From Lachnospiraceae bacterium (GTDB lineage Bacteria > Bacillota > Clostridia > Lachnospirales > Lachnospiraceae), in assembly GCA_017542245.1 (NCBI GenBank), contig JAFXXN010000078.1, forward strand, positions 124,001 through 188,000: 64,000 bases of DNA. Direction: 5' to 3'. Within the stretch, counting starts at the first letter, position 1, and each line of letters begins with the position of its first letter. Shown here in pieces: positions 1-64,000 of the stretch. A model generated the notes under the pieces. It saw only the letters and a list, made by a program, of their open reading frames with translations. It had not been told where the DNA came from and did no database searches. The position numbers and the translations under genes were made by a program.

Positions 1-1
1 T

Positions 2-271
2 GCTCTTGTCAGCAAGACTATGGCAGCAGCTGCTGATTTTGGTTTTACAAAAATCGCTATTGCCGGCGGAGTTGCATCCAATTCAGCATTAAGGGCCGGG
101 ATGAAGGAAGCATGTGAGAAAGCCGGATACACGCTTTATTATCCATCCCCGATTTTATGTACGGATAATGCAGCCATGATCGGATGTGCAGCATATTATG
201 AATTTATTGCAGGGACCAGACACGGACTTGACCTTAATGCGGTTCCAAACCTGAAACTCGGGGAAAGATAA
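2..271 (+). CDS. tsaD: tRNA threonylcarbamoyladenosine modification protein TsaD, C-terminal part
   Basis: Only the last 89 codons are in the window; the gene begins before base 1. TsaD is the catalytic ASKHA-fold subunit that transfers threonylcarbamoyl to A37 of ANN-decoding tRNAs. The visible part carries the family's C-terminal signature IAGGVASNSALR, followed by YYPSPILCTDNAAMIG, which contains the conserved Asp-Asn of the nucleotide/metal site. The ending (DLNAVPNLKLGER) has the usual length for bacterial TsaD. The GH36 gene starts 36 bp later, with no terminator seen between them. The family call is secure; the length of the missing part is not known. Confidence 0.93.
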   Translation, partial: ALVSKTMAAAADFGFTKIAIAGGVASNSALRAGMKEACEKAGYTLYYPSPILCTDNAAMIGCAAYYEFIAGTRHGLDLNAVPNLKLGER

Positions 272-307
272 CGGCGAAGTGGCGACAGAATCTAACGGGA
301 GAAGAAG

Positions 308-2527
308 ATGGCAGATAAAGAGATTTTTTCGAAATTTGAGCTGGGTGATATGCTGGCGGTGTTTATAAAGGATAACAGAAGCGGAAGTGTGGGATTTACG
401 CTTCTGCCTAAAGGTTTTGATGAAAGAATTGAGCTTGACGGATGGTGGAGCGTAGAGCCTGCGGTACAGTGCAAGTTCGTAGGGGATAATTATCCGGATG
501 GATTTATTCATGGTCATTCGATGAAAAACAGCCAATCTGCAAACGATATGAAATTTGTGGGGCAGAGGGTTGAGATGGCGACAGAGGAAAGCAGCTCTGT
601 TTGTAAGATTATTACCGAATACGAGAGAAGGAATGTAAAAATATCTTCTATTCTGGAATATGCCGAAGGAGCTACTTTTATAAAGGCATACTCTGTGTTT
701 GAATCTGATTCCGCGGAAAAACAGACACTGGAGATGGCTTCATCCTTTAATATTTGTGCATTCCCATGTGTGGGGAAAGGTTTAAGGCAGAAAGACCTTA
801 TTCTTCACCGACTGAAATCAAAATGGAGTATGGAAGGCAAGCTCGAAAGCAGGGGATTCCTTGATATGGAGCTCGAGCCGGCATGGCTTAGGATTGGAGC
901 ATCAAGCGAGCGTTTTGGTGAAATAGGTTCGATGCCTGTCAGAAGGTATTTCCCATGGATGGTTGTGATAGACAGAGGAGAACGCAGCTATACAGAAAAA
1001 CTGGATGAGCGTAAAAGCTCAGACGCATCGGTACAGGATTCTTTAGGAAGCTGTGGTTACTCGATAGGAGCTCAGCTATATATCAACTCTTCATGGCAGA
1101 TGGAAGTATATAACAGGGATGAGAAAAATTCTCTGTCCGGCGGTATAGCTGACAGGGAGTTTGGGCACTGGATGAAGGATTTAAATCCGGGGGACAGATT
1201 TGTTACTCCTGAAGCAATCCTTACTGTATGCAAAAACACCTCCGCAGCTACTATCGATGAGATCAGCTGGCGTATGACAAGTGCGCAGAATATAAATCTG
1301 GAGAATGTTCCGGAATCCGAAAAAGAGCTTCCTGTCATATTCAATGAATATTGTACAAGCTGGGGCAATCCGACTGAACAGGAGATGGCAGATATTGCCG
1401 AAAGGCTTAAGGGACATGGAATAAAGTATTGTGTCATCGATGCAGGCTGGCATGTTAAAGACGGAAATGACTGGTCCGATATAGGTGACTGGATCACAAA
1501 TAAAAAGAAATTTCCCGGGGGACTTAAAAAAACTGCGGACAAGATACGCGAATGCGGAATGATACCGGGGTTATGGTACGAGATGGAAGTGGTCGGCAAG
1601 GATTCAGAGATGTTTAAAAAAGACGACATGCTCTTAAAACGTGATGGTATTCCGATCCAGACGATGTTCAGGCGTTTCCTTGATATGAGAAAACCTGAAG
1701 TCAGGGAATATCTATACGAACGTGTGATAAAGAATCTGAAGGAAAACGGCTACGGATATCTTAAAGTAGACTATAATGATAATATCGGAATAGGCTGTGA
1801 CGGCGCCGAGTCTTTAGGTGAGGGCATGAGAGAAAGTCTTGTGGAATCCCGTAATTTCTTTAAAAAGATAAGAGAAGAGATCCCGGATATTGTAATAGAG
1901 AACTGTTCTTCAGGCGGTCACCGGTTAGAACCTTCGATGCAGGCTGTAACTTCCATGGCATCTTTCTCCGATGCCCATGAATGGCAGGCAATCCCTGTGA
2001 TAGCTGCGAACGTTACACGTGCGATACTACCTGCTCAGAGCCAGATCTGGGCGGTGCTCCGTGCCAAAGATGATGAAAAGAGGCTCAGATATTCTTTAAG
2101 CAATACATTTCTTGGCAGGATGTGTCTTTCAGGAGATATGAGTACGATTTCTGACGAACAGATGAAAATAGTTGATGAGGCTATCGCATATTATAAGAAA
2201 TGCGCATCGGTCATTAAATATGGCAGAAATTTCCGGTTTGGTCCTTATCAGAACAGTTATAACGATCTTAAGGGCTGGCAGGCTGTAGTAAGAGTATCTG
2301 AGTCGAAGGATGAGGCGCTGGTTGTTGTAAATACCTTTAATACAGAAGGAAACGGCCGTATAGAATTTGATTTACCGTTTATCTATACCTGTACTGAAAG
2401 CAATAGCTTTGAAATAATTGACAGCTTTAAGAGAGAAGAGATCGGTATCAAGATTTTAGGCGAAAAGGTGATAGTAGATAACCTTTCGAATTTTGACGGG
2501 CTTGTATTCCGGCTTGGAAAATTTTGA
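308..2527 (+). CDS. GH36 alpha-galactosidase
   Basis: The 739-residue protein has no signal peptide, so it is probably cytoplasmic and acts on imported alpha-galactosides such as melibiose or raffinose. The order matches GH36: an N-terminal beta-sandwich (about 1-330), a TIM barrel with NEYCTSWGNP near 347 and the strand CVIDAGWH near 378, then YLKVDYN with the likely nucleophile Asp488, ENCSSGGHR near 535, and SFSDAHEW with a candidate acid/base Asp near 555. Most relatives have KWD around the nucleophile; here it is KVD, a small departure in the sugar pocket. The start is set by GGGAGAAG just upstream. No sugar transporter or regulator is adjacent. GH36 is clear; alpha-galactosidase is the commonest activity, but the substrate is inferred. 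Confidence 0.85.
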   Translation: MADKEIFSKFELGDMLAVFIKDNRSGSVGFTLLPKGFDERIELDGWWSVEPAVQCKFVGDNYPDGFIHGHSMKNSQSANDMKFVGQRVEMATEESSSVCKIITEYERRNVKISSILEYAEGATFIKAYSVFESDSAEKQTLEMASSFNICAFPCVGKGLRQKDLILHRLKSKWSMEGKLESRGFLDMELEPAWLRIGASSERFGEIGSMPVRRYFPWMVVIDRGERSYTEKLDERKSSDASVQDSLGSCGYSIGAQLYINSSWQMEVYNRDEKNSLSGGIADREFGHWMKDLNPGDRFVTPEAILTVCKNTSAATIDEISWRMTSAQNINLENVPESEKELPVIFNEYCTSWGNPTEQEMADIAERLKGHGIKYCVIDAGWHVKDGNDWSDIGDWITNKKKFPGGLKKTADKIRECGMIPGLWYEMEVVGKDSEMFKKDDMLLKRDGIPIQTMFRRFLDMRKPEVREYLYERVIKNLKENGYGYLKVDYNDNIGIGCDGAESLGEGMRESLVESRNFFKKIREEIPDIVIENCSSGGHRLEPSMQAVTSMASFSDAHEWQAIPVIAANVTRAILPAQSQIWAVLRAKDDEKRLRYSLSNTFLGRMCLSGDMSTISDEQMKIVDEAIAYYKKCASVIKYGRNFRFGPYQNSYNDLKGWQAVVRVSESKDEALVVVNTFNTEGNGRIEFDLPFIYTCTESNSFEIIDSFKREEIGIKILGEKVIVDNLSNFDGLVFRLGKF

Positions 2528-2566
2528 AACATTTTGAAAAATTTTTACGAGATTTTCAAAAAAAAC

Positions 2567-2595
2567 TTGACAGATTGCAAATAACGTGATATCAT
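2567..2595 (+). promoter_or_regulatory. Promoter of the tRNA-Ser genes
   Basis: TTGACA (2567-2572), a 17-bp spacer, then TATCAT (2590-2595). The tRNA-Ser(TGA) 5' end lies 16 bp after the -10 box, so a short leader is expected. This is a good match to a sigma-A promoter. Confidence 0.75.
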
Positions 2596-2610
2596 CTTTA
2601 AGTGTTGTTC

Positions 2611-2696
2611 GGAGAGTTGGCCGAGTGGTTGAAGGCGCTGGTCTTGAAAACCAGTGATCCCGTAAGGGACCGTGGGTTCGAATCCCACATTCTCCG
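2611..2696 (+). tRNA. tRNA-Ser (anticodon TGA)
   Basis: The acceptor arm GGAGAGT pairs with ATTCTCC (one G-T wobble), the T arm is GTGGG-TTCGAAT-CCCAC, and the anticodon stem-loop is CTGGT-CTTGAAA-ACCAG, giving anticodon TGA. There is a long class II variable arm around CCCGTAAGGG and a G discriminator, both typical of serine tRNA. CCA is not encoded. Confidence 0.96.
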
Positions 2697-2712
2697 CAAG
2701 GTTCTGGAAACG

Positions 2713-2746
2713 AATGACCACCTGTTAAGGTGGTTATTCTATTTTT
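2713..2746 (+). terminator. Terminator-like hairpin between the two tRNA-Ser genes
   Basis: AATGACCACCT and AGGTGGTTATT form an 11-bp stem (one wobble) with a GTTA loop, followed by the T-rich tail TTCTATTTTT. It would end or attenuate transcription after the first tRNA. Confidence 0.65.
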
Positions 2747-2792
2747 AGGACATAATTTAATATGACCCGGTGACGGGGTGATTTAGGTTTTT

Positions 2793-2881
2793 GGAGAAAT
2801 ACCCAAGAGGCTGAAGGGGCTCCCCTGGAAAGGGAGTAGAGCGTTAATAGCGCTGCATGGGTTCAAATCCCATTTTCTCCG
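2793..2881 (+). tRNA. tRNA-Ser (anticodon GGA)
   Basis: The acceptor GGAGAAA pairs with TTTCTCC, the T arm is ATGGG-TTCAAAT-CCCAT, and the anticodon stem-loop CTCCC-CTGGAAA-GGGAG gives anticodon GGA. There is a long class II variable arm and a G discriminator. No separate strong promoter is visible, so it may depend on read-through from the first tRNA-Ser. Confidence 0.96.
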
Positions 2882-2912
2882 CTTAATGTAGTAGACCTGG
2901 GTGGGTCTAATA

Positions 2913-2948
2913 ACGGGAACCATATTCAGGTGGTTCTCGTATTTTTTT
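2913..2948 (+). terminator. Rho-independent terminator after tRNA-Ser(GGA)
   Basis: ACGGGAACCA pairs with TGGTTCTCGT (10 bp, one wobble) and is followed directly by a run of seven T. Confidence 0.8.
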
Positions 2949-3055
2949 ATATAACAAAACAGAATATGCAGGGCATCGTTATGTTACCGAGGAAATGCAG
3001 AAAGCGTTTTTGAGGTGATATTGACATTTCTGTCTTTATGGAAGGAGGTTTTTTA

Positions 3056-4270
3056 ATGGCATCATATGTTTTACGAAAAGTGGCAAGAAAACTTCCGGGT
3101 ATGGTTATAAAACCCATACCGAAGCCCAGACCTAAAATAACAGAGGGATTCGGCAAGCGTAACAAAGTGGGTGAGATATGTAAGAATGCAGGTTATAAAA
3201 GTGTTCTGTTAATAACTGATAAAACTCTTCATTCTTTAGGTTACCATACTTCGATTGAAGAATCCCTTGAAAAAAATGGGATTAAGTGTACTTTGTTTTA
3301 TGAAATCAACAGCGAACCCAATATTGATATTATCGATATGGGAAGAAAAAAGGTTGCGGAATCTGAAGCTGAATGCATTATAGCACTTGGCGGCGGATCG
3401 GTACTTGACTCTTCAAAGATGATAGCTGCCGGAGCAAAGCTGAAGCATCTGAATACTCACGCACTACTGTTAAAATTCCTGCCCGTGGACGGGGGCACCC
3501 TTCCGATAATCAGTATTCCGAGTACAGCCGGTACCGGAGCAGAGTTTACTGTCGGAGCGGTTGTAACTAATCACAGAGGAACAAAATGCGCCACTGTTAT
3601 TGTCGGACTGAACGTTACAAACGTTATCCTGGACAATGAACTTATGATAAATACTCCAAGGTCAGTAACTGCCGCCTGTGGTATAGATGCATTGAGCCAT
3701 GGGCTTGAAGGTTTTGTGGCAAGCGTTGATTCAGGAAAAGTAAACGAAAAGAAGAGCATGGAATGTGTAAAACTGGTGCTTGAAAATCTGCCGAAAGTTT
3801 TGGATGAGCCGAAGAATATCGTGGCAAGACAGAATATGTGCAGGGCTGCTTTTCTTGGCGGAAATGCTATAAACGAGCAACTTGCCGGATATGTTCATGC
3901 ATTTGCTCATTCCATCGGAGCTATGTATCATATTCCACATGGTAATGCTATTGCTCTATGCCTTCTTCCTGTTATGTATTTTCAAAAATACAGCTGTACC
4001 GACAGACTCTCGGCATTGGCAAGATTCTGCGGCCTGGCGGATGAAGAAACGGATGATATTTCGGCTTCGGATAAGCTTCTTGAAGCTTTGAAGGAGCTGA
4101 TCGATAAATGCGGATTTGAGAAACCTGAATTCATTAATGTAGAGGATTATCATGAACTGGCAGAGCGTATTTCAAACGATGCAATCAATTATTCACCGCC
4201 GATTACTATGAGAAACGATGAGATTTTCCTACTGCTAGACAATATCAGAGGAAAAAGCAGCCACATTTAA
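3056..4270 (+). CDS. Iron-containing alcohol dehydrogenase
   Basis: This 404-residue protein belongs to the group III (Fe-type) dehydrogenases, which interconvert alcohols and aldehydes/ketones with NAD(P)H. The N-terminal Rossmann-like half carries ALGGGSVLDSSKM, the dinucleotide/metal-proximal motif, and IPSTAGTGAEFT. The helical C-terminal half carries GIDALSHGLEGF and a stretch with several His (VHAFAHSIGAMYHIPHGNAI) that supplies metal ligands. The start is taken at 3056, not an in-frame ATG at 3038, because GGAGG at 3043-3048 sits between them with proper spacing for 3056. A basic stretch of about 40 residues precedes the Rossmann part. The true substrate cannot be read from sequence. 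Confidence 0.88.
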   Translation: MASYVLRKVARKLPGMVIKPIPKPRPKITEGFGKRNKVGEICKNAGYKSVLLITDKTLHSLGYHTSIEESLEKNGIKCTLFYEINSEPNIDIIDMGRKKVAESEAECIIALGGGSVLDSSKMIAAGAKLKHLNTHALLLKFLPVDGGTLPIISIPSTAGTGAEFTVGAVVTNHRGTKCATVIVGLNVTNVILDNELMINTPRSVTAACGIDALSHGLEGFVASVDSGKVNEKKSMECVKLVLENLPKVLDEPKNIVARQNMCRAAFLGGNAINEQLAGYVHAFAHSIGAMYHIPHGNAIALCLLPVMYFQKYSCTDRLSALARFCGLADEETDDISASDKLLEALKELIDKCGFEKPEFINVEDYHELAERISNDAINYSPPITMRNDEIFLLLDNIRGKSSHI

Positions 4271-4302
4271 AAATATAAAAAAAGATCCGGAGGATATTTA
4301 AC

Positions 4303-6042
4303 ATGAGTGATGAAGAGAAGATTTCCGTAATTCCCGAAGCGGATGAGAATACGAGAAATTTTATTTACAATTTTATTGAAGAAGATATTGCTAAAGGCGG
4401 TCAGTATGAGGGAAAGACCGTACATACACGTTTTCCTCCGGAACCTAACGGATATCTCCATATCGGACATTGCAAGGCACTTTGCATTGATTTCGGCATG
4501 GCTGAGAAATTCGGCGGACTCTGCAATCTTCGTATGGATGATACGAATCCTGCAAAGGAGGATACCGAGTATGTTGACGCTATCAAACAGGATATCCACT
4601 GGCTCGGTTTTGACTGGGGTGATAGATTTTACTATGGATCCGATTATTTTGAGAAAGACTATGAATATGCAATAGAGCTTATAAAGAAAGGTCTTGCATA
4701 TGTATGCGAACTCAGTCCCGAGGAATTTAAGGAATACAGAGGAGATATCAATACTCCGGCGAGATCACCTTTTAGGGATAGACCAGTAGAGGAGAATCTT
4801 GCTTTATTCGAGAAGATGAAGAACGGAGAAGTGGAAGAGGGAAAGATGATTCTCCGTGCTAAGATCGATCTTGCGAGCGGAAACTTTAATATGCGTGATC
4901 CGGTAATATACAGGATACGTTTTATAAACCATCATCGTCAGGGAACCAAATGGTGTATTTTTCCTATGTATGATTTCGCTCATCCTATCCAGGATGCATT
5001 AGAAGGGATTACACATTCTTTATGCTCATTAGAGTATGAGGATCACAGACCGTTATATAACTGGGTTGTGGAAAATGTTTCCATACCTTATCACAAGCCC
5101 AGACAGATAGAGTTCGCACGTCTTGGCATCGACCATACTGTCATGAGTAAGAGAAAACTCAGACAGCTGGTTGAAGAAAAATATGTTTCAGGTTGGGACG
5201 ATCCGAGAATGCCTACTCTTTGCGGACTTCGACGCAGAGGTTATACTGCAAAGTCGATAAGGAATTTCTGTGATACGATAGGGGTCGCAAAAAATACGAA
5301 TGTTATAGAATTTGCAGAGCTTGAGAGATGCTTAAGAGATGATCTGAACGCTACCGCAGAACGTACTATGGCGGTTCTTCATCCTGTTAAACTTACTGTT
5401 ACCAATTATCCTGAAGGTCAGTCCGAAACTTTTGAAGTTGAGAATAATCCCACTGATCCTTCACAGGGAACACATACTATCACATTCAGCCGTAATCTTT
5501 ATATCGAAGAGGATGACTTCATGGAGGAGCCTATTCCGAAATATAAGAGAATGTTCCCGGGAAATGAGGTGAGACTCAAAGGAGCTTATCTTGCAAAATG
5601 TACCGGATGTGTAAAGGATGAGAACGGTAAAGTGGTTGAGGTACTCTGTGAGTATGATCCTGATTCACGCGGCGGAGATCCTGCTGATGGACGAAAAGTC
5701 AAGGGTGCTACAATCCACTGGGTTGATTCTGAAAACTGTCTTGATGCAGAGGTTCGTCTTTATGATAACCTTTTCTCAGATCCTCAGCCTGACGGACCCG
5801 ATAAGAATTTCCTTGAGGCCCTTAATCCCGAGAGTCTGATAGTTCTTAACGGATGTAAGGTTGAAAAGTCAATGCTTGCGGTTGCAAAGGAATTTGATAC
5901 CAGAGAGAACAAGACAGGAACAAATGCTCCGACATTCCAGTTTATGCGTGTAGGCTTTTTCTGCCTTGATAATAAGGACAGCAGTGCCGATCATCTCGTA
6001 TTTAACAGAAGCGTATCGCTTAAGGATGGATTTAAGAAGTAG
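4303..6042 (+). CDS. glnS: Glutamine--tRNA ligase
   Basis: GlnRS charges tRNA-Gln with glutamine directly. The 579-residue protein has the class I signature FPPEPNGYLHIGH near 46-58, the typical RMDDTNPAKED, and VMSKRKL in place of KMSKS near 285, followed by the GlnRS-type sequence SGWDDPRMPTLCGLRRRGYT. Together these exclude GluRS. The anticodon-binding beta-barrels follow (about 345-579). A good site (CCGGAGGATATTTAAC-ATG) sets the start. Many clostridia instead make Gln-tRNA through GluRS and GatCAB, so a GlnRS here is of evolutionary interest. It probably forms an operon with the small gene that starts 12 bp downstream. Confidence 0.96.
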   Translation: MSDEEKISVIPEADENTRNFIYNFIEEDIAKGGQYEGKTVHTRFPPEPNGYLHIGHCKALCIDFGMAEKFGGLCNLRMDDTNPAKEDTEYVDAIKQDIHWLGFDWGDRFYYGSDYFEKDYEYAIELIKKGLAYVCELSPEEFKEYRGDINTPARSPFRDRPVEENLALFEKMKNGEVEEGKMILRAKIDLASGNFNMRDPVIYRIRFINHHRQGTKWCIFPMYDFAHPIQDALEGITHSLCSLEYEDHRPLYNWVVENVSIPYHKPRQIEFARLGIDHTVMSKRKLRQLVEEKYVSGWDDPRMPTLCGLRRRGYTAKSIRNFCDTIGVAKNTNVIEFAELERCLRDDLNATAERTMAVLHPVKLTVTNYPEGQSETFEVENNPTDPSQGTHTITFSRNLYIEEDDFMEEPIPKYKRMFPGNEVRLKGAYLAKCTGCVKDENGKVVEVLCEYDPDSRGGDPADGRKVKGATIHWVDSENCLDAEVRLYDNLFSDPQPDGPDKNFLEALNPESLIVLNGCKVEKSMLAVAKEFDTRENKTGTNAPTFQFMRVGFFCLDNKDSSADHLVFNRSVSLKDGFKK

Positions 6043-6054
6043 AATGGTGAGATT

Positions 6055-6321
6055 ATGGGATTAACAGATTTGTTCAAAAACAAATATGAAAAGAAGCTGG
6101 ACGGTATCCTTGAAGAAATGCAAATGAATATGAGCAATAACTATAAGGATAATGCTCAAAAAAATCTCGAGGAGTTCGAATCCGCACTTAATAGGTTTAT
6201 TGAAGCCGGGCATCTTAAAGAAAAATCCCGGAAGAATTATGAGGATATGCTTACTTCCTTTAAAGAAAGATTAAAGGGATATTCTCATAAAGACCAGAAA
6301 CCTTACTGGACAAAGGATTGA
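6055..6321 (+). CDS. Small helical protein of unknown function
   Basis: I do not recognise this 88-residue protein. It is rich in Lys, Glu, Asn and Leu, has no Cys or membrane segment, and looks all-helical, possibly a coiled-coil or small adaptor. It starts 12 bp after glnS with the modest site GGTGAG, which suggests translational coupling. Coding is supported by a full frame with operon spacing and composition like its neighbours. No function is proposed. Confidence 0.7.
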   Translation: MGLTDLFKNKYEKKLDGILEEMQMNMSNNYKDNAQKNLEEFESALNRFIEAGHLKEKSRKNYEDMLTSFKERLKGYSHKDQKPYWTKD

Positions 6322-6372
6322 TATATTAAAAAATGTATCGCGCAGATTGTTATCGGGAGGAATTCTAAACGG

Positions 6373-7506
6373 ATGTTTGAAAATGTTGAAACGCCATGCT
6401 ATATAGTGGATGAGGCAAAGATTAAGAAGAATCTTGCTATACTGAAAAGTGTTGAAGAAGAGAGCGGAGCTCATGTTTTATTGGCTCAGAAAGCGTTTTC
6501 GATGTTTTCTCTTTATCCTCTTATCGGGCAGTATATAAGCGGGACTACTGCGAGCGGTCTTTTTGAAGCACGCCTCGGATATGAGAAAATGGGTAAGGAA
6601 AATCATGTATACGCTCCCGCCTATAAAGTGGAGCATATGGAAGAACTGGTTAAAATCTGTGACCATATAATCTTTAACAGTTTTGCTCAGTATGACAAGT
6701 TCAGCGATATGGTGAAAAAGGCAGGAGTAAGTGCCGGCATCAGGATAAATCCCATGTGTTCTACCCAGGAAGGGCATGAGATATATGATCCGTGTGCTTT
6801 TGGTTCAAGGCTCGGAGTTACAAAAGAAAATTTCCGCGAGGATTATTTGTTTGGTGAAGGCGGGATAGAGGGACTTCATGTACATACGCTTTGTGAGCAG
6901 AATTCCGATGCACTTGTTACTACTTTTAAAGCAGTGGAGGAGCAGTTCGGAGAGTTCCTTTATAAAGTGAAATGGCTAAACCTCGGAGGAGGACATCATA
7001 TTACAAGAAGTGATTATGATATTAAGGCACTTGTGGAACTAGTACGTTATATCCGAAAAAAATATGATGTGGAAGTTTATTTAGAGCCCGGAGAAGCTAT
7101 AGCCCTTAATGCGGGCTATCTGGTTACGGAAGTTATGGATAAGGTAAAGAACGGTATGGAAATCCTGATACTTGATGCTTCCGCTGCATGCCATATGCCG
7201 GATGTCCTGGAAATGCCGTATCGGCCTCCTCTGCGGGACGGATTCGAGCCACAAGAAAAAAAATATACCTACAGATTGTCTTCCCTTACATGTCTCGCGG
7301 GAGATGTGATAGGAGATTACAGTTTCGATAAAGAGATAAAAATCGGTGACAGACTTGTATTTGAGGATATGGCTATTTATTCTATGGTAAAGAATAATAC
7401 GTTTAACGGTATTCCGCTGCCGGATATCCTGCTTTTAAAAGAAGACGGACACATAGAAAATGTAAAAACATTCGGATACGAGGATTTTAAAGTGAGATTA
7501 TCGTAA
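6373..7506 (+). CDS. nspC: Carboxynorspermidine/carboxyspermidine decarboxylase
   Basis: NspC is a fold-III PLP enzyme that makes spermidine or norspermidine from the carboxy precursor in the polyamine route that bypasses S-adenosylmethionine decarboxylase. The 377-residue protein has TPCYIVDEAKI at the N terminus, the PLP lysine in LLAQKAFS (Lys40), GLHVHTLCEQNSD, the phosphate-binding LNLGGGHHI, EPGEAI, and the NspC hallmark CHMPDVLEMPYRPP near 275. The partner carboxynorspermidine dehydrogenase is not in the window. The start has a strong GGGAGGAA site 12 bp upstream. The reaction is well supported; the exact polyamine is inferred. Confidence 0.93.
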   Translation: MFENVETPCYIVDEAKIKKNLAILKSVEEESGAHVLLAQKAFSMFSLYPLIGQYISGTTASGLFEARLGYEKMGKENHVYAPAYKVEHMEELVKICDHIIFNSFAQYDKFSDMVKKAGVSAGIRINPMCSTQEGHEIYDPCAFGSRLGVTKENFREDYLFGEGGIEGLHVHTLCEQNSDALVTTFKAVEEQFGEFLYKVKWLNLGGGHHITRSDYDIKALVELVRYIRKKYDVEVYLEPGEAIALNAGYLVTEVMDKVKNGMEILILDASAACHMPDVLEMPYRPPLRDGFEPQEKKYTYRLSSLTCLAGDVIGDYSFDKEIKIGDRLVFEDMAIYSMVKNNTFNGIPLPDILLLKEDGHIENVKTFGYEDFKVRLS

Positions 7507-7544
7507 CGATATTGTTTAAATACCCAAATAGTTTTGAGGATGGT

Positions 7545-8108
7545 ATGCTATATATAATTAGACACGGGAAAACCGATTGGAATGAGAAACATAAGATCCA
7601 GGGGCAGATAGATATACCGCTGAATGAAGTTGGAAGAAAGATGGCAGAGAATGCTTCCGAAAGGTATAAAGACGTACATTTTGATGTGTGTTACTGTTCC
7701 ACACTTAAAAGAGCAAGGGAAACTGCCGACCTTTTGCTTAAGGGCAGGGATATACCTATCTTTTATGATGACCGGCTTAGAGAATTTGGTTTTGGGATAT
7801 ATGAGGGAACCGAAAACAGTTTTTCAATCCCGGGTTGTCCGGTAAATGAGTTCTTTTTTCATCCCGAAGAATATAAAGTTCCTGTTGAAGGCGGAGAAAG
7901 CTTAGACGGACTTTTTAAGAGAACCGGAGAGTTCTTAAGAGAAGTTGCTTTTCCGCTTATACGTGAAGGAAAGGATGTCCTGATCGTCGGACACGGAGCA
8001 ATGAATTCATGTATTATCTGTCAGATAAAATATGGTTCCGACAGAACGAAATTTTGGAAGGACGGGATACCGAACTGCGAACTTATGAAACTGGATGTGA
8101 AAATATAA
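7545..8108 (+). CDS. Histidine phosphatase (phosphoglycerate mutase-like) family protein
   Basis: The protein opens with IIRHGKTDWNEKHKIQGQ, the RHG motif whose His is phosphorylated during catalysis. It has Arg and Glu contacts in STLKRARETA and the second catalytic His in VLIVGHGAMN. At 187 residues it fits the small-molecule phosphatase branch (CobC, PhoE-like) better than true glycolytic mutase. I place the start at ATG 7545 after TTGAGGA; an in-frame TTG at 7512 would add 11 residues with no ribosome site. It follows nspC closely. The substrate is unknown; no cobalamin genes are nearby to support CobC. Confidence 0.85.
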   Translation: MLYIIRHGKTDWNEKHKIQGQIDIPLNEVGRKMAENASERYKDVHFDVCYCSTLKRARETADLLLKGRDIPIFYDDRLREFGFGIYEGTENSFSIPGCPVNEFFFHPEEYKVPVEGGESLDGLFKRTGEFLREVAFPLIREGKDVLIVGHGAMNSCIICQIKYGSDRTKFWKDGIPNCELMKLDVKI

Positions 8109-8204
8109 CAAAATTGACATATCATTAAATTTGATGAGAGTGGATAACCGGTAATTTACGATAGAGATAAGATATGCAGAAATCGCAAGAAGGAGAAAAA
8201 TAAG

Positions 8205-8681
8205 ATGAAGCCCAGTGAGAAAACAAATGTTATGCGGGTCCTCGACGGGAAAAAAATAGAATACAAGAGTCATTCTTACGAAGCTGATCCGACTCTTACG
8301 GGAGAAGATATAGCAGGTATCCTCGGAGAAGATACTGCCAATGTGTTTAAAACTTTGGTTACGCAGGGGAAATCCAATGCATATTATGTGTTTGTAATTC
8401 CGGTAATGGGGGAATTAGATTTGAAGAAGGCAGCCAAAGCATCCGGAGAGAAAGCGATAAGCATGATCAAACAAAAAGATCTGTTACCGCTTACCGGATA
8501 TGTTCACGGAGGATGTTCACCTATTGGGATGAAGAAACAGTTTAAGACTTTTATACACGAAACAGCACCCGGTCTTGACCGTATTTTTGTCAGCGCAGGA
8601 AAGGTGGGTTTTCAGATTGAACTGTCTCCGGCTGATCTGATAAAAGTTGCAGGGTGTATACCGGTGGATTTATTATCATAA
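8205..8681 (+). CDS. ybaK: YbaK/EbsC-type aminoacyl-tRNA deacylase
   Basis: This trans-editing family hydrolyses Cys-tRNA(Pro), formed when ProRS mischarges cysteine. The 158-residue length matches single-domain YbaK. The conserved Lys is in NVFKTLV near 46, with ELDLKKAAKASG and the binding loop YVHGGCSPIGMKKQF near 104-118, which contains the GGxSP-type motif with Cys before Ser. The ribosome site is AAGGAGAAAAATAAG. Relatives in this superfamily (ProXp) edit other residues, so Cys-tRNA(Pro) is the best guess, not proven. Confidence 0.9.
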   Translation: MKPSEKTNVMRVLDGKKIEYKSHSYEADPTLTGEDIAGILGEDTANVFKTLVTQGKSNAYYVFVIPVMGELDLKKAAKASGEKAISMIKQKDLLPLTGYVHGGCSPIGMKKQFKTFIHETAPGLDRIFVSAGKVGFQIELSPADLIKVAGCIPVDLLS

Positions 8682-8702
8682 AAAATATATTTTGGGGTGG
8701 AT

Positions 8703-10361
8703 ATGAGTAATTGTACAGAAAAAGAAATAATCAAAAGCTTTTATGAAGAACAGATGTACGGTACCTGGCGTGAGGGTGAAACTGTAAGTTATGAGCTTTT
8801 GGGCGAAGACCCTAAAGCAAAAGAAAAACGCGGGGGCTTCCGTAACCCGTTTGAGGTGATCGGTGGGGAACTTGTAAAGATAAAGATTGAAAAAGACGGT
8901 AGACAGAGCGAATTTATAATTCATGCATATATCCCGGAGAAGGAAGCAGCAAAGAAATTTCCGAACGGCTCGCCTTTTATTGTCTGCATGCATCCCATAG
9001 TACCGCTTGAATATGTAAAGCAGGAGGGATATGCACTGTTCTTTATGGAATGTACAAAAATAGCTTCTGATGATATATTCCATAACGGCGCTTTTTATGA
9101 CATTTATCCATACGGAAAAAACAACGGGGAACAGACCGGTGCATTAATGGCATGGGCATGGGGCGCATCTAAAGTGCTGGATGCTGTCTATAACGGATTA
9201 TATAAGGAATATGGTCTTGACCCCGATGCTTCAATGGTGACAGGTGTATCACGCTACGGAAAAGCGACAGCTGTTTGTGGCGCATTTGATAACAGATTTA
9301 AAATGCCTATCCCTACCTGTTCAGGGGCGGGAGGACTTGCTCTGTATAATTTTCTGTCAGAAGGAAAAATTTACGATTTACGAAAAGCGGGCGGTCCTGC
9401 TGAATATACTTACGGTAAGAATGAACCTCTTTCATGTCTTCAGTCGGATGCAGAGAGAGGATGGTTTAATGACCGCTTTTTGGAATTTAAGGAGCCTTCC
9501 GATATTCCTTATGATCAGGAATGGCTGCCGATACTTGCCTGTTCAAAAGACAGATACTATTTTGTAGTTGCATCTTATATGGGGGAGGATTGGGTGAATG
9601 CTCCGTCCATGTGGGAATGCTGTAAAAAAGCTAAGATGAACTATTCTTTAGAGAATCTGGCCGATCATTTTGCTGTTCATTTTCATAGTCAGGGGCATGC
9701 TCTGATCCTGGAAGATCTGGAACTGATAGTGGCTTATTTCAACCATATGTATTATGGTATGGACACCGGAGTTGATATGGAAGCCCTGAGCACTACATTG
9801 TTTAAAGGACAGGAGGATGGAGATGCCGAGGTGCTTAGGCTAAGACCATTTAAAAGTAAGGATAGTGAAATAATAGCTTCTTGGTTAAAGGATGAGGATA
9901 TTTTCTGGAAATGGGGCGGAGAGAGATTTGGAGATTTCCCTATAAGTGCTCGGGATATTGAAGAGAAATATCTGGAACATAATGGAGATTGTACGGAATA
10001 TGATAATTTCTATCCGCTGATAGCTTATGGGAATGACGGTGTTGTAGGACATTTTATTATTAGATATATTAATGGAGATCCCGGCGTGTTACGTTTTGGA
10101 TGGGTAATAGTTGATGACAGAAAACGTGGCAAAGGTTACGGAAAGCGGATGCTGGAATTGGGACTCGAATATGCGTTTAAAATCTTAAAAGCCAAGAAGG
10201 TTACAATAGGTGTTTTCGAAAATAATGAGTCGGCTTATAAATGTTATAAATCACTTGGTTTTAAAGAGGCTCCTGAGCAGGAACCTGTTATTCGTGATAT
10301 AAAGGGTGAACAATGGAAGGTTATCGAACTTGAATATGTTCCTGAAATAACTATTCGTTAA
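8703..10361 (+). CDS. CE15-like alpha/beta-hydrolase fused to a GNAT acetyltransferase
   Basis: Two domains are visible in this 552-residue protein. Residues about 1-365 resemble CE15 glucuronoyl esterases: the nucleophile-elbow GVSRYGK (Ser near 183) matches the family's G-x-S-R-x-G-K, followed by SGAGG and a late His in HFHSQGHALI that can complete the triad. No signal peptide is present, unusual for an enzyme that acts on lignin-carbohydrate esters. Residues about 378-552 form a GNAT fold with the acetyl-CoA loop RGKGYGKRM and the C-terminal VFENNESAYKCYKSLGF. The start at ATG 8703 follows TTTTGGGGTGG; an upstream GTG overlaps that site. Both domain calls are firm; substrates and the reason for the fusion are unknown. 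Confidence 0.8.
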   Translation: MSNCTEKEIIKSFYEEQMYGTWREGETVSYELLGEDPKAKEKRGGFRNPFEVIGGELVKIKIEKDGRQSEFIIHAYIPEKEAAKKFPNGSPFIVCMHPIVPLEYVKQEGYALFFMECTKIASDDIFHNGAFYDIYPYGKNNGEQTGALMAWAWGASKVLDAVYNGLYKEYGLDPDASMVTGVSRYGKATAVCGAFDNRFKMPIPTCSGAGGLALYNFLSEGKIYDLRKAGGPAEYTYGKNEPLSCLQSDAERGWFNDRFLEFKEPSDIPYDQEWLPILACSKDRYYFVVASYMGEDWVNAPSMWECCKKAKMNYSLENLADHFAVHFHSQGHALILEDLELIVAYFNHMYYGMDTGVDMEALSTTLFKGQEDGDAEVLRLRPFKSKDSEIIASWLKDEDIFWKWGGERFGDFPISARDIEEKYLEHNGDCTEYDNFYPLIAYGNDGVVGHFIIRYINGDPGVLRFGWVIVDDRKRGKGYGKRMLELGLEYAFKILKAKKVTIGVFENNESAYKCYKSLGFKEAPEQEPVIRDIKGEQWKVIELEYVPEITIR

Positions 10362-10384
10362 GAAGCTAAAGGCAATGAACAGAC

Positions 10385-11230
10385 ATGAGATTTATTGAGA
10401 TTAAAGATTTGGATGCTCCCGAACTTGAAGTATTTTCAAAATTGAAGGAAATTCAGCTTTACAGATACTATGAGCCGGAACCGGGGATTTTTGTGGCTGA
10501 GAGCGCAAATGTGACTCTGAGGGCACTTGAGGCAGGATATGTACCGTTGTCGGTTTTGGCTGAAAATCAGAAATTTGAAAAAGAAGCAGCCCTTGTATTA
10601 AAAAAGATAGAAGAGGTTTTCGGGTCTGAGAAGACCGAGTATTTCCCTGTATATACAGCTGACAGTGAAATTGTTGAACAGCTTACGGGATATGCTCTTG
10701 TTAAGGGACTCTGGACCGTATTCAGAAGAAGAAAAATAAAAAATATTGAAGAATTCTGTATGGATAAAAAGAAACTGTCCGTACTTTTCGATGTTGTAAA
10801 TCCTACAAATGTGGGTGCCATAATAAGATCTGCGGCAGCTTTAGGTTCAGACGGAGCGCTTCTTACCAAATCTTCGGTAGATCCTCTTACAAGGCGTTCA
10901 AGCAGAGTAAGTATGGGAACTGTGTTTCAGATACCGTGGACTGTGGCTAAAAGTGAAGAGAGTAAGGGAATATATCTTATAGATAAACTTCATTCTTTGG
11001 GATTTACAACTGTTGCTATGGCACTGACTACCAGATCGGTAAGCATAGAGGATAAAAATATAAAAAAATCCGATAAGCTGGCAGTGATCCTTGGAAATGA
11101 AGGCTTTGGCTTACCGGATGAAGTTATTGAAGCGTGTTCTTATACTGTGCGTATCCCGATGTTTAACGGAGTAGATTCTCTGAATGTTGCAGCTGCCAGC
11201 GCCGTGGCTTTTTGGGAGCTGTTCAACTAG
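10385..11230 (+). CDS. SpoU/TrmH-family RNA 2'-O-methyltransferase
   Basis: The 281-residue protein methylates ribose 2'-OH in tRNA or rRNA using SAM. The C-terminal SPOUT domain has all three motifs: NPTNVGAIIRSAAALG near 137, VILGNEGFGLPDE near 237, and IPMFNGVDSLNVAAASAVAFWE at the end, which forms the SAM-binding trefoil knot. The N-terminal 110 residues are the usual substrate-binding extension. It follows the esterase-GNAT gene by 23 bp and faces the next gene tail to tail. Whether it targets 23S rRNA or tRNA cannot be told. Confidence 0.9.
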   Translation: MRFIEIKDLDAPELEVFSKLKEIQLYRYYEPEPGIFVAESANVTLRALEAGYVPLSVLAENQKFEKEAALVLKKIEEVFGSEKTEYFPVYTADSEIVEQLTGYALVKGLWTVFRRRKIKNIEEFCMDKKKLSVLFDVVNPTNVGAIIRSAAALGSDGALLTKSSVDPLTRRSSRVSMGTVFQIPWTVAKSEESKGIYLIDKLHSLGFTTVAMALTTRSVSIEDKNIKKSDKLAVILGNEGFGLPDEVIEACSYTVRIPMFNGVDSLNVAAASAVAFWELFN

Positions 11231-11251
11231 ATGAGAAAAGTAATTACGGAT

Positions 11252-12118
11252 TTAATTTTCATTAAGTATTTCTTTGATCTTTGATATAAGTTCAGGTTTT
11301 TTGATCGGTTTGGTCAGATAAGCCTGTGGATTAAAACTGTTTAATACTCTGATGACATTATCCTTTGTGTTTTTATCTGAAAGGATTATTATGGGGAGAT
11401 GCATATGTTTTAGCGGCACCCGGATACGTTTTAGGAACAGGGTTATTTCCAGCTCTGTAAGACTGTAATCCAGAAGCACAAGGTCAACTTTGTTTTCTTC
11501 GAGGAAATCGTAAGCATCCGGACATGATCTGGTTATGTAAACTTTGAAGTCATCTTTAAGATACTGACGGATCAGTATTATCTGATCAGGATTTTTTTCA
11601 ACAATAAGTATTTTCTTTTTATCGGTATTACTGCTTATAGGAGCGGGAATACCGATTTCATTTTCTGTAATGTCAGTATCGGGTTCGTATGAGTCATCAA
11701 AATCATCTTCAATCGTTTCATCTATCTGAACGATAGCTTTCAGCTTCTTTTCTATGGTTTCAAGCTTTGAATAAAGGATATTGTATGGTATGGGCTTTGT
11801 GGGAATATAACTGACTTTCCTGAGTCGGGTGTTCTCGGAGAAAACAATGGTATCCTGATCGTTGGCTGCTACAATTATAGCCACAGGCCTTGTTTTTACG
11901 TAGTCTCCAAGATAGTCATATACTACTATCGAATCAGTACTTTCATATCCGAGACATATTATTATGACTGTCGGTTTTTCTTTTTGTACCAGAGTGGTGA
12001 AAGCTTCCTTGTCAGCCCAGCATCTGATGAATTCAAAATTTGTTTCGTGTTCAAGATGTTCACATATATGATCGGAGATTCTTCGGCTGCGACCGGTAAT
12101 CATAATTTTCATTTCCAT
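11252..12118 (-). CDS. Response regulator with two receiver-type domains
   Basis: The 288-residue protein has a C-terminal receiver (about 168-288): KKILIVEKNPDQ, the phosphoacceptor Asp in VDLVLLDYS, Ser in IIILSDK, and Lys in YLTKPIKKPE. The N-terminal 130 residues look like a second, degenerate receiver: MKIMITGR at the start, VIIICLGYES where the Asp would be, and YIPTKPIPYNIL where the Lys-Pro would be. An acidic linker (DETIEDDFDDSYEPDTD) joins the halves. No output domain is present, so it probably signals by protein contact, as in CheY-like or PatA-type proteins. It lies 32 bp downstream of the LytTR gene on the same strand and may share its transcript. Confidence 0.82.
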   Translation of the reverse strand: MEMKIMITGRSRRISDHICEHLEHETNFEFIRCWADKEAFTTLVQKEKPTVIIICLGYESTDSIVVYDYLGDYVKTRPVAIIVAANDQDTIVFSENTRLRKVSYIPTKPIPYNILYSKLETIEKKLKAIVQIDETIEDDFDDSYEPDTDITENEIGIPAPISSNTDKKKILIVEKNPDQIILIRQYLKDDFKVYITRSCPDAYDFLEENKVDLVLLDYSLTELEITLFLKRIRVPLKHMHLPIIILSDKNTKDNVIRVLNSFNPQAYLTKPIKKPELISKIKEILNEN

Positions 12119-12150
12119 ATAATTATACCGTTTCCTTTGTAAAAATGTTA

Positions 12151-12618
12151 TTAAGTATATTCTTTCAGTTTTGTTTTTATTGCCTTAACCCTGCTCCTTG
12201 ATGCCCAGGATTTTGTTCCGTTTTCAAATTCTATTCCGATGGTTCCGATGATATTAATGTCAAAGTTTTTGACTTTATACAGATTAACTACTTCGGATTG
12301 GGAAATCCTTATGAAACGATCTGTATTAAGCATTTCTTCAACAGTTGACAGGGATTTGTTTACGCTGTACTGATTATCATCAGTCTGGATCATTACTTTA
12401 CGGCCTTGAGTATATACTCTTACAATGACTCTTTGAGAAATGAGTTCAAGTCCGTTTTCTGTATGTACCGGAATTAAAGGATAATCGTTTTCGGAAACAT
12501 TTTCAATGGCATATATTATCTTTTCCACCTGTTGGGTTCGGCTTTTTGTTTGTATGGTAACTTTGGGATCAGTATATCTGTCGTCAAGTACCACATCTAT
12601 ATCGACCATATTTTTCAT
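12151..12618 (-). CDS. LytTR-family DNA-binding regulator
   Basis: The 155-residue protein is a short N-terminal segment followed by a LytTR DNA-binding domain (about 55-153), recognised from VIVRVYTQGRKVMIQT, the SLSTVEEML segment, FIRISQSEVVNLYKVKNFD and the final basic ASRSRVKAIKTKL. There is no receiver domain. Its partner is the DUF3021 membrane protein just upstream (7 bp gap). This pair is the layout of LytTR regulatory systems, where the membrane protein restrains the regulator and the pair often controls its own operon. The inducing signal and targets are unknown. Confidence 0.88.
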   Translation of the reverse strand: MKNMVDIDVVLDDRYTDPKVTIQTKSRTQQVEKIIYAIENVSENDYPLIPVHTENGLELISQRVIVRVYTQGRKVMIQTDDNQYSVNKSLSTVEEMLNTDRFIRISQSEVVNLYKVKNFDINIIGTIGIEFENGTKSWASRSRVKAIKTKLKEYT

Positions 12619-12625
12619 GGGAGTT

Positions 12626-13060
12626 TTACCTTCCTTGTGACTTGCTTAAGACATTTTTTAGATCGCGGTTCATATTCCTTATTTCTTTTTTCCAGATGAG
12701 ATATTCCAGCAGCCAGATGATAACATATGCAACAGAGTATATGATCACGGCTATAATGAGTGTCTCACTGTTGAACCATTTAAGAAGGATACTTGTTATA
12801 AGGAAAGTGAAGAGTGCTATGGCATAATGTATGACAGTTACTTTTACAAGTCCCCAGCTTTCTATGTCATAGACGGTGGAACTTCCCATACAGATAGCGC
12901 CCATAATAAATGACCCGATAAACTGGGTAACGAAATGAAAGGCATCATTTATGACAGCTCCATGAGATATGTTTATTGCAAATAGTATAAGACTGATGAA
13001 CATTCCAAGCAAACCTCCGATCAAGGACTTGATCAACAGCTTTGTTTTTAATGATTGCAT
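12626..13060 (-). CDS. DUF3021 membrane protein, likely LytTR partner
   Basis: The 144-residue protein has four hydrophobic segments (about 12-32, 38-58, 75-95, 101-121) and a basic cytosolic tail ending in SKSQGR. Length, topology and adjacency to a stand-alone LytTR gene match DUF3021, the membrane half of LytTR regulatory systems. By analogy with streptococcal pairs such as HdrM/HdrR and BrsM/BrsR it would hold the regulator inactive. It is the first gene of the leftward unit, preceded by the ribosome site AGGAGAC and a promoter candidate at 13147-13175. Confidence 0.8.
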   Translation of the reverse strand: MQSLKTKLLIKSLIGGLLGMFISLILFAINISHGAVINDAFHFVTQFIGSFIMGAICMGSSTVYDIESWGLVKVTVIHYAIALFTFLITSILLKWFNSETLIIAVIIYSVAYVIIWLLEYLIWKKEIRNMNRDLKNVLSKSQGR

Positions 13061-13146
13061 GATGTCTCCTTTGTTATGATTTAAAGATATTTGACCGTAT
13101 TAGAAGATTATTGGGAAATAGAATCATTATTATAAAACCCCATAAT

Positions 13147-13175
13147 ATTATAATCGTATATTGGATATTTTACAA
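13147..13175 (-). promoter_or_regulatory. Candidate promoter of the DUF3021-LytTR operon
   Basis: On the minus strand TTGTAA, a 17-bp spacer and TATAAT (-10 at 13147-13152) lie 87 bp before the DUF3021 start. It sits in the 312-bp divergent gap 13061-13372, which otherwise holds only the plus-strand promoter at 13287-13315 and AT-rich sequence. Confidence 0.55.
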
Positions 13176-13286
13176 CAGAACATGTTAAATTTGTTCCTTT
13201 TTATGTGTATTTGGTAAGAATTACCGATTAATCTGATGGAAAGTAAAAATATTATTCAAGAATAAGAGTACGAAATGTTTCTACAG

Positions 13287-13315
13287 TTGTCAAAAAAGGC
13301 AAGATGTGGTATAAT
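13287..13315 (+). promoter_or_regulatory. Promoter of the DUF2339 - phosphatase operon
   Basis: TTGTCA (13287-13292), a 17-bp spacer, TATAAT (13310-13315), 58 bp before the start of the DUF2339 gene. Confidence 0.72.
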
Positions 13316-13372
13316 GATTATAATTTTTTAATGGGAAACCGGGTGTAAAAAGACTGTAAGGAGGGTTGAGGC

Positions 13373-15853
13373 ATGGAAGATCTGGATCAGCTTGAAAAAA
13401 GATTGAACGAATGTCGAAAAGTGATGGGAAATGTCCTGGATAACATGAATTATATCCAGAGACAGATTGAGTCTATAAAGGCATCCCAGAATATTAGAGA
13501 TAAGCAAAATCAATCGAATGCACAGGGGCAGCCGCAAAACGGTCAGCAGACCTCTCCACAGCAGGGAAGGCCCCAGCAAGGAAGTCAGCAGTGGCAGGCA
13601 CAGTCAGGACAGTCGCAGCAAGGCGCACAACAGCAGTGGCAGCATGGACAGCCTCAGGGTTGGCAGGCTCAGTCCGGTATACAGCAGCCGGGGCAGCAGA
13701 GTCCTCAACAACCGGGACCTCAACAGCAATGGCAGCAAATCCGTCAGCAAGGTCAGCAACAGCAGGGCCGTCAGCCGCAACAGGGTTGGCAGCCACAGGG
13801 AAATCCACAGCCCGGTTCACAACAGCCGGGGCCACAGTCATGGCAACAGGGAATGCCACAACAGTGTCGTCAGCAGCCGGGTCAGCAGCAGTGGCAGCAG
13901 AACCGGCAGCAGGCACAGTGGCAGGCTTATAATGGCAGGCCGTCTGCTGCAAAAAACACAGTTCAGACCGATCAGAAGGATGCCTCAAATATCGAATCAA
14001 TATTTGGAAAAAATATAATGGCAGTTGCGGCTTCCGTACTGATATTTATCAGCTTAATTCTGTTTGCTGCGCTTATAATTCCAAACATGACAAACGAGAT
14101 AAAATTCACGTTTATGATGGTAGCAAGCTTAGGTATTACAGCATTCGGTCTTATTAAGTGGTTTGATAAGAAGGAAAGTACATTATTCCTTTCTGTCGGA
14201 GCATGTGGTGTCGGAGCGGTATATTTATCGCTTATATTGGGTCATCTGTACTTTAAGCTGATAGGCGGAATATTGCTATTTATATTACTGCTCATATGGT
14301 CTGCCGGAGTTTTGTATCTTTCAAAACTTAAGAAAATACTCTTTGAAATCATAGGCTGTTCCGGAATAGTGATTGCCGTAAATATAGGTGTATTTATGGG
14401 AAGAGGAGCAGATTCCGAAATCAGTTTTATGGTTATAGTCCTGTACTTTATCATAGGAATCTTATCATTTATGATCTTTGGCGGCAAAGACCGGGCTATT
14501 TATCTTATCACTAATATTTCAGCTGTAATCTGTATGCTGCTTTTAGCTCTTGATGGGGCAGTTTTTGCAGGATATAATGCTTTAAGTCCGGATAGTGAAA
14601 AATTAACTGATGAAAGCATGATCCCGGCATATATCATCCTTGGTATCTTCTGCATTGGTATGATCGTTTATAATATGATAAGGACAGACGAGAAAAACCG
14701 TGACTGGATGGGATTCTTTGGCATGGGTTATTTCCTGTTTCTATTAGTGCAGATAGATCTTATTATTAACGATACTGAGATTTATCTTATCTGTGAATGT
14801 GCCGTATGTCTTCTTATGATTGTTGCTTGTGAATGGTATGTAAGGACAAAGAAATCCGCGATAAGAGGTATAGGAACGTATTGCTGGATATCGACTGCAG
14901 TATTGTTACTTATTTGGTATGTGTTCAGAAGCAACTGGCCGGCAAAAATGCCAATAATAACAGGTTTATCGATTCTGTTTGTTATATATGGTTTTGTAAA
15001 AAATTATATGTATGCGAAAATCCTGGGAATATCTGTATACGGAATAGCTGTTTTAATATTTATCACGGATCCGATAGAATTTATTATCTGTACTGTCGTT
15101 GTTTTTGCAGTAATGAATATCTATATGTATATTAAGAATGAACAGTATAATTCCGTGATCAAATGCCTGTCTTACTCGACATTCCTGATCGGTATCATAA
15201 AGGCTTTGGTACTTATGGCTGTTAATGAATGGATAAGTGATGAAACGTCTGTAACGGTCATTATAATGATAATCGGCTTTATAAATATACTGGCCATGAA
15301 GTCCATTTACCGAAAGAATTGGGAAATCAATGAGGACGACAAGGTATCTCTGACAACAAGCTATGTAGTAAATGCTCTTGTTATGGTCATATCCCTTCCG
15401 ATAATGTGCAGTGCTGAAAGTGAATTAAATCACTGGTTACTTGTACTCACAGCTATTGCACTGTTTATGGCAAATTCACTTAACCTCTTAAAGAAGGGAG
15501 GAGTTCTTGAGACTGTATACCTGGGATTAAAGTCAACAGTGTTACTGATAACGATATTGATCTCATTCAAAGCAACAGGTAATGTCTTAAGTATAGCTGT
15601 ATTTATCCTTTCTATCATCCTGATCGCGATCGGATTTAAGGTTAACGAAAAAGGACTTAGGATATACGGACTTGTTATATCGCTGGTGTGCGTTGTAAAA
15701 CTTGTAATGATTGATATTATATATGAAAATACCATAGGACATGCGATAAGCTTTTTCGTGAGCGGAGTTCTCTGTTTTGCCATAAGCGCGATATATGGTT
15801 ATGCTGAGAAAAAGCTGAAGGATATAAGGAGAGAGAATGGCAAGGAAGGATAA
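13373..15853 (+). CDS. DUF2339-type polytopic membrane protein with a Gln-rich N-terminal region
   Basis: The 826-residue protein begins with a short coiled-coil (about 1-40, LDQLEKRLNECRK onward), then a low-complexity region (about 45-190) dominated by Gln, Pro, Gly, Ser and Trp with repeated QQWQ, GQQ and QPG units, then a membrane part (about 215-820) with around 20 hydrophobic segments. Long multi-helix proteins of this build are classed as DUF2339 (predicted membrane proteins, function unknown). The start follows AAGGAGGGTTGAGGC. Its end overlaps the SpoIIE-type phosphatase by 17 bp, so the two are translationally coupled and may act together in envelope signalling. DUF2339 is my best family match, not certain. 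Confidence 0.75.
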   Translation: MEDLDQLEKRLNECRKVMGNVLDNMNYIQRQIESIKASQNIRDKQNQSNAQGQPQNGQQTSPQQGRPQQGSQQWQAQSGQSQQGAQQQWQHGQPQGWQAQSGIQQPGQQSPQQPGPQQQWQQIRQQGQQQQGRQPQQGWQPQGNPQPGSQQPGPQSWQQGMPQQCRQQPGQQQWQQNRQQAQWQAYNGRPSAAKNTVQTDQKDASNIESIFGKNIMAVAASVLIFISLILFAALIIPNMTNEIKFTFMMVASLGITAFGLIKWFDKKESTLFLSVGACGVGAVYLSLILGHLYFKLIGGILLFILLLIWSAGVLYLSKLKKILFEIIGCSGIVIAVNIGVFMGRGADSEISFMVIVLYFIIGILSFMIFGGKDRAIYLITNISAVICMLLLALDGAVFAGYNALSPDSEKLTDESMIPAYIILGIFCIGMIVYNMIRTDEKNRDWMGFFGMGYFLFLLVQIDLIINDTEIYLICECAVCLLMIVACEWYVRTKKSAIRGIGTYCWISTAVLLLIWYVFRSNWPAKMPIITGLSILFVIYGFVKNYMYAKILGISVYGIAVLIFITDPIEFIICTVVVFAVMNIYMYIKNEQYNSVIKCLSYSTFLIGIIKALVLMAVNEWISDETSVTVIIMIIGFINILAMKSIYRKNWEINEDDKVSLTTSYVVNALVMVISLPIMCSAESELNHWLLVLTAIALFMANSLNLLKKGGVLETVYLGLKSTVLLITILISFKATGNVLSIAVFILSIILIAIGFKVNEKGLRIYGLVISLVCVVKLVMIDIIYENTIGHAISFFVSGVLCFAISAIYGYAEKKLKDIRRENGKEG
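13518..13945 (+). repeat. CAG-rich low-complexity coding repeat
   Basis: Imperfect repeats of CAG/CAA with CCG, GGT and TGG codons encode the Gln/Pro/Gly/Trp-rich segment of the DUF2339 protein. The codons vary between CAG and CAA, so this is not a pure microsatellite. All frames stay open across it because the repeats lack stops, producing several meaningless overlapping frames. Confidence 0.7.
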
Positions 15854-17489
15854 GAAACCTGAAGGAAAAAAATATAGTTTTCGTATCAGTATGGCTTTCA
15901 ATATCATCAGCGCAATAGTAGTCATGTTAATATTATTCGGGCTGGTCAGCTGTATAATGGGCTATATTAATTTCGCTGATGCCATGAAGGATGAGTATGA
16001 AACATCCACATATCATATGGCGGATACGGCTGCCATACTGGTCAACGGAGATGATCTTGACGAATATCTTGCGGGAAATAAGACGGTAGATTATACGAAA
16101 TCCCGTGATTATCTCAGTACTTACTGCCGCCGGATATATGTTTCATTAATCTATGTCATTAAGGTTGACAGAAGTGACTATGGCAGTTTTGAATCGATAT
16201 TTAATGTAGTGAATAATGAAGTGGATAATACCGAGTATACTCCGTGGGAGCTTGGGTATAAGAGAAATACTACAAATGATGAATACAGGGCAAAGTATAA
16301 AGCTATTTATGAAGAGGGATCGCCATATGAGACTATTTACCGTTTTAAGACAACTGACGGGCAGCATCCTCATATCACGACTATGGTTCCGGTCAAAAAT
16401 ATTGACGGAGAAATAGTGGCAATACTTTGTATGCAGCGCCCGATAAGTGAGCTTTACGATGCAAGGAAGCCATATATAAGAAGTATGATAATTTCTACGA
16501 TACTTCTTGCCCTGGCGGCTTCGTCCATTGCAGTTGTAATCTTAAGAAGACAGGTAGTAAAGCCTGTAAGGAAGGTTTCTGACGAGGCTGTACGTTTTGC
16601 TCGTGAAAACACTTTGGGAGAGTCTCTTGGGGATATCAGTAGGATAAAAGAAATCTTTAATCTGGCTTCTTCGATCGATACGATGGAGAAGGATATGATA
16701 AACTATGTTAAAAACCTGACTGAGGTTACGGCTGAGAAAGAGCGTATCCATACGGAAATGTCACTCGCTACACGTATTCAGGCCGATATGCTGCCAAATG
16801 TATTTCCGGCGTTCCCTGACAGGTCCGAGTTTGATGTTTACGCTTCAATGGATCCTGCCAAGGAAGTCGGAGGAGATTTCTATGATTTCTTCCTTGTCGA
16901 TGCTGATCATTTGTGTATGGTTATGGCAGATGTATCAGGAAAGGGAGTGCCGGCTGCACTTTTTATGATGGCTTCGAAGGTTATTCTTAAAAATAATGCA
17001 ATGATGGGTAAGGCTCCGGCGACAATCTTAAGCGAGACAAATGCAGCCATTTGTGCAAATAACAGAGAAGAAATGTTCGTTACTGTCTGGATGGGTATTT
17101 TGGAGATTTCCACGGGAACACTTATCATGGCAAATGCCGGGCATGAGTATCCTATACTGAAAAAGGCAGGAGGACAGTTCGAAGTATTTAAGGATAAGCA
17201 TGGATTTGTTATTGGCGGCATGGCAGGAATAAAATACAAAGAATGTTCTGTACAGCTTGAACCCGGAGATAAGCTGTTTGTTTATACAGACGGCGTTCCT
17301 GAGGCCACAAATTCCGAGAATGAACTTTTCGGTATGGAACGTACCATATCAGCGCTAAATGAATGTACCGATGCTTCACCTGAAGATGTGTTAAAAGGTG
17401 TACGCAGTGCTGTAGACAGTTTTGTAAAGGATGCGGAGCAGTTCGACGACCTGACTATGCTGTGTATGGAATATCATGGGAAAGCATAA
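15837..17489 (+). CDS. Membrane-anchored SpoIIE/RsbU-type PP2C serine phosphatase
   Basis: The 550-residue protein has a TM helix at about 22-45, an extracytoplasmic sensor region (about 46-205), a second TM (about 213-235), a HAMP-like segment and a PPM/SpoIIE phosphatase domain (about 295-550). The metal-binding acidic motifs are intact: EVGGDFYDFF, ADVSGKGVPAALF, TDGVPEATN and the terminal QFDDLTMLCMEY. Such enzymes dephosphorylate anti-anti-sigma (STAS) proteins in partner-switching pathways. No STAS or anti-sigma kinase gene is in the window. It overlaps the preceding DUF2339 gene by 17 bp. Confidence 0.9.
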   Translation: MARKDKKPEGKKYSFRISMAFNIISAIVVMLILFGLVSCIMGYINFADAMKDEYETSTYHMADTAAILVNGDDLDEYLAGNKTVDYTKSRDYLSTYCRRIYVSLIYVIKVDRSDYGSFESIFNVVNNEVDNTEYTPWELGYKRNTTNDEYRAKYKAIYEEGSPYETIYRFKTTDGQHPHITTMVPVKNIDGEIVAILCMQRPISELYDARKPYIRSMIISTILLALAASSIAVVILRRQVVKPVRKVSDEAVRFARENTLGESLGDISRIKEIFNLASSIDTMEKDMINYVKNLTEVTAEKERIHTEMSLATRIQADMLPNVFPAFPDRSEFDVYASMDPAKEVGGDFYDFFLVDADHLCMVMADVSGKGVPAALFMMASKVILKNNAMMGKAPATILSETNAAICANNREEMFVTVWMGILEISTGTLIMANAGHEYPILKKAGGQFEVFKDKHGFVIGGMAGIKYKECSVQLEPGDKLFVYTDGVPEATNSENELFGMERTISALNECTDASPEDVLKGVRSAVDSFVKDAEQFDDLTMLCMEYHGKA

Positions 17490-17513
17490 GGAAAACGGAC
17501 GTTAAAGATTTTC

Positions 17514-17542
17514 GTGACAAGAAAAATGGTATATGTTATAAT
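17514..17542 (+). promoter_or_regulatory. Promoter of the pepP operon
   Basis: GTGACA (17514-17519), a 17-bp spacer, TATAAT (17537-17542), 36 bp before the ATG of the aminopeptidase gene. Confidence 0.65.
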
Positions 17543-17578
17543 CTTATTCAGATGTTTACATAAAGGACAGGGTGTTTT

Positions 17579-19414
17579 ATGATTGCAGAGAGACTTAAAA
17601 AGATTAGATTGCTTATGGCTGAATACGGGATAGACTATTATATTGTCCCGACTTCCGATTTTCACAGTTCGGAGTATGTCAGCGATCATTTTAAATGCAG
17701 AGAATTCTTAAGCGGTTTTAGCGGATCGGCGGGAACTCTTGTTATTTCCAAAGATGAAGCCGGACTTTGGACCGATGGAAGGTATTTTATCCAGGCGGAA
17801 GATCAGCTAAAAGGCAGCGGGATAATACTTTTTAAGTCAGGAAATGCGGGGGTTCCCGAAGTAAAGGAATATCTTCAAAAAGAAAACAATGAAAAGTTTT
17901 TAGGCCGGGGAATAACAGTGGGTTTTGACGGCCGGGTTATGCAGATTTCGGATGTAAAAGAGATAGAGGAAAATGTAAGTAATGTAAGAATTGTTGCTGA
18001 TAAGGATCTGGCAGGGGAGATCTGGGAGAACAGACCCGGTCTTCCTGCGGAAAAGATTTATGTTCTTGGCGAGGAATATACAGGTTGCAGTTCTTCTGAT
18101 AAGCTGGCTGAGATCGGACGCAGGTTCAGGGAAAAAGAATGTGATTATCATTTTCTATCGTCTCTTGATGATATTGCATGGATACTTAATTTAAGGGGTA
18201 ATGATATTCCATGTAATCCGGTTTTCCTTTCTTATCTTCTTTTAACTGAGGATGAGAATATACTTTTCTGTAACCTTAATTCCGTATATGGGGATACCGA
18301 GAAATATCTTGAAGATCTTGGCGTTAAAGTGGTCGATTATGATAACGTTTATGATTATTGTGCCGGTATTTTGAACGGAAAAAATGAAAAGAAAAGTAAG
18401 ATGCTTATCAATCCGGAAACGACCAATTACCGCCTTTATAAGATTCTCACCGACAGTTTCGAAGTTGTTTTCGGAAAAAATCCTTCAGAAGAGATGAAGG
18501 CACTGAAAAATGAAAAAGAGATAGAAAATCTTAAAGAAGCAAATGTTATTGACGGCTTGGCCATGGTGAAATTCCTTAAATGGATTGATGAATATAAAAA
18601 AGATAAGGGTTTGCCGTATATTACTGAGCTTGGAGTTGCGGATAAACTGCTTTCATTCAGAAAAGAAAGCAAGGAATTTATAGATATCAGTTTTGATACT
18701 ATTGCAGCATATGGGGCGCATGGAGCAATTGTTCATTATGAACCATCCAATGATACCGACATCCCGATAGAAAGAGAAGGATTTCTTCTGGTTGATTCCG
18801 GTGCACAGTATCTTAAAGGAACTACAGATATTACGCGTACCATTGCCATGGGAGAATTATCCCAAGATATGAAAAAGTATTATACGGCGGTACTTAAGGG
18901 TAATCTTAATCTTGCCGTAGCCGTTTTTCCTTCAGGAGTTGCGGGAGCAAATATCGACATACTTGCACGCGGACCTTTGTGGAAACTCATGAGAGATTAT
19001 AATCACGGTACCGGGCATGGAATAGGCTTCTTTTTGAACGTTCATGAGGGACCTCAGAATATCAACTGGAAAATCGGAAAAAGACATGGTAATGAGGTTC
19101 CGCTTCAGTGCGGAATGGTTGTTTCCGATGAACCGGGATTTTATTTGGAAGGCAAGTTTGGTATCAGGACTGAGAATGATGTTGTTGTAGTTAAAAAGTG
19201 TGAAAATGAGTTTAATAATTTCCTTGGGTTCGAGATTCTGACATTGGCACCGATCGATCTTGCTCCGATTATATGGGAGGATATGACGGAAGAGGAAATA
19301 AAGACTCTTAATGAATATCACAGAACGGTATATGAAAAGCTGTCTCCATACCTTGACAGTGAGACTGCCGAATGGCTTTCGGAGCATACGAAGCCATATT
19401 GTAAGGATAATTGA
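17579..19414 (+). CDS. pepP: Xaa-Pro aminopeptidase (M24B)
   Basis: The enzyme removes an N-terminal residue that precedes proline and needs two metal ions. At 611 residues it is the long, three-domain form: two creatinase-type N-terminal domains (about 1-310) and a pita-bread catalytic domain (about 315-550). The metal ligands are visible in LLVDSGAQYLKGTTDITRT (two Asp), GTGHGIGFFLNVHEGP (His), SDEPGFYLEGKFGIRTEN (Glu) and the final Glu in that stretch. No signal peptide, so cytosolic peptide turnover. It heads a compact operon with the DUF6171, EAL and radical SAM genes. The ribosome site is AAAGGACAGGG. Confidence 0.93.
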   Translation: MIAERLKKIRLLMAEYGIDYYIVPTSDFHSSEYVSDHFKCREFLSGFSGSAGTLVISKDEAGLWTDGRYFIQAEDQLKGSGIILFKSGNAGVPEVKEYLQKENNEKFLGRGITVGFDGRVMQISDVKEIEENVSNVRIVADKDLAGEIWENRPGLPAEKIYVLGEEYTGCSSSDKLAEIGRRFREKECDYHFLSSLDDIAWILNLRGNDIPCNPVFLSYLLLTEDENILFCNLNSVYGDTEKYLEDLGVKVVDYDNVYDYCAGILNGKNEKKSKMLINPETTNYRLYKILTDSFEVVFGKNPSEEMKALKNEKEIENLKEANVIDGLAMVKFLKWIDEYKKDKGLPYITELGVADKLLSFRKESKEFIDISFDTIAAYGAHGAIVHYEPSNDTDIPIEREGFLLVDSGAQYLKGTTDITRTIAMGELSQDMKKYYTAVLKGNLNLAVAVFPSGVAGANIDILARGPLWKLMRDYNHGTGHGIGFFLNVHEGPQNINWKIGKRHGNEVPLQCGMVVSDEPGFYLEGKFGIRTENDVVVVKKCENEFNNFLGFEILTLAPIDLAPIIWEDMTEEEIKTLNEYHRTVYEKLSPYLDSETAEWLSEHTKPYCKDN

Positions 19415-19440
19415 TTTATTGCAGAATATCGGTTGACAAT

Positions 19441-19710
19441 ATGGAAAACAAAAAGATCTGTTATAAATGTCTTCTTGAAGATTTTGATGAAAATGCAGCC
19501 CTTCTGACTGTGAGGGAAATGATCAATGCAATGCCTGCTGAGAATAGGGCTGATGAGAAAGAATACCGAAGACGGCTTGACATTTGTAAAAACTGTGACA
19601 GCCTGATAAGCGGTACATGTGTGAAATGCGGCTGCTATGTTGAGCTGAGAGCGGCCGGTAAAAACAGAAGCTGTCCGGATATACATGACAGATGGAATAG
19701 AGAGGGATAA
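19441..19710 (+). CDS. Small Cys-rich zinc-binding-type protein (DUF6171-like)
   Basis: The 89-residue protein has an N-terminal CYKC, then CKNC and CVKCGC in its second half and a last Cys in NRSCPDIHDRW, an arrangement expected to bind one or two zinc ions. Clostridia often carry small proteins with this Cys pattern and the CPxxxW ending, classed as DUF6171; function unknown. I use the ATG at 19441, whose upstream sequence is a poor ribosome site. An in-frame TTG at 19411 overlaps the pepP stop codon and has AAGGA just before it, so translation may begin there and add 10 residues. Confidence 0.75.
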   Translation: MENKKICYKCLLEDFDENAALLTVREMINAMPAENRADEKEYRRRLDICKNCDSLISGTCVKCGCYVELRAAGKNRSCPDIHDRWNREG

Positions 19711-19731
19711 TTTCAGCATATCGGAGTTGCT

Positions 19732-21573
19732 ATGGAACAATTAGTTAAAAATGACAGACAGATGATCACGGAATTGACTGCCTTTGCCGATGAACTTATG
19801 GTCAGAGAGAAGGATATGGAAAAGGCAATAGATGAGTTTCTTGTCAAGATGGGGGCTCTTTTCGATGTTGATTCTATTGTGATAAAAGAGAAGGTTGAGA
19901 ACGGTGCTGCCGTAAAGTGTACATATCAATGGAGCCGGAGATCGGATACTCTTTTAAGAGGATTGGAACGTCGTTTTGTTGATAAGGCTCTGGAAGAATG
20001 GGAAGAACGGTATCAGAACAGTGAAGGGTTTTACTTGTATTATAAAGGTGAAGAATGCCCTATAGTTATTATCGATAAGCAGGTTGAAAGTCTTATCCAG
20101 ATTCCGATATATAAACGTAATGAGAAGATAGCTTTCGTAGAATTTGTTGATATGCACGAAAGAAGAATCTGGAAAAAAGATGAGATCGAGGCGATGAAAT
20201 CTATCTGTTCTTATATGTTTGAGCAGATGTTTTCGAAAAGACGTCCCAGAAAAGATTCGGAGATTTTAAGAAAAAGACTGGACAGGGACAAACTTACCAA
20301 GCTGCCGAACATTGACAGATTCTTAAGCAGGGTGAACAAGAGTATAGCGGTTGACAGGGAATCAGACTATTGCATTATAAGTTCTGATGTTGCAAATTTT
20401 AAATATATTAATGAAAAATACGGATATAATACAGGAGATATAGTTTTAAAGAGGCTTGCCTCGACTATTTATCTTCAGATTAAGAATCTTATATCCTGCT
20501 GCAGGGAATATTCCGATATTTTCCTTTTTGCGGTAAAAGTTCCTAAGGGAACCGGAAATGATGGGATAAAATCTATCATTGAAAAATGTAACAGAGCATT
20601 CTTAGATGAGATAAAGTCTGTTACAGAGGATACCAATATCGCAATAAACAGCGGATTTGCCTTTGTTGGAGATTATGACCTTACTGTTGAAGAGGCCATA
20701 ACGGGTGCAACCGCAGCCAGAAAAGCAGCTAAAGAGATGACAATTTTTAATGCCAACAGGTGTTTCGCATATGATGCAAAGATGCTCGCAAACAAAGCAA
20801 GGACAAATGAACTGATCGCCAGCTGCGACAGGGCAATAGAAAATAATGAGTTTCTTGTATACCTTCAGCCCAAGGTACTTTGCAGAACATATGAAATAGT
20901 CGGTGCGGAAGCTCTTATCAGATGGCAAAAGCCTGACGGAAGTTTTGTTTATCCGGATGAATTTATCCCTGCGTTTGAGAGCAACGGATGTATCCGGAAA
21001 ACGGATTACTATGTATATGACAAGGTATTTGCTTTTATTAAGGACAGGCTTGATAAGGGTCTTTTCTGTGTGCCTATTTCCATGAATGTATCAAAAATCC
21101 ATCTTTTCAACAACAGTTTCGTAGAGTATGTGGATTTCCTTCTTAAGAAATACAAGATACCGGTAGAATACATTGAATTTGAACTTACCGAGAGCATATG
21201 TCTTGAGGGACTTCCGTCGGCCACATATACAATGCAATGGCTGAGACAGATGAACATCAAGATTTCGATAGATGATTTCGGTTCGGGATATTCATCTTTG
21301 GAGGTTCTTACCAGACTGCCCATCAGCATACTTAAACTTGATAAGGTGTTTATGAAGGATGAACTTTCTTCAAATGATAAGATAATTATTTCTTCTATTG
21401 TTGAGATGGCTAGACTACTCGGATTGGATGTTATCTGTGAAGGAGTGGAAGAGGATGCTCAGAGGATATTCCTTATAGAAGCATGCTGCGAAAAACTTCA
21501 GGGATATATTTATTCAAAACCTATAACGATGGAGGAGTTCTCTCGGAAACTTGAGAATGAGAAGCATGCTTGA
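19732..21573 (+). CDS. GAF - degenerate GGDEF - EAL protein, probable c-di-GMP phosphodiesterase
   Basis: The 613-residue soluble protein has a GAF-like sensor (about 20-165), a GGDEF fold (about 180-345) in which the signature is replaced by EYSDI, so it should not make c-di-GMP, and an EAL domain (about 360-605). The EAL catalytic set looks complete: AEALIRW, NVS, FELTES, DDFGSGYSSL, LKLDK, CEGVE and the late Gln in LQGYIYSKP. It therefore probably hydrolyses c-di-GMP, with the dead GGDEF and GAF as regulatory inputs. It sits between the DUF6171 gene (21 bp) and the radical SAM gene (overlap). Confidence 0.9.
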   Translation: MEQLVKNDRQMITELTAFADELMVREKDMEKAIDEFLVKMGALFDVDSIVIKEKVENGAAVKCTYQWSRRSDTLLRGLERRFVDKALEEWEERYQNSEGFYLYYKGEECPIVIIDKQVESLIQIPIYKRNEKIAFVEFVDMHERRIWKKDEIEAMKSICSYMFEQMFSKRRPRKDSEILRKRLDRDKLTKLPNIDRFLSRVNKSIAVDRESDYCIISSDVANFKYINEKYGYNTGDIVLKRLASTIYLQIKNLISCCREYSDIFLFAVKVPKGTGNDGIKSIIEKCNRAFLDEIKSVTEDTNIAINSGFAFVGDYDLTVEEAITGATAARKAAKEMTIFNANRCFAYDAKMLANKARTNELIASCDRAIENNEFLVYLQPKVLCRTYEIVGAEALIRWQKPDGSFVYPDEFIPAFESNGCIRKTDYYVYDKVFAFIKDRLDKGLFCVPISMNVSKIHLFNNSFVEYVDFLLKKYKIPVEYIEFELTESICLEGLPSATYTMQWLRQMNIKISIDDFGSGYSSLEVLTRLPISILKLDKVFMKDELSSNDKIIISSIVEMARLLGLDVICEGVEEDAQRIFLIEACCEKLQGYIYSKPITMEEFSRKLENEKHA

Positions 21574-22531
21574 CAAGGATGAGTGTTTTTTGTGCCCGAG
21601 GATGTGTGGAGCTGAAAGATTATCGGGGAAAAAAGGATATTGCGGAGCTGACCGGGACATAATGGTTGCAAGGGCAGCACCTCATATGTGGGAGGAACCC
21701 TGCATTTCCGGGGACAGAGGCTCGGGAGCGGTATTTTTTTCAGGATGTAATCTTCATTGTGTTTACTGTCAGAATAAAGCAATCTCAGACGGTAATGCAG
21801 GGAAAAGAGTGAGCGTTGAAAGGCTTGCTGAGATTTTTCTTGAATTACAGGATAAAAAAGTATACAATATCAATTTGGTTACCCCGACGCATTATACAGA
21901 TCAGATAAGACAGGTAGTATTAAGGGCAAAAGCTATGGGTCTCAATATTCCCGTAGTTTATAACTGCGGAGGATATGAAAGTGTTGCTGCTGTTGAGAGC
22001 CTGTCGGATTGTATCGATATTTGGATGCCTGATTTTAAATACATGTCTAAAGAGACGGGGATGAAATACTCAAACTGTCCCGATTATTTTGAAAAAGCGT
22101 CGCTTGCTCTTGATGAGATGGTAAGACAGGTTCAGCGTAAAGGCGGGACTTTGATGTCTGAAAATGAAAGTGTTTTTATTTCAGATGATGATATTCCTTC
22201 AGAAAACCGGGAGTCGGTTATTATGAAAAGAGGAGTTATCATAAGACATATGCTTTTACCGGGAAATGTAGGAGAATCTAAAAGGATTTTAAGGTTTTTG
22301 CATGAAAGATACGGAAATGATGTTTATATCAGTATTATGAGCCAGTATACTCCGATGCCGCATATAATGTCTGATGACAGATACCCGGAGCTGCACAAGA
22401 AGGTTAATCGCAGAGAGTATGACAGGCTGGTTGATTTTGCAAGGAAAATCGGTATTGAAAATGCTTTTATTCAGGAAGAGGATGTAGCGGAAGAAAGCTT
22501 TATCCCCGAGTTTAACGGGGAAGGAGTATAA
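21566..22531 (+). CDS. Radical SAM protein of the PflA-like type
   Basis: The 321-residue protein has an N-terminal Cys-containing segment (CFLCPRMCGAERL, YCGAD) and the radical SAM cluster motif in FFSGCNLHCVYCQN (C-x3-C-x2-C). NLVTPTHYT and the GGYE segment fit the branch annotated as putative pyruvate formate-lyase activating enzymes. An extra stretch (about 195-225) with MSENESVFISDDDIPSEN lies before the conserved IRHMLLPGN and looks like a lineage-specific insertion. The start overlaps the EAL gene; ATG 21566 is used, with in-frame ATG 21557 and TTG 21551 also possible. No glycyl radical enzyme is nearby, so the target is unknown. Confidence 0.85.
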   Translation: MLDKDECFLCPRMCGAERLSGKKGYCGADRDIMVARAAPHMWEEPCISGDRGSGAVFFSGCNLHCVYCQNKAISDGNAGKRVSVERLAEIFLELQDKKVYNINLVTPTHYTDQIRQVVLRAKAMGLNIPVVYNCGGYESVAAVESLSDCIDIWMPDFKYMSKETGMKYSNCPDYFEKASLALDEMVRQVQRKGGTLMSENESVFISDDDIPSENRESVIMKRGVIIRHMLLPGNVGESKRILRFLHERYGNDVYISIMSQYTPMPHIMSDDRYPELHKKVNRREYDRLVDFARKIGIENAFIQEEDVAEESFIPEFNGEGV

Positions 22532-22611
22532 CAAAATTAACATTTTAAGACTGCATGAAACCTGAAAAGTATTTATGAATAATTGTCAGAATATAAAGAA
22601 AGGAGGTGTGG

Positions 22612-23823
22612 ATGTTGAGAAGCTTTTTTATTGATCTTGAAAATGTCAGGAGTTATGGACTTGAAGGAATTCTTTTACTCAAGCCGGAGGATAAGGTTTA
22701 TGTTTTTTATAGTGATAACGCCAATACATTGACTATCCCGACCATAGAGTCACTTAATGAGAGCAGCGCCCAGGTTAAGTATATAAAGACTAATTATATC
22801 GGTGCAAATGCCATGGATTTTCAGATAGTTACACTGCTTGGGGCTTCTATAGAAAAGGAGCATGAGGGCAGATTCTATATTATCAGCCATGATAACGGAT
22901 TCAAATCGGCAGTAAAATTCTGCGAAGGCTATTTTACGGGTTATAATATTGTTACAGGTGTATTCGCTAATATTCTTTTGGCAATAAATTCGGAAAAGGG
23001 CGGCGTAGCTGTTAAAGCTGCTTCGGAAGATAAAAAGGATCACAGGAAGAAGAGTGATAAAAACGGTAGCAGCAGAAATGAACAGTCAAGTGAAGATACT
23101 AAGGAGAGAAAGAAAGAAGAACCTCTTAAGAATACTGAAGATATCATAACAGGTACTGAAAGTACCGATAACGTTCAAAAAACGGAAGGTTCAGGGAGAA
23201 ACAGACGCAGACGCAGAAGATCCGGACAAAAATCCGAAGATGCTAAAAGACCTGAAACTGTTGCTGATGAGAACAGCGTAAACAATCCGGAAAAAGATGC
23301 TGCAAGCGACGGGGAAAAAGTTAAACCGGTCGTAGAAAAAGGCAGTAACAGGAAGGACGGTGGGAACAATCACAGAAAGAAAATTCAGAAAAATGAAGTG
23401 ATGCCCGCGGAAGACAAACAGGATAATGTGGCTGAACAGGGAGCGGAACCGGAAAAAGATGTTATAAAATCCGGTAACAGAAGAAGACGTTCCAGGGGAA
23501 AAGACAGGAATGCTGTAAAAAATACAGAGAAGACTGTTGATAATACAGATGTGAAGAATCCTGTATCTCCGGAGAAAAAAGATGTGAAAGCACCTGTGAA
23601 TACCGGAAATTATAAGTATGTTTATAATGCTCTTTCGGATTTCCTTTCAAAAAAGACGATAGATATGTATGCTTCAAAAATTGATGAAGGAATCAGAAAA
23701 TCGGTAAACAGAAACGAACTTCATGAATTCTTTAAAAAGTCATACGGAAAAGATGAAGCAGAAGCATTATATAAGATAATCTGTTCAGATTTTGAAAAAA
23801 TGAAAAAAGAAGCCGGAAAATAA
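22612..23823 (+). CDS. NYN-domain (PIN-like) putative ribonuclease with a long basic disordered middle
   Basis: The 403-residue protein has an N-terminal NYN/PIN-like domain (about 1-130) with the acidic residues expected for metal-dependent RNA cleavage: FFIDLENV, NAMDFQIV and ISHDNGFKSA. Residues about 140-325 are disordered and rich in Lys, Arg, Glu, Asn and Asp, with two RRRRR-like clusters (NRRRRRRSGQK, NRRRRSRGK) that could bind RNA. A small helical domain ends the protein (about 330-403). ATG 22612 is the start because AGGAGG at 22601-22606 is 5 bp upstream; an earlier in-frame GTG lies inside that site. The nuclease activity and target are inferred. Confidence 0.8.
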   Translation: MLRSFFIDLENVRSYGLEGILLLKPEDKVYVFYSDNANTLTIPTIESLNESSAQVKYIKTNYIGANAMDFQIVTLLGASIEKEHEGRFYIISHDNGFKSAVKFCEGYFTGYNIVTGVFANILLAINSEKGGVAVKAASEDKKDHRKKSDKNGSSRNEQSSEDTKERKKEEPLKNTEDIITGTESTDNVQKTEGSGRNRRRRRRSGQKSEDAKRPETVADENSVNNPEKDAASDGEKVKPVVEKGSNRKDGGNNHRKKIQKNEVMPAEDKQDNVAEQGAEPEKDVIKSGNRRRRSRGKDRNAVKNTEKTVDNTDVKNPVSPEKKDVKAPVNTGNYKYVYNALSDFLSKKTIDMYASKIDEGIRKSVNRNELHEFFKKSYGKDEAEALYKIICSDFEKMKKEAGK

Positions 23824-23856
23824 AAAAGAGGATCCGTTTTTGCGGATCCTCTTTTT
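23822..23856. terminator. Bidirectional terminator
   Basis: AAAAAGAGGATCCG (23823-23836) pairs with CGGATCCTCTTTTT (23843-23856), a 14-bp stem with A and T runs on both sides. It serves the NYN gene on the plus strand and the anti-sigma gene on the minus strand. Confidence 0.88.
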
Positions 23857-23863
23857 AGGGGGT

Positions 23864-25009
23864 CTATTGCTGGTCCAAAAGATTGATATAGTCTTTTCCG
23901 GTATTCCAGACAGGAAGTCCGTCTTCGTTATTAAACGAGGTTCCTGTCAGATCTTCTATGAGCAGTGCCAGTATATATTCAACGGGACCGTTATTGGTGC
24001 TGTTACGGAGAAGATCGGTAAGGTAAGATTCATTTCCTGATTCGTAGGTGAGCAGTTCCTTATAGCTGTTTAGACTTCGGACATATTTCGCAGCCGCAGC
24101 TACGGTTTCCATATCTGATCCATCTGAATAGTCAATATCTGTTGCGGCTGCTTCAGAAATGATATTGCTTATAAGTGCAGAAACTGCCTCATCATCAGAC
24201 GAATCATTATTATGAAGCTCTAATTCCTTTAAAGGATCGGTTATCTGTATATTATTTGGCGTGGGTTTGAGAATATCATCACCATTTTCTGTAGAATTTT
24301 CCGATTCTGTAATATCTTCTGGAGAGTCGGTAGAACCGGAGTCGGCAGTTCCGGTGCCGGTCTCGGAATCTTTTACTTCATCGACAGTATCATTTTGTAA
24401 TTCTTTTTCGGTACTTGTGGTGGGTGAAATATAATTTTTCTGCTGTTTATCATTATCTTCATCGGTTGCCTGGGGGATAACGGTTTCGGGAACAGCAGTT
24501 TCTCCGGAATAAGATTCGCCTCGAGGAGCAGAATAATCAGGCTTAACAGACTGTGTTACGCTTGATGCTTCAGATACGGGTGAATAGTAATCATCTGATT
24601 TTACTTCTGAGAAACCGTTAGATTCCAGTGAAGCGGCGGTATCGTTTATGTTATCTGAGTAGCTGAAGTCTGCAGCTGCATCAGAATTTTTATTTTTAAG
24701 ATTTCCGACGCCGAGTTTAATAATGGCAAAGCCTACAAATCCGATGAAGACAGCGGCTGCCAGGCCGTAAGCAATACGGATGAAGCGTTTTTTCTTTTGT
24801 GCGGAAAGATCGATAGGCTCCGATTTGGTTTCAGTTTTAGTTTTAGTTTCAGTTTTAGTCTCAGTTTCAGTTTCGGTTTCAATCTGGAGATTTCTGATGG
24901 AAGCCATAGTCTTGGCGATAAGATCTTCACTTACGGATATTTCATTTTCGTCGAATTCATTTTGGAACATAGCTTTGATATCAAATTCTTTGTTTTTGTT
25001 ATCGCTCAT
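23864..25009 (-). CDS. Probable transmembrane anti-sigma factor
   Basis: The 381-residue protein has a cytosolic N terminus (MSDNKNKEFDIKAMFQNEF, about 1-75), one TM helix (about 80-102, RIAYGLAAAVFIGFVGFAII) and a long acidic, Ser/Thr/Asp-rich extracytoplasmic part (about 105-381). It begins 2 bp after the ECF sigma gene, the normal place for its anti-sigma factor. A TE/TK dipeptide repeat (about 44-62) joins the sigma-binding part to the TM helix. No zinc-binding HxxxCxxC motif is seen, so it is not a ZAS-type anti-sigma. The outer part resembles no enzyme I recognise. The role rests on context and topology. Confidence 0.75.
   Translation of the reverse strand: MSDNKNKEFDIKAMFQNEFDENEISVSEDLIAKTMASIRNLQIETETETETKTETKTKTETKSEPIDLSAQKKKRFIRIAYGLAAAVFIGFVGFAIIKLGVGNLKNKNSDAAADFSYSDNINDTAASLESNGFSEVKSDDYYSPVSEASSVTQSVKPDYSAPRGESYSGETAVPETVIPQATDEDNDKQQKNYISPTTSTEKELQNDTVDEVKDSETGTGTADSGSTDSPEDITESENSTENGDDILKPTPNNIQITDPLKELELHNNDSSDDEAVSALISNIISEAAATDIDYSDGSDMETVAAAAKYVRSLNSYKELLTYESGNESYLTDLLRNSTNNGPVEYILALLIEDLTGTSFNNEDGLPVWNTGKDYINLLDQQ
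24825..24881 (-). repeat. ACTGAA/ACTAAA hexanucleotide repeat inside the anti-sigma gene
   Basis: About nine hexanucleotide units, each coding Thr-Glu or Thr-Lys, run in tandem. Gains or losses of a unit keep the frame and would only change linker length. Confidence 0.75.
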
Positions 25010-25011
25010 AT

Positions 25012-25509
25012 CTATAACCTCCCTTCCAGTTTGTTTTTTAACATATCCCTTGCACGGGATAGTCGGCTTTTTACAGTTCCTTCGGCAATATTGAGAGCGG
25101 TGGCAGTTTCTGCGACACTCATTTCATGAAAATATACACACAACAGTACTTCACGAAATGGTTCGGGCAATGTCATGACTGTTTCTTTGACAACCCTGTC
25201 ACGATCCCTGTTTTCGACTTCTTCGTAGTCATCTTCCGATGTCAGCATGTCTTCCTTGAAATCCATCATGGGGACTACTTTCTGACTGTATGCACTCTTC
25301 AGATAATCCTTTGCCGTGTTTATAGTTATTCTTATAATCCAGGTTTTTATACCGCTTTCATCACGAAAATTCTCCAGATTTTTAAAAACCTTTATGAAGA
25401 CATCCTGGAATATATCTTCCGCGGTATATTTGTCCTTTACATAGGAATAGGCTGTTCGAAGTACATCATTACCATATTCCCGCATAAGGGTTTCAATATC
25501 GTATTTCAT
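25012..25509 (-). CDS. ECF-type RNA polymerase sigma factor
   Basis: The 165-residue protein has region 2 (about 8-75: AYSYVKDKYTAEDIFQDVFIKVFKNLENF, then IKTWIIRITINTAKDYLKS) and region 4 (about 108-160: LPEPFREVLLCVYFHEMSVAETATAL, then EGTVKSRLSRARDMLK), the two-domain pattern of SigW/RpoE-like ECF factors. The start is ATG 25509 because GGAGGTTAC lies just before it. It probably responds to an envelope signal through the downstream membrane anti-sigma factor. Its target promoter was not identified in the window. Confidence 0.92.
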   Translation of the reverse strand: MKYDIETLMREYGNDVLRTAYSYVKDKYTAEDIFQDVFIKVFKNLENFRDESGIKTWIIRITINTAKDYLKSAYSQKVVPMMDFKEDMLTSEDDYEEVENRDRDRVVKETVMTLPEPFREVLLCVYFHEMSVAETATALNIAEGTVKSRLSRARDMLKNKLEGRL

Positions 25510-25616
25510 GTAACCTCCGACCCGCGACGGTCCGTGTTTTGCCTGCACTTGACAATCCGGATCGATAGGGACCGGAGTGCAGTTTTTTAAGCATGTACTT
25601 TATGCCCGTATACACT

Positions 25617-25645
25617 ATAATACTATATTGTGTCCTTATTGTAAA
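25617..25645 (-). promoter_or_regulatory. Promoter of the sigma/anti-sigma operon
   Basis: On the minus strand TTTACA, a 17-bp spacer and TATTAT lie about 108 bp before the sigma gene. It has vegetative (sigma-A-like) boxes rather than the AAC/CGT type expected for ECF autoregulation. Confidence 0.55.
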
Positions 25646-25707
25646 GCTATCGTTTTTTTTCTTTTCATATATTTAGACGATTAGTATATTTAATAGGTTC
25701 CCGATAA

Positions 25708-25735
25708 TTGCAAAAAATTTTTTTTATGTTATAAT
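25708..25735 (+). promoter_or_regulatory. Promoter of the YesN-type regulator gene
   Basis: TTGCAA (25708-25713), a 16-bp A/T-tract spacer, TATAAT (25730-25735), 37 bp before the ATG. Confidence 0.6.
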
Positions 25736-25772
25736 ATTTTTTGTTATTACAAATATCGAAAGGAGGACCTTT

Positions 25773-27362
25773 ATGTACAGAGTTCTGTTTGCGGACGATG
25801 AAAGCTCCATCAGACGGGGTATTAAATGTTTGCTTGACTGGGAATCTATGGGGTTCTCTACGGATTATGAAGCAGAAAACGGACAGGAAGCGCTTGATAT
25901 CATAAAGAAGTACCATCCTGATCTTATATTACTTGATATACGTATGCCTAAGCTTCACGGTACTGAAGTAATAAAGGCTGCAAGAGAGGCAGGTTTTACC
26001 GGTAAGTGTATAATACTTTCAGGTTATTCTGATTTTACATATGCTCAGACAGCCATAAGATACAATGTAGACTTTTACCTTACAAAACCTATCGATGAGG
26101 ATGATCTTCTTGAAGCGGTTACATATGTAAAAAAACTTCTTGATGATGAGAGAAGTAAAGATACATACATTGATGTTTACAGGAATAAGGCTCATGATGT
26201 CATACTTAAAGAGATAATAACCGGCGATACGGATGAAAAAGCTTTTGAAGCCCCGGCGCTTAATGAATTAGGACTTACATTTGATATATATCAGGTTGTT
26301 ATCTATGAAAATTTCACCAGAAAGATTTCTTCCATTACATATGATTTTGCTGATCTTCTGAATGTGACCAATGCAGATAAACAGACATTTGAAGGCATAA
26401 GGATCGGACAGAATGACGTAATACTGCTAAAGGGCTCGGTTGCTTTGAAGCAGTTTAATGATTTCCTTTCACATTATGACAGTACTCCGCCGCAATCGGG
26501 GAGTCCTATGGATACTGTATTTATATGTTACGGAGCTCCGGTTAATTCGGCAAAGGATATAAATCTCTCATATAAACAGGCATTGTCGCTCATTAACAGA
26601 AGATTTTTCTGTGCTCAGGGCCAGCATACCTTAAGTTATGACGAGCTTCCTAAAACTGATGTTACGGATAACAAACTAAGTAATAAACTGATGACCAGAT
26701 ATGCAGAGCTTTTGACCGATCATCTTCAGACATATAACCGTAAACGTGTCGCCGAGACTTTATATGCTCTTGAAGAATATCTGTATACGGTAAATGATAC
26801 GATTGATTCTGTAAAACTGTTCATGACGGATCTTTATTTGCAGATAAAGGAGACTATTTCGCACTTGTACGGTTCGGAGAAAATACCATTCCCTACAAAT
26901 TCTTCTATTATCGAGCTTATAGGAACAAAATATTATCTGTATGAGATAATTCTTTTCTTCTCGGGACAGTTTGAGATGATCATGAATGCTACGGGTAATT
27001 CATCACGTGACAGTATACTTGACGATGTTATCTATTATATTGATCATAATTATCAAAACAACATAAAACTTGAGACTATAGCACCGCTTTTCGGATATAA
27101 CAGTGCATATCTAGGAAAAATATTTAACAAGTCTGTAAATGAGAGTTTCAATTCATATGTGGATCATATCAGAATAGAGCATTCAAAAGAACTGCTTAAG
27201 CAGAATAAACTTAAAGTTTATGAGATTTCCGAACGTATAGGATATAATAATGTGGATTATTTCCATAAGAAATTTAAAAAATATGTGGGCATGAGTCCTG
27301 CAGAGTATAGAAGATCATTGCTGCTTCCTGATGAACAGAACGGTGAGAAAGCAGAAGAGTAA
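25773..27362 (+). CDS. YesN/AraC-family response regulator
   Basis: The 529-residue protein has an N-terminal receiver (about 1-120: LFADDESSIRRGI, phosphoacceptor Asp in LILLDIRMP, Ser in IILSGYSDF, Lys in YLTKPIDEDD), a long middle region (about 130-415), and a C-terminal AraC double helix-turn-helix (about 425-520: LETIAPLFGYNSAYLGKIFNK and EISERIGYNNVDYFHKKFKKYVGMSPAEYRR). In Firmicutes this type usually pairs with a YesM-like histidine kinase and controls carbohydrate transporters. Neither is in the window, so it is an orphan here. The ribosome site is AAAGGAGGACCTTT. Confidence 0.92.
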   Translation: MYRVLFADDESSIRRGIKCLLDWESMGFSTDYEAENGQEALDIIKKYHPDLILLDIRMPKLHGTEVIKAAREAGFTGKCIILSGYSDFTYAQTAIRYNVDFYLTKPIDEDDLLEAVTYVKKLLDDERSKDTYIDVYRNKAHDVILKEIITGDTDEKAFEAPALNELGLTFDIYQVVIYENFTRKISSITYDFADLLNVTNADKQTFEGIRIGQNDVILLKGSVALKQFNDFLSHYDSTPPQSGSPMDTVFICYGAPVNSAKDINLSYKQALSLINRRFFCAQGQHTLSYDELPKTDVTDNKLSNKLMTRYAELLTDHLQTYNRKRVAETLYALEEYLYTVNDTIDSVKLFMTDLYLQIKETISHLYGSEKIPFPTNSSIIELIGTKYYLYEIILFFSGQFEMIMNATGNSSRDSILDDVIYYIDHNYQNNIKLETIAPLFGYNSAYLGKIFNKSVNESFNSYVDHIRIEHSKELLKQNKLKVYEISERIGYNNVDYFHKKFKKYVGMSPAEYRRSLLLPDEQNGEKAEE

Positions 27363-27383
27363 AAGTAGAATAAAAAAAGACAA

Positions 27384-27428
27384 AAAATAGGGCACCGGAT
27401 GTAAATCATTTATCCGATGCCCTATTTT
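27384..27428 (+). terminator. Terminator after the YesN-type regulator
   Basis: AAAATAGGGCA pairs with TGCCCTATTTT, with an additional GGAT/ATCC pairing in the loop. Both flanks are A/T runs, so it may work in both directions. Confidence 0.75.
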
Positions 27429-27593
27429 ACTGTTTCACCAAACATTTAATTTATTTTATACCTCGTTTCTTTAATGATATCTATATAAAAAATCTATATA
27501 TATTGTAGCTAAGCTACACCTTTCAAAAAAGAGTCCCGGAAGATATATCCGGTTCAAATCAGCTCCCGTGCCGATTACCTGAAGAAGATTATG

Positions 27594-27930
27594 CTCCCAT
27601 TGGATTTTACCCCATTTCTGATAGATTTTTTAAAGTCGGATCATGTTCCCATCGGACCGTACCTCATTTCTTAAAGATTTGTTTTTAGATTAAGATTAAG
27701 TCTCCTTTGGACCGTACCTCATTTCTTTAAAATTTGTTTTTGAAGTTAAACTACTGTATCCTTTGGACTGTACCTCGTTTCTTTAAAATTTGTTTTTTGA
27801 AGTTAAACTACTGTTTCCTTTGGACCGTACCTCGTTTCTTTAATATTCGTTCCTGAGAAAAGCTTACGTTTTCATTGGACCGTACCTCGCTTTCTTAGAT
27901 TCTTTGTTATTGGATTAATCATCAAATAGA
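27594..27930 (+). repeat. Tandem array of degenerate 55-57 bp repeats
   Basis: The conserved core GGACCGTACCTC(A/G)TTTCTT recurs with its GGA at 27654, 27709, 27765, 27822 and 27877, a period of 55, 56, 57 and 55 bp, with a more diverged copy at 27602. The units at 27709 and 27765 are nearly identical over their full length. Fragments of the core occur further upstream (27459-27474, and around 27570). The rest of the 864-bp gap 27363-28226 holds a terminator (27384-27428), an inverted repeat GTAGCT/AGCTAC near 27505, an AT-rich stretch (27930-28110) and the GH25 promoter. No coding frame of substance runs through the array. Confidence 0.85.
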
Positions 27931-28113
27931 TTTTTAAGGAATTATGTGTAACTTTTGTTTGTTTTTTGTTTATGTCTGAATTATAAACCATAAAATACAA
28001 AATGTCAAGCGAAAAATTATAAAAAAATTATAAATTATTAGAAAAAGAAAATTGAATTGTTTAAATTGTACAACAATTACATATTATTCAAACAGAAAAC
28101 AAAAAAGTATTTA

Positions 28114-28142
28114 TTGACCTATTGCGTTTTTTTGTGTATTAT
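28114..28142 (+). promoter_or_regulatory. Promoter of the GH25 gene
   Basis: TTGACC (28114-28119), a 17-bp spacer, TATTAT (28137-28142), 85 bp before the start codon. Confidence 0.6.
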
Positions 28143-28226
28143 AATAATTGAAATATTGGAGAGCTTAAAAATTTAAACAGTTCCTGATGGAACGATCAGA
28201 TGGCAGTTTAATGTTTTGGAGGATAC

Positions 28227-30248
28227 ATGAGCGAAGAGAGGGACAAAACCTTAGATGAGCTGAGAGAGGCTTATGAGGCGGACAAGGAAAGAAGAAATGT
28301 CCGTGAGGACGAGCTGCAAGCGGCTAAAGACTATCTCGGGGTCCTTTTACAGGAGATAGAGGATAAGAATAAAGAGCTTGAGGCCAAAAGGGCTGAAGTT
28401 GAAGGACTGGCCGATGCGTTAAAGAAGAGTGAAGTAGAAAAACAGGAAGAGGTAAATGCCAACATACAGGTCAGGGAATCTGTAAAATATAAAAGCATAT
28501 GGATCGGAATAGCTATTATAGAGTTTTTGGCTATCATTGCCGTTGTGGCTTCCTTATTTTTCGTATATGATAAACTTAAAACCGATTATGAGGATAAGAT
28601 AAAGGCGCTTACCGAAGAAAAGGACAATCCTCCTCAGATCACGGAGACTGTCACACCTGCTCCGGCTACTGCGAGACTTATCGAGGATTTAAAGGGATTT
28701 ACTTCCGGTATTACAGTAAGAGACGGATTTAAGTGCAGCGTGGATGTTATAGATGGACTGGAATATCTTGTATTTTCAAAAGATGATTTCAGAATATGTT
28801 ATAAGAATGAGTATTATCTTGAGGAAAAGAAATTTAAAAAAGCGGTAGTGCTCGAAAAAGGTGATAAACGTATATATGAACATTTCGAATATGATTTTGA
28901 CAGAAATCCGGATGTTCTCTGCCCTATGTTTGTAAAGATTAACGGAACCGAACTGGCTTTACTGACAGATTACGAAGGATTCGGTAGTATGCCGGAAACA
29001 TTAAGAATGTATGATGTGAAGGATCTGACCGAGTATAATGGGGATGATCTGCACGGCAGGATAAATAAGCTGTTGAATGCATCATTCTCCGACAGCCCTT
29101 CAGGGTTGACAGAATACCCTATACTTTTGGAACTTAAAACAAGTAAGGCAACATACAGATACGGACTTACCGATGCAGGCTTTAACGAGACCGGTTATAG
29201 CTTTGATGAATCAAATGGAACTGACATTTGTGATATTTCAAGTAATTTCAGACTGAATATTTCAGAAGAGGGGATTACCTGGCAGACTGTTGTTAAACTC
29301 GGGCGAAGGTATTATCTTGGTGATATCACGGGAGAGCTGACTTTAGGGTATGGAACTGTTCTGATCAATAATGCAAAATTCGGCGCATTTGCTCCTGCAA
29401 ACACTGAGGATCCCGAACTTCTGGGAACTATCATCCCTGCAGAGTCGATTCCTGAAAGGTATATAACTGTTAACGGAAATAATTCCGAGAGATTTTATAT
29501 AGCTATCAGTGACGATGTGACAGAGTGTTCGTATGACTGGACAAAGCTCGATTCTTCAGATCCCAATAACTGGGTCTACTATGATGAAGACGGTAAGGTG
29601 GCTTCCATAAAAGGAATAGATGTTTCTAAATATCAGGGAGTGATCGACTGGAAAAAGGTTGCAAAAGCCGGAGTAAAATTCGCTATGATCCGTATGGGTT
29701 ACAGGGGGATGAATGAAGGTACTCTCGAGTTAGACCCTTATTTTGAAGCAAATATGCAGGGGGCAAGCGAAGAAGGCATAAATATCGGTATTTATTTCTT
29801 CTCGCAGGCTATTTCTGTTGAAGAAGCTGAAGAAGAGGCAAATTATGTCGCCGGAGTATTAAGCAGATATGAAATAACATATCCTGTGGTATTTGATACT
29901 GAAAAGGTTACTACTTATAACGCCAGAGCAAACGATCTCAGTATGAAAGAACGTACCGATATCTGTATAGCTTTTTGTGAGAAGATTGCTAAACAGGATT
30001 ATATTCCTATGATTTATGCAAATACAAAATATATGATCATGGGAATAGATCTCACAAGACTTGAGAAGTATGATAAGTGGTATGCTTATTATAATCCCGA
30101 TATTACATTCCCTTATGATTTTGAAATGCTTCAGTATTCGGATACGGGAACTATACCCGGAATCAAGGGTTCTGTAGATCTTAATATTTCTTTCATTGAT
30201 TATGCAAAATCAAATGTAAAGAACAATAAACCTAAAGATAAAGAATAA
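28227..30248 (+). CDS. Membrane-anchored GH25 (lysozyme-like) protein
   Basis: The 673-residue protein starts with a cytosolic coiled-coil (about 1-82, Glu/Lys/Leu-rich heptads), then one TM helix (about 90-112, IWIGIAIIEFLAIIAVVASLFFV), a short coiled stretch, a unique extracytoplasmic region (about 145-455), and a C-terminal GH25 muramidase domain (about 465-660). GH25 features are GIDVSKYQGVIDW, with the catalytic Asp, and YPVVFDTEKV, where the usual D-x-E pair reads DTE. It should cut peptidoglycan or bind it at the outer face. GGAGGATAC gives a good start. The function of the middle region is unknown. Confidence 0.85.
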   Translation: MSEERDKTLDELREAYEADKERRNVREDELQAAKDYLGVLLQEIEDKNKELEAKRAEVEGLADALKKSEVEKQEEVNANIQVRESVKYKSIWIGIAIIEFLAIIAVVASLFFVYDKLKTDYEDKIKALTEEKDNPPQITETVTPAPATARLIEDLKGFTSGITVRDGFKCSVDVIDGLEYLVFSKDDFRICYKNEYYLEEKKFKKAVVLEKGDKRIYEHFEYDFDRNPDVLCPMFVKINGTELALLTDYEGFGSMPETLRMYDVKDLTEYNGDDLHGRINKLLNASFSDSPSGLTEYPILLELKTSKATYRYGLTDAGFNETGYSFDESNGTDICDISSNFRLNISEEGITWQTVVKLGRRYYLGDITGELTLGYGTVLINNAKFGAFAPANTEDPELLGTIIPAESIPERYITVNGNNSERFYIAISDDVTECSYDWTKLDSSDPNNWVYYDEDGKVASIKGIDVSKYQGVIDWKKVAKAGVKFAMIRMGYRGMNEGTLELDPYFEANMQGASEEGINIGIYFFSQAISVEEAEEEANYVAGVLSRYEITYPVVFDTEKVTTYNARANDLSMKERTDICIAFCEKIAKQDYIPMIYANTKYMIMGIDLTRLEKYDKWYAYYNPDITFPYDFEMLQYSDTGTIPGIKGSVDLNISFIDYAKSNVKNNKPKDKE

Positions 30249-30279
30249 GTACGTTAAATAAGAAGGGTTTTTCATTTTT

Positions 30280-31587
30280 ATGGAATTATATATACATATT
30301 CCTTTTTGTGTAAGAAAGTGTAAATATTGTGATTTTCTTTCATTTGGTGGTTTTGGCTGTGATGCTGACAGAGAGCATCACAGCCTTTCTGATGCTTATA
30401 TCGATGTTCTTTGCGGAGAAATTGATGGGCTTAGGAAGAAAAAGCTAAAGATTAGTACTGTTTTTATAGGCGGGGGAACACCGTCGGTTCTTGATGAGAC
30501 AGAAACCGAGAAATTACTTAAAACTGTCAGCAGCTGTATTAAGAGCCGGAATTTTAATTCCAATGAAGAAACAGAATTTACTGTAGAGTGTAATCCGGGT
30601 ACTTTGACTTTAGAGAAGCTTTTATTATATAAAAAGTACTGTGTAAACAGATTAAGTATCGGTTTACAGTCTACAGATAATGAAATTCTTTTTAAGCTTG
30701 GAAGAATACATACATTTGAAGAATTTCTTGAAAATTTTGAACTTGCAAGAAAAACTGGATTTAAAAATATTAATGTGGATCTGATTTCAGCAGTACCCGG
30801 ACAGAGCCTTGAAAATTGGACGGAAACTTTAAAAAAGACAGCCGAGCTTGGTCCCGAGCATATTTCTGCATACAGCCTTATCCTTGAAGAAGGCACTCCT
30901 CTCTATGAGATGTATATGCGGAATCCTGCTTCACTAAGGCTTCCGGATGAGGATACTGAAAGGCAGATGTACTATGTAACCGAAAAGATACTTGCCGGGT
31001 ATGGGTATAAAAGATATGAGATTTCGAATTATGCCAAAAAAGGTTTTGAATGCCGTCATAATTCCGGCTACTGGACAGGAGAGGAATATATCGGGCTCGG
31101 ACTCGGCGCATCATCATATCTCTCGTCGGAAAACCTGAATATTTTAATACCGGAGGGGAATAAACAGGATAATGATGTTAAGGATATTAAGGATGCTAAA
31201 AATATTATGAAAAGCAACATTAGTGATATTAGTAAAATTAAAATTATTGATGATATTAATAATATAGATAAAAAAAATATGTTCCGCATAAAAAGCATTG
31301 AAAGTATGGAGAAATATATAGATGGAAAATCATCTCGATACTATATAGAAGAGACGCTTGATAAAAATGCACAGATGTCAGAATTTTGTATTCTTGGATT
31401 GAGAATGTGTGACGGAATATCCTTAAAAGAGTTTAAAAGACGTTTTGGACAGGATATTTATGACAGATTTGGCAATATCATCCGAAAGTTTACCGAAGCC
31501 GGGCTTCTGGAGAAAAAAGAGGAGAGGATATGCTTTACTTTAAAGGGGCTTGATCTGAGCAATACTGTGCTGAGTGAATTTATATAA
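30280..31587 (+). CDS. hemW: HemW-like radical SAM protein (heme chaperone family)
   Basis: The 435-residue protein carries the radical SAM motif FCVRKCKYC (Cys10, 14, 17) after ELYIHIP and FIGGGTPSVL, as in HemW, once called oxygen-independent coproporphyrinogen oxidase-like. HemW binds heme and inserts it into proteins rather than oxidising porphyrinogen. RLSIGLQ, FKNINVDLISAVPGQ and YEISNYAKKGFECRHNSGYW are all family-typical. Residues about 290-335 form an insert rich in Asp, Ile, Asn and Lys that is not part of the normal fold. It begins 31 bp after the GH25 gene. The core is intact, so the gene is probably functional. Confidence 0.88.
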   Translation: MELYIHIPFCVRKCKYCDFLSFGGFGCDADREHHSLSDAYIDVLCGEIDGLRKKKLKISTVFIGGGTPSVLDETETEKLLKTVSSCIKSRNFNSNEETEFTVECNPGTLTLEKLLLYKKYCVNRLSIGLQSTDNEILFKLGRIHTFEEFLENFELARKTGFKNINVDLISAVPGQSLENWTETLKKTAELGPEHISAYSLILEEGTPLYEMYMRNPASLRLPDEDTERQMYYVTEKILAGYGYKRYEISNYAKKGFECRHNSGYWTGEEYIGLGLGASSYLSSENLNILIPEGNKQDNDVKDIKDAKNIMKSNISDISKIKIIDDINNIDKKNMFRIKSIESMEKYIDGKSSRYYIEETLDKNAQMSEFCILGLRMCDGISLKEFKRRFGQDIYDRFGNIIRKFTEAGLLEKKEERICFTLKGLDLSNTVLSEFI

Positions 31588-31595
31588 CAAAATAG

Positions 31596-31640
31596 AAGAT
31601 ATCCTCCACCTCTTAGCGTAGCGAAGGTGGGGGATATCTT
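31596..31640. terminator. Bidirectional terminator between hemW and the GGDEF gene
   Basis: AAGATATCCTCCACCT pairs with AGGTGGGGGATATCTT (16 bp, one wobble) across a 13-nt loop. Short A and T runs flank it, and it sits between convergent genes. Confidence 0.7.
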
Positions 31641-31642
31641 TG

Positions 31643-31672
31643 TTTCAGGCGGGGTTCAAGTCCCGCCTGAAA
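31643..31672 (+). other. Perfect hairpin with a tRNA T-arm-like loop
   Basis: TTTCAGGCGGG (31643-31653) and CCCGCCTGAAA (31662-31672) form a perfect 11-bp stem whose top reads GCGGG-TTCAAGT-CCCGC, just like a tRNA T arm. A further short hairpin AGATGC-GAA-GCATCT follows at 31675-31689. No other tRNA arms are present. Confidence 0.55.
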
Positions 31673-31688
31673 TGAGATGCGAAGCATC

Positions 31689-33101
31689 TTAGAGTCTCTT
31701 TTTAAATTCAGGATGGTTCTCGTAAAAAAGTTTTTTGTCTGCGTACATCCTTTGATCGGCAATTTTTAATGCCAGACGGGTGTTGTGGAAATCATCCTCT
31801 ACGCAGCCACCTATGGCAAAGCTTACTCGCTCATATTGATTTGAAGCTTCCCGTAACTCATTAATCTTATTATTTAATTCATCTTCGGAAAGTCCAAGAA
31901 TTATTACTGTAAATTCATCACCGCCGGCTCTGTAGATACAATCTCTAGGAAATACTTCTTCAAGAGCTTTAGCTGCGTCTTTAAGCAGGGTATCACCTGC
32001 GGCATGTCCGTATTCATCATTTACAGTCTTTAATCCGTTGAGGTCTGCAAATATAACACCTACTGTTTTCTTGGTATCTTCATCGTTTGAAAGCTTATCC
32101 ACCAGATTGTTCATTTCATTCCTGTTGAGAACGCCGGTGAGCATATCCTTTGAACTTAAGACCTTAAGCCTGTCAAGAAGAAGGTGGTTTCCTATTTCAG
32201 AACCGAGTATGAAAGTGGTAAGTTCCAAAGTATCTTTAATCCTGGGAGCCTGCGCTGCGTCAAAGTTAATCGCCCAGATATAGCCCAATAACTGGTCTCT
32301 GGATTTTAAGGGGAACATGACTATATTATCTGCGTGGGCATATTTCAATGATTCGTACCATTCAGGATTCCGTTCCTTAACGAGTTCCATGTCATGGTCA
32401 TCTTTTGCTATAATACAGTTACTGCTTCCTATAAGATCTTCCCATGTAAGCGCTATATTATAGAAGTTTTCCGGACTTTCTTCACGGGGTGTAAGCTTAG
32501 TGTTTTCTGAAACTGATTCGCAGAGAGTGGAGTATTTCTTTTCGTATGTATCAAGCAACAGTATACTGCAGTGCTCGGCTTTACAAAGTTCCCTGATATC
32601 AACAATGACTTCCTGCATGGCTTTCTTAAAGTCCGTAGCGCCCCTTAGTTTAATACAGGTTTCCAGGACATCAGCTGCAAGATCATAGGAGACATTTGAC
32701 ATTCTCTTTGTATTTGCTTCAAAATTTACTTCCATGGTATAACTGCAATAATGGATATTCCCTTCAGAAGGCCCTAACGGCATAAAAGTCATGTTGAACC
32801 ATATGGGCATCTGGTTTGGTTTAACATAGGAATGAAGGCATTTTTTACCTACGGCGCTTCTGAAACAGTAGTCTTCAAAATTCAGATCCCTTGGCACATA
32901 ATCGGTATAGAGACTGTTGGGTACGAATTTATTTGTTTTCATGGAATAATCTGCTGCGGGATGTTCAATGGAATCTATGTAGCCTTTATTTCCTGCGACT
33001 ACACGGATATCTCCGCAGGTACCGTCTTCAAGTACCTGAACCGACATAATGCTGGTAGCAGCTTCTATGCCATCGGCGAAATTCTGAAAATCAGTAGCCA
33101 T
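31689..33101 (-). CDS. GGDEF diguanylate cyclase with PAS/GAF-like sensor part
   Basis: The 470-residue soluble protein has an N-terminal PAS-like segment (about 15-125), a GAF-like domain (about 145-300, from DVLETCIKLRGATDF through GYIWAINFD) and a GGDEF domain (about 305-465). The active site reads YRAGGDEF, and FADLNGLKTVNDEYGHAAGD carries the metal-binding Asp and substrate Asn, so it should make c-di-GMP. The inhibitory-site position upstream reads FPRD instead of RxxD, so product inhibition may be weak. It is convergent with hemW and stands alone. Confidence 0.9.
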   Translation of the reverse strand: MATDFQNFADGIEAATSIMSVQVLEDGTCGDIRVVAGNKGYIDSIEHPAADYSMKTNKFVPNSLYTDYVPRDLNFEDYCFRSAVGKKCLHSYVKPNQMPIWFNMTFMPLGPSEGNIHYCSYTMEVNFEANTKRMSNVSYDLAADVLETCIKLRGATDFKKAMQEVIVDIRELCKAEHCSILLLDTYEKKYSTLCESVSENTKLTPREESPENFYNIALTWEDLIGSSNCIIAKDDHDMELVKERNPEWYESLKYAHADNIVMFPLKSRDQLLGYIWAINFDAAQAPRIKDTLELTTFILGSEIGNHLLLDRLKVLSSKDMLTGVLNRNEMNNLVDKLSNDEDTKKTVGVIFADLNGLKTVNDEYGHAAGDTLLKDAAKALEEVFPRDCIYRAGGDEFTVIILGLSEDELNNKINELREASNQYERVSFAIGGCVEDDFHNTRLALKIADQRMYADKKLFYENHPEFKKRL

Positions 33102-33169
33102 TTAAGCGCCTCCATTCTATATAAAAATATCTATAAATTTCTTTATTTTTAAACAATTTGTATTCTATG

Positions 33170-33198
33170 ATTTTATAACTACAAGGGGTGTTTGTCAA
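33170..33198 (-). promoter_or_regulatory. Promoter of the GGDEF gene
   Basis: On the minus strand TTGACA (33193-33198 on the plus axis), a 17-bp spacer and TAAAAT (33170-33175), 69 bp before the start codon. It shares the 358-bp divergent gap 33102-33459 with the 32-bp repeat array. Confidence 0.68.
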
Positions 33199-33288
33199 TA
33201 TATAATAATGTGAAAACTATTTGATTTTAAGTAAATATATGCAATATATATGCAATTTGTGGACAAAAGTCTTTTCTAGTACAGAAAT

Positions 33289-33403
33289 GACTCTAAAAAT
33301 GTTGGAAAACTTCCAAAAGTGGCTCTAAAAATGTCGAAAAACTATCAAAAGTGGCTATAAAAATGTTGAAAAACTTCAAAAAGTGGCTCTAAAAATGTTG
33401 ACA
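33289..33403 (+). repeat. 32-bp direct-repeat array ending in a -35 box
   Basis: Copies start at 33289, 33321, 33353 and 33385, exactly 32 bp apart, each beginning G(A/G)CT(C/A)TAAAAATG. The first copies contain an inner inverted repeat, clearest as TTGGAA-AAC-TTCCAA and TTGAA-AAAC-TTCAA. The fourth, partial copy continues into TTGACA at 33398-33403. The array looks like a set of operator sites on one DNA face, next to the promoter of the ATPase gene. Confidence 0.85.
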
Positions 33404-33426
33404 TATTATTTCGTATATAGTAGAAT
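33398..33426 (+). promoter_or_regulatory. Promoter of the DUF4143 ATPase gene, fused to the repeat array
   Basis: TTGACA (33398-33403), a 17-bp spacer, TAGAAT (33421-33426), 34 bp before the ATG. The -35 box is at the position where the earlier repeats read TTGGAA, TCGAAA and TTGAAA. Confidence 0.7.
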
Positions 33427-33459
33427 ATCATTATAAAATCACATTTCAAAGAGGTTTTT

Positions 33460-34794
33460 ATGACATATTTAAGACGAAAAATCGATTCCTTTCTTGAAGA
33501 ATGGTATTTGAATAAGCAGAAAAAACCATTAATCATTAAAGGAGCCCGACAGATAGGAAAGACGAAATCAGCTAGAAGATTTGCAACTATGCATTATGAA
33601 AACCTAGTGGAAATCAATTTTGTCGAAAATACTCAGTTTAAAACTATCCTTGAAAATGGATATTCAGTAGAAAATATTATAAAAAATATTACAAGAATTA
33701 ATCCTGATATTAAATGTATTCCACACAAAACCATTATATTCTTTGATGAGATACAATCATACCCAGATATTGTAACTTCGTTAAAGTTTTTTTCAGAGGA
33801 TGGTCGTTTTGATGTTTTATGCAGTGGTTCGCTTTTAGGAATAAACTATAAGCAGATAGAAAGCATAAGCGTTGGATACAAAACTGATTATGAAATGTAT
33901 TCGATGGATTTTGAAGAGTTTTTATGGGCGAGAGGATATGACGATTCTTTAAAATCAGATCTATTGGATCATATTATAAATTGTAAAATGTTAAATGAAT
34001 CTACAATGAGATCCCTGACCTCACTTTTCCTTGACTATGTTATATTGGGAGGTATGCCGGAAGTAGTATCAAGGTATTATGAGACAAAAACTTTTACAGA
34101 AACTCATGAATTGCAAAAACAGATATTATCAGCATATAGGGAGGATATCAGAAAATACGCTGAAGGTGTTGATCAGACAAGGATTACCAGGATACTTGAC
34201 GCAGTACCAGTACAGCTTTCAAAAGAAAATAAAAAATTCCAGATATCCAAAGTTGCAACAGGTGCAAGATTTCATGACTATGCCGGCTGTATAGACTGGC
34301 TTCAGGATGCCGGAATAGTTAAAAAGTGCTACAACTTGAACTTCCCTGAGCTTCCGTTAAAAGGGAATTATGATGATTCAAAATTTAAGCTTTATATGTT
34401 AGACAGCGGACTTTTAACAGCCATGCTTGATGATGAATCTCAAGAAGATTTGCGAGCAAATAAAAACCTTGGAGTATATAAAGGCGCTCTATATGAAAAC
34501 ATTGTTGGTGAAGCCTTATATAAACAGGGATATGGTTTATTTTATTATAAAAGAGAAGATGGTACATTGGAGGAGGACTTTTTTATCAGAAATACAGAAA
34601 ATCTGATTCCGGTCGAAGTTAAAGCTCGTAAAGGGACATCACAATCACTGAGATCCTTGATAAATAATGAGAAATACTCTGACGTTAAATGGGGAATAAA
34701 ACTATCACTTAATAATATAGGTTTTGAAAAAAACATTATGACAATGCCATATTTTTGTACATTCTTAATAAAGGAATGGCTAAAAAATAAATAG
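33460..34794 (+). CDS. DUF4143 ATPase with a nuclease-like C terminus
   Basis: The 444-residue protein has an AAA-type NTPase (about 15-165) with Walker A GARQIGKTKS, Walker B IIFFDEIQ and sensor-like LCSGSLL, then the DUF4143 region (about 200-444). The end carries TLEEDFFI and LIPVEVKARKG, the D-x(n)-E-x-K pattern of PD-(D/E)XK nucleases, although activity in this family is not established. Such proteins occur in many copies in Bacteroidetes and Lachnospiraceae; biological role unknown. The start follows AAGAGG. Its promoter adjoins a 32-bp repeat array, so it may be tightly regulated. Confidence 0.85.
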   Translation: MTYLRRKIDSFLEEWYLNKQKKPLIIKGARQIGKTKSARRFATMHYENLVEINFVENTQFKTILENGYSVENIIKNITRINPDIKCIPHKTIIFFDEIQSYPDIVTSLKFFSEDGRFDVLCSGSLLGINYKQIESISVGYKTDYEMYSMDFEEFLWARGYDDSLKSDLLDHIINCKMLNESTMRSLTSLFLDYVILGGMPEVVSRYYETKTFTETHELQKQILSAYREDIRKYAEGVDQTRITRILDAVPVQLSKENKKFQISKVATGARFHDYAGCIDWLQDAGIVKKCYNLNFPELPLKGNYDDSKFKLYMLDSGLLTAMLDDESQEDLRANKNLGVYKGALYENIVGEALYKQGYGLFYYKREDGTLEEDFFIRNTENLIPVEVKARKGTSQSLRSLINNEKYSDVKWGIKLSLNNIGFEKNIMTMPYFCTFLIKEWLKNK

Positions 34795-34840
34795 AATCAA
34801 GGTATTTGAATTCAAACTAAGAAATTAAAGGGGGTACTAA

Positions 34841-36016
34841 ATGAAATCTTTTTAGAAAACAATTAGTCTGCTTTTAGCAGTGATGATGCTGGCAGGAATG
34901 TTTACAACTCTAAAACCAGAAATTGAGGCAAATGCAGCAAACAGTGTAGCTACTCCAACGTTCACTTTGAAAAGAGTAAATAAAGGGACGGGTGTAAAAA
35001 TCATAATTAATAAGACCAAGGGAGCGACGGGCTACTATATCTACATGACCAAGAGAGATAATGCTTATAGTAGCTATCTGTACAATGGTGGTGAGTATGA
35101 AGAGGAAATAGCTGAGGTAAAAAAGAACGGCAAAGCTAAAAGGATATACACCATAAAGGGACTTCAGAAAGGAACATATTCTTTTAAGGTGCTGGCTTAT
35201 GCCGAAGAGAATATATATGATTCTGCAAGCGGTAAAGTATATACTGATACAGATTATTCTGATTACAGTGCAGTGCAGTCAATATATGTAAAGGCAGCAA
35301 AGAAAAAGTCTACAACTGAAAAAACATATGATTTTTCAAAGGCTAAAGTTGGAGATATCATCAAATTCGGTTCATATGAACAGGATGATGACATGACTAA
35401 TGGCAAAGAGGAGATAGAGTGGATAGTTCTGGCAAAAGATAGCAAGAGAATTTTTGTTATGAGCAAATATTCACTGGACAGTCTTCCTTATAATTCGAAA
35501 AAAACAGATATTACATGGGAAGATTGTACACTTAGAAAATGGCTAAACGACAGTTTTTATAAAAATGCCTTTACAAAGAAAGAAAGAACCATGATAAATA
35601 CGGTAAAGCTCAAAAATGACGACAATCCATACTATGGAATAGAGGGTGGGAATGATACGAAGGATAAGATTTTCCTGTTATCTTTAGGTGATATATTAAA
35701 CAGCTCATATGGTTTTGATAGTGACAGTTCCAAATACGACATATTACGCCGATGTGCACCGACAGCATATGCGAAAATACAGGGTGCGTGGTCATCTGAA
35801 ATGTTTTATATCGATAGTTTTAGGGAAAAATCACTTACAATTGATGGTGAAATCTCTTGGTGGTGGTGGCTACGATCGCCAGGTGGCGACACACACAGTG
35901 CCGCGCTTGTGGAAATGGAAGGCCGCTTGGACAAAAACGGTATCTCTGTGACTAGAAGCGGCAATGGATTCGGCCTTGCTATTCGCCCTGCTTTATATAT
36001 CAATATAAAATCATGA
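34841..36016 (+). pseudogene. FN3-like / DUF6273 secreted protein with an amber codon in the signal peptide
   Basis: From ATG 34841 the reading is MKSF, then TAG (34853-34855), then KTISLLLAVMMLAGMF onward in the same frame to 36016. The intact paralogue at 39260 reads MKSFKKTVSLLLAVMM, so a single AAG-to-TAG change interrupts the signal peptide. Downstream the frame is intact: an FN3-like domain (TPTFTLKRVNKG through YSDYSAVQSIYVKA), then DUF6273 (VGDIIKFGSYEQDD, EIEWIVLAKDS, WEDCTLRKWLN, WWWWLRSPGG, IRPALYINIKS). A GTG at 34880 could restart translation but would lack the basic n-region for export. It may be dead, suppressed, or a sequencing error. RBS GGGGG precedes the ATG. Confidence 0.78.
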
Positions 36017-36022
36017 AAAAAT

Positions 36023-36059
36023 ACCGGAGAACCTAAAAAAGGCTTTCCGGTGATTTTTT
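36023..36059 (+). terminator. Terminator after the first DUF6273 gene
   Basis: ACCGGAGAACC pairs imperfectly with GGCTTTCCGGT, then GATTTTTT. A near copy of this terminator ends the small-protein operon at 43288-43321. Confidence 0.75.
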
Positions 36060-36097
36060 GTCCACGATTTTAAATATAACAGGTCGGTTTTTGTAAA

Positions 36098-36161
36098 ATG
36101 GTATTTTGATGGTATTTAGATGGTATATATATTTGACAAAACTACACAGATGGTATATAAT
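36098..36161 (+). promoter_or_regulatory. Consensus promoter with an ATGGTAT operator array
   Basis: TTGACA (36133-36138), a 17-bp spacer and TATAAT (36156-36161) form a perfect promoter. ATGGTAT occurs at 36098, 36109, 36120 and 36150: three copies 11 bp apart (one helical turn) upstream of the -35 box, and one in the spacer reaching into the -10 box. The layout suggests repression or autoregulation by the HTH protein encoded just downstream. Confidence 0.75.
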
Positions 36162-36192
36162 AATAAAAATGGCAGATAAAGGAGCCGGGTTT

Positions 36193-37041
36193 ATGACTGT
36201 AAATGAAATGATTGCAAGGAAGAAGGAATATGGATTTTCTTATGAATACATATCTAAGAAGTCCGGTGTACCGGTAAGTACTATTCAAAAGGTTTTTAGC
36301 AGAACGACGTCTACGCCAAGGTGGGAAACAATTGAAGCATTAAATAAGGCCTTTATAGGGTGCGAAAGCAAAAACTGCTGTCTTGATGGTGAAATTAAGA
36401 GCTTTTCAGAGCACAATGCAGTTCGTGAAGGAGAAGCTGAGTATAATGCAGTTTCCGGTGCAAATGCGCTTCCTTTATATTCAGAGAATAATAAAACAAT
36501 AGATGATTATCTAAAACTTCCTGAAGGTACAAGAGTCGAATTAATAGATGGCGTTTTTTATGATATGGCTGCGCCGATACCTCTGCATCAGAGAATTGCG
36601 TCACTTATCAATACGGTTTTTGAACTCTATATCAGGGCTAATAAAGGTAATTGCGTACCTTTTATAGCGCCCACCGATGTTCAGTTGGACTGTGACGATA
36701 AGACTGTTGTTCAGCCGGATGTTTTCATATTGTGTGACAGAAATAAGATTACGAAAAAAAGAATATTTGGGGTTCCTGATTTGATAGTAGAGGTTCTTTC
36801 AGAATCGAACTGGTATAATGATATATTCCGTAAATATAATAAATACAGGAAAGCAGGAGTCAGGGAATACTGGATAGTCATTCCGGAAAATTTCAAAGTA
36901 TTAGTATATGATTTCGAAAAGAATACTTCTGAAGGACCAAAAGAGTATACATTTGAGGATAAAGTACCTGTAAGTATATGGGATGGAAAATGCGAAGTAG
37001 ATTTCAAGGAAATATATGAAGATATTAAATTCCTTTTATAG
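36193..37041 (+). CDS. HTH domain fused to a Uma2 (DUF820) nuclease-like domain
   Basis: The 282-residue protein has an XRE-like helix-turn-helix (about 1-55: EYISKKSGVPVSTIQKVFSR, then PRWETIEALNKAF), a linker, and a Uma2 domain (about 100-275), a PD-(D/E)XK fold. The motifs are RVELIDGVFYDMAAP, VVQPDVFILCDR (Asp), PDLIVEVLSESN (Glu of ExL) and YRKAGVREYWIVIPE. The start at ATG 36193 is 8 bp after AAAGGAG. Uma2 proteins are abundant in cyanobacteria and scattered in Firmicutes, often near mobile genes; activity is rarely shown. The HTH could bind the ATGGTAT array in its own promoter. Confidence 0.82.
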   Translation: MTVNEMIARKKEYGFSYEYISKKSGVPVSTIQKVFSRTTSTPRWETIEALNKAFIGCESKNCCLDGEIKSFSEHNAVREGEAEYNAVSGANALPLYSENNKTIDDYLKLPEGTRVELIDGVFYDMAAPIPLHQRIASLINTVFELYIRANKGNCVPFIAPTDVQLDCDDKTVVQPDVFILCDRNKITKKRIFGVPDLIVEVLSESNWYNDIFRKYNKYRKAGVREYWIVIPENFKVLVYDFEKNTSEGPKEYTFEDKVPVSIWDGKCEVDFKEIYEDIKFLL

Positions 37042-37078
37042 GATGCTGAATGATATGACAAATTGAGGAGGACAGAGC

Positions 37079-37537
37079 ATGTTAGAAATTGGAACAAAAG
37101 CACCGGAGTTTACATTACCGGATCAGAACGGAAAAATGCACAGTTTATCAGATTACCTGGGACAGAAAGTAATCCTTTATTTCTATCCAAAGGATAATAC
37201 ATCAGGCTGTACCAAGCAGGCATGTAATTTTGCCGAACTTATGCCCCAGTTTAGGGAAAAAGGAGCTGTGATACTTGGAGTGAGCAAGGATTCGGTAGCA
37301 TCTCATAAAAAGTTTGAAGAAAAATATGGGCTTCCGTTTACACTGCTTGCTGATACAGAGAAAACTGTGATAGAAGCATACGGAGTATGGCAGGAAAAGA
37401 AGAACTATGGTAAGGTAACCATGGGTGTTGTCAGAAGCACATATCTGATTGATGAAAGAGGAATCATAGTTAAGGCATTTAACGGGGTGAAGGCGGCCGA
37501 GAATCCTCAGCAGATGCTGGATGCTATTACAGCGTAG
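37079..37537 (+). CDS. bcp: Thioredoxin-dependent peroxiredoxin (Bcp/PrxQ type)
   Basis: This 152-residue peroxiredoxin reduces H2O2 and organic peroxides. The motif YPKDNTSGCTKQACNF holds the peroxidatic Cys and, five residues later, the resolving Cys, the spacing typical of Bcp/PrxQ. APEFTLPDQNG at the start and GVVRSTYLIDERG near the end are also family-typical. The ribosome site GAGGAGG sits 8 bp upstream. In this strictly or mostly anaerobic lineage it would protect against traces of oxygen, fitting the flavoprotein reductase gene that follows. Confidence 0.95.
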   Translation: MLEIGTKAPEFTLPDQNGKMHSLSDYLGQKVILYFYPKDNTSGCTKQACNFAELMPQFREKGAVILGVSKDSVASHKKFEEKYGLPFTLLADTEKTVIEAYGVWQEKKNYGKVTMGVVRSTYLIDERGIIVKAFNGVKAAENPQQMLDAITA

Positions 37538-37647
37538 AGACTATTATTGTCGAGAAATATGAGGTAAACGATAACTAAGGAACATTATTTCTCAAGGTAT
37601 TGACAAATAATCATAGATGATATTTTTCAATGGATTAGATTAAGAAG

Positions 37648-37675
37648 TCAGTTGTTTGGATTCTCGAACAACTGA
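37648..37675. promoter_or_regulatory. Inverted repeat before the azoreductase-like gene (operator candidate)
   Basis: TCAGTTGTT and AACAACTGA form a 9-bp perfect inverted repeat across a 10-bp centre, 18 bp before the start codon. There is no T run, so it reads as an operator or a 5' mRNA hairpin rather than a terminator. Confidence 0.45.
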
Positions 37676-37693
37676 TCAGAAAGAGTAGGAGTT

Positions 37694-38260
37694 ATGGATA
37701 AAATATTATATATCAACGCATGCGTAAGAGATGAATCCAGAACAAAACGTATAGCAGATTATCTGCTGTCAAAATTGGACGGCGAAGTTGAGCAGGTCAA
37801 CCTTATAGATATCGATTTCCCAAAGACCGACCAGGATTTCATCATATGGCGTGACAGTTTTAAGGAAAAAGGAACATATGATGCTGAGATATTTGATTTA
37901 GGGAAGCAGTTCGCAGCTGCAGATACCATAGTAATAGCTGCTCCTTACTACGATTTTTCATTCCCGGCTACCCTGAAGCAGTATTTTGAGAACATAAATG
38001 TATTAGGAATAACTTTCTGCTATAACAGTGCCGGCAGGCCCGAAGGACTGTGTAAGGCTAAAAAGCTGTATTATGTTACTACCGCTGGCGGTTACATAGC
38101 TTTCGATGAGTTTGGATACGGCTATGTAAAAGCTTTGGCTGAAAACTTTTATGAGATACCAGAAGTTAAGTATATAAAAGCCGAGGCACTTGATATAGTA
38201 GGAGCGGATGTGGAGGCAACTTTGAGGGAAACATGCTTGGAAATTGACGCATTATTATAA
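37694..38260 (+). CDS. Flavodoxin-fold NAD(P)H-dependent oxidoreductase (azoreductase-like)
   Basis: The 188-residue protein matches FMN-dependent NAD(P)H oxidoreductases of the AzoR/NQO type: ILYINACVRDESRTKRIADYLL at the N terminus (phosphate-binding loop for FMN), APYYDFSFPATLKQYFENI near 100 and KLYYVTTAGGY near 131. These enzymes reduce quinones or azo compounds. It follows the peroxiredoxin gene by 156 bp, a gap holding an inverted repeat but no firm promoter. Substrate unknown. Confidence 0.85.
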   Translation: MDKILYINACVRDESRTKRIADYLLSKLDGEVEQVNLIDIDFPKTDQDFIIWRDSFKEKGTYDAEIFDLGKQFAAADTIVIAAPYYDFSFPATLKQYFENINVLGITFCYNSAGRPEGLCKAKKLYYVTTAGGYIAFDEFGYGYVKALAENFYEIPEVKYIKAEALDIVGADVEATLRETCLEIDALL

Positions 38261-38287
38261 CGTGGTAAATGAGAGTTTAATTTGAGC

Positions 38288-38312
38288 AAAACCCAAAATC
38301 TGGGTTTTATTA
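38288..38312 (+). terminator. Terminator after the azoreductase-like gene
   Basis: AAAACCCA pairs with TGGGTTTT across a 5-nt loop, followed by ATTAT. Confidence 0.6.
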
Positions 38313-38424
38313 TATCTGATTTATGTTATACTACGCATAAGGGTATCTGATATTTGACCTTGATCTATGCAATTAAATCAATTAAAGAATCATCCAAAAA
38401 TTTATGGCGAAGAAGGTGTAAATT

Positions 38425-39075
38425 ATGTTTTGCAGAGGATGTGGAAAAGAACTCCTAAAGGGTAGCAGATTCTGTGTGAATTGTGGACAGGAGGCAGATT
38501 TTTTTGTTGACGAGAATACCACAAAGGATAACAATACAAGTAAAGTAGGAAATGTTGTAGAAACGGGTATTCCCGAAAGAGCCCCTAAACAGATGCGAAG
38601 GATGGTTGGTGTTCAGAGTTACGCACCAAAGCCTCTCAGTAAAGGTATGATAATCGGTATAGTCGCCGGTGGAGTTGCTACTGTTGTTATTACGATAGTT
38701 GTTATTGCGGTTGTAATAGCAGGAAGGCATGATCTTGAAGGAACTTATTCCTATGGTGGAAGATTTCCTATTACTACGATAACATTTTCTAAAGATGGGA
38801 CATTTACTGCAAGATGTGATTACAGTGAATATAGTACCGGGGCAATTTACTATGGGGAATATTATAAAGATGGAGACACTTATGAAATAAGGTTTACTGA
38901 CGCCAAATCCAATACCAATAATACTGTTGTTGATTTTTCGAATCGGTCTTATGGATTAAGTTTTGAATTATCGGCATCAAAAAATCCTGATGGATCCCTT
39001 CTTTTTTGGGTAAGCGGTGGAACATCTTATTGGGCGTGGATGTTTTATGAAGCGACCTTCTACAAGACAAGATAA
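38425..39075 (+). CDS. Zinc-ribbon, single-TM protein
   Basis: The 216-residue protein starts with a zinc ribbon (MFCRGCGKELLKGSRFCVNCGQ, two C-x2-C pairs), then a polar linker, one TM helix (about 73-98, GMIIGIVAGGVATVVITIVVIAVVI), and a C-terminal extracytoplasmic domain (about 100-216) with GTYSYGG, TITFSKDGTFTARCDYS and GEYYKDGDTYEI, a beta-rich lipocalin-like pattern. This domain order is common among Lachnospiraceae membrane proteins of unknown role. A TATACT -10 box lies at 38327, with a sequence shared with the second DUF6273 gene. Confidence 0.78.
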   Translation: MFCRGCGKELLKGSRFCVNCGQEADFFVDENTTKDNNTSKVGNVVETGIPERAPKQMRRMVGVQSYAPKPLSKGMIIGIVAGGVATVVITIVVIAVVIAGRHDLEGTYSYGGRFPITTITFSKDGTFTARCDYSEYSTGAIYYGEYYKDGDTYEIRFTDAKSNTNNTVVDFSNRSYGLSFELSASKNPDGSLLFWVSGGTSYWAWMFYEATFYKTR

Positions 39076-39259
39076 GACAATATCCTTATATTTTAGCATT
39101 TAGTTTTTTACAAAACCCAAGAGACCAGAGGTATGTAATGTTATAGGTTGTCTATCTTCTAAAATTATAGATGACAAAAAGTTTTTTATAGTTAAATATA
39201 TGATATACTTACACATAAGGGGATTTGTACTCAAAACAATCAATTATGGGAGATGTTAG

Positions 39260-40432
39260 ATGAAATCTTTTAAGAAAACGGTAAGCCTGCTTCTAGCAGT
39301 GATGATGCTGGCAGGAATGTTTGTAACTCTAAAGCAGGAAACAGAGGCAAGGGCAGCAAGTAATGTAGCGACGCCTACGTTCACTTTGAAAAGAGTGAAT
39401 AATGGTACAGGTGTTAAAATCACTATTAATAAGACCAAGGGCGCTGAAGGATATATTATATATATGACTAAGAGAGACAACGCATACAGCAGCTATCTTT
39501 ATAAGGGTGGTGATTATGAACATGAGATGGCTGTTTTAAAAAAGAATGGAAAGGTTAAAAGGTCATATACAATAAAAGGACTTCCGAAGGGAACATATTC
39601 CTTTATGGTGCAGGCCTATGCAGAAGAAAAAGAATATGATTCTGCAAGTGGTAATGAATATATTATTGATACGGAATATTCTGATTACAGCATAGAACAG
39701 TCGATAAATATAAAAGCTGCAAAGAAAAAGCCTATAGCGGAAAAAATATATGATTTTTCTAATGTAAAGGTTGGTGATATCATCAAGTTTGGTTCATATG
39801 AACAGGATGATGATATGACAAATGGCAAGGAAGAAATAGAATGGATAGTATTAGCAAAGGATAGCAAGAAGATTTTAGTGGTAAGCAAATATGCATTGGA
39901 CTGCCTTCCGTATAATAAAGAATATAGAGAATATGATATTACTTGGGAGAAGAGTAGTTTGAGGGAATGGCTTAATAAGATCTTTTATAAAACTGCATTC
40001 ACTAAAAAAGAAAGAACCATGATAAATAAGGTAAAGCTTATAAATGATGATAATCCTTATTATGGAACAGAGGGGGGAAATGATACGAAGGATAAAGTTT
40101 TTTTGCTATCATTGAATGACGTGATAAATACTTTATATGGCTTTGACAGTGATATACATGAATATGACATAACACGTCGCTGTGCGGCAACATCATATGC
40201 AAAGGCGCAGGGTGTTTGGTCTTATGAAAAGTTTCATAATGAAAATATATGGAAGAAGTCTACTGCTGTTGACGAAGAACCTACTTGTCAATGGCTACTA
40301 CGTTCGCCAGGGAGCCGCGAGGGTCGAATTGCATATGTGGATACAGAGGGTGATGTAGGATATGATGGCATAGATGGAATCGATAGTTATGTTTCGGTGC
40401 GCCCAGCTATGTATATTAACATTAAATCTTAA
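39260..40432 (+). CDS. Secreted FN3-like / DUF6273 protein (intact paralogue)
   Basis: The 390-residue protein has a signal peptide (MKSFKKTVSLLLAVMMLAGMFVTL, cleavage likely near EARA-AS), an FN3-like domain (about 38-155), a short linker, and DUF6273 (about 170-390: VGDIIKFGSYEQDD, WEKSSLREWLNKIFY, DKVFLLSL, LLRSPG, VRPAMYINIKS). DUF6273 has the WLRSPG...VRPA pattern of C-type-lectin-like folds used as variable display domains. It closely matches the interrupted copy at 34841, but the last part (about residues 344-383) diverges strongly. GGGAG precedes the start. It is expected to be exported; ligand unknown. Confidence 0.82.
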   Translation: MKSFKKTVSLLLAVMMLAGMFVTLKQETEARAASNVATPTFTLKRVNNGTGVKITINKTKGAEGYIIYMTKRDNAYSSYLYKGGDYEHEMAVLKKNGKVKRSYTIKGLPKGTYSFMVQAYAEEKEYDSASGNEYIIDTEYSDYSIEQSINIKAAKKKPIAEKIYDFSNVKVGDIIKFGSYEQDDDMTNGKEEIEWIVLAKDSKKILVVSKYALDCLPYNKEYREYDITWEKSSLREWLNKIFYKTAFTKKERTMINKVKLINDDNPYYGTEGGNDTKDKVFLLSLNDVINTLYGFDSDIHEYDITRRCAATSYAKAQGVWSYEKFHNENIWKKSTAVDEEPTCQWLLRSPGSREGRIAYVDTEGDVGYDGIDGIDSYVSVRPAMYINIKS

Positions 40433-40531
40433 ATAAAACAAACATATATGGGAAGGATTTGAGAACTTAATATTGTCTGATATGGAAAATAATTAAACAT
40501 ATTAAAAAAATATATCAAAAATAAAAGGATG

Positions 40532-40567
40532 GGTTCAGGTATCATATGATATCGGAACCTGTTTTTT
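40532..40567 (+). terminator. Terminator after the second DUF6273 gene
   Basis: GGTTC and GAACC close a long hairpin whose inner part (GGTATCAT/ATGATATC) also pairs; TGTTTTTT follows. Confidence 0.7.
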
Positions 40568-40638
40568 CGTAGACATTTACAAAAGATAATGAATTTGCGA
40601 GATGGCATGAATTGCGTGAGAGTTTATAGCCACAGAGC

Positions 40639-40664
40639 AAACCACCAGCTAAGCTGGTGGTTTT
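40639..40664. terminator. Bidirectional terminator, mainly for the minus-strand AAA gene
   Basis: AAACCACCAGCT pairs perfectly with AGCTGGTGGTTT (12 bp, 1-nt loop as DNA). It is 3 bp beyond the stop codon of the leftward gene and flanked by short A/T runs. Confidence 0.7.
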
Positions 40665-40666
40665 GA

Positions 40667-42238
40667 TTATGTTCTTTCTATTTCACAAGTATGTTCTCCG
40701 GTTATTGCATCATAATTGATCCCGCAAAGAATGATATTTCCTTCAAATGGCTTAAGAACGGAAACGTACTTTTTTTTCTTGATCTGCTCGATTGCCCCTC
40801 CGGCAGTTTTATTCCACTTTAATTCGACTACCATGGCCGGTAATTTGGCAAGTGCTGTCGGAATAAAAATAACGTCTGCTATCCCCTTGCCACTTGGAAT
40901 TTCTTCTATTTTTACATATTTAGCAAGAGCTGACAAGAATGCATATTTTATAATAGCTCTTAATGATTGCTCATTATTATAATATTGTGGCGCATATTGT
41001 TCTTCTCTGATTTCCTGAAGAGCTTTGGCTACTTCTGATCCTTTTCCAGCTATTGCATCTTTAAGAATTTTGTTTGACCTTTTAATCAGTCTCATCCAGT
41101 GCTTGCCCACATCATCCTGAGCCAAAAAGTTCTTGAACTCCAGACGTACTTCCTCATTCGGAATCTTGACTGTTTTTCTTTCAGCATTATAAGTCAAGTA
41201 TCCTAAGTGAATAAGTAATGTAAGAACATCATCCTTTGATCCAAACCTTTCCAAATCATTTTGAAAAGCATTTGTATTTACCTCAGCTTCCGATCCGGCA
41301 ATAAGATTTGCAACTGTTTCCTGCAGACCCTCAAAATCCATTTTTATATAATCAGTAAGGCCTTCTGTTGCAGAAGTTTTCCCCCAAAATGACTCACATG
41401 CTTTTTTCTCCATAGCATTCATAACGGAATACGGATTATAAATAGATGTTTGACCTGTCAACTCATATCCATCATACCATGATTTCACTTCTTCAAATGG
41501 CATTTTATATTTCCTACAGATATGCTTGACTTCACTTTCTAAAAAGCCTGTGAATTTTGCAAATTGACTCGGGTGAAGGATTGAGTACTCCTTAAAATCA
41601 GAAATTGCTGACTGTGATCCATCCTTTTTTATAGGTAGGATTCCGGTCATATAGGCGGCGGCAACTGCTTTAGGAGTAAAATTGGAATTTTTGAACCATC
41701 CCCTAAGCAGATTCAGATAGGCTTCTTGTGCATCAGGTTCATCTTTGGCCTCTCTGATCATTGCATCCCATTCGTCTATTATGAAAACGAACTGTTTTCC
41801 GGTAGCTTCCACAAAACTAAGCAATCTGTCATTTGGGGTTTTACCCTTTATTTTCTTGGGAATTTCATCTTGAATCGCATCGACAATCCAGACGGGAACT
41901 ATATCCAAAGATTTCTTTAAACGTTTTGCTTCTGAAATAAATCCTGAAACATCAAGACATATTACATTAAGCTTATTCAGATAGTCTTGATACCCCTTTG
42001 TTCTGGCGATGTGCTTGTGATCAAATAGTTTATGGGAATCACAGGAACAGTCATAATAAGCTGTCAACATTTTCGCAGCCCATGATTTGCCAAAGCGCCT
42101 CGGCCTACTTATACAGGTTAACTTATTTTTCTTTCCGATTGTTTTATTAATCAAACTAATCAAACTTGTTTTATCTACATAGTCGTTATCATCTATTTCA
42201 GCAAAAGCCTGATTACCCGGATTCACATATGTTCCCAT
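40667..42238 (-). CDS. AAA-ATPase-like / PD-(D/E)XK protein
   Basis: The 523-residue protein begins with YVDKTSLI and the Walker A-like SRPRRFGKSWAAKML, then FVFIIDEWDAMI (Walker B), typical of the AAA-ATPase-like family. The C-terminal part (about 425-520) is a PD-(D/E)XK-type domain: GIADVIFIP, MVVELKWNK (E-x-K) and ILCGINYD. This architecture forms a large expanded family in Lachnospiraceae, Bacteroides and Fusobacterium, with unknown role. AAAGGAGG sits 11 bp before the start. It is the only leftward gene in this accessory block. Confidence 0.87.
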   Translation of the reverse strand: MGTYVNPGNQAFAEIDDNDYVDKTSLISLINKTIGKKNKLTCISRPRRFGKSWAAKMLTAYYDCSCDSHKLFDHKHIARTKGYQDYLNKLNVICLDVSGFISEAKRLKKSLDIVPVWIVDAIQDEIPKKIKGKTPNDRLLSFVEATGKQFVFIIDEWDAMIREAKDEPDAQEAYLNLLRGWFKNSNFTPKAVAAAYMTGILPIKKDGSQSAISDFKEYSILHPSQFAKFTGFLESEVKHICRKYKMPFEEVKSWYDGYELTGQTSIYNPYSVMNAMEKKACESFWGKTSATEGLTDYIKMDFEGLQETVANLIAGSEAEVNTNAFQNDLERFGSKDDVLTLLIHLGYLTYNAERKTVKIPNEEVRLEFKNFLAQDDVGKHWMRLIKRSNKILKDAIAGKGSEVAKALQEIREEQYAPQYYNNEQSLRAIIKYAFLSALAKYVKIEEIPSGKGIADVIFIPTALAKLPAMVVELKWNKTAGGAIEQIKKKKYVSVLKPFEGNIILCGINYDAITGEHTCEIERT

Positions 42239-42295
42239 GTTATTCCGCCTCCTTTCAAGTAGCCAAAACTAAGCGAACGTATTTCACTCAACCTA

Positions 42296-42311
42296 TTTAT
42301 GTTAACATAAA
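42296..42311. promoter_or_regulatory. Perfect 16-bp palindrome before the AAA gene (operator candidate)
   Basis: TTTATGTTAACATAAA is a perfect palindrome 58 bp upstream of the leftward AAA gene, in the 365-bp divergent gap 42239-42603. It is a candidate binding site for a dimeric regulator. No convincing minus-strand promoter was found around it. Confidence 0.4.
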
Positions 42312-42387
42312 ACGCTGTTTTTTTCAAGTAATCAAGCAATCATTTTTGAATCTTCAAAAGATTCTTTATAGATTAGAAAAGTAATTA

Positions 42388-42416
42388 TTGACAGCTTTGT
42401 ATGACGGATGTATTAT
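42388..42416 (+). promoter_or_regulatory. Promoter of the small-protein operon
   Basis: TTGACA (42388-42393), a 17-bp spacer, TATTAT (42411-42416). It leaves a leader of about 180 nt before the first gene; the leader contains GGTGAAA/TTTCACT as a short hairpin at about 42559-42576. Confidence 0.7.
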
Positions 42417-42603
42417 ATAGTTGTCGAGAGCATTGAGGAATAGTTTGAATTTATTGTTTTTTATAATTTTATATTGTTTGTTTGTGAGGCTATATTAGAT
42501 TTTTTGATTATTTCTTGTTTCTTCAAATTCACTCATGCTTTTCCCATAAATCAAGCGGGGTGAAAGTTTTTCACTCGGAAATATTTTTGAGAAGGAGATA
42601 AGA

Positions 42604-42927
42604 ATGGAGAAAAATGAAATAGTCACAGGACTGGCTTCACCGTTAGCGTCAGAAGAATCTACAAGGCTTTCTCTTGAAAGTATCAGAAACCATAAAGCAG
42701 GTTTAAATAATCACAGACAATCATTATTAAGCAGAGTTCCAGATAGTGCGACCTGGTATTCTTTTAAGGTGAATACTATAGATTACAAAGATTTAGCTTA
42801 CCTGTCAGCGGCGACAGGTGATGAGTTGATCATGGGCGAATCATTCCTTCATCTGATGATAGGGCATTTTTATTACATATCGGACAGAAGAGCAGCAGGA
42901 TTGTTTCAAGTTACACAGGAAAGATAA
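42604..42927 (+). CDS. Hypothetical protein (107 aa)
   Basis: I do not recognise this protein. It is mixed alpha/beta, without Cys, signal peptide or membrane segment. Noticeable parts are the polar N terminus (EKNEIVTGLASPLASEEST), a central WYSFKVNTIDYKDLAYLS, and a C-terminal HLMIGHFYYISDRRAAGLF. Coding is supported by the strong site GAAGGAGATAAG before the ATG and a consensus promoter upstream. It is followed after 47 bp by a second orphan gene, so the two probably form one unit ending at the 43288-43321 terminator. Confidence 0.6.
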   Translation: MEKNEIVTGLASPLASEESTRLSLESIRNHKAGLNNHRQSLLSRVPDSATWYSFKVNTIDYKDLAYLSAATGDELIMGESFLHLMIGHFYYISDRRAAGLFQVTQER

Positions 42928-42974
42928 TGGTTTTTCATGCAAATCTTTTTGATGATATTTAACAGGAGGTCAAT

Positions 42975-43241
42975 ATGGAGAAGAAAAAGATTGGCTTTAA
43001 TAAACTTGTAGAAGTTATAGGAAAAGAATATTTTGAGGCACATAAAGATACAGCAGTTTTTAGTTACGGAGAGGAAGATCTGGGGTTATATTGTTTCCTT
43101 GGAATAGATTTGCATCCGGAATTAAGAAAGATATGCTTATCCTGTGATATTGATGACTGGGATATATATGCTTCATGCTATGTAACAGATACCGATGTTA
43201 TTATGGATAAGTGCAGGCTCCCTAAACAAACTGTTGTTTAA
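42975..43241 (+). CDS. Hypothetical acidic protein (88 aa)
   Basis: No family recognised. The small acidic protein contains FNKLVEVIGKEYF at the start, three Cys (YCFLGIDL, KICLSCDIDD, ASCY) and no membrane segment. A good AGGAGG site lies 7 bp before the ATG. The upstream 107-residue gene is its likely operon partner. Paired small genes such as these can be toxin-antitoxin or immunity pairs, but nothing in the sequence shows that. Confidence 0.58.
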   Translation: MEKKKIGFNKLVEVIGKEYFEAHKDTAVFSYGEEDLGLYCFLGIDLHPELRKICLSCDIDDWDIYASCYVTDTDVIMDKCRLPKQTVV

Positions 43242-43287
43242 TGTGGATGATATACTTATAAAATATTCTACTGTGTTTATGATATTT

Positions 43288-43321
43288 ACCGGAAGGTCTA
43301 TAAAAGGCTTTCTGGTTTTTT
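43288..43321 (+). terminator. Terminator of the small-protein operon
   Basis: ACCGGAAGG pairs with CTTTCTGGT (two wobbles), followed by a T6 run. Its sequence is close to the terminator at 36023-36059. Confidence 0.68.
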
Positions 43322-43400
43322 ATTTGCGTATAAGTACAATCGATGAATTAAATTCTCCTTTTGTAAGCACACGTGTAGAATCTGATGCTATTACGAAACA

Positions 43401-43612
43401 GGGTGTGGGAGATGTATGGGTCCCTGCACGCTGTTCGCTCCGCGCAGACTTTTCGCACTCTTAAGCGGGCTGGGGTTGCCCGCTTGCGAAAATGTCTGGA
43501 AGGATTTTGCGTGGCTTTTATAAGTAATAACTATAAATAAGTAGATAAAAGATTTACAGAGTCTACGCAAAATCCGCTTTCTGCGTGCAGGGACCCTACA
43601 TCTTCCATGCCC
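43401..43612. other. Large structured element (30-bp closing helix, two inner hairpins): ncRNA or MITE-like
   Basis: The outer arms 43401-43431 and 43583-43612 pair over 30 bp with one bulged base (T43417) and three G-T wobbles; the inner 14 bp (GGGTCCCTGCACGC with GCGTGCAGGGACCC) are perfect. Inside are two hairpins. One is 43445-43498: CAGAC-TTTTCGCA with TGCGAAAA-T-GTCTG, topped by AGCGGGC/GCCCGCT. The other is 43502-43575: GGATTTTGCGT with ACGCAAAATCC, with an inner CTTTTAT/ATAAAAG. The result is a three-way junction. The rest of the 672-bp gap 43242-43913 holds a terminator (43288-43321), a short hairpin TACGGT/ACCGTA (43663-43684), and the hrcA promoter and CIRCE. Confidence 0.7.
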
Positions 43613-43771
43613 GTACCTAAGTCCATAAGCACCTAAGTCTCTAAATATCTACGCCTAGTATTTACGGTATAAATAAAAACCGTACATTGCAGAAAATCAA
43701 TCACAGAACCTTCCCTCTGATCGACCTTTGATCGAATTGTAAAAATTTATCGAATTTTTAGAAAAAAAGTG

Positions 43772-43800
43772 TTGACAAAGATAAACTTTGGTGATATCTT
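43772..43800 (+). promoter_or_regulatory. Promoter of the heat-shock operon
   Basis: TTGACA (43772-43777), a 17-bp spacer, TATCTT (43795-43800). The CIRCE operator begins 14 bp downstream, where HrcA would block the start site. Confidence 0.8.
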
Positions 43801-43814
43801 ATAGCAAGAAGGTG

Positions 43815-43841
43815 TTAGCACTCCATAAAGCCGAGTGCTAA
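43815..43841. promoter_or_regulatory. CIRCE operator (HrcA binding site)
   Basis: TTAGCACTC (43815-43823), a 9-bp spacer, GAGTGCTAA (43833-43841): a perfect match to the CIRCE consensus. HrcA, encoded next, represses the operon here and is relieved by heat or by GroE shortage. Confidence 0.97.
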
Positions 43842-43913
43842 CAAATCAAAAAAACAAACTGTAAACCGGATATTTGCTTTGTTTTTATAGGGCTAGCCTT
43901 AAGGAGAATTGGT

Positions 43914-44951
43914 ATGGAGCTAGATGACAGAAAACTGAAAATACTCCAGGCGATAATAAAAAACTATCTGGAGACGGGCGAACCTGTAGGTTCCAGGACA
44001 ATTTCCAAATATACTGATCTAAATTTAAGTTCTGCAACTATAAGAAATGAAATGGCAGACTTAGAGGAATTAGGTTACATTGTCCAGCCACATACTTCCG
44101 CCGGTCGTATTCCTACTGATAAAGGGTACAGGCTCTATGTGGATACCATGATGCAGGAAAAGGTTAACGAAGTCAATAACATGCGGGACGACCTTTTGGA
44201 AAAAGCTGACAGAATGGAAAACCTTCTTCAACAGGTAGCAAAGATGCTGGCAGCAAATACCAACTATGCTACGATGGTAACCACTCCTAAGTACAGAAGC
44301 AGAAAAATAAAGTTCCTGCAGCTTACGGATGTAGATGAATATCAGGTACTGACGGTTATAGTGCTTGAAGGAAACATTGTAAAAAACAGGATGTTCAGAT
44401 CAGATGTAGCACTGGTAAAAGAAGATGTCCTAAAGCTAAACTTAGCACTTAATACCTTCTTACAGGGACTTGATATAGAAGAAATCAACATTGGGCTGAT
44501 ACAGAAATTAAAGAGTCAGGTTGGAGCATATCAGGAACTGGTATCCGAAATACTTGATGCAATAGCTACAGCCATCCAGGAAGAAGGCGACATAAGGGTT
44601 TATACCAGCGGAGCAACAAACATCTTAAAGTATCCGGAACTTTCCGATATGAATAAAGCCCGCGACATACTTTCTACATTAGAAAACAAAGAAGAGCTTA
44701 CACAGTTTGTTGACAGCGGCGAAATACAACCGGATGAAAAACGCGGTATTAAGGTTTATATCGGAGATGAAAATAAGGTAGATTCCATGAAAGACTGCTC
44801 GGTAGTTACGGCAACCTATGAGATAGAAGAGGGAATATATGGTAAGGTCGGCATTATAGGACCTAAACGTATGGATTATGAGAGAGTAGTCGGTACCCTT
44901 CAGAATATGATGGGACAGCTCGATGACATATTTAAAAATAAGAAGCCGTAG
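43914..44951 (+). CDS. hrcA: Heat-inducible transcription repressor HrcA
   Basis: The 345-residue HrcA has the winged-helix N terminus LDDRKLKILQAIIKNYLETGEPVGSRTISK, then LSSATIRNEMADLEELGYIVQPHTSAGRIPTDKGYRLYVD, followed by the GAF-like dimerisation region (about 110-330) and the terminal MDYERVVGTLQNMMGQLDDIF. It is the first gene of the operon and sits 72 bp after a perfect CIRCE site, so it represses itself and the chaperone genes. The order hrcA-grpE-dnaK-dnaJ is the standard Firmicute arrangement. Confidence 0.97.
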   Translation: MELDDRKLKILQAIIKNYLETGEPVGSRTISKYTDLNLSSATIRNEMADLEELGYIVQPHTSAGRIPTDKGYRLYVDTMMQEKVNEVNNMRDDLLEKADRMENLLQQVAKMLAANTNYATMVTTPKYRSRKIKFLQLTDVDEYQVLTVIVLEGNIVKNRMFRSDVALVKEDVLKLNLALNTFLQGLDIEEINIGLIQKLKSQVGAYQELVSEILDAIATAIQEEGDIRVYTSGATNILKYPELSDMNKARDILSTLENKEELTQFVDSGEIQPDEKRGIKVYIGDENKVDSMKDCSVVTATYEIEEGIYGKVGIIGPKRMDYERVVGTLQNMMGQLDDIFKNKKP

Positions 44952-45008
44952 CGATGTGAAAAGAAATCAATCAGAGAACTGTCCCGGTGATTGACTAGGA
45001 GGCATGAG

Positions 45009-45773
45009 ATGAGCAAGAAGAACAGAAAATATAAAGGAAATAATAAGGAGCACGAGATGGGCGACTTAAAAGAGAGGCTTTTAAAAGAATCGGTGGAGGC
45101 GGCTAAGAAGAAAGCCGAAGCGGATGCTAAAAAAGCTGAAGAAGAAAAGGAAAAAGCGGATAGCGATAAGAAAGAAAAAGACGCTGCGGAAGAGGTCGAA
45201 AAGGTTGAAGGTACTGTAGAGGATGCAGAGAAAGCCGATGACAGTGCTGAAAAAACAGAGACTGCTGATGAAGGAGCTGAAGGCGAACTGTCACCCGATG
45301 TTGACGCGACATCAATTAACGCAAAGGGTGAAGGAGACAAGAAAGATGCTAAGATAGCAGAGCTCAATGACCGCCTTATAAGGAACCTTGCAGAATTCGA
45401 TAACTACCGCAAGCGTACGGATAAAGAAAAATCCCAGATGTTTGAGATGGGTGCTAAGAGCATTATAGAAAAGATTCTTCCGGCAATAGACAGCTTTGAA
45501 CTGGGTATGGCAGCGATGAATGAGGAAGACAAAGCCTCGGGAGTAGGTCAGGGCATGGAAAAGATATATAAGCAGCTGATGACCATCTTAGAGGGCGCAG
45601 GAGTAAAGCAGATAGAAGCTTTAGGAAAAGAATTCGATCCGAATCTCCATAATGCGGTAATGCATGAGGAAAATGAAGAATTCGGTGAAAATACAGTATC
45701 ACAAGAGTTACAAAAGGGCTATATGTACAATGATTCAGTAATACGTCACAGCATGGTTAAAGTTGCCAACTAG
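45009..45773 (+). CDS. grpE: Nucleotide exchange factor GrpE
   Basis: GrpE releases ADP from DnaK. The core (about 105-254) shows ELNDRLIRNLAEFDNYRKRTDKEK, KILPAIDSFELGM and the closing VSQELQKGYMYNDSVIRHSMVKVAN. About 100 residues of Lys/Glu/Ala-rich sequence precede the core, longer than in most GrpE proteins (about 190 residues in total). The start is ATG 45009 after AGGAGG; an in-frame ATG at 45057 could give a shorter form. It is in the CIRCE-controlled unit. Confidence 0.96.
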   Translation: MSKKNRKYKGNNKEHEMGDLKERLLKESVEAAKKKAEADAKKAEEEKEKADSDKKEKDAAEEVEKVEGTVEDAEKADDSAEKTETADEGAEGELSPDVDATSINAKGEGDKKDAKIAELNDRLIRNLAEFDNYRKRTDKEKSQMFEMGAKSIIEKILPAIDSFELGMAAMNEEDKASGVGQGMEKIYKQLMTILEGAGVKQIEALGKEFDPNLHNAVMHEENEEFGENTVSQELQKGYMYNDSVIRHSMVKVAN

Positions 45774-45796
45774 TGACAGAAACGGTTTCAAAGTAA

Positions 45797-47779
<1,983 letters not shown>

Positions 47780-47853
47780 AAATTCTCTAAATATCTTAAA
47801 AATCCCTTAAAAATACGGATTTGAGTTGATAGAGATAAATATTACTGATATAA

Positions 47854-47889
47854 TAAGGGGCGTGTGGCAGGAAACTGCCCCGCCCTTAT
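47854..47889 (+). other. Long hairpin between dnaK and dnaJ
   Basis: ATAAGGG-CG arms pair with CGCCCTTAT, and the inner GGCAG pairs with CTGCC across a GAAA tetraloop. No T run follows, so it is more likely an mRNA processing or stability element, or a weak attenuator, than a full terminator. Confidence 0.55.
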
Positions 47890-47964
47890 GTATACTGTTA
47901 TCATAGTTATAATGTATTGTTTTGATCACGGTATTCGGTAATATTGCGGTTATGGAGAGAAAAG

Positions 47965-49104
47965 ATGGCAGACAAGAGAGACTATTATGAGGTGCTTGGC
48001 GTATCCAGGGAAGCAAGTGCCGATGAAATAAAAAAGGCATACAGACAGCTTGGAAAAAAGTATCATCCGGATGTTAACCCGGGAGATAAAGAAGCCGAGG
48101 AAAAATTCAAGGAAGTCGGAGAAGCTTATGCAGTACTGAGCGATCCTGATAAAAGACGCCAGTATGACCAGTATGGCCATGCTGCTTTTGAAAACGGCGG
48201 CGCAGGCGGTATGGACTTCAGTTCAATGGATTTCTCGTCCATGTTTGGAGATCTTTTCGGCGGTCTGGGAGGTATTTTCGGAGATCTGTTCGGAGGCGGA
48301 CGTTCAAGCGGCGGCGCACAGCGTGGCGGAAATACCAGGATCAGGATACGCATAACCTTTGACGAAGCCATGAAAGGCGTAGATAAAGAAATAGAGGTTA
48401 ACCTGAAAGAGCAATGTGAAACCTGTAAAGGAAGCGGTGCAAAACCCGGATCTAAGGTTGACACCTGTTCACAGTGCGGCGGTAAAGGCCAGGTTGCATA
48501 TACAAGGCAGTCACTTTTTGGCATGACACAGAGCATACAGGCTTGTCCTCAGTGCCGTGGCGCAGGAAAGATAATTAAGGAAAAATGTTCCGCCTGCCTT
48601 GGAAACGGATACATTTCCAGAAAGAAGAAACTTTCTGTATCAATTCCCGCAGGTATTGATTCGGGACAGTGCATAAGGTTAGCAGGAAAAGGTGAACCGG
48701 GAGCCAACGGAGGCGGCTACGGTGATCTTCTTGTGGAAGTTGATGTTAGTGAACATCCTATTTTCCAGCGTGAGGGTATGAATATCTATTCAAATGCATA
48801 TATGAGCTTTGCTCAGGCAGCTCTCGGCGGAGATGTCAGGATCCCGACCATAGACGGTGATGTTCTTTATGAAGTAAAGCCCGGCACACAGACCGATACA
48901 AGGATCAGGCTGCGCGGAAAAGGCGTTCCTTCCATAAGGGATAAGTCCTACAGAGGAGATCACTATGTTAATCTCGTAGTTCAGGTTCCTACCAAGCTTA
49001 ATTCTGAGCAGAAAGAGCTCTTAAGAAAGTTTGATGACGCATATACAGGGAAAAAACCTGATGATGGCGGGGAGAAGAAAAAGAAGGGCTTTTTCAGTAA
49101 ATGA
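47965..49104 (+). CDS. dnaJ: Chaperone DnaJ (Hsp40)
   Basis: The 379-residue co-chaperone has the J domain ([24 protein letters not shown] with the essential HPD in YHPDVNPGD), a Gly/Phe-rich region ([20 protein letters not shown]), four zinc motifs of the CxxCxGxG kind ([32 protein letters not shown]) and the C-terminal substrate domain. The start at 47965 follows GGAGAGAAAAG. Its stop codon overlaps the ATG of the GTPase gene (ATGA), so these two are translationally coupled. Confidence 0.97.
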
Positions 49105-51845
49105 AAAGATTTGTAATAGGGATTCTGGCGCATGTTGATGCGGGAAAGACTACTCTTTCCGATATGATCCTATATTTAAGTAAAAGTATACGTAAACCGG
49201 GAAGGGTCGATAAAAAAGATTCCTTCCTGGATAGCTATGCTCTTGAAAGAGAACGAGGCATTACCATATTTTCAAAACAGGCTGTTTTTGAATATGGTGA
49301 TGTCTCTTTTACTTTGCTGGATACTCCGGGACATGTGGATTTTTCGACAGAAATGGAAAGAACATTAGCGGCACTTGATGCCGCGGTTCTTGTTATAAGC
49401 GGACCGGAGGGTATCCAGGCACATACGAGAACTCTGTGGAAACTTCTCAAAAGTTATGACATCCCGGTATTTATCTTTGTGAATAAGATGGACAGAGAGA
49501 CGGCATACAGAAAGGACATAGAACTTGAACTAAAGGAAGGCTTAAGTCCGAATTGTATTGACATGAACCCGTTGTTTGAGGAAACAGCAAAAAAAGATGA
49601 AACAGATAAAGCAATGGAAGAAATTTCTTTATGTGACGAGGGATTTCTTGAGAAGTATCTGGAAACCGGGAAAATCGATGATGAAGATATAAGCTTACTG
49701 GTAACTGACAGAAAACTTTTTCCGGTTATTTTCGGTTCTGCACTTAAACAGGACGGAGTTATATATCTGCTTGAAGCCATGAAGAGATTCCTTCCTGAAA
49801 TAGAGTATGATGATGACTTTTCGGCAAGGATATATAAAATTAACAGGGACGCTTCCGGAAACAGGGTTACATTTATGAAGCTGACCGGCGGAGTCTTAAG
49901 GACAAGGGACAGGATTGATTATACTTCCGATGGAGAAGAATACAGTGAAAAGATAAATGAAATAAGGGTATATAACGGAGATAAATACGAAAATGTTGAT
50001 ACCGCGGCAGCAGGAATGGTTGTCGGAGTTACGGGAATTTCTGCGTCTAAATCGGGCGGAATTCTCGGAGCAGAAACTGAAATACCTGAAAAAAAGCTGA
50101 TGCCGGTATTGATATACAGGGTTACAGGAAAGGATTTTTCGGGACTAAGGACTTTACTTCCAAAGTTAAAAGAATTAGAGGATGAGGAACCGCAGCTTCA
50201 TGTTTTATGGAATGATGAAACAAAAGAACTCCAGGTACGAATAATGGGAGAGATCCAGCTGGAGATTTTAAAGAGACAGCTTAAGGAAAGATTTAAAGAG
50301 GATGTTGAATTTGACAAAGGCAGCATAATATACAGGGAAACGGTTACAGGTCCGGTCCTGGGAATAGGCCACTATGAGCCGCTAAGACACTATGCCGAAG
50401 TACAGCTTGTCATCGAACCCGGAGAACCGGGAAGCGGTATAGTGTTTAAGTCACAGGTTTCTACGGATGAACTCGAACTTAACTGGCAGCGTCTTATAAT
50501 GACACATATTTATGAAAGAGAACATAAGGGATGCGTTATAGGTGCAGCACTTGATGATGTATGTATCACTCTTATTGCCGGAAGAGCACATTTAAAGCAC
50601 ACTGAGGGAGGGGATTTCAGACAGGCAACTTACAGGGCGGTACGCCAGGGACTTATGAGGGCGGTAAGTTTATCAAAAACAAAGATTTTAGAGCCTTATT
50701 ATGAGTTTATGCTTGAAATACCAAAGGAATCTGTCGGAAGAGCAATAAATGATATTGACAGACGATCCGGGAAGATAAAAGGACAGACTGAGTCACAGGA
50801 AACGGGTATGACGGTACTTACGGGAACGGCACCTGTTTCGGAGCTTATGGGATATTCAGCGGATGTGACGGCATATACCAGGGGACTTGGCATGCTGTAC
50901 TATAGTTTTGCGGGATTCGGGGATTGCCATAATGAAGCAGAGGTGATTGCTAAAACCGAATATGATCCCGAATCAGATATGAGAAATCCGTCATATTCCG
51001 TATTCTGCGCACATGGAGCAGGGTTCCCTGTAAGTTGGGATGAAGTGGATAATTATAAACACATAGATCTTAAGATGACGTTTTCTGAAGAAAATGGAAA
51101 GACATGGGTTTCCGAAAGTACAACAAAAGAAATATCGGTGGGTTCGGAACGGGAAAGCAGGACAGAGGACGTCTTCATATCCCGTGAAGAGGTGGATGCT
51201 ATACTCGGAAGGGCACTCTATGCAAATAAAAAAGAAGGGTATAAAAATCCTTTCAGGAAACATCGCAGGCAGCTTGATACATTACAGTATGGATATTCGG
51301 GGACAGAAAATCAGGATAGAAAATCAATATTAAAAAAGACCGGAGAACAGTCTCTGCCTGAATATCTGCTGGTTGACGGATATAATATAATATTTACCTG
51401 GCCGCACTTAAGAGAAATGGCAGAGATAAATGTTGATTCAGCCAGGGATATGCTTAACGATACATTATGCAATTACAGGGCCATGCATGACTGTGAGATT
51501 ATCGTTGTATATGATGCATACAGGGTTAAGGGACATCAGACCGAATATACAAGGTTTAACAATATTTGCATTGTGTTTACAAAAGAAGCTGAGACTGCAG
51601 ATCGTTTTATAGAGCGTTTTGCACATGACAATGCTTCAAAATACAGGGTGACAGTTGCGACAAGTGACGGTCTTGAACAGATAATCATCAGGGGACAGGG
51701 AGCCATGCTTCTTACTGCTATGGATCTGCTCAGCGAAGTTAAGCGTACGGATGAAAATATAAAGGAAAGATACCTGAACAGAAATGCCGGTGGAAAACTG
51801 ACTGATTCTTTAGCAATAATTGGGCATATAAAAGACATTAATTGA
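49101..51845 (+). CDS. TetM-like translational GTPase fused to a Rae1/YacP-like NYN nuclease domain
   Basis: The 914-residue protein has two parts. Residues about 1-690 are an EF-G-type GTPase of the ribosomal-protection class: G1 AHVDAGKTT (10-18), G2 [10 protein letters not shown]3 DTPGHVDF (74-81), G4 NKMD (128-131), G5 GSAL, then domain III-V sequence with [20 protein letters not shown] and a long extension ending in [17 protein letters not shown]. After a basic linker, residues about 752-914 form an NYN domain, [15 protein letters not shown] with Asp759, [20 protein letters not shown] and VATSDGLEQ, matching YacP/Rae1, a ribosome A-site mRNA endonuclease. Relatives without the tail confer tetracycline resistance; here a role in rescuing or clearing stalled ribosomes during heat stress is inferred from the operon. 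Confidence 0.87.
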
Positions 51846-51917
51846 ATAGAGTATAGATGCTATTTGTGATAATATATAAAACTGTGTGTAAAAGTCTTTT
51901 GTTTTTTGGGAGATTAA

Positions 51918-53000
51918 ATGATGAGAAGGCAGATTTCTAAGTGTTTCATAAAGACAGCCTCAATTCTCTGTGCTACGTCTGTGCTGCTTGGAGGCTGCGG
52001 ATTATTCTCTGAAGAGGAGGAAAACCGCAGTATTTCCATAGTAAGAGAGAGCATGGAGAATGAATTTGACATTGTTCATTGTGAAAAACGTGATGTTATA
52101 AAGACAGGTTCGGTTTCCTGTTCATACAAACAGCTTATGGAAGAGAATCTGGCTTTCCCTGTAAGCGATAAAACAATCTCGTTCATTTACGTGAATGAGG
52201 GTGATGAGGTGAAAGTCGGCGACCTGCTTGCAAAGCTTGATGTGGCTCAATTGGAGAAGGATAATATAGAAATGAGGGAACAGCTTGAAAAGAATGAGTT
52301 TTTAATCGGACAGGCTGATGAAAAGATAGAGTTCTATGAGAAAAGACTCGAGTCTTCCGGAATAAGTCTTTCTGCAAAGGAGAGTTACCTTTCTAAGCTT
52401 CAGAGCTTAAGGGAGAAAAGAAGGGATTACAATGATGAGAATGAGTTTAACCGTATAAAGATTTCGGCCAATGAACAGCAGATTGAAGCCGGATCTCTAT
52501 ATGCGGGGATGGACGGAAATATCTCTTATATAAAAAATAACGTTGAAGGAAGTACATCCGTGGCCGGAGAAAAGGTGATCACGATTTTGAATTCAAGCGT
52601 GATCGGTTTTCAGGGGCAGGATAAGAATGCTCTGGCATTCATTAAAGAAGGAGATAAAGTAGTAATAAACTGCTCTACTATAGGTCAGTCATATGATGCT
52701 ACTGTTACTTCGGTGGATGCTGAAAGCGCAAAGATGGTTTTTGAACTTGACGAACCAGATTATTCGATAGCAGTAGGAACGAGAGGTATGATCACAGTTG
52801 TCCAGGAAGAGGCAAAAGGAGCTTTGTCACTGCCTAAGAGCTGTGTATTTGAAACCGAGGATTTTACATATGTTTATATTCTTAATGAAGACGGTGTGCG
52901 TGAAATGAGAAAGATCACGGCGGGAGTAATCGGAGATGAATTCGTTGAAATAGTCGATGGAATATCCGAGACCGAATCCGTTATTTTGCGTAAGAGCTGA
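51918..53000 (+). CDS. Lipoprotein membrane-fusion-type adaptor, ABC export cluster (1 of 3)
   Basis: The 360-residue protein has a lipoprotein signal with lipobox LLGGC (Cys27), a lipoyl/barrel-sandwich half (FIYVNEGDEVKVGDLLAKLD), a coiled-coil hairpin (about 110-185), the returning half (GNISYIKNNVEGSTSVAGEKV), a beta-barrel (VINCSTIGQSYDATVTSVD) and a C-terminal domain. This is the HlyD/MacA adaptor plan. In a Gram-positive it would sit on the outer face of the membrane with the FtsX-type permease. It is the first gene of a six-gene cluster, with 12 bp to the next adaptor. Confidence 0.85.
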   Translation: MMRRQISKCFIKTASILCATSVLLGGCGLFSEEEENRSISIVRESMENEFDIVHCEKRDVIKTGSVSCSYKQLMEENLAFPVSDKTISFIYVNEGDEVKVGDLLAKLDVAQLEKDNIEMREQLEKNEFLIGQADEKIEFYEKRLESSGISLSAKESYLSKLQSLREKRRDYNDENEFNRIKISANEQQIEAGSLYAGMDGNISYIKNNVEGSTSVAGEKVITILNSSVIGFQGQDKNALAFIKEGDKVVINCSTIGQSYDATVTSVDAESAKMVFELDEPDYSIAVGTRGMITVVQEEAKGALSLPKSCVFETEDFTYVYILNEDGVREMRKITAGVIGDEFVEIVDGISETESVILRKS

Positions 53001-53012
53001 TTTGGAGGTATT

Positions 53013-54065
53013 ATGGTTAAGAAGTTTTTGACCTGTTGCTTGTTTGCTGCATGTATTATGAGCATGACAGCCTGCAAGAGCGGGGAAAGTAATATCACAC
53101 AGGAAATAGAACTGCTGGAACCTATGAATGCCAAGCTTGAGACGACCTATGTAACGAAGATGGATATAAGTCAGGTAGAGCTTTATGACGGTGCAGTCAT
53201 TCCTTCTATGGAAGAGTTTTCTTTTGACGCCAACGGATATCTTTACGGTGTGTTTGTTACTCCGGGACAGAAAGTTTACGAAGGTGATGTACTGGCCGGA
53301 CTGGTAGGCGCCGATTATCAGACTATTCAGAACTTAGAGGAAGAAATAAAGGATCTTAAGGATTCCAGAGAAAAAGTTTTTAGTGGTTATGATACCGAAC
53401 TTGAGATTACAAAACTTAATGGCGGAGACGTATCCGAAAAAGAACTTGACACAAAACAGAAAAAGGATCTTTATGATTTCTCCCTTAAGCAGAAGGAAAC
53501 AAGGCTTGAGGAATTAAAAAAGAAGGATATTGGATATGTGTGCATAACAGCTCCTTATGATGCAACGGTAGTAGCTGTTTCATCTGCAAGGGAGAACAGC
53601 TATATTCCAAAGGGAACGGCAGTTGTTGCTCTTGATAACGGCGGAGATCCTCTCATTACATGTGATTATATTTCGGAGACCGCAATTTCGAAAATATATA
53701 CATGTTATGCACAGGTTCGAGGTCAGAAACTGGATCTTGAATATGTACCTTATACTAAAAACCAGCTTAAAATTATAGTTAATAACGGAGTTTCACCTGT
53801 TTCGAAGTTTAAGATCAACAATCTCAGTGACAAGGAGCTTTATGTAGGAGATTATGCAAGCGTGATCGTGGTAAAGAACTTCAAGGAAAATGTTCTTGCC
53901 ATACCTCAAAATGCTGTATATTCCGATACTACGGGCAGCTTTGTTTATGAAATAAAGAACGGGGAAAGAGTAAGAAGATCTGTTACATTGGGATTAAGTG
54001 ACAATGCCAATGTAGAGATAATAGACGGCTTGGAGGAAGGAGCGTGCGTTTATGTCAAGAGTTAA
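53013..54065 (+). CDS. Lipoprotein membrane-fusion-type adaptor, ABC export cluster (2 of 3)
   Basis: The 350-residue protein has a lipoprotein signal with lipobox MSMTAC (Cys21), a lipoyl half with GYLYGVFVTPGQKVYEGDVLAGL, a coiled-coil (about 105-170) and then YVCITAPYDATVVAVSS. The C-terminal beta-barrel ends with VEIIDGLEEGACVYVKS, as in MacA-like proteins. It differs enough from the other two adaptors to be a separate subunit, not a recent duplicate. The last 14 bp overlap the next gene. Confidence 0.83.
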   Translation: MVKKFLTCCLFAACIMSMTACKSGESNITQEIELLEPMNAKLETTYVTKMDISQVELYDGAVIPSMEEFSFDANGYLYGVFVTPGQKVYEGDVLAGLVGADYQTIQNLEEEIKDLKDSREKVFSGYDTELEITKLNGGDVSEKELDTKQKKDLYDFSLKQKETRLEELKKKDIGYVCITAPYDATVVAVSSARENSYIPKGTAVVALDNGGDPLITCDYISETAISKIYTCYAQVRGQKLDLEYVPYTKNQLKIIVNNGVSPVSKFKINNLSDKELYVGDYASVIVVKNFKENVLAIPQNAVYSDTTGSFVYEIKNGERVRRSVTLGLSDNANVEIIDGLEEGACVYVKS

Positions 54066-55173
54066 TCTTAAAATGCTTAAACGAATTGCCTGCATGCTGA
54101 TGATCGCCGCTCTTATGCTTCCTCTTACTGTTTCGGGACATGCCGCAGGCGACGATGTTTTGTACTTCGGTGCCTTGGAACAGACGGTGGCACAGAATGT
54201 TAAAACTACCGTTGTAGAAAAAGGCGAATTTTATATAACCGGTGCAATTCAGGCGAGTCTTGATTTTACAAGCAGTCAGTGGGTTTTCAATGATATCAGT
54301 GAAGGAACGGTTCATTTTCAGCAGTTCCTCGTAAGTCAGGGAGATATTGTTAAGAAGGGCGATCCCATCGCTGAGATCAGTGTAAGTGCTGACGAGATCG
54401 AGAAGGAAGAGGTTGAACTAAACCTTGAGGCAGCAAAGAGAAATCTTGAAGAGTATACAGCCGATACGATGGCACTTATCAAACAGTACAAAGCCGCTTC
54501 ACAACAGGGAAGTGAAAGAGACAGACGTCTTGCAGAACTCTCCTATGAAAGACTGATGAATACCTTTAAGACAGAGGTCGAGAAGAGAGAGAACAGGATA
54601 GATGAGTATTCTATAAGACTTGATGAGATTGAAAATCTTGAAAATACAAAATACATTAAGGCTACTACGGATGGTATAATAGGTTTTACCAACAGATTCC
54701 GTAAGGGTGAAGTTATAACAAACTGGACATTTTTATGCGTTATAAACGATCCTTCCCAGGTAAGAGTAGTGGTTGAAGGCGGTTCAGATCTGCTCAGATA
54801 CAATATGCCGGTTAAGATAGTAAGGTCCGGCGGTAACAGTAAGACAGTAGAATTGACAGGCCGGGTACTTACTTTGAAGAGTTCTGCATCTTCCGTAAAC
54901 CTTATGGCAAAGGATGATATTATAGAAATTTACGGAGATACATCGGATCTCAGACCCGGAGATGAAGTAAGCGTCAAGTTTGACAAGGTTTATGTTCCTG
55001 ATGCCCTTATGGTTACAAAAAGTGCTGTAAAATCTGACAAAAAGGGCAGTTTTGTGAATGTATTCATAGATGGTTTTTCAAGTAAGAGATATGTTGTTGT
55101 CGGCGGTGCCGACGGAATGAGAAGCTGGATTGTTTCGGGTGTTGAAGAAGGCGATATCATTATTCTCGAATAA
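54052..55173 (+). CDS. Secreted membrane-fusion-type adaptor, ABC export cluster (3 of 3)
   Basis: The 373-residue protein has an ordinary signal peptide (LKRIACMLMIAALMLPLTVSGHAAG) without a lipobox Cys. It then shows the adaptor plan: VHFQQFLVSQGDIVKKGDPIAEI, a coiled-coil (about 115-195), YIKATTDGIIGFTNRFRKGEVI, and a final domain with SWIVSGVEEGDIIILE. The start overlaps the preceding gene by 14 bp, so they are coupled; an alternative ATG at 54073 also precedes the signal peptide. It lies 12 bp before the permease gene. Confidence 0.82.
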   Translation: MSRVNLKMLKRIACMLMIAALMLPLTVSGHAAGDDVLYFGALEQTVAQNVKTTVVEKGEFYITGAIQASLDFTSSQWVFNDISEGTVHFQQFLVSQGDIVKKGDPIAEISVSADEIEKEEVELNLEAAKRNLEEYTADTMALIKQYKAASQQGSERDRRLAELSYERLMNTFKTEVEKRENRIDEYSIRLDEIENLENTKYIKATTDGIIGFTNRFRKGEVITNWTFLCVINDPSQVRVVVEGGSDLLRYNMPVKIVRSGGNSKTVELTGRVLTLKSSASSVNLMAKDDIIEIYGDTSDLRPGDEVSVKFDKVYVPDALMVTKSAVKSDKKGSFVNVFIDGFSSKRYVVVGGADGMRSWIVSGVEEGDIIILE

Positions 55174-55185
55174 AAGGGGATTATT

Positions 55186-58020
55186 ATGTTTCACTTAATG
55201 TTGCAAAAAATTCTGCATAAAAAATGGATGGCGGTAAGCCTTTTGATAGGTAATATACTGCTTGTTGCGATAGCGGTAAGCCATCCCATGTATCAGGATG
55301 CATCAAGAAACAGGATGCTTACGGATGAATTTATTAATTATATGCAGGATAATAATGCTTATCCGATGATCATTGATATTAAGGGTCTTACCAGAAAAAA
55401 TGCCGGTATTTCAGATACCAAGAGAACCAGGGAATTTGCAAATACCGTAGCAGAGCAGTTCGGATTGAGCGAGATAGAAAAAGTATGTGTGAGAGGACTT
55501 GTATCATCAACAGCTACGCCCACATCTATGTTCAATAGAGGCAGCAAGGAGTTTAAGCTTGTTGTAGGATGCATTTCAGACTTTGAAAATCATACAAAGA
55601 TAGTTTCCGGAAAGATGTATTCCGATGGAATAACCGATGATGGCTATATTGAAGCTGTTATCAGCCAGAGCGCAATGGTAGATTATAATCTGCTTATCGG
55701 AGAGGAAATTAATTTTAAATCCTTAAAATTTGCCGAAAAGGATATGGTAAAAATAAGGATAGTCGGAGTATTTACAAATTCAGAGGATAATGACAATTAC
55801 TGGGTTAATTCTCCTTCTACCTATAATAATTATCTGATGATCAGTCCTGCTCTTTTTGAACAGGGATTCATGTTAAATAACGGAGTTAAATATAATATCG
55901 ATGAGCACTGGTATACTTTACTTGATTATACTCAGTTAAGACCTTCTCAGATAGATAATATCATAGAAATAACCGATAAAGCTCTTGAGGAGAATAACGG
56001 AGTATACTGTAAAATGGCAACTCCCGATTATATAGATCTGCTTAAGGATTATGCGGTAAAAGAGAATCAGATATCCGTTACACTTGCTATTCTCCAGGTT
56101 CCTGTCATAGTACTTCTCTGTGCGTTCCTTTTCATGATCTCAAGGCAGATGCTTGAGATGGAAGAAAATGAAATAGCCATCCTGAAGTCAAGAGGTGCCG
56201 GAAAGCTTCAGATAATAAGACTGTATTTCCTGCAGTCTTCATTCTTAAGTCTTATCAGCTTCATCTTAGGTATTCCTCTCGGAAAACTGATATGCCGGAT
56301 TCTGGGTGCATCAAGTGCTTTCCTTGAGTTTTCTTCAAGAAGAAATCTGAGAGTGGAGTATTCGTTGGATGTTCTCTGGTATGGTTTGATAGCAGTATGT
56401 GTTTCTATGATAATGACACTGCTTCCCGTACTTAAAAAATCTACAGCTTCTATTGTTTCTGTAAAGCGTAAACGTTCGCGTCAGGCTAAACCGTTATGGC
56501 AGAAACTTTTCTTAGACGTGATCATGCTTGGAGTATCTATATACGGATACTATACATTCAGCTCACGTGAGGATGAACTGCTTTTGAAAGTTTTGGGAGG
56601 AGAATCTCTCGACCCGTTGATCTTTTTAAGTTCTTCACTTTTCATTCTCGGTGCAGGTCTTTTCTCACTGAGGATCCATTCGCTTTTTGTACTTATACTG
56701 TTTAAACTTGGAAAGAGAAAATGGAAACCAGCAAGTTATACATCTTTCTTACAGCTTATCCGTACAGGAAGCAAGCAGGCATTTATCATGGTATTCCTTG
56801 TTCTTACCGTAGCTTTCGGTATGTTTAATACTACCATAGCTAGAACAATACTTGCTAATGCTGAAAAGAATAACGATTATAATATCGGAGCAGATGTTGT
56901 TTTAAAGGAATACTGGAAGAACAATGCGGTCTATATGTCAGGACCCAATGCTTCAAATGAAGCTTCAAAGAATCTTACTCTTTCATATACAGAGCCGGAT
57001 TCAGGTAAGTTTAATGATATTCCTTCTCTTTATTCAATGGCAAAGGTATTTAAATCTGAAACAAGTACCGTAACCATTAACAAAGCGGAACAGGCTGTTA
57101 CACTTTTAGGTATCAATACAAAGACATTCGGTGAAACGACAAAGCTTGACAGTAATCTTTTGCAGTATGATTACAGAGAATATCTGAATGTTATGTCAAA
57201 GAACTCGGACGCCGTTCTGGTTTCGATGAATTTTAAAGAGAAGAAGGGTGTAAAGATAGGAGACCAGATAACATATAATGTCAGCGATGATATTATAAGC
57301 GGATCGGGTACGGGAATAGTTTACGGATTCTTTGAGTACTGGCCCGGATACAGCAAAAATAAGGTTATCATATCTGCTGACGGTTCTACACAGAACGAAG
57401 AGCAGTATATGGTAGTTGCCCATCTTTCCGCAGTACAGGAAAAAGTTGGAGTCCTTCCGTATGAAATCTGGATGAATATGGGAGGAAATACGGAAAGCAT
57501 TTACAGTTTTATAAATGATAACAATATTCAGCTTACAAAATTTGTTGATGCTGTTGAAAAGAGAGAGGCTATAAGCCGTGAAGCTCTGTTCCAGGGTACA
57601 AACGGTATTCTTACCATGAGCTTTATAACTATCCTGCTCATTTGCGGAATCGGATATATTATTTACTGGACATTGTCCATACGGTCAAGAGAGCTTTTGT
57701 TCGGTATATTCAGAGCAATGGGTATGGGAAAGAGCGAAGTTATTCATATGCTTGTAAATGAACAGGTACTTACCGGAGTTGTGGCTATAGTATTTGGACT
57801 TATCATAGGCTGGATTTCATCTAAGCTGTTTGTACCAATCATACAGATAGCATATTCCGCATCTGACAGATCACTTCCTCTTGAACTCATCACAAGGGAT
57901 TCTGATATAGCAAGACTTCTGATCATAATCGGTATAATGTTTGCCGCTTGTCTGGCAGTACTTATCAGACAGGTATACAGCATGAAGATATCACAGGCAC
58001 TTAAGCTTGGCGAAGACTGA
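55186..58020 (+). CDS. FtsX-like ABC transporter permease
   Basis: The 944-residue protein has a first TM helix (about 13-30), a large extracytoplasmic domain (about 32-295), a group of three TM helices (about 300-420) with the conserved EENEIAILKSRGAGKLQIIRLY, further TM segments to about 560, a second large outer domain, and a last group of three (about 805-935) with FGIFRAMGMGKSEVIHML. These two FtsX-type modules are typical of MacB/LolCDE-superfamily permeases, here fused in one chain. They use ATP from the inside to drive work on substrates outside. The substrate is not known; lipids, peptides or antibiotics are possible. Confidence 0.9.
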   Translation: MFHLMLQKILHKKWMAVSLLIGNILLVAIAVSHPMYQDASRNRMLTDEFINYMQDNNAYPMIIDIKGLTRKNAGISDTKRTREFANTVAEQFGLSEIEKVCVRGLVSSTATPTSMFNRGSKEFKLVVGCISDFENHTKIVSGKMYSDGITDDGYIEAVISQSAMVDYNLLIGEEINFKSLKFAEKDMVKIRIVGVFTNSEDNDNYWVNSPSTYNNYLMISPALFEQGFMLNNGVKYNIDEHWYTLLDYTQLRPSQIDNIIEITDKALEENNGVYCKMATPDYIDLLKDYAVKENQISVTLAILQVPVIVLLCAFLFMISRQMLEMEENEIAILKSRGAGKLQIIRLYFLQSSFLSLISFILGIPLGKLICRILGASSAFLEFSSRRNLRVEYSLDVLWYGLIAVCVSMIMTLLPVLKKSTASIVSVKRKRSRQAKPLWQKLFLDVIMLGVSIYGYYTFSSREDELLLKVLGGESLDPLIFLSSSLFILGAGLFSLRIHSLFVLILFKLGKRKWKPASYTSFLQLIRTGSKQAFIMVFLVLTVAFGMFNTTIARTILANAEKNNDYNIGADVVLKEYWKNNAVYMSGPNASNEASKNLTLSYTEPDSGKFNDIPSLYSMAKVFKSETSTVTINKAEQAVTLLGINTKTFGETTKLDSNLLQYDYREYLNVMSKNSDAVLVSMNFKEKKGVKIGDQITYNVSDDIISGSGTGIVYGFFEYWPGYSKNKVIISADGSTQNEEQYMVVAHLSAVQEKVGVLPYEIWMNMGGNTESIYSFINDNNIQLTKFVDAVEKREAISREALFQGTNGILTMSFITILLICGIGYIIYWTLSIRSRELLFGIFRAMGMGKSEVIHMLVNEQVLTGVVAIVFGLIIGWISSKLFVPIIQIAYSASDRSLPLELITRDSDIARLLIIIGIMFAACLAVLIRQVYSMKISQALKLGED

Positions 58021-58073
58021 TGATACAGAAAAGAATGTTTGTTTAGAATGCTATATGAAACCGGAGTATTTAT

Positions 58074-58775
58074 ATGCAAAAATATATTATTACAACAGAA
58101 AATGTTAACAGAGATTTCCCGATAGCCGGGCGTGAACCTGTAAAAGTCCTTAAACAGATTACCGTGGAGATACCCGAGAGAAGCCTTACTATTCTCAGGG
58201 GACCTTCAGGTTCGGGTAAAACGACTCTGATGAATATTATAGGCGCACTCGACACACCTACTGCCGGCAAGGTCTTCTTTGATGGACAGGAGATATCGGC
58301 TATGTCCGACACACAGAAAGAAAAGCTCAGACGAAAGAATGTTGGATTTGTATTCCAGTCAGTATCTCTGATCCCTATGATGACAGTATATGAAAATGTA
58401 GAATTTAGTCTCAGACTGTCTGATTATAAAGGGGATAAGAAACAAAGAGTTGAACAGTGCCTGAAAATGGTAGGTTTGCAGAATCGTGCCGACCATATGC
58501 CTCAGGAGCTTTCTGGTGGTGAACAGCAGCGTGTCGCCATAGCACGAGCCATAGCTCATAAACCCAGAGTGGTTTTTGCGGATGAGCCTACAGCAGAACT
58601 TGACAGCCAGACAGCAGTAACCGTTGTAAACATCTTTAAAAAGCTTGTTGCAGATGAGGGTGTTACCATAGTTATGACAACCCATGATACAAGCCTTATG
58701 GATGCGGGAGATACGGTATACTCTATAGAGGATGGCAGTGTTGCATCTTGTGTAGTAAATCGTGAAATCGTTTAA
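58074..58775 (+). CDS. ABC transporter ATPase (first of two)
   Basis: The 233-residue ATPase has Walker A GPSGSGKTT, Q-loop FVFQSVSL, signature [17 protein letters not shown], Walker B VVFADEPTAELD and switch His MTTHD. The length and [14 protein letters not shown] signature are those of MacB/LolD-type ATPases that power FtsX permeases. It starts 53 bp after the permease gene. RBS is weak (CCGGAG). Confidence 0.93.
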   Translation: MQKYIITTENVNRDFPIAGREPVKVLKQITVEIPERSLTILRGPSGSGKTTLMNIIGALDTPTAGKVFFDGQEISAMSDTQKEKLRRKNVGFVFQSVSLIPMMTVYENVEFSLRLSDYKGDKKQRVEQCLKMVGLQNRADHMPQELSGGEQQRVAIARAIAHKPRVVFADEPTAELDSQTAVTVVNIFKKLVADEGVTIVMTTHDTSLMDAGDTVYSIEDGSVASCVVNREIV

Positions 58776-58886
58776 TAAAACCGGCGATATGGCCGGATGG
58801 ACCGATAAACCGGGATAAAATATCCGGCAGAAGGTCAGATAAGCCTATAAAACCGGGATTTAGTACTCGGATGTTTGGAGGATAGG

Positions 58887-59960
58887 ATGGGAAAGCCTGA
58901 TAATAAAGGAAAAAAAGACAGGGTAAAAGATAAAAAGATAAAGGAGACGGAGACTAATGTACAGGACACTGTGAGTGAGGGCTCTGCAGAATCGATGTCA
59001 GCTATAACATCGGATATGGCTAACGAAGCAACAGATAACGATCTTATATCCGGTGAAAATGCCCCTATGGTATTGGCTGAGAATCTTGTAAAGATATATA
59101 AGACATCCGAACTTGAGGTACTGGCTTTACAGGGACTTGATTTAAAAGTTGAAAAGGGTGAGCTCACAGCCATTATCGGTAACAGCGGATCCGGTAAATC
59201 TACGTTCTTAAATATGCTCGGAGGACTTGATGAACCGAGTGCCGGAAAACTTTTTGTAGACGGTAAAAATCTGTTTAAGCTTTCTCAGAAGGAAAAGGTT
59301 ATATATAAGAGGGATACCGTAGGTTTTGTATGGCAGAACAACGGAAGAAATCTTCTTCCTTTCATGAATGCAATGGAAAATATTATGACTCCCATGCATC
59401 TTACCGGTGAGAAGAATAAGAAGGAAAGAGCGTTAGAACTTTTAGATCTTGTAGGCATGTCCCACAGAAAATTCAGCCGTATGAACCAGCTTTCAGGTGG
59501 TGAACAGCAGAGAATAGCCATAGCCATAGCGCTTGCAAACAGACCTAAGCTCCTGCTTGCCGATGAGCCGACCGGTTCGGTAGACAGAAAGACCGCAGAT
59601 TATATTTTCGATGTCTTCAAGCGCCTGAACAAAGAATACGGACAGACTATAATCATTGTTACCCATGATGTGGAGCTTTCAAAGAAAGTTGCCAGAGTTG
59701 TGGCTATAAGGGACGGTAAGATAAGCAGCGAACGAATTCTGAAAGAACGCTACTCCAACTTTGGAAACGGTGAGATAAACTGGATGGAAGAAGAGACCCA
59801 GGATGAGTTTGCCATAGTTGACAGAGCTGGTCGTATACAGATTCCGAGAAAGATGCTTGATTCACTTGGATTAAAGGATAATAAGATAAAGGTTACATAT
59901 GACGAACCTGTGATAAAGCTTGAAAATCCTAATGAAAAGAGAAATGTAAAAGAAAATTAA
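58887..59960 (+). CDS. ABC transporter ATPase with charged N-terminal extension and AbrB-like C-terminal domain
   Basis: The 357-residue protein is longer than the usual 230. Residues about 1-60 are Lys/Glu/Asp/Ser-rich and disordered. The ATPase (about 65-290) has [48 protein letters not shown] and VTHD. The end (about 305-350) reads [23 protein letters not shown], then KIKVTYDEP, which fits the SpoVT/AbrB swapped-hairpin fold, normally a DNA-binding or dimerisation module. The start is ATG 58887 after GGAGGA; an upstream TTG overlaps the site. It closes the export cluster, so a heterodimer with the first ATPase is likely. Confidence 0.87.
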
Positions 59961-59967
59961 AAAATGT

Positions 59968-59995
59968 TTGACAATTTTATTTTCTGTGGTATAAT
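59968..59995 (+). promoter_or_regulatory. Promoter of rpmF
   Basis: TTGACA (59968-59973), a 16-bp spacer, TATAAT (59990-59995): consensus boxes 60 bp before the rpmF start. Confidence 0.8.
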
Positions 59996-60054
59996 AGCCT
60001 ATGTGTGATTTTTGAACGAAAACGATTTTATTTATTTTAAGGAGGTGTGGATAA

Positions 60055-60240
60055 ATGGGAGCTATTTGCCCGAAAAACAGAACTTCTAAGGCAAGAAGAG
60101 ACAGCCGTCGTGCTAACTGGAAGATGACTGCTCCGAATCTTGTAAAGTGCAGCAAGTGCGGTGCACTTATGATGCCTCACAGAGTATGCAAGGCTTGTGG
60201 ATCATATAACAAGAAGGAAATCATCCCTCAGGAAGCTTAA
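60055..60240 (+). CDS. rpmF: 50S ribosomal protein L32
   Basis: The 61-residue protein has ICPKNRTSKARRDSRRANW and the zinc-binding pairs VKCSKCGALMMPHRVCKACG (two CxxC), typical of zinc-type (C+) L32. AAGGAGGTG precedes the ATG. It stands alone here; the DUF177 gene often found upstream of rpmF is absent. Confidence 0.97.
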   Translation: MGAICPKNRTSKARRDSRRANWKMTAPNLVKCSKCGALMMPHRVCKACGSYNKKEIIPQEA

Positions 60241-60259
60241 GAGGATTCAAAAAGCATAT

Positions 60260-60285
60260 GCCGGGTTTTACCCGGCACTTTTGCT
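60260..60285 (+). terminator. Terminator after rpmF
   Basis: TGCCGGGT pairs with ACCCGGCA across a TT-rich loop, then ACTTTTGCT. The U tract is short, so it may be leaky. Confidence 0.55.
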
Positions 60286-60306
60286 AAAAAAAGCACTTTT
60301 ATGATT

Positions 60307-60378
60307 GCACCTATAGTGGAATGGATACCACGCAAGCTTCCGAAGCTTGTACTATGGGTTCGAATCCCATTAGGTGCG
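60307..60378 (+). tRNA. tRNA-Arg (anticodon CCG)
   Basis: The acceptor GCACCTA pairs with TAGGTGC, the D stem is GTGG/CCAC, the anticodon stem-loop CAAGC-TTCCGAA-GCTTG gives anticodon CCG, and the T arm is ATGGG-TTCGAAT-CCCAT. The variable loop is short (4 nt), total 72 nt, discriminator G, no encoded CCA. It reads CGG codons. Confidence 0.93.
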
Positions 60379-60381
60379 TTA

Positions 60382-60412
60382 AGAAACCCTAAATACAGGG
60401 TTTCTTTTTTTT
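60382..60412 (+). terminator. Terminator after tRNA-Arg
   Basis: AGAAACCCT pairs with AGGGTTTCT, followed by a T run. Confidence 0.82.
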
Positions 60413-60518
60413 CTTGCGCTAACTAAGGAATTGTGATAAGATATAATAAGGTATGTGTGTTTTTTGCTAACCAAAGTAAAGATTTTTAGTATAGGCTTAA
60501 TCATAGATTGGAGAGAGT

Positions 60519-61937
60519 ATGACAGGAATTTTTACATCCGGAATCAGTAATCTGCCAAAACCGATGATAGTCACAATATCTTTAAGTGTAATAGCGGTTC
60601 TTTTACTTGCTCTTTTTGTTTATAAAATGTGGCGAAATCAGGAGAAATCTGCAGAGATAGCACGTGAAGTACAACATATAACAAATGAGATAGGCGCTGG
60701 CATAGTTGATTTTTTGGTCGGGGATGACGGTTATATCATATATGCAAGTAAAGGTTTTTATTCCCTTACTGGTTATACGCGTGAAGAATTAAGAAATGAT
60801 TTCGGGAACAGTTTTTATAATCTTTTGGAAGAACCTTATGCCGAGAAGTTCCGTAAAGCGACAATCGACCTTTCTTTCCAGTTAAAGGATGAGATGAGGG
60901 TAAAGACTAAATGGGGCACAAAATGGATGTTGATTTCGGGAAATGCGGTTCAGAAGAAAAAGATTTTTACGATTTCGGTTGTTCTTGTAGATGTTACGAA
61001 CGAGAAACTGCTTAACGAACAGATAGCCCTTCAGGAAGAAAGGTACAGGCTTGTAACAGAACTTTCAAACGACGTTATACTTGATTATATAATTGAAGAC
61101 GATGTTCTTTGCCTATCGGATAATTATAATAATTTCTACGCCGGTAATAATGTGATAACTGATTTTTTGAAGGGAGATCAGATAAATGCCCCGTTCGTTT
61201 GTGATGATGATCTGGAGAAGTTCTCCGAATTGTTCAGAATACTTATCACCTTGGGAGAAAACGTTGATGAACAGTTAAGGATCACTAACATAAACGGAAA
61301 CTATGTATGGTGCAGGATGATCGCCATGCCGGTAAGGGATAAGACCGGTGCGGTCAGGGAAGTAATAGGAAAGATTATCAACATAGATCTTCATAAGAAA
61401 GAACTTGCACGTTTAGAGACGAAGGCTATGCGCGATCCGTTGACAGGAGCTCTTAATAAAGAGTATACCAAGATATTTATCGAGAGATATATGGATGAGA
61501 ATCCGGACAAGAACGGTATGCTGTTTGTTGTGGATATTGATAAATTTAAGGAGATAAACGATACTTACGGACATATTGCGGGCGATCATATTATAGTTTC
61601 GGTAGTTAAGGCTATAACAGCATCTTTCCGTTCGAGCGATATAGTCGGACGTATCGGAGGAGATGAATTTGTTGTATTTGCCTGCAATGTACAGAAAAAA
61701 GAGGATCAGATAAAACAGGCTCAGAAACTGCAGGGAGTTTTAAGACAGTCTGTGGAGTTTAACGGGAAAATGATTAAAAAGTCAGCAAGTATAGGCGTTT
61801 CCATGTTCCCGTATCACGGAAATACATATGAACAGCTTGTAGATTGTGCCGATAAGGCATTATATGCTGTAAAGGGTGGCGGAAGAGACGCCTTTATAAT
61901 GTATGACGAGTCCTTTGAAAGAGTAAAGACAAAATAA
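60519..61937 (+). CDS. Membrane PAS-GGDEF diguanylate cyclase
   Basis: The 472-residue protein has one N-terminal TM helix (about 14-36), a PAS domain (about 55-160: DDGYIIYASKGFYSLTGYTREEL), a second PAS-like region (about 170-300) and a GGDEF domain (about 310-472). The active site is GRIGGDEF, with DIDKFKEINDTYGHIAGD, and an intact inhibitory site RSSD just upstream, so c-di-GMP synthesis under product inhibition is expected. It is the third c-di-GMP gene in the window. Confidence 0.92.
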   Translation: MTGIFTSGISNLPKPMIVTISLSVIAVLLLALFVYKMWRNQEKSAEIAREVQHITNEIGAGIVDFLVGDDGYIIYASKGFYSLTGYTREELRNDFGNSFYNLLEEPYAEKFRKATIDLSFQLKDEMRVKTKWGTKWMLISGNAVQKKKIFTISVVLVDVTNEKLLNEQIALQEERYRLVTELSNDVILDYIIEDDVLCLSDNYNNFYAGNNVITDFLKGDQINAPFVCDDDLEKFSELFRILITLGENVDEQLRITNINGNYVWCRMIAMPVRDKTGAVREVIGKIINIDLHKKELARLETKAMRDPLTGALNKEYTKIFIERYMDENPDKNGMLFVVDIDKFKEINDTYGHIAGDHIIVSVVKAITASFRSSDIVGRIGGDEFVVFACNVQKKEDQIKQAQKLQGVLRQSVEFNGKMIKKSASIGVSMFPYHGNTYEQLVDCADKALYAVKGGGRDAFIMYDESFERVKTK

Positions 61938-61973
61938 AAACCACAGTTTTAGATTTTTTAAGAGGAATGAGTT

Positions 61974-63149
61974 TTGAAAAAGACGGTTTATCTGGATAAT
62001 GCAGCCACAACCATGCCGGATCCGCGTGTGGTCGAGGCAATGCTGCCATATATGTATGATGCTTACGGAAATGCTTCCGGAAAGTATTCCTTGGGTTTTA
62101 AAGCCAGAAAAGCCATAGAAGATGCAAGGGAAAAAGTGGCGAGATTGATCGGTGCGGAACCGGATGAGATATTTTTTACAAGCGGCGCTACCGAAGGAAA
62201 TAATACGGTACTTGGGAAAAATATCTGGAAGACGTTGATAACTTCAGATACAGAGCATAAATCGGTTCTGAAGGCAACAGATGTTTATAAAAGAAATTCA
62301 AGATGCTTTTATGCTAAAACTGATGGGAAATGTTGTATAGATATAGATTCGCTTAAAGATAGGATTGAATATTTTATTAAAAATCAGGATGTAAAAGACT
62401 TAAGCGAAGATTGTTATAACGGACTTGTCTCAATAATCCGGGTAAATAATGAGACCGGAACCGAACAGAACATTAAGGCACTGTCCGATACGGCACATGA
62501 AAAAGGATTTCTTTTTCATACGGATGCCGTTCAGGCCGTAGGACATATAAAAATCGATGTGAAAAAAGACGGACTTGATTTTCTGACAGCTTCCGGACAT
62601 AAATTTTATGGACCAAAGGGCATTGGATTTCTATATATAAGAAGAGGAATTAAACCGTATCCTTTGATGTATGGCGGAGAGCAGGAGCGTGGGATCCGTC
62701 CGGGTACCGAGAATGTCCCTGGAATTGTGGGACTGGGAGAAGCCTGCAGGATAGCTTTAGCCGAGATGGAAGAGGATGCATTAAGAGTATGCAGTATGAG
62801 CCGTTTACTTAAGGAAAGACTGCTAAAGATACCCGGTTCTAAGCAGAATGGCTTGGGAGACAGGATTTTTAATGTTTCTTTTGAAGGAATTAACGGACAG
62901 TCTCTTGCCATAAGACTTGACATGGAAGGCATCTGTGTTTCTACCGGAGCGGCATGCAGCAGCGGACTTGATGAACGTTCGCATGTACTTACAGCCATGG
63001 GACTCGGAGCTTATGAAATTGATTCTTCCATAAGAATAAGCATTGGAAAATACAATACTGAAGAGGAAATTGAATTTGCAGCAAAAAAAACAGAATCGAT
63101 AGTATCCGAACTCAGGGAGTTAAATGGCGGCTATACTGTAAAGGATTAA
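61974..63149 (+). CDS. Cysteine desulfurase (NifS/IscS type)
   Basis: The 391-residue PLP enzyme removes sulfur from cysteine for Fe-S cluster or thiolated-tRNA synthesis. It has VYLDNAATTMPDP at the start, IFFTSGATEGNN, TEHKSV (His), HTDAVQAVGH, the PLP lysine in TASGHKFYGPKG and the active-site Cys in VSTGAACSSGLDERSHVL. The start is a TTG with AGAGGAA 8 bp upstream; an overlapping ATG is out of frame. NifS-like length and the Cys loop place it in group I. No IscU or ThiI gene follows in the window. Confidence 0.93.
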   Translation: MKKTVYLDNAATTMPDPRVVEAMLPYMYDAYGNASGKYSLGFKARKAIEDAREKVARLIGAEPDEIFFTSGATEGNNTVLGKNIWKTLITSDTEHKSVLKATDVYKRNSRCFYAKTDGKCCIDIDSLKDRIEYFIKNQDVKDLSEDCYNGLVSIIRVNNETGTEQNIKALSDTAHEKGFLFHTDAVQAVGHIKIDVKKDGLDFLTASGHKFYGPKGIGFLYIRRGIKPYPLMYGGEQERGIRPGTENVPGIVGLGEACRIALAEMEEDALRVCSMSRLLKERLLKIPGSKQNGLGDRIFNVSFEGINGQSLAIRLDMEGICVSTGAACSSGLDERSHVLTAMGLGAYEIDSSIRISIGKYNTEEEIEFAAKKTESIVSELRELNGGYTVKD

Positions 63150-63192
63150 CCTCTTAATGAAAATTTTATGTTTTTTATAAAGGAAAAGTGAT

Positions 63193-64000
63193 ATGATAGA
63201 ATACGATGTTCATTTACATACGGAATTTTCTACGGATTCCGAAGAAAAAGCGGAGACTGTTATTGAAAAAGCTATAGAACTCGGATTAAAAGGTATTTGC
63301 TTTACCGATCATATGGATCTTTATTTTCCTTTAGAATGTTCTAAAAAATCAGGCGGAGACTTTACTTTTGACCTTGACGGATATTTTGATAAACTGGATT
63401 ATCTTAAGAGAAAATATATGGGTCAGATTGAGATCTTATGCGGATTGGAAGCGGGTCTTAGAGATGAGATAGATCTTAGGGAAAAATGTTTTAATGAATA
63501 TCGGGAAATGGTTACGAGATACCCTTTTGATTTTGTAATAGGATCGACACATTGCCTGGAGGATATAGATCCTTACTGGGAGGAATATTGGTATGGAAGA
63601 ACGGCAGAAGAAGGTCTTGACAGATATTTTGACGCAATTGCTCAAAACTGCACTTATTACGATTGTTTTGATTCCCTGGGTCATCTTGACTATCTTGTTA
63701 GGTATGTCTCGGCGGACGCGACGATAAAAAGTATTAAAGCCAAAGGGCTTAACAATATTTCAGGTAAGAATACAGAGGATGTTTTTTCAAATCCGGAGTT
63801 ATTAAAAAGACTGTACGGAAGAGAAATATACAACCCGGCAGATTTTGCAGATCGTATTGATTATATTTTAAGAAAGATCATAGAAAAGGGATCTGCACTG
63901 GAAATAAATACTGCAGGGTTAAAATATGGTTTGGGATTTGCTCATCCCAAAAGAGAAATTCTTTTAAGGTACAGGGAGCTTGGCGGGGAACTCATTACCA
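63193..64000 (+). CDS. PHP-family phosphatase, histidinol-phosphatase type (3' end outside the window)
   Basis: The reading frame is open from ATG 63193 to the end of the window (at least 269 residues). YDVHLHTEFSTDS, with the H-x-H metal site, GICFTDHMDL, CGLEAGL, VIGSTHCLED and the late DSLGHLDYLVRY are the PHP motifs of HisK/HisJ-type histidinol-phosphatase. An extra stretch (about residues 177-210, LNNISGKNTEDVFSNPELLK) interrupts the usual core after the HLD motif. ALEINTAGLKYG is typical. No other his gene is present, so the substrate is inferred from family only. AAAGGAAAAGTG gives the ribosome site. Confidence 0.85.
   Translation, partial: MIEYDVHLHTEFSTDSEEKAETVIEKAIELGLKGICFTDHMDLYFPLECSKKSGGDFTFDLDGYFDKLDYLKRKYMGQIEILCGLEAGLRDEIDLREKCFNEYREMVTRYPFDFVIGSTHCLEDIDPYWEEYWYGRTAEEGLDRYFDAIAQNCTYYDCFDSLGHLDYLVRYVSADATIKSIKAKGLNNISGKNTEDVFSNPELLKRLYGREIYNPADFADRIDYILRKIIEKGSALEINTAGLKYGLGFAHPKREILLRYRELGGELIT

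Follow-up and report, generated by a model that had tools for sequence, protein, structure and literature searches.

According to published descriptions, Rae1 (YacP) of Bacillus subtilis is an endonuclease whose target is mRNA in the ribosomal A site (PMC6613710, PMC12320835), and Tet-type proteins have been reported to overlap the A site (PMC8161019). Atkinson 2015 recorded ten clostridial species whose 'Tet' proteins carry an NYN domain resembling YacP, and read these proteins as possible antibiotic resistance by RNase action (PMC4342817). In the literature searched, we found no further mention of the fusion beyond that survey. A 2018 paper, whose subject by its title is reportedly the distribution of Rae1, may mention it.

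Here we analysed a window (the whole stretch of DNA under study, 64,000 nucleotides) that carries a gene of this kind, encoding an EF-G/Tet-like GTPase with a C-terminal YacP-like NYN domain in a genome whose clostridial origin is taken from the names of homologues. The initial annotation had read the gene as one protein that could clear the A site and cut the mRNA of stalled ribosomes under heat or misfolding stress.

Domain structure of the fusion protein

The fusion gene occupies positions 49101..51845 of the plus strand as an open frame of 914 aa beginning with ATG, as had been annotated. Its GTP-binding domain (residues 5-232; 49113..49796) matches GTP_EFTU of Pfam (E 1.1e-51) and is followed by EF-G-type domains II to V (residues 240-612; 49818..50936), covered by the Pfam EF-G domains II, III, IV and C up to residue 612, all of these matches being above curated cut-offs. 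The G1-G4 motifs are intact, and with domains II-V they place the protein in the EF-G superfamily of translational GTPases. The GTPase residues D13, K16, T17, G53, T55, D74, G77, H78, N128, K129 and D131 are invariant in both an alignment of the window protein with 31 further loci (32/32) and an alignment of it with 80 database proteins (81/81), while S213 varies in 3/81 and H11 in 1/32; the GTPase of EF-G/TetM type is thus intact, as first described. The tip of domain IV, K499-F506 (KHTEGGDF; 50595..50618), is common to this GTPase subfamily, and by alignment a C-terminal extension containing a W...H pattern (residues 600-661; 50898..51083) is present in unfused subfamily members and absent from Tet(M/W)-type sequences.

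Behind the extension lies a linker (residues 662-752; 51084..51356) which varies from 72 to 160 residues across the 32 aligned fused proteins and contains a short conserved helix (695-707) in which E697 and I701 are each kept in 31/32. The whole-protein model reached a pTM of 0.55, with most of the linker at pLDDT 31-52 and a further low-confidence stretch at the end of the protein (residues 896-914), and the relative placement of the two halves in this model carries no meaning.

The C-terminal part had been described as an NYN domain with the acidic residues of YacP/Rae1, extending over residues 690-914. We recovered the domain and its acidic residues over a shorter extent, about residues 754-896 (51360..51788), by Pfam (NYN_YacP, PF05991, at 756-896; E 2.1e-47, 161.6 bits versus a gathering score of 24.6), by HMMER against the B. 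subtilis YacP/Rae1 structures 5mq8 and 5mq9 (E 1.4e-24) and by structure modelling. Because a Foldseek search with the whole model gave only EF-G, EF-2 and their relatives among the best 50 matches listed, the NYN domain was folded separately. The structure predicted for the domain alone has the Rae1 fold, with 38% identity to B. subtilis Rae1 over 135 structurally aligned residues, so the structural comparison proposed with the annotation came out in its favour. In the HMMER alignment D759 (51375..51377) and D834 correspond to D7 and D81 of B. subtilis Rae1, which we take to be catalytic residues. The acidic set of the NYN/PIN site (D759, D805, D834, E838 and D856) is unchanged in 32/32 fused proteins, as expected from the first reading of the gene; N762 and S855 are likewise invariant there, and in the larger alignment D759, N762, D805, D834 and E838 are invariant in 81/81, with S855 and D856 kept in 80/81 and one gap.

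Spread of the fusion, the free rae1 gene and the dnaJ linkage

Conservation was surveyed at three taxonomic levels. The family sample comprised 140 genomes, requested at >=90% completeness, and the family is likely Lachnospiraceae, since named homologues are mostly labelled 'Lachnospiraceae bacterium'. NYN matches were found in 127/140 genomes, 117 of them in open frames of at least 516 aa and ten in frames of <300 aa; by halves, 125 genomes had both, two had NYN only, none had the GTPase only and 13 had neither (a 33% Tet-like match in G104 was not taken as the family GTPase). A test on 21 genomes of the family omitted G083, in which the halves are adjacent in two frames, and G128, in which the contig ends. 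G080 and G111 have a second NYN piece at a contig end, maybe another copy or the remainder of the same gene, and G160 has two NYN pieces within one frame. Both halves are absent together from the 13 genomes (e.g. G027, G118, G149 and G153), and in the last three of these rlmB is directly followed by a sigma-factor gene.

In a class-level sample of 147 genomes, NYN matches occurred in 100, with no second NYN match in any of these, and 54 of the 100 had them in frames of at least 351 aa, spread over 20 family codes and in every case with the GTPase as well; G232, with an NYN frame of 351 aa next to a GTPase frame of 588 aa, was scored as fused. The fusion is thus widely conserved (117/140 and 54/147 genomes), as the annotation had suggested might be surveyed. 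Among the class genomes without a fusion, four had both halves, four an unfused GTPase only, 42 NYN only and 43 neither (Fisher p 1; in nine genomes the Tet-like matches were all of other kinds and did not count as the family GTPase). This lack of association indicates that the GTPase can occur without Rae1, and that most Rae1 occurs without the GTPase. The strong association of the halves at family level is mostly the fusion itself; the idea that the two halves always travel together holds in the family but fails in the fusion-free class genomes, and we do not rest our case on co-occurrence. At phylum level the family GTPase was found in 11/149 genomes, in frames of fusion size (857-914 aa), together with two more distant matches of 35-36% identity. 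Pfam domains place the GTPase and NYN in one protein in Ruminococcus flavefaciens FD-1, Intestinimonas butyriciproducens An565 and Butyrivibrio sp. NC3005, precomputed domains mark Anaerostipes rhamnosivorans as a carrier, and among named loci (the best 80 of at least 590) 78/80 show in-frame NYN motifs and 78/80 the tip.

Pfam gives an unfused relative (L053) the order cysS - ribonuclease III-domain gene - rlmB - NYN - sigma-factor gene, and rlmB is followed by NYN in G132, G067 and G293 by BLAST; in L043 (G098) the NYN gene has a different setting. No NYN gene was found by BLAST within ~1.5 kb of rlmB in 14/14 fused genomes, and in 8/14 the first frame (>=60 aa) after rlmB is that of the sigma-factor gene. 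In G330 the rlmB frame is masked by an overlapping frame, with no NYN frame there and the fused NYN as its sole match. The window genome (G000), whose record is 97% complete with 8.6% contamination, likewise has one NYN match only, in the fusion. From the absence of NYN near rlmB in the fused genomes, judged by gene content, the fused copy stands in for free Rae1. Many Clostridia, gut species included, have one fused protein in place of the separate Rae1 of related bacteria.

The setting of the free gene, beside a ribonuclease III-domain gene and the rRNA methylase gene rlmB, also bears on an alternative in which the protein serves rRNA or ribosome maturation, the GTPase being an assembly factor and the NYN domain trimming rRNA. 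A 2006 proposal gave this domain a part in the maturation of rRNA and tRNA (cited in PMC4342817). We consider this alternative improbable, since the published descriptions of B. subtilis Rae1 make it a nuclease for A-site mRNA (PMC6613710, PMC12320835) and the fusion lies outside the rlmB operon.

Fused NYN domains have also mostly lost the C-terminal tail of Rae1. A LEKxRR-type tail occurs in 25/31 free NYN proteins and only 3/32 fused loci by a strict pattern, or 28/31 versus 7/32 by a looser one, the pattern having been composed after inspection of the tails in a wording that misses some of them. Among named fused loci, 74/80 were readable for the tail, of which seven matched strictly and 19 loosely, and among the closest relatives (120 proteins in the matches listed) none matched strictly and 15 loosely. 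In B. subtilis Rae1 the alignment continues through a tail of this type as far as residue 168, and the match of the window protein to Rae1 stops at Rae1 residue 140. Examples of tail-less fused forms are the window protein itself (51789-51842), L063, L071, L074 and L081, with the tail partly kept in L022, L026 and L067. Although its domain is of Rae1 type, we do not file the window protein as Rae1, because it is fused, lacks the tail motif and is not encoded behind rlmB. The tail mutation R166P is among the selected mutations that its authors take as rae1 loss of function (PMC6613710), and the erosion of this R166-bearing tail in fused forms suggests that the GTPase took over ribosome docking and the tail became needless.

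The annotation had further placed the gene in a CIRCE-controlled operon with its ATG overlapping the dnaJ stop. The overlap is real: dnaJ (47965..49104, plus strand) and the fusion gene share 4 bases. Upstream on the same strand lie hrcA, grpE and dnaK (43914..47779; open frames named from sequence reading, not family search), preceded by a CIRCE operator before hrcA (43815..43841) with 0 mismatches, a type of match with a mean of 0.02 in shuffles at up to 3 mismatches. CIRCE control of the dnaJ-fusion pair itself is uncertain, because the gap between dnaK and dnaJ holds a promoter-like site, TTGATA-17-TATAAT (47826-47854; 11/12 matches, extended -10), which with a hairpin leader spans 47826..47888 (motif match, 8 sequences). 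Promoter-like sites in the region overall are no more frequent than in shuffles (16 versus 17.2), so it is the conservation of this one that counts. Of 16 dnaJ-linked loci, 15 have a readable leader, and eight of these (the window and seven close relatives) have TTGA..-16/17-TATAAT with an extended -10 and 10-11/12 matches; the leaders of L019 and L021 contain a site of 10 matches that lacks the extended -10, and the other five reach at most 8 matches. Behind the site, the eight leaders have a hairpin with changes on both sides in 5/12 pairs (47858-47888 in the window, likewise in the dnaJ leaders of L002 and L004-L009), which may act as a leader that stabilises the transcript or mark where the dnaK unit ends.

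Within the genus, dnaJ is the upstream neighbour in 16/22 loci, with the 4-base overlap in 10 (in L020 this depends on the choice of start codon), but in 0/28 loci from other genera. Stress-linked expression together with dnaJ is a trait of a single genus, and on this ground we rejected the view that dnaJ or heat stress defines the fusion. Overall, the initial interpretation is supported in part. Elsewhere in the window, a predicted AAA-ATPase with a PD-(D/E)XK nuclease end (PF09820, PF08011) lies upstream of the hrcA operon (40667-42238, minus strand), and three genes that look like adaptors by eye, with no Pfam match for the first of them, and an FtsX-type permease lie downstream of the fusion (51918-58020). 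Nine loci of the genus retain the downstream neighbour of 360 aa.

The GTPase subfamily and Tet proteins

A quick tree of 58 GTPase sequences, with SH-aLRT support only, was calculated. The 31 fused GTPases, from 13 family codes, form one clade (support 99), 17/18 unfused GTPases of the same kind adjoin it and L140 branches close by, outside both groups; the seven Tet-like proteins (91) stand apart, as do the two EF-Gs, so the window GTPase lies outside the Tet clade. In the NYN tree the fused domains do not form one clade (3 changes), and a single clade is not rejected (AU p 0.222). A single fusion event is supported by the GTPase tree but not shown by the NYN tree.

These data also bear on the possibility of neutral linkage, in which two ordinary proteins work apart in one chain. 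The variable linker would fit this. The occurrence of the fusion under 20 family codes, the single clade with fused sequences from 13 codes, the kept linker-helix residues and the loss of the Rae1 tail all speak against it, and we regard it as distinctly improbable.

The tip KHTxGGDF is common to fused and unfused GTPases of the subfamily (exceptions L082 and L140), whereas five Tet(M/W)-type sequences have YYSPVSTPADF or nearly so. H497, just before the tip, is aligned with a His of EF-G and is Tyr in the same five sequences; the Tet-like sequences L144 and L145, which score below the Tet cut-off (603 and 561), differ in the tip but retain the His. TetM with altered tip residues, including the triple change S508A P509A V510A, can still work (PMC4750697), and the tip is accordingly supporting evidence and no proof. 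By NCBIfam, the best model for the window protein is tet_protect, at 416 bits versus a cut-off of 775, and the TetM/W model gives 288 bits versus 1100; two further fused and two unfused members with the window protein range over 391-428 bits for tet_protect. The Tet-type genes of the fusion-bearing genomes G229 and G322 reach 853 and 820 versus 775 and pass both NCBI Tet cut-offs, so these genomes carry both kinds. From clade, tip and model scores, the GTPase subfamily is distinct from Tet(M).

Some sources label homologues 'TetM/TetW/TetO/TetS family tetracycline resistance', and the warning that the gene could easily be misread in this way proved apt, as the window protein is far below the NCBI cut-offs. 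This label, common in databases for the fusion, is likely wrong. A function in tetracycline resistance, with the nuclease as an addition, as in the 2015 survey and some database labels, draws on a domain order as in Tet(M), on tet_protect as best model and on the tolerance of TetM to tip-loop changes (PMC4750697), by which the tip alone is not decisive. Set against these are the bit scores of the window protein, below cut-offs that the Tet-type genes of G229 and G322 pass, the separate clade, the differing tip and the presence of the gene in long frames in 117/140 genomes of one family. We find this explanation very improbable, and tetracycline resistance as the main function was set low, given the cut-offs, the clade, the tip and the presence of Tet-type genes alongside the fusion.

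Unfused subfamily GTPases of ~650 aa (e.g. L044 and L060) share the KHTxGGDF tip and a C-terminal SVFC-type motif with the fused ones but have no NYN domain; a free NYN gene lies elsewhere in some of their genomes and none was found in others. G293 has two unfused copies (L060 and L061) plus a free NYN gene behind rlmB, and L062, L134, L135 and L136 (G255, G213, G216 and G241) are unfused GTPases in genomes without an NYN match, which suggests that the GTPase may have a Rae1-independent role.

Predicted mode of action and known counterparts

Given that Rae1 is described as an A-site nuclease, that Tet-type proteins overlap the A site and that the fused nuclease lacks its own tail, a GTPase presenting a tethered nuclease to the A site is the simplest reading. 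We see roughly even chances that this Tet(M)-distinct GTPase brings its linker-joined Rae1-type NYN nuclease to the A site of stalled ribosomes, with a predicted cut in the mRNA. The GTPase would bind the ribosomal factor site like EF-G/TetM, its half of the protein replacing the Rae1 tail for docking; GTP hydrolysis would withdraw domain IV, and the NYN domain on its tether of ~70-160 residues would enter the vacated A site and cut, after which the ribosome could be rescued by tmRNA, which is encoded in the window genome. The order of these steps is a guess, as domain IV and the NYN domain are unlikely to fit the A site together. The fuller picture of a self-delivering no-go nuclease, in which much of the Clostridia would have the sole Rae1 of the cell built into a dedicated GTPase that recognises stalled ribosomes, clears the A site and passes the mRNA to the tethered nuclease, with GTP hydrolysis gating cleavage, is a tentative one to which we give somewhat less than an even chance.

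Alternatively, the NYN domain might cut A-site mRNA alone, like Rae1, and the EF-G-like half then move, split or recycle the truncated ribosome, the fusion coupling cutting to clean-up. The EF-G-type histidine at H497 fits such EF-G-like action, the long linker allows independent action, and half of the unfused GTPase carriers in the class sample (4/8) have no NYN match; the erosion of the Rae1 tail, however, suggests that the nuclease half no longer docks alone. On balance we judge this rather unlikely.

If delivery of the tethered nuclease by the GTPase is right, these bacteria would handle stalled ribosomes with GTPase and nuclease combined in a single polypeptide, and how Rae1 finds ribosomes would become directly testable, as the fused GTPase would show the place and time of docking. 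On the fuller picture of a self-delivering nuclease, a GTP-driven A-site endonuclease, widely kept among gut anaerobes, would have been hidden under a tetracycline-resistance label. Resistance surveys are affected as well, since homologues of a widely kept gene carry that label and the window protein scores far below the NCBI cut-offs.

Among known systems, eRF3-eRF1 and Hbs1-Dom34 pair an EF-Tu-like GTPase with a separate partner protein that is not an mRNA nuclease, and the likeness, a translational GTPase bringing an A-site actor, is of principle only. Tet(M)/Tet(O) share the EF-G-like five-domain GTPase and presumably the ribosomal site, but Tet-type sequences are only ~30-33% identical, belong to another clade and have another tip, and the fusion has extra C-terminal parts. 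Rae1/YacP of B. subtilis resembles the fusion in its NYN domain with the acidic residues kept; it is a free protein of ~170 aa encoded beside an rlmB homologue, whereas the fused domain is the C-terminal part of a GTPase, lies away from rlmB and has mostly lost the tail. The proteins of Atkinson 2015 have the same architecture and come from the same bacterial group, and the fusion gene is in all likelihood their relative. To that survey, which predates the work on Rae1, the present comparison adds, as far as the available text of PMC4342817 goes, the replacement of rae1, a clade apart from Tet(M/W), a tip of its own and the lost Rae1 tail.
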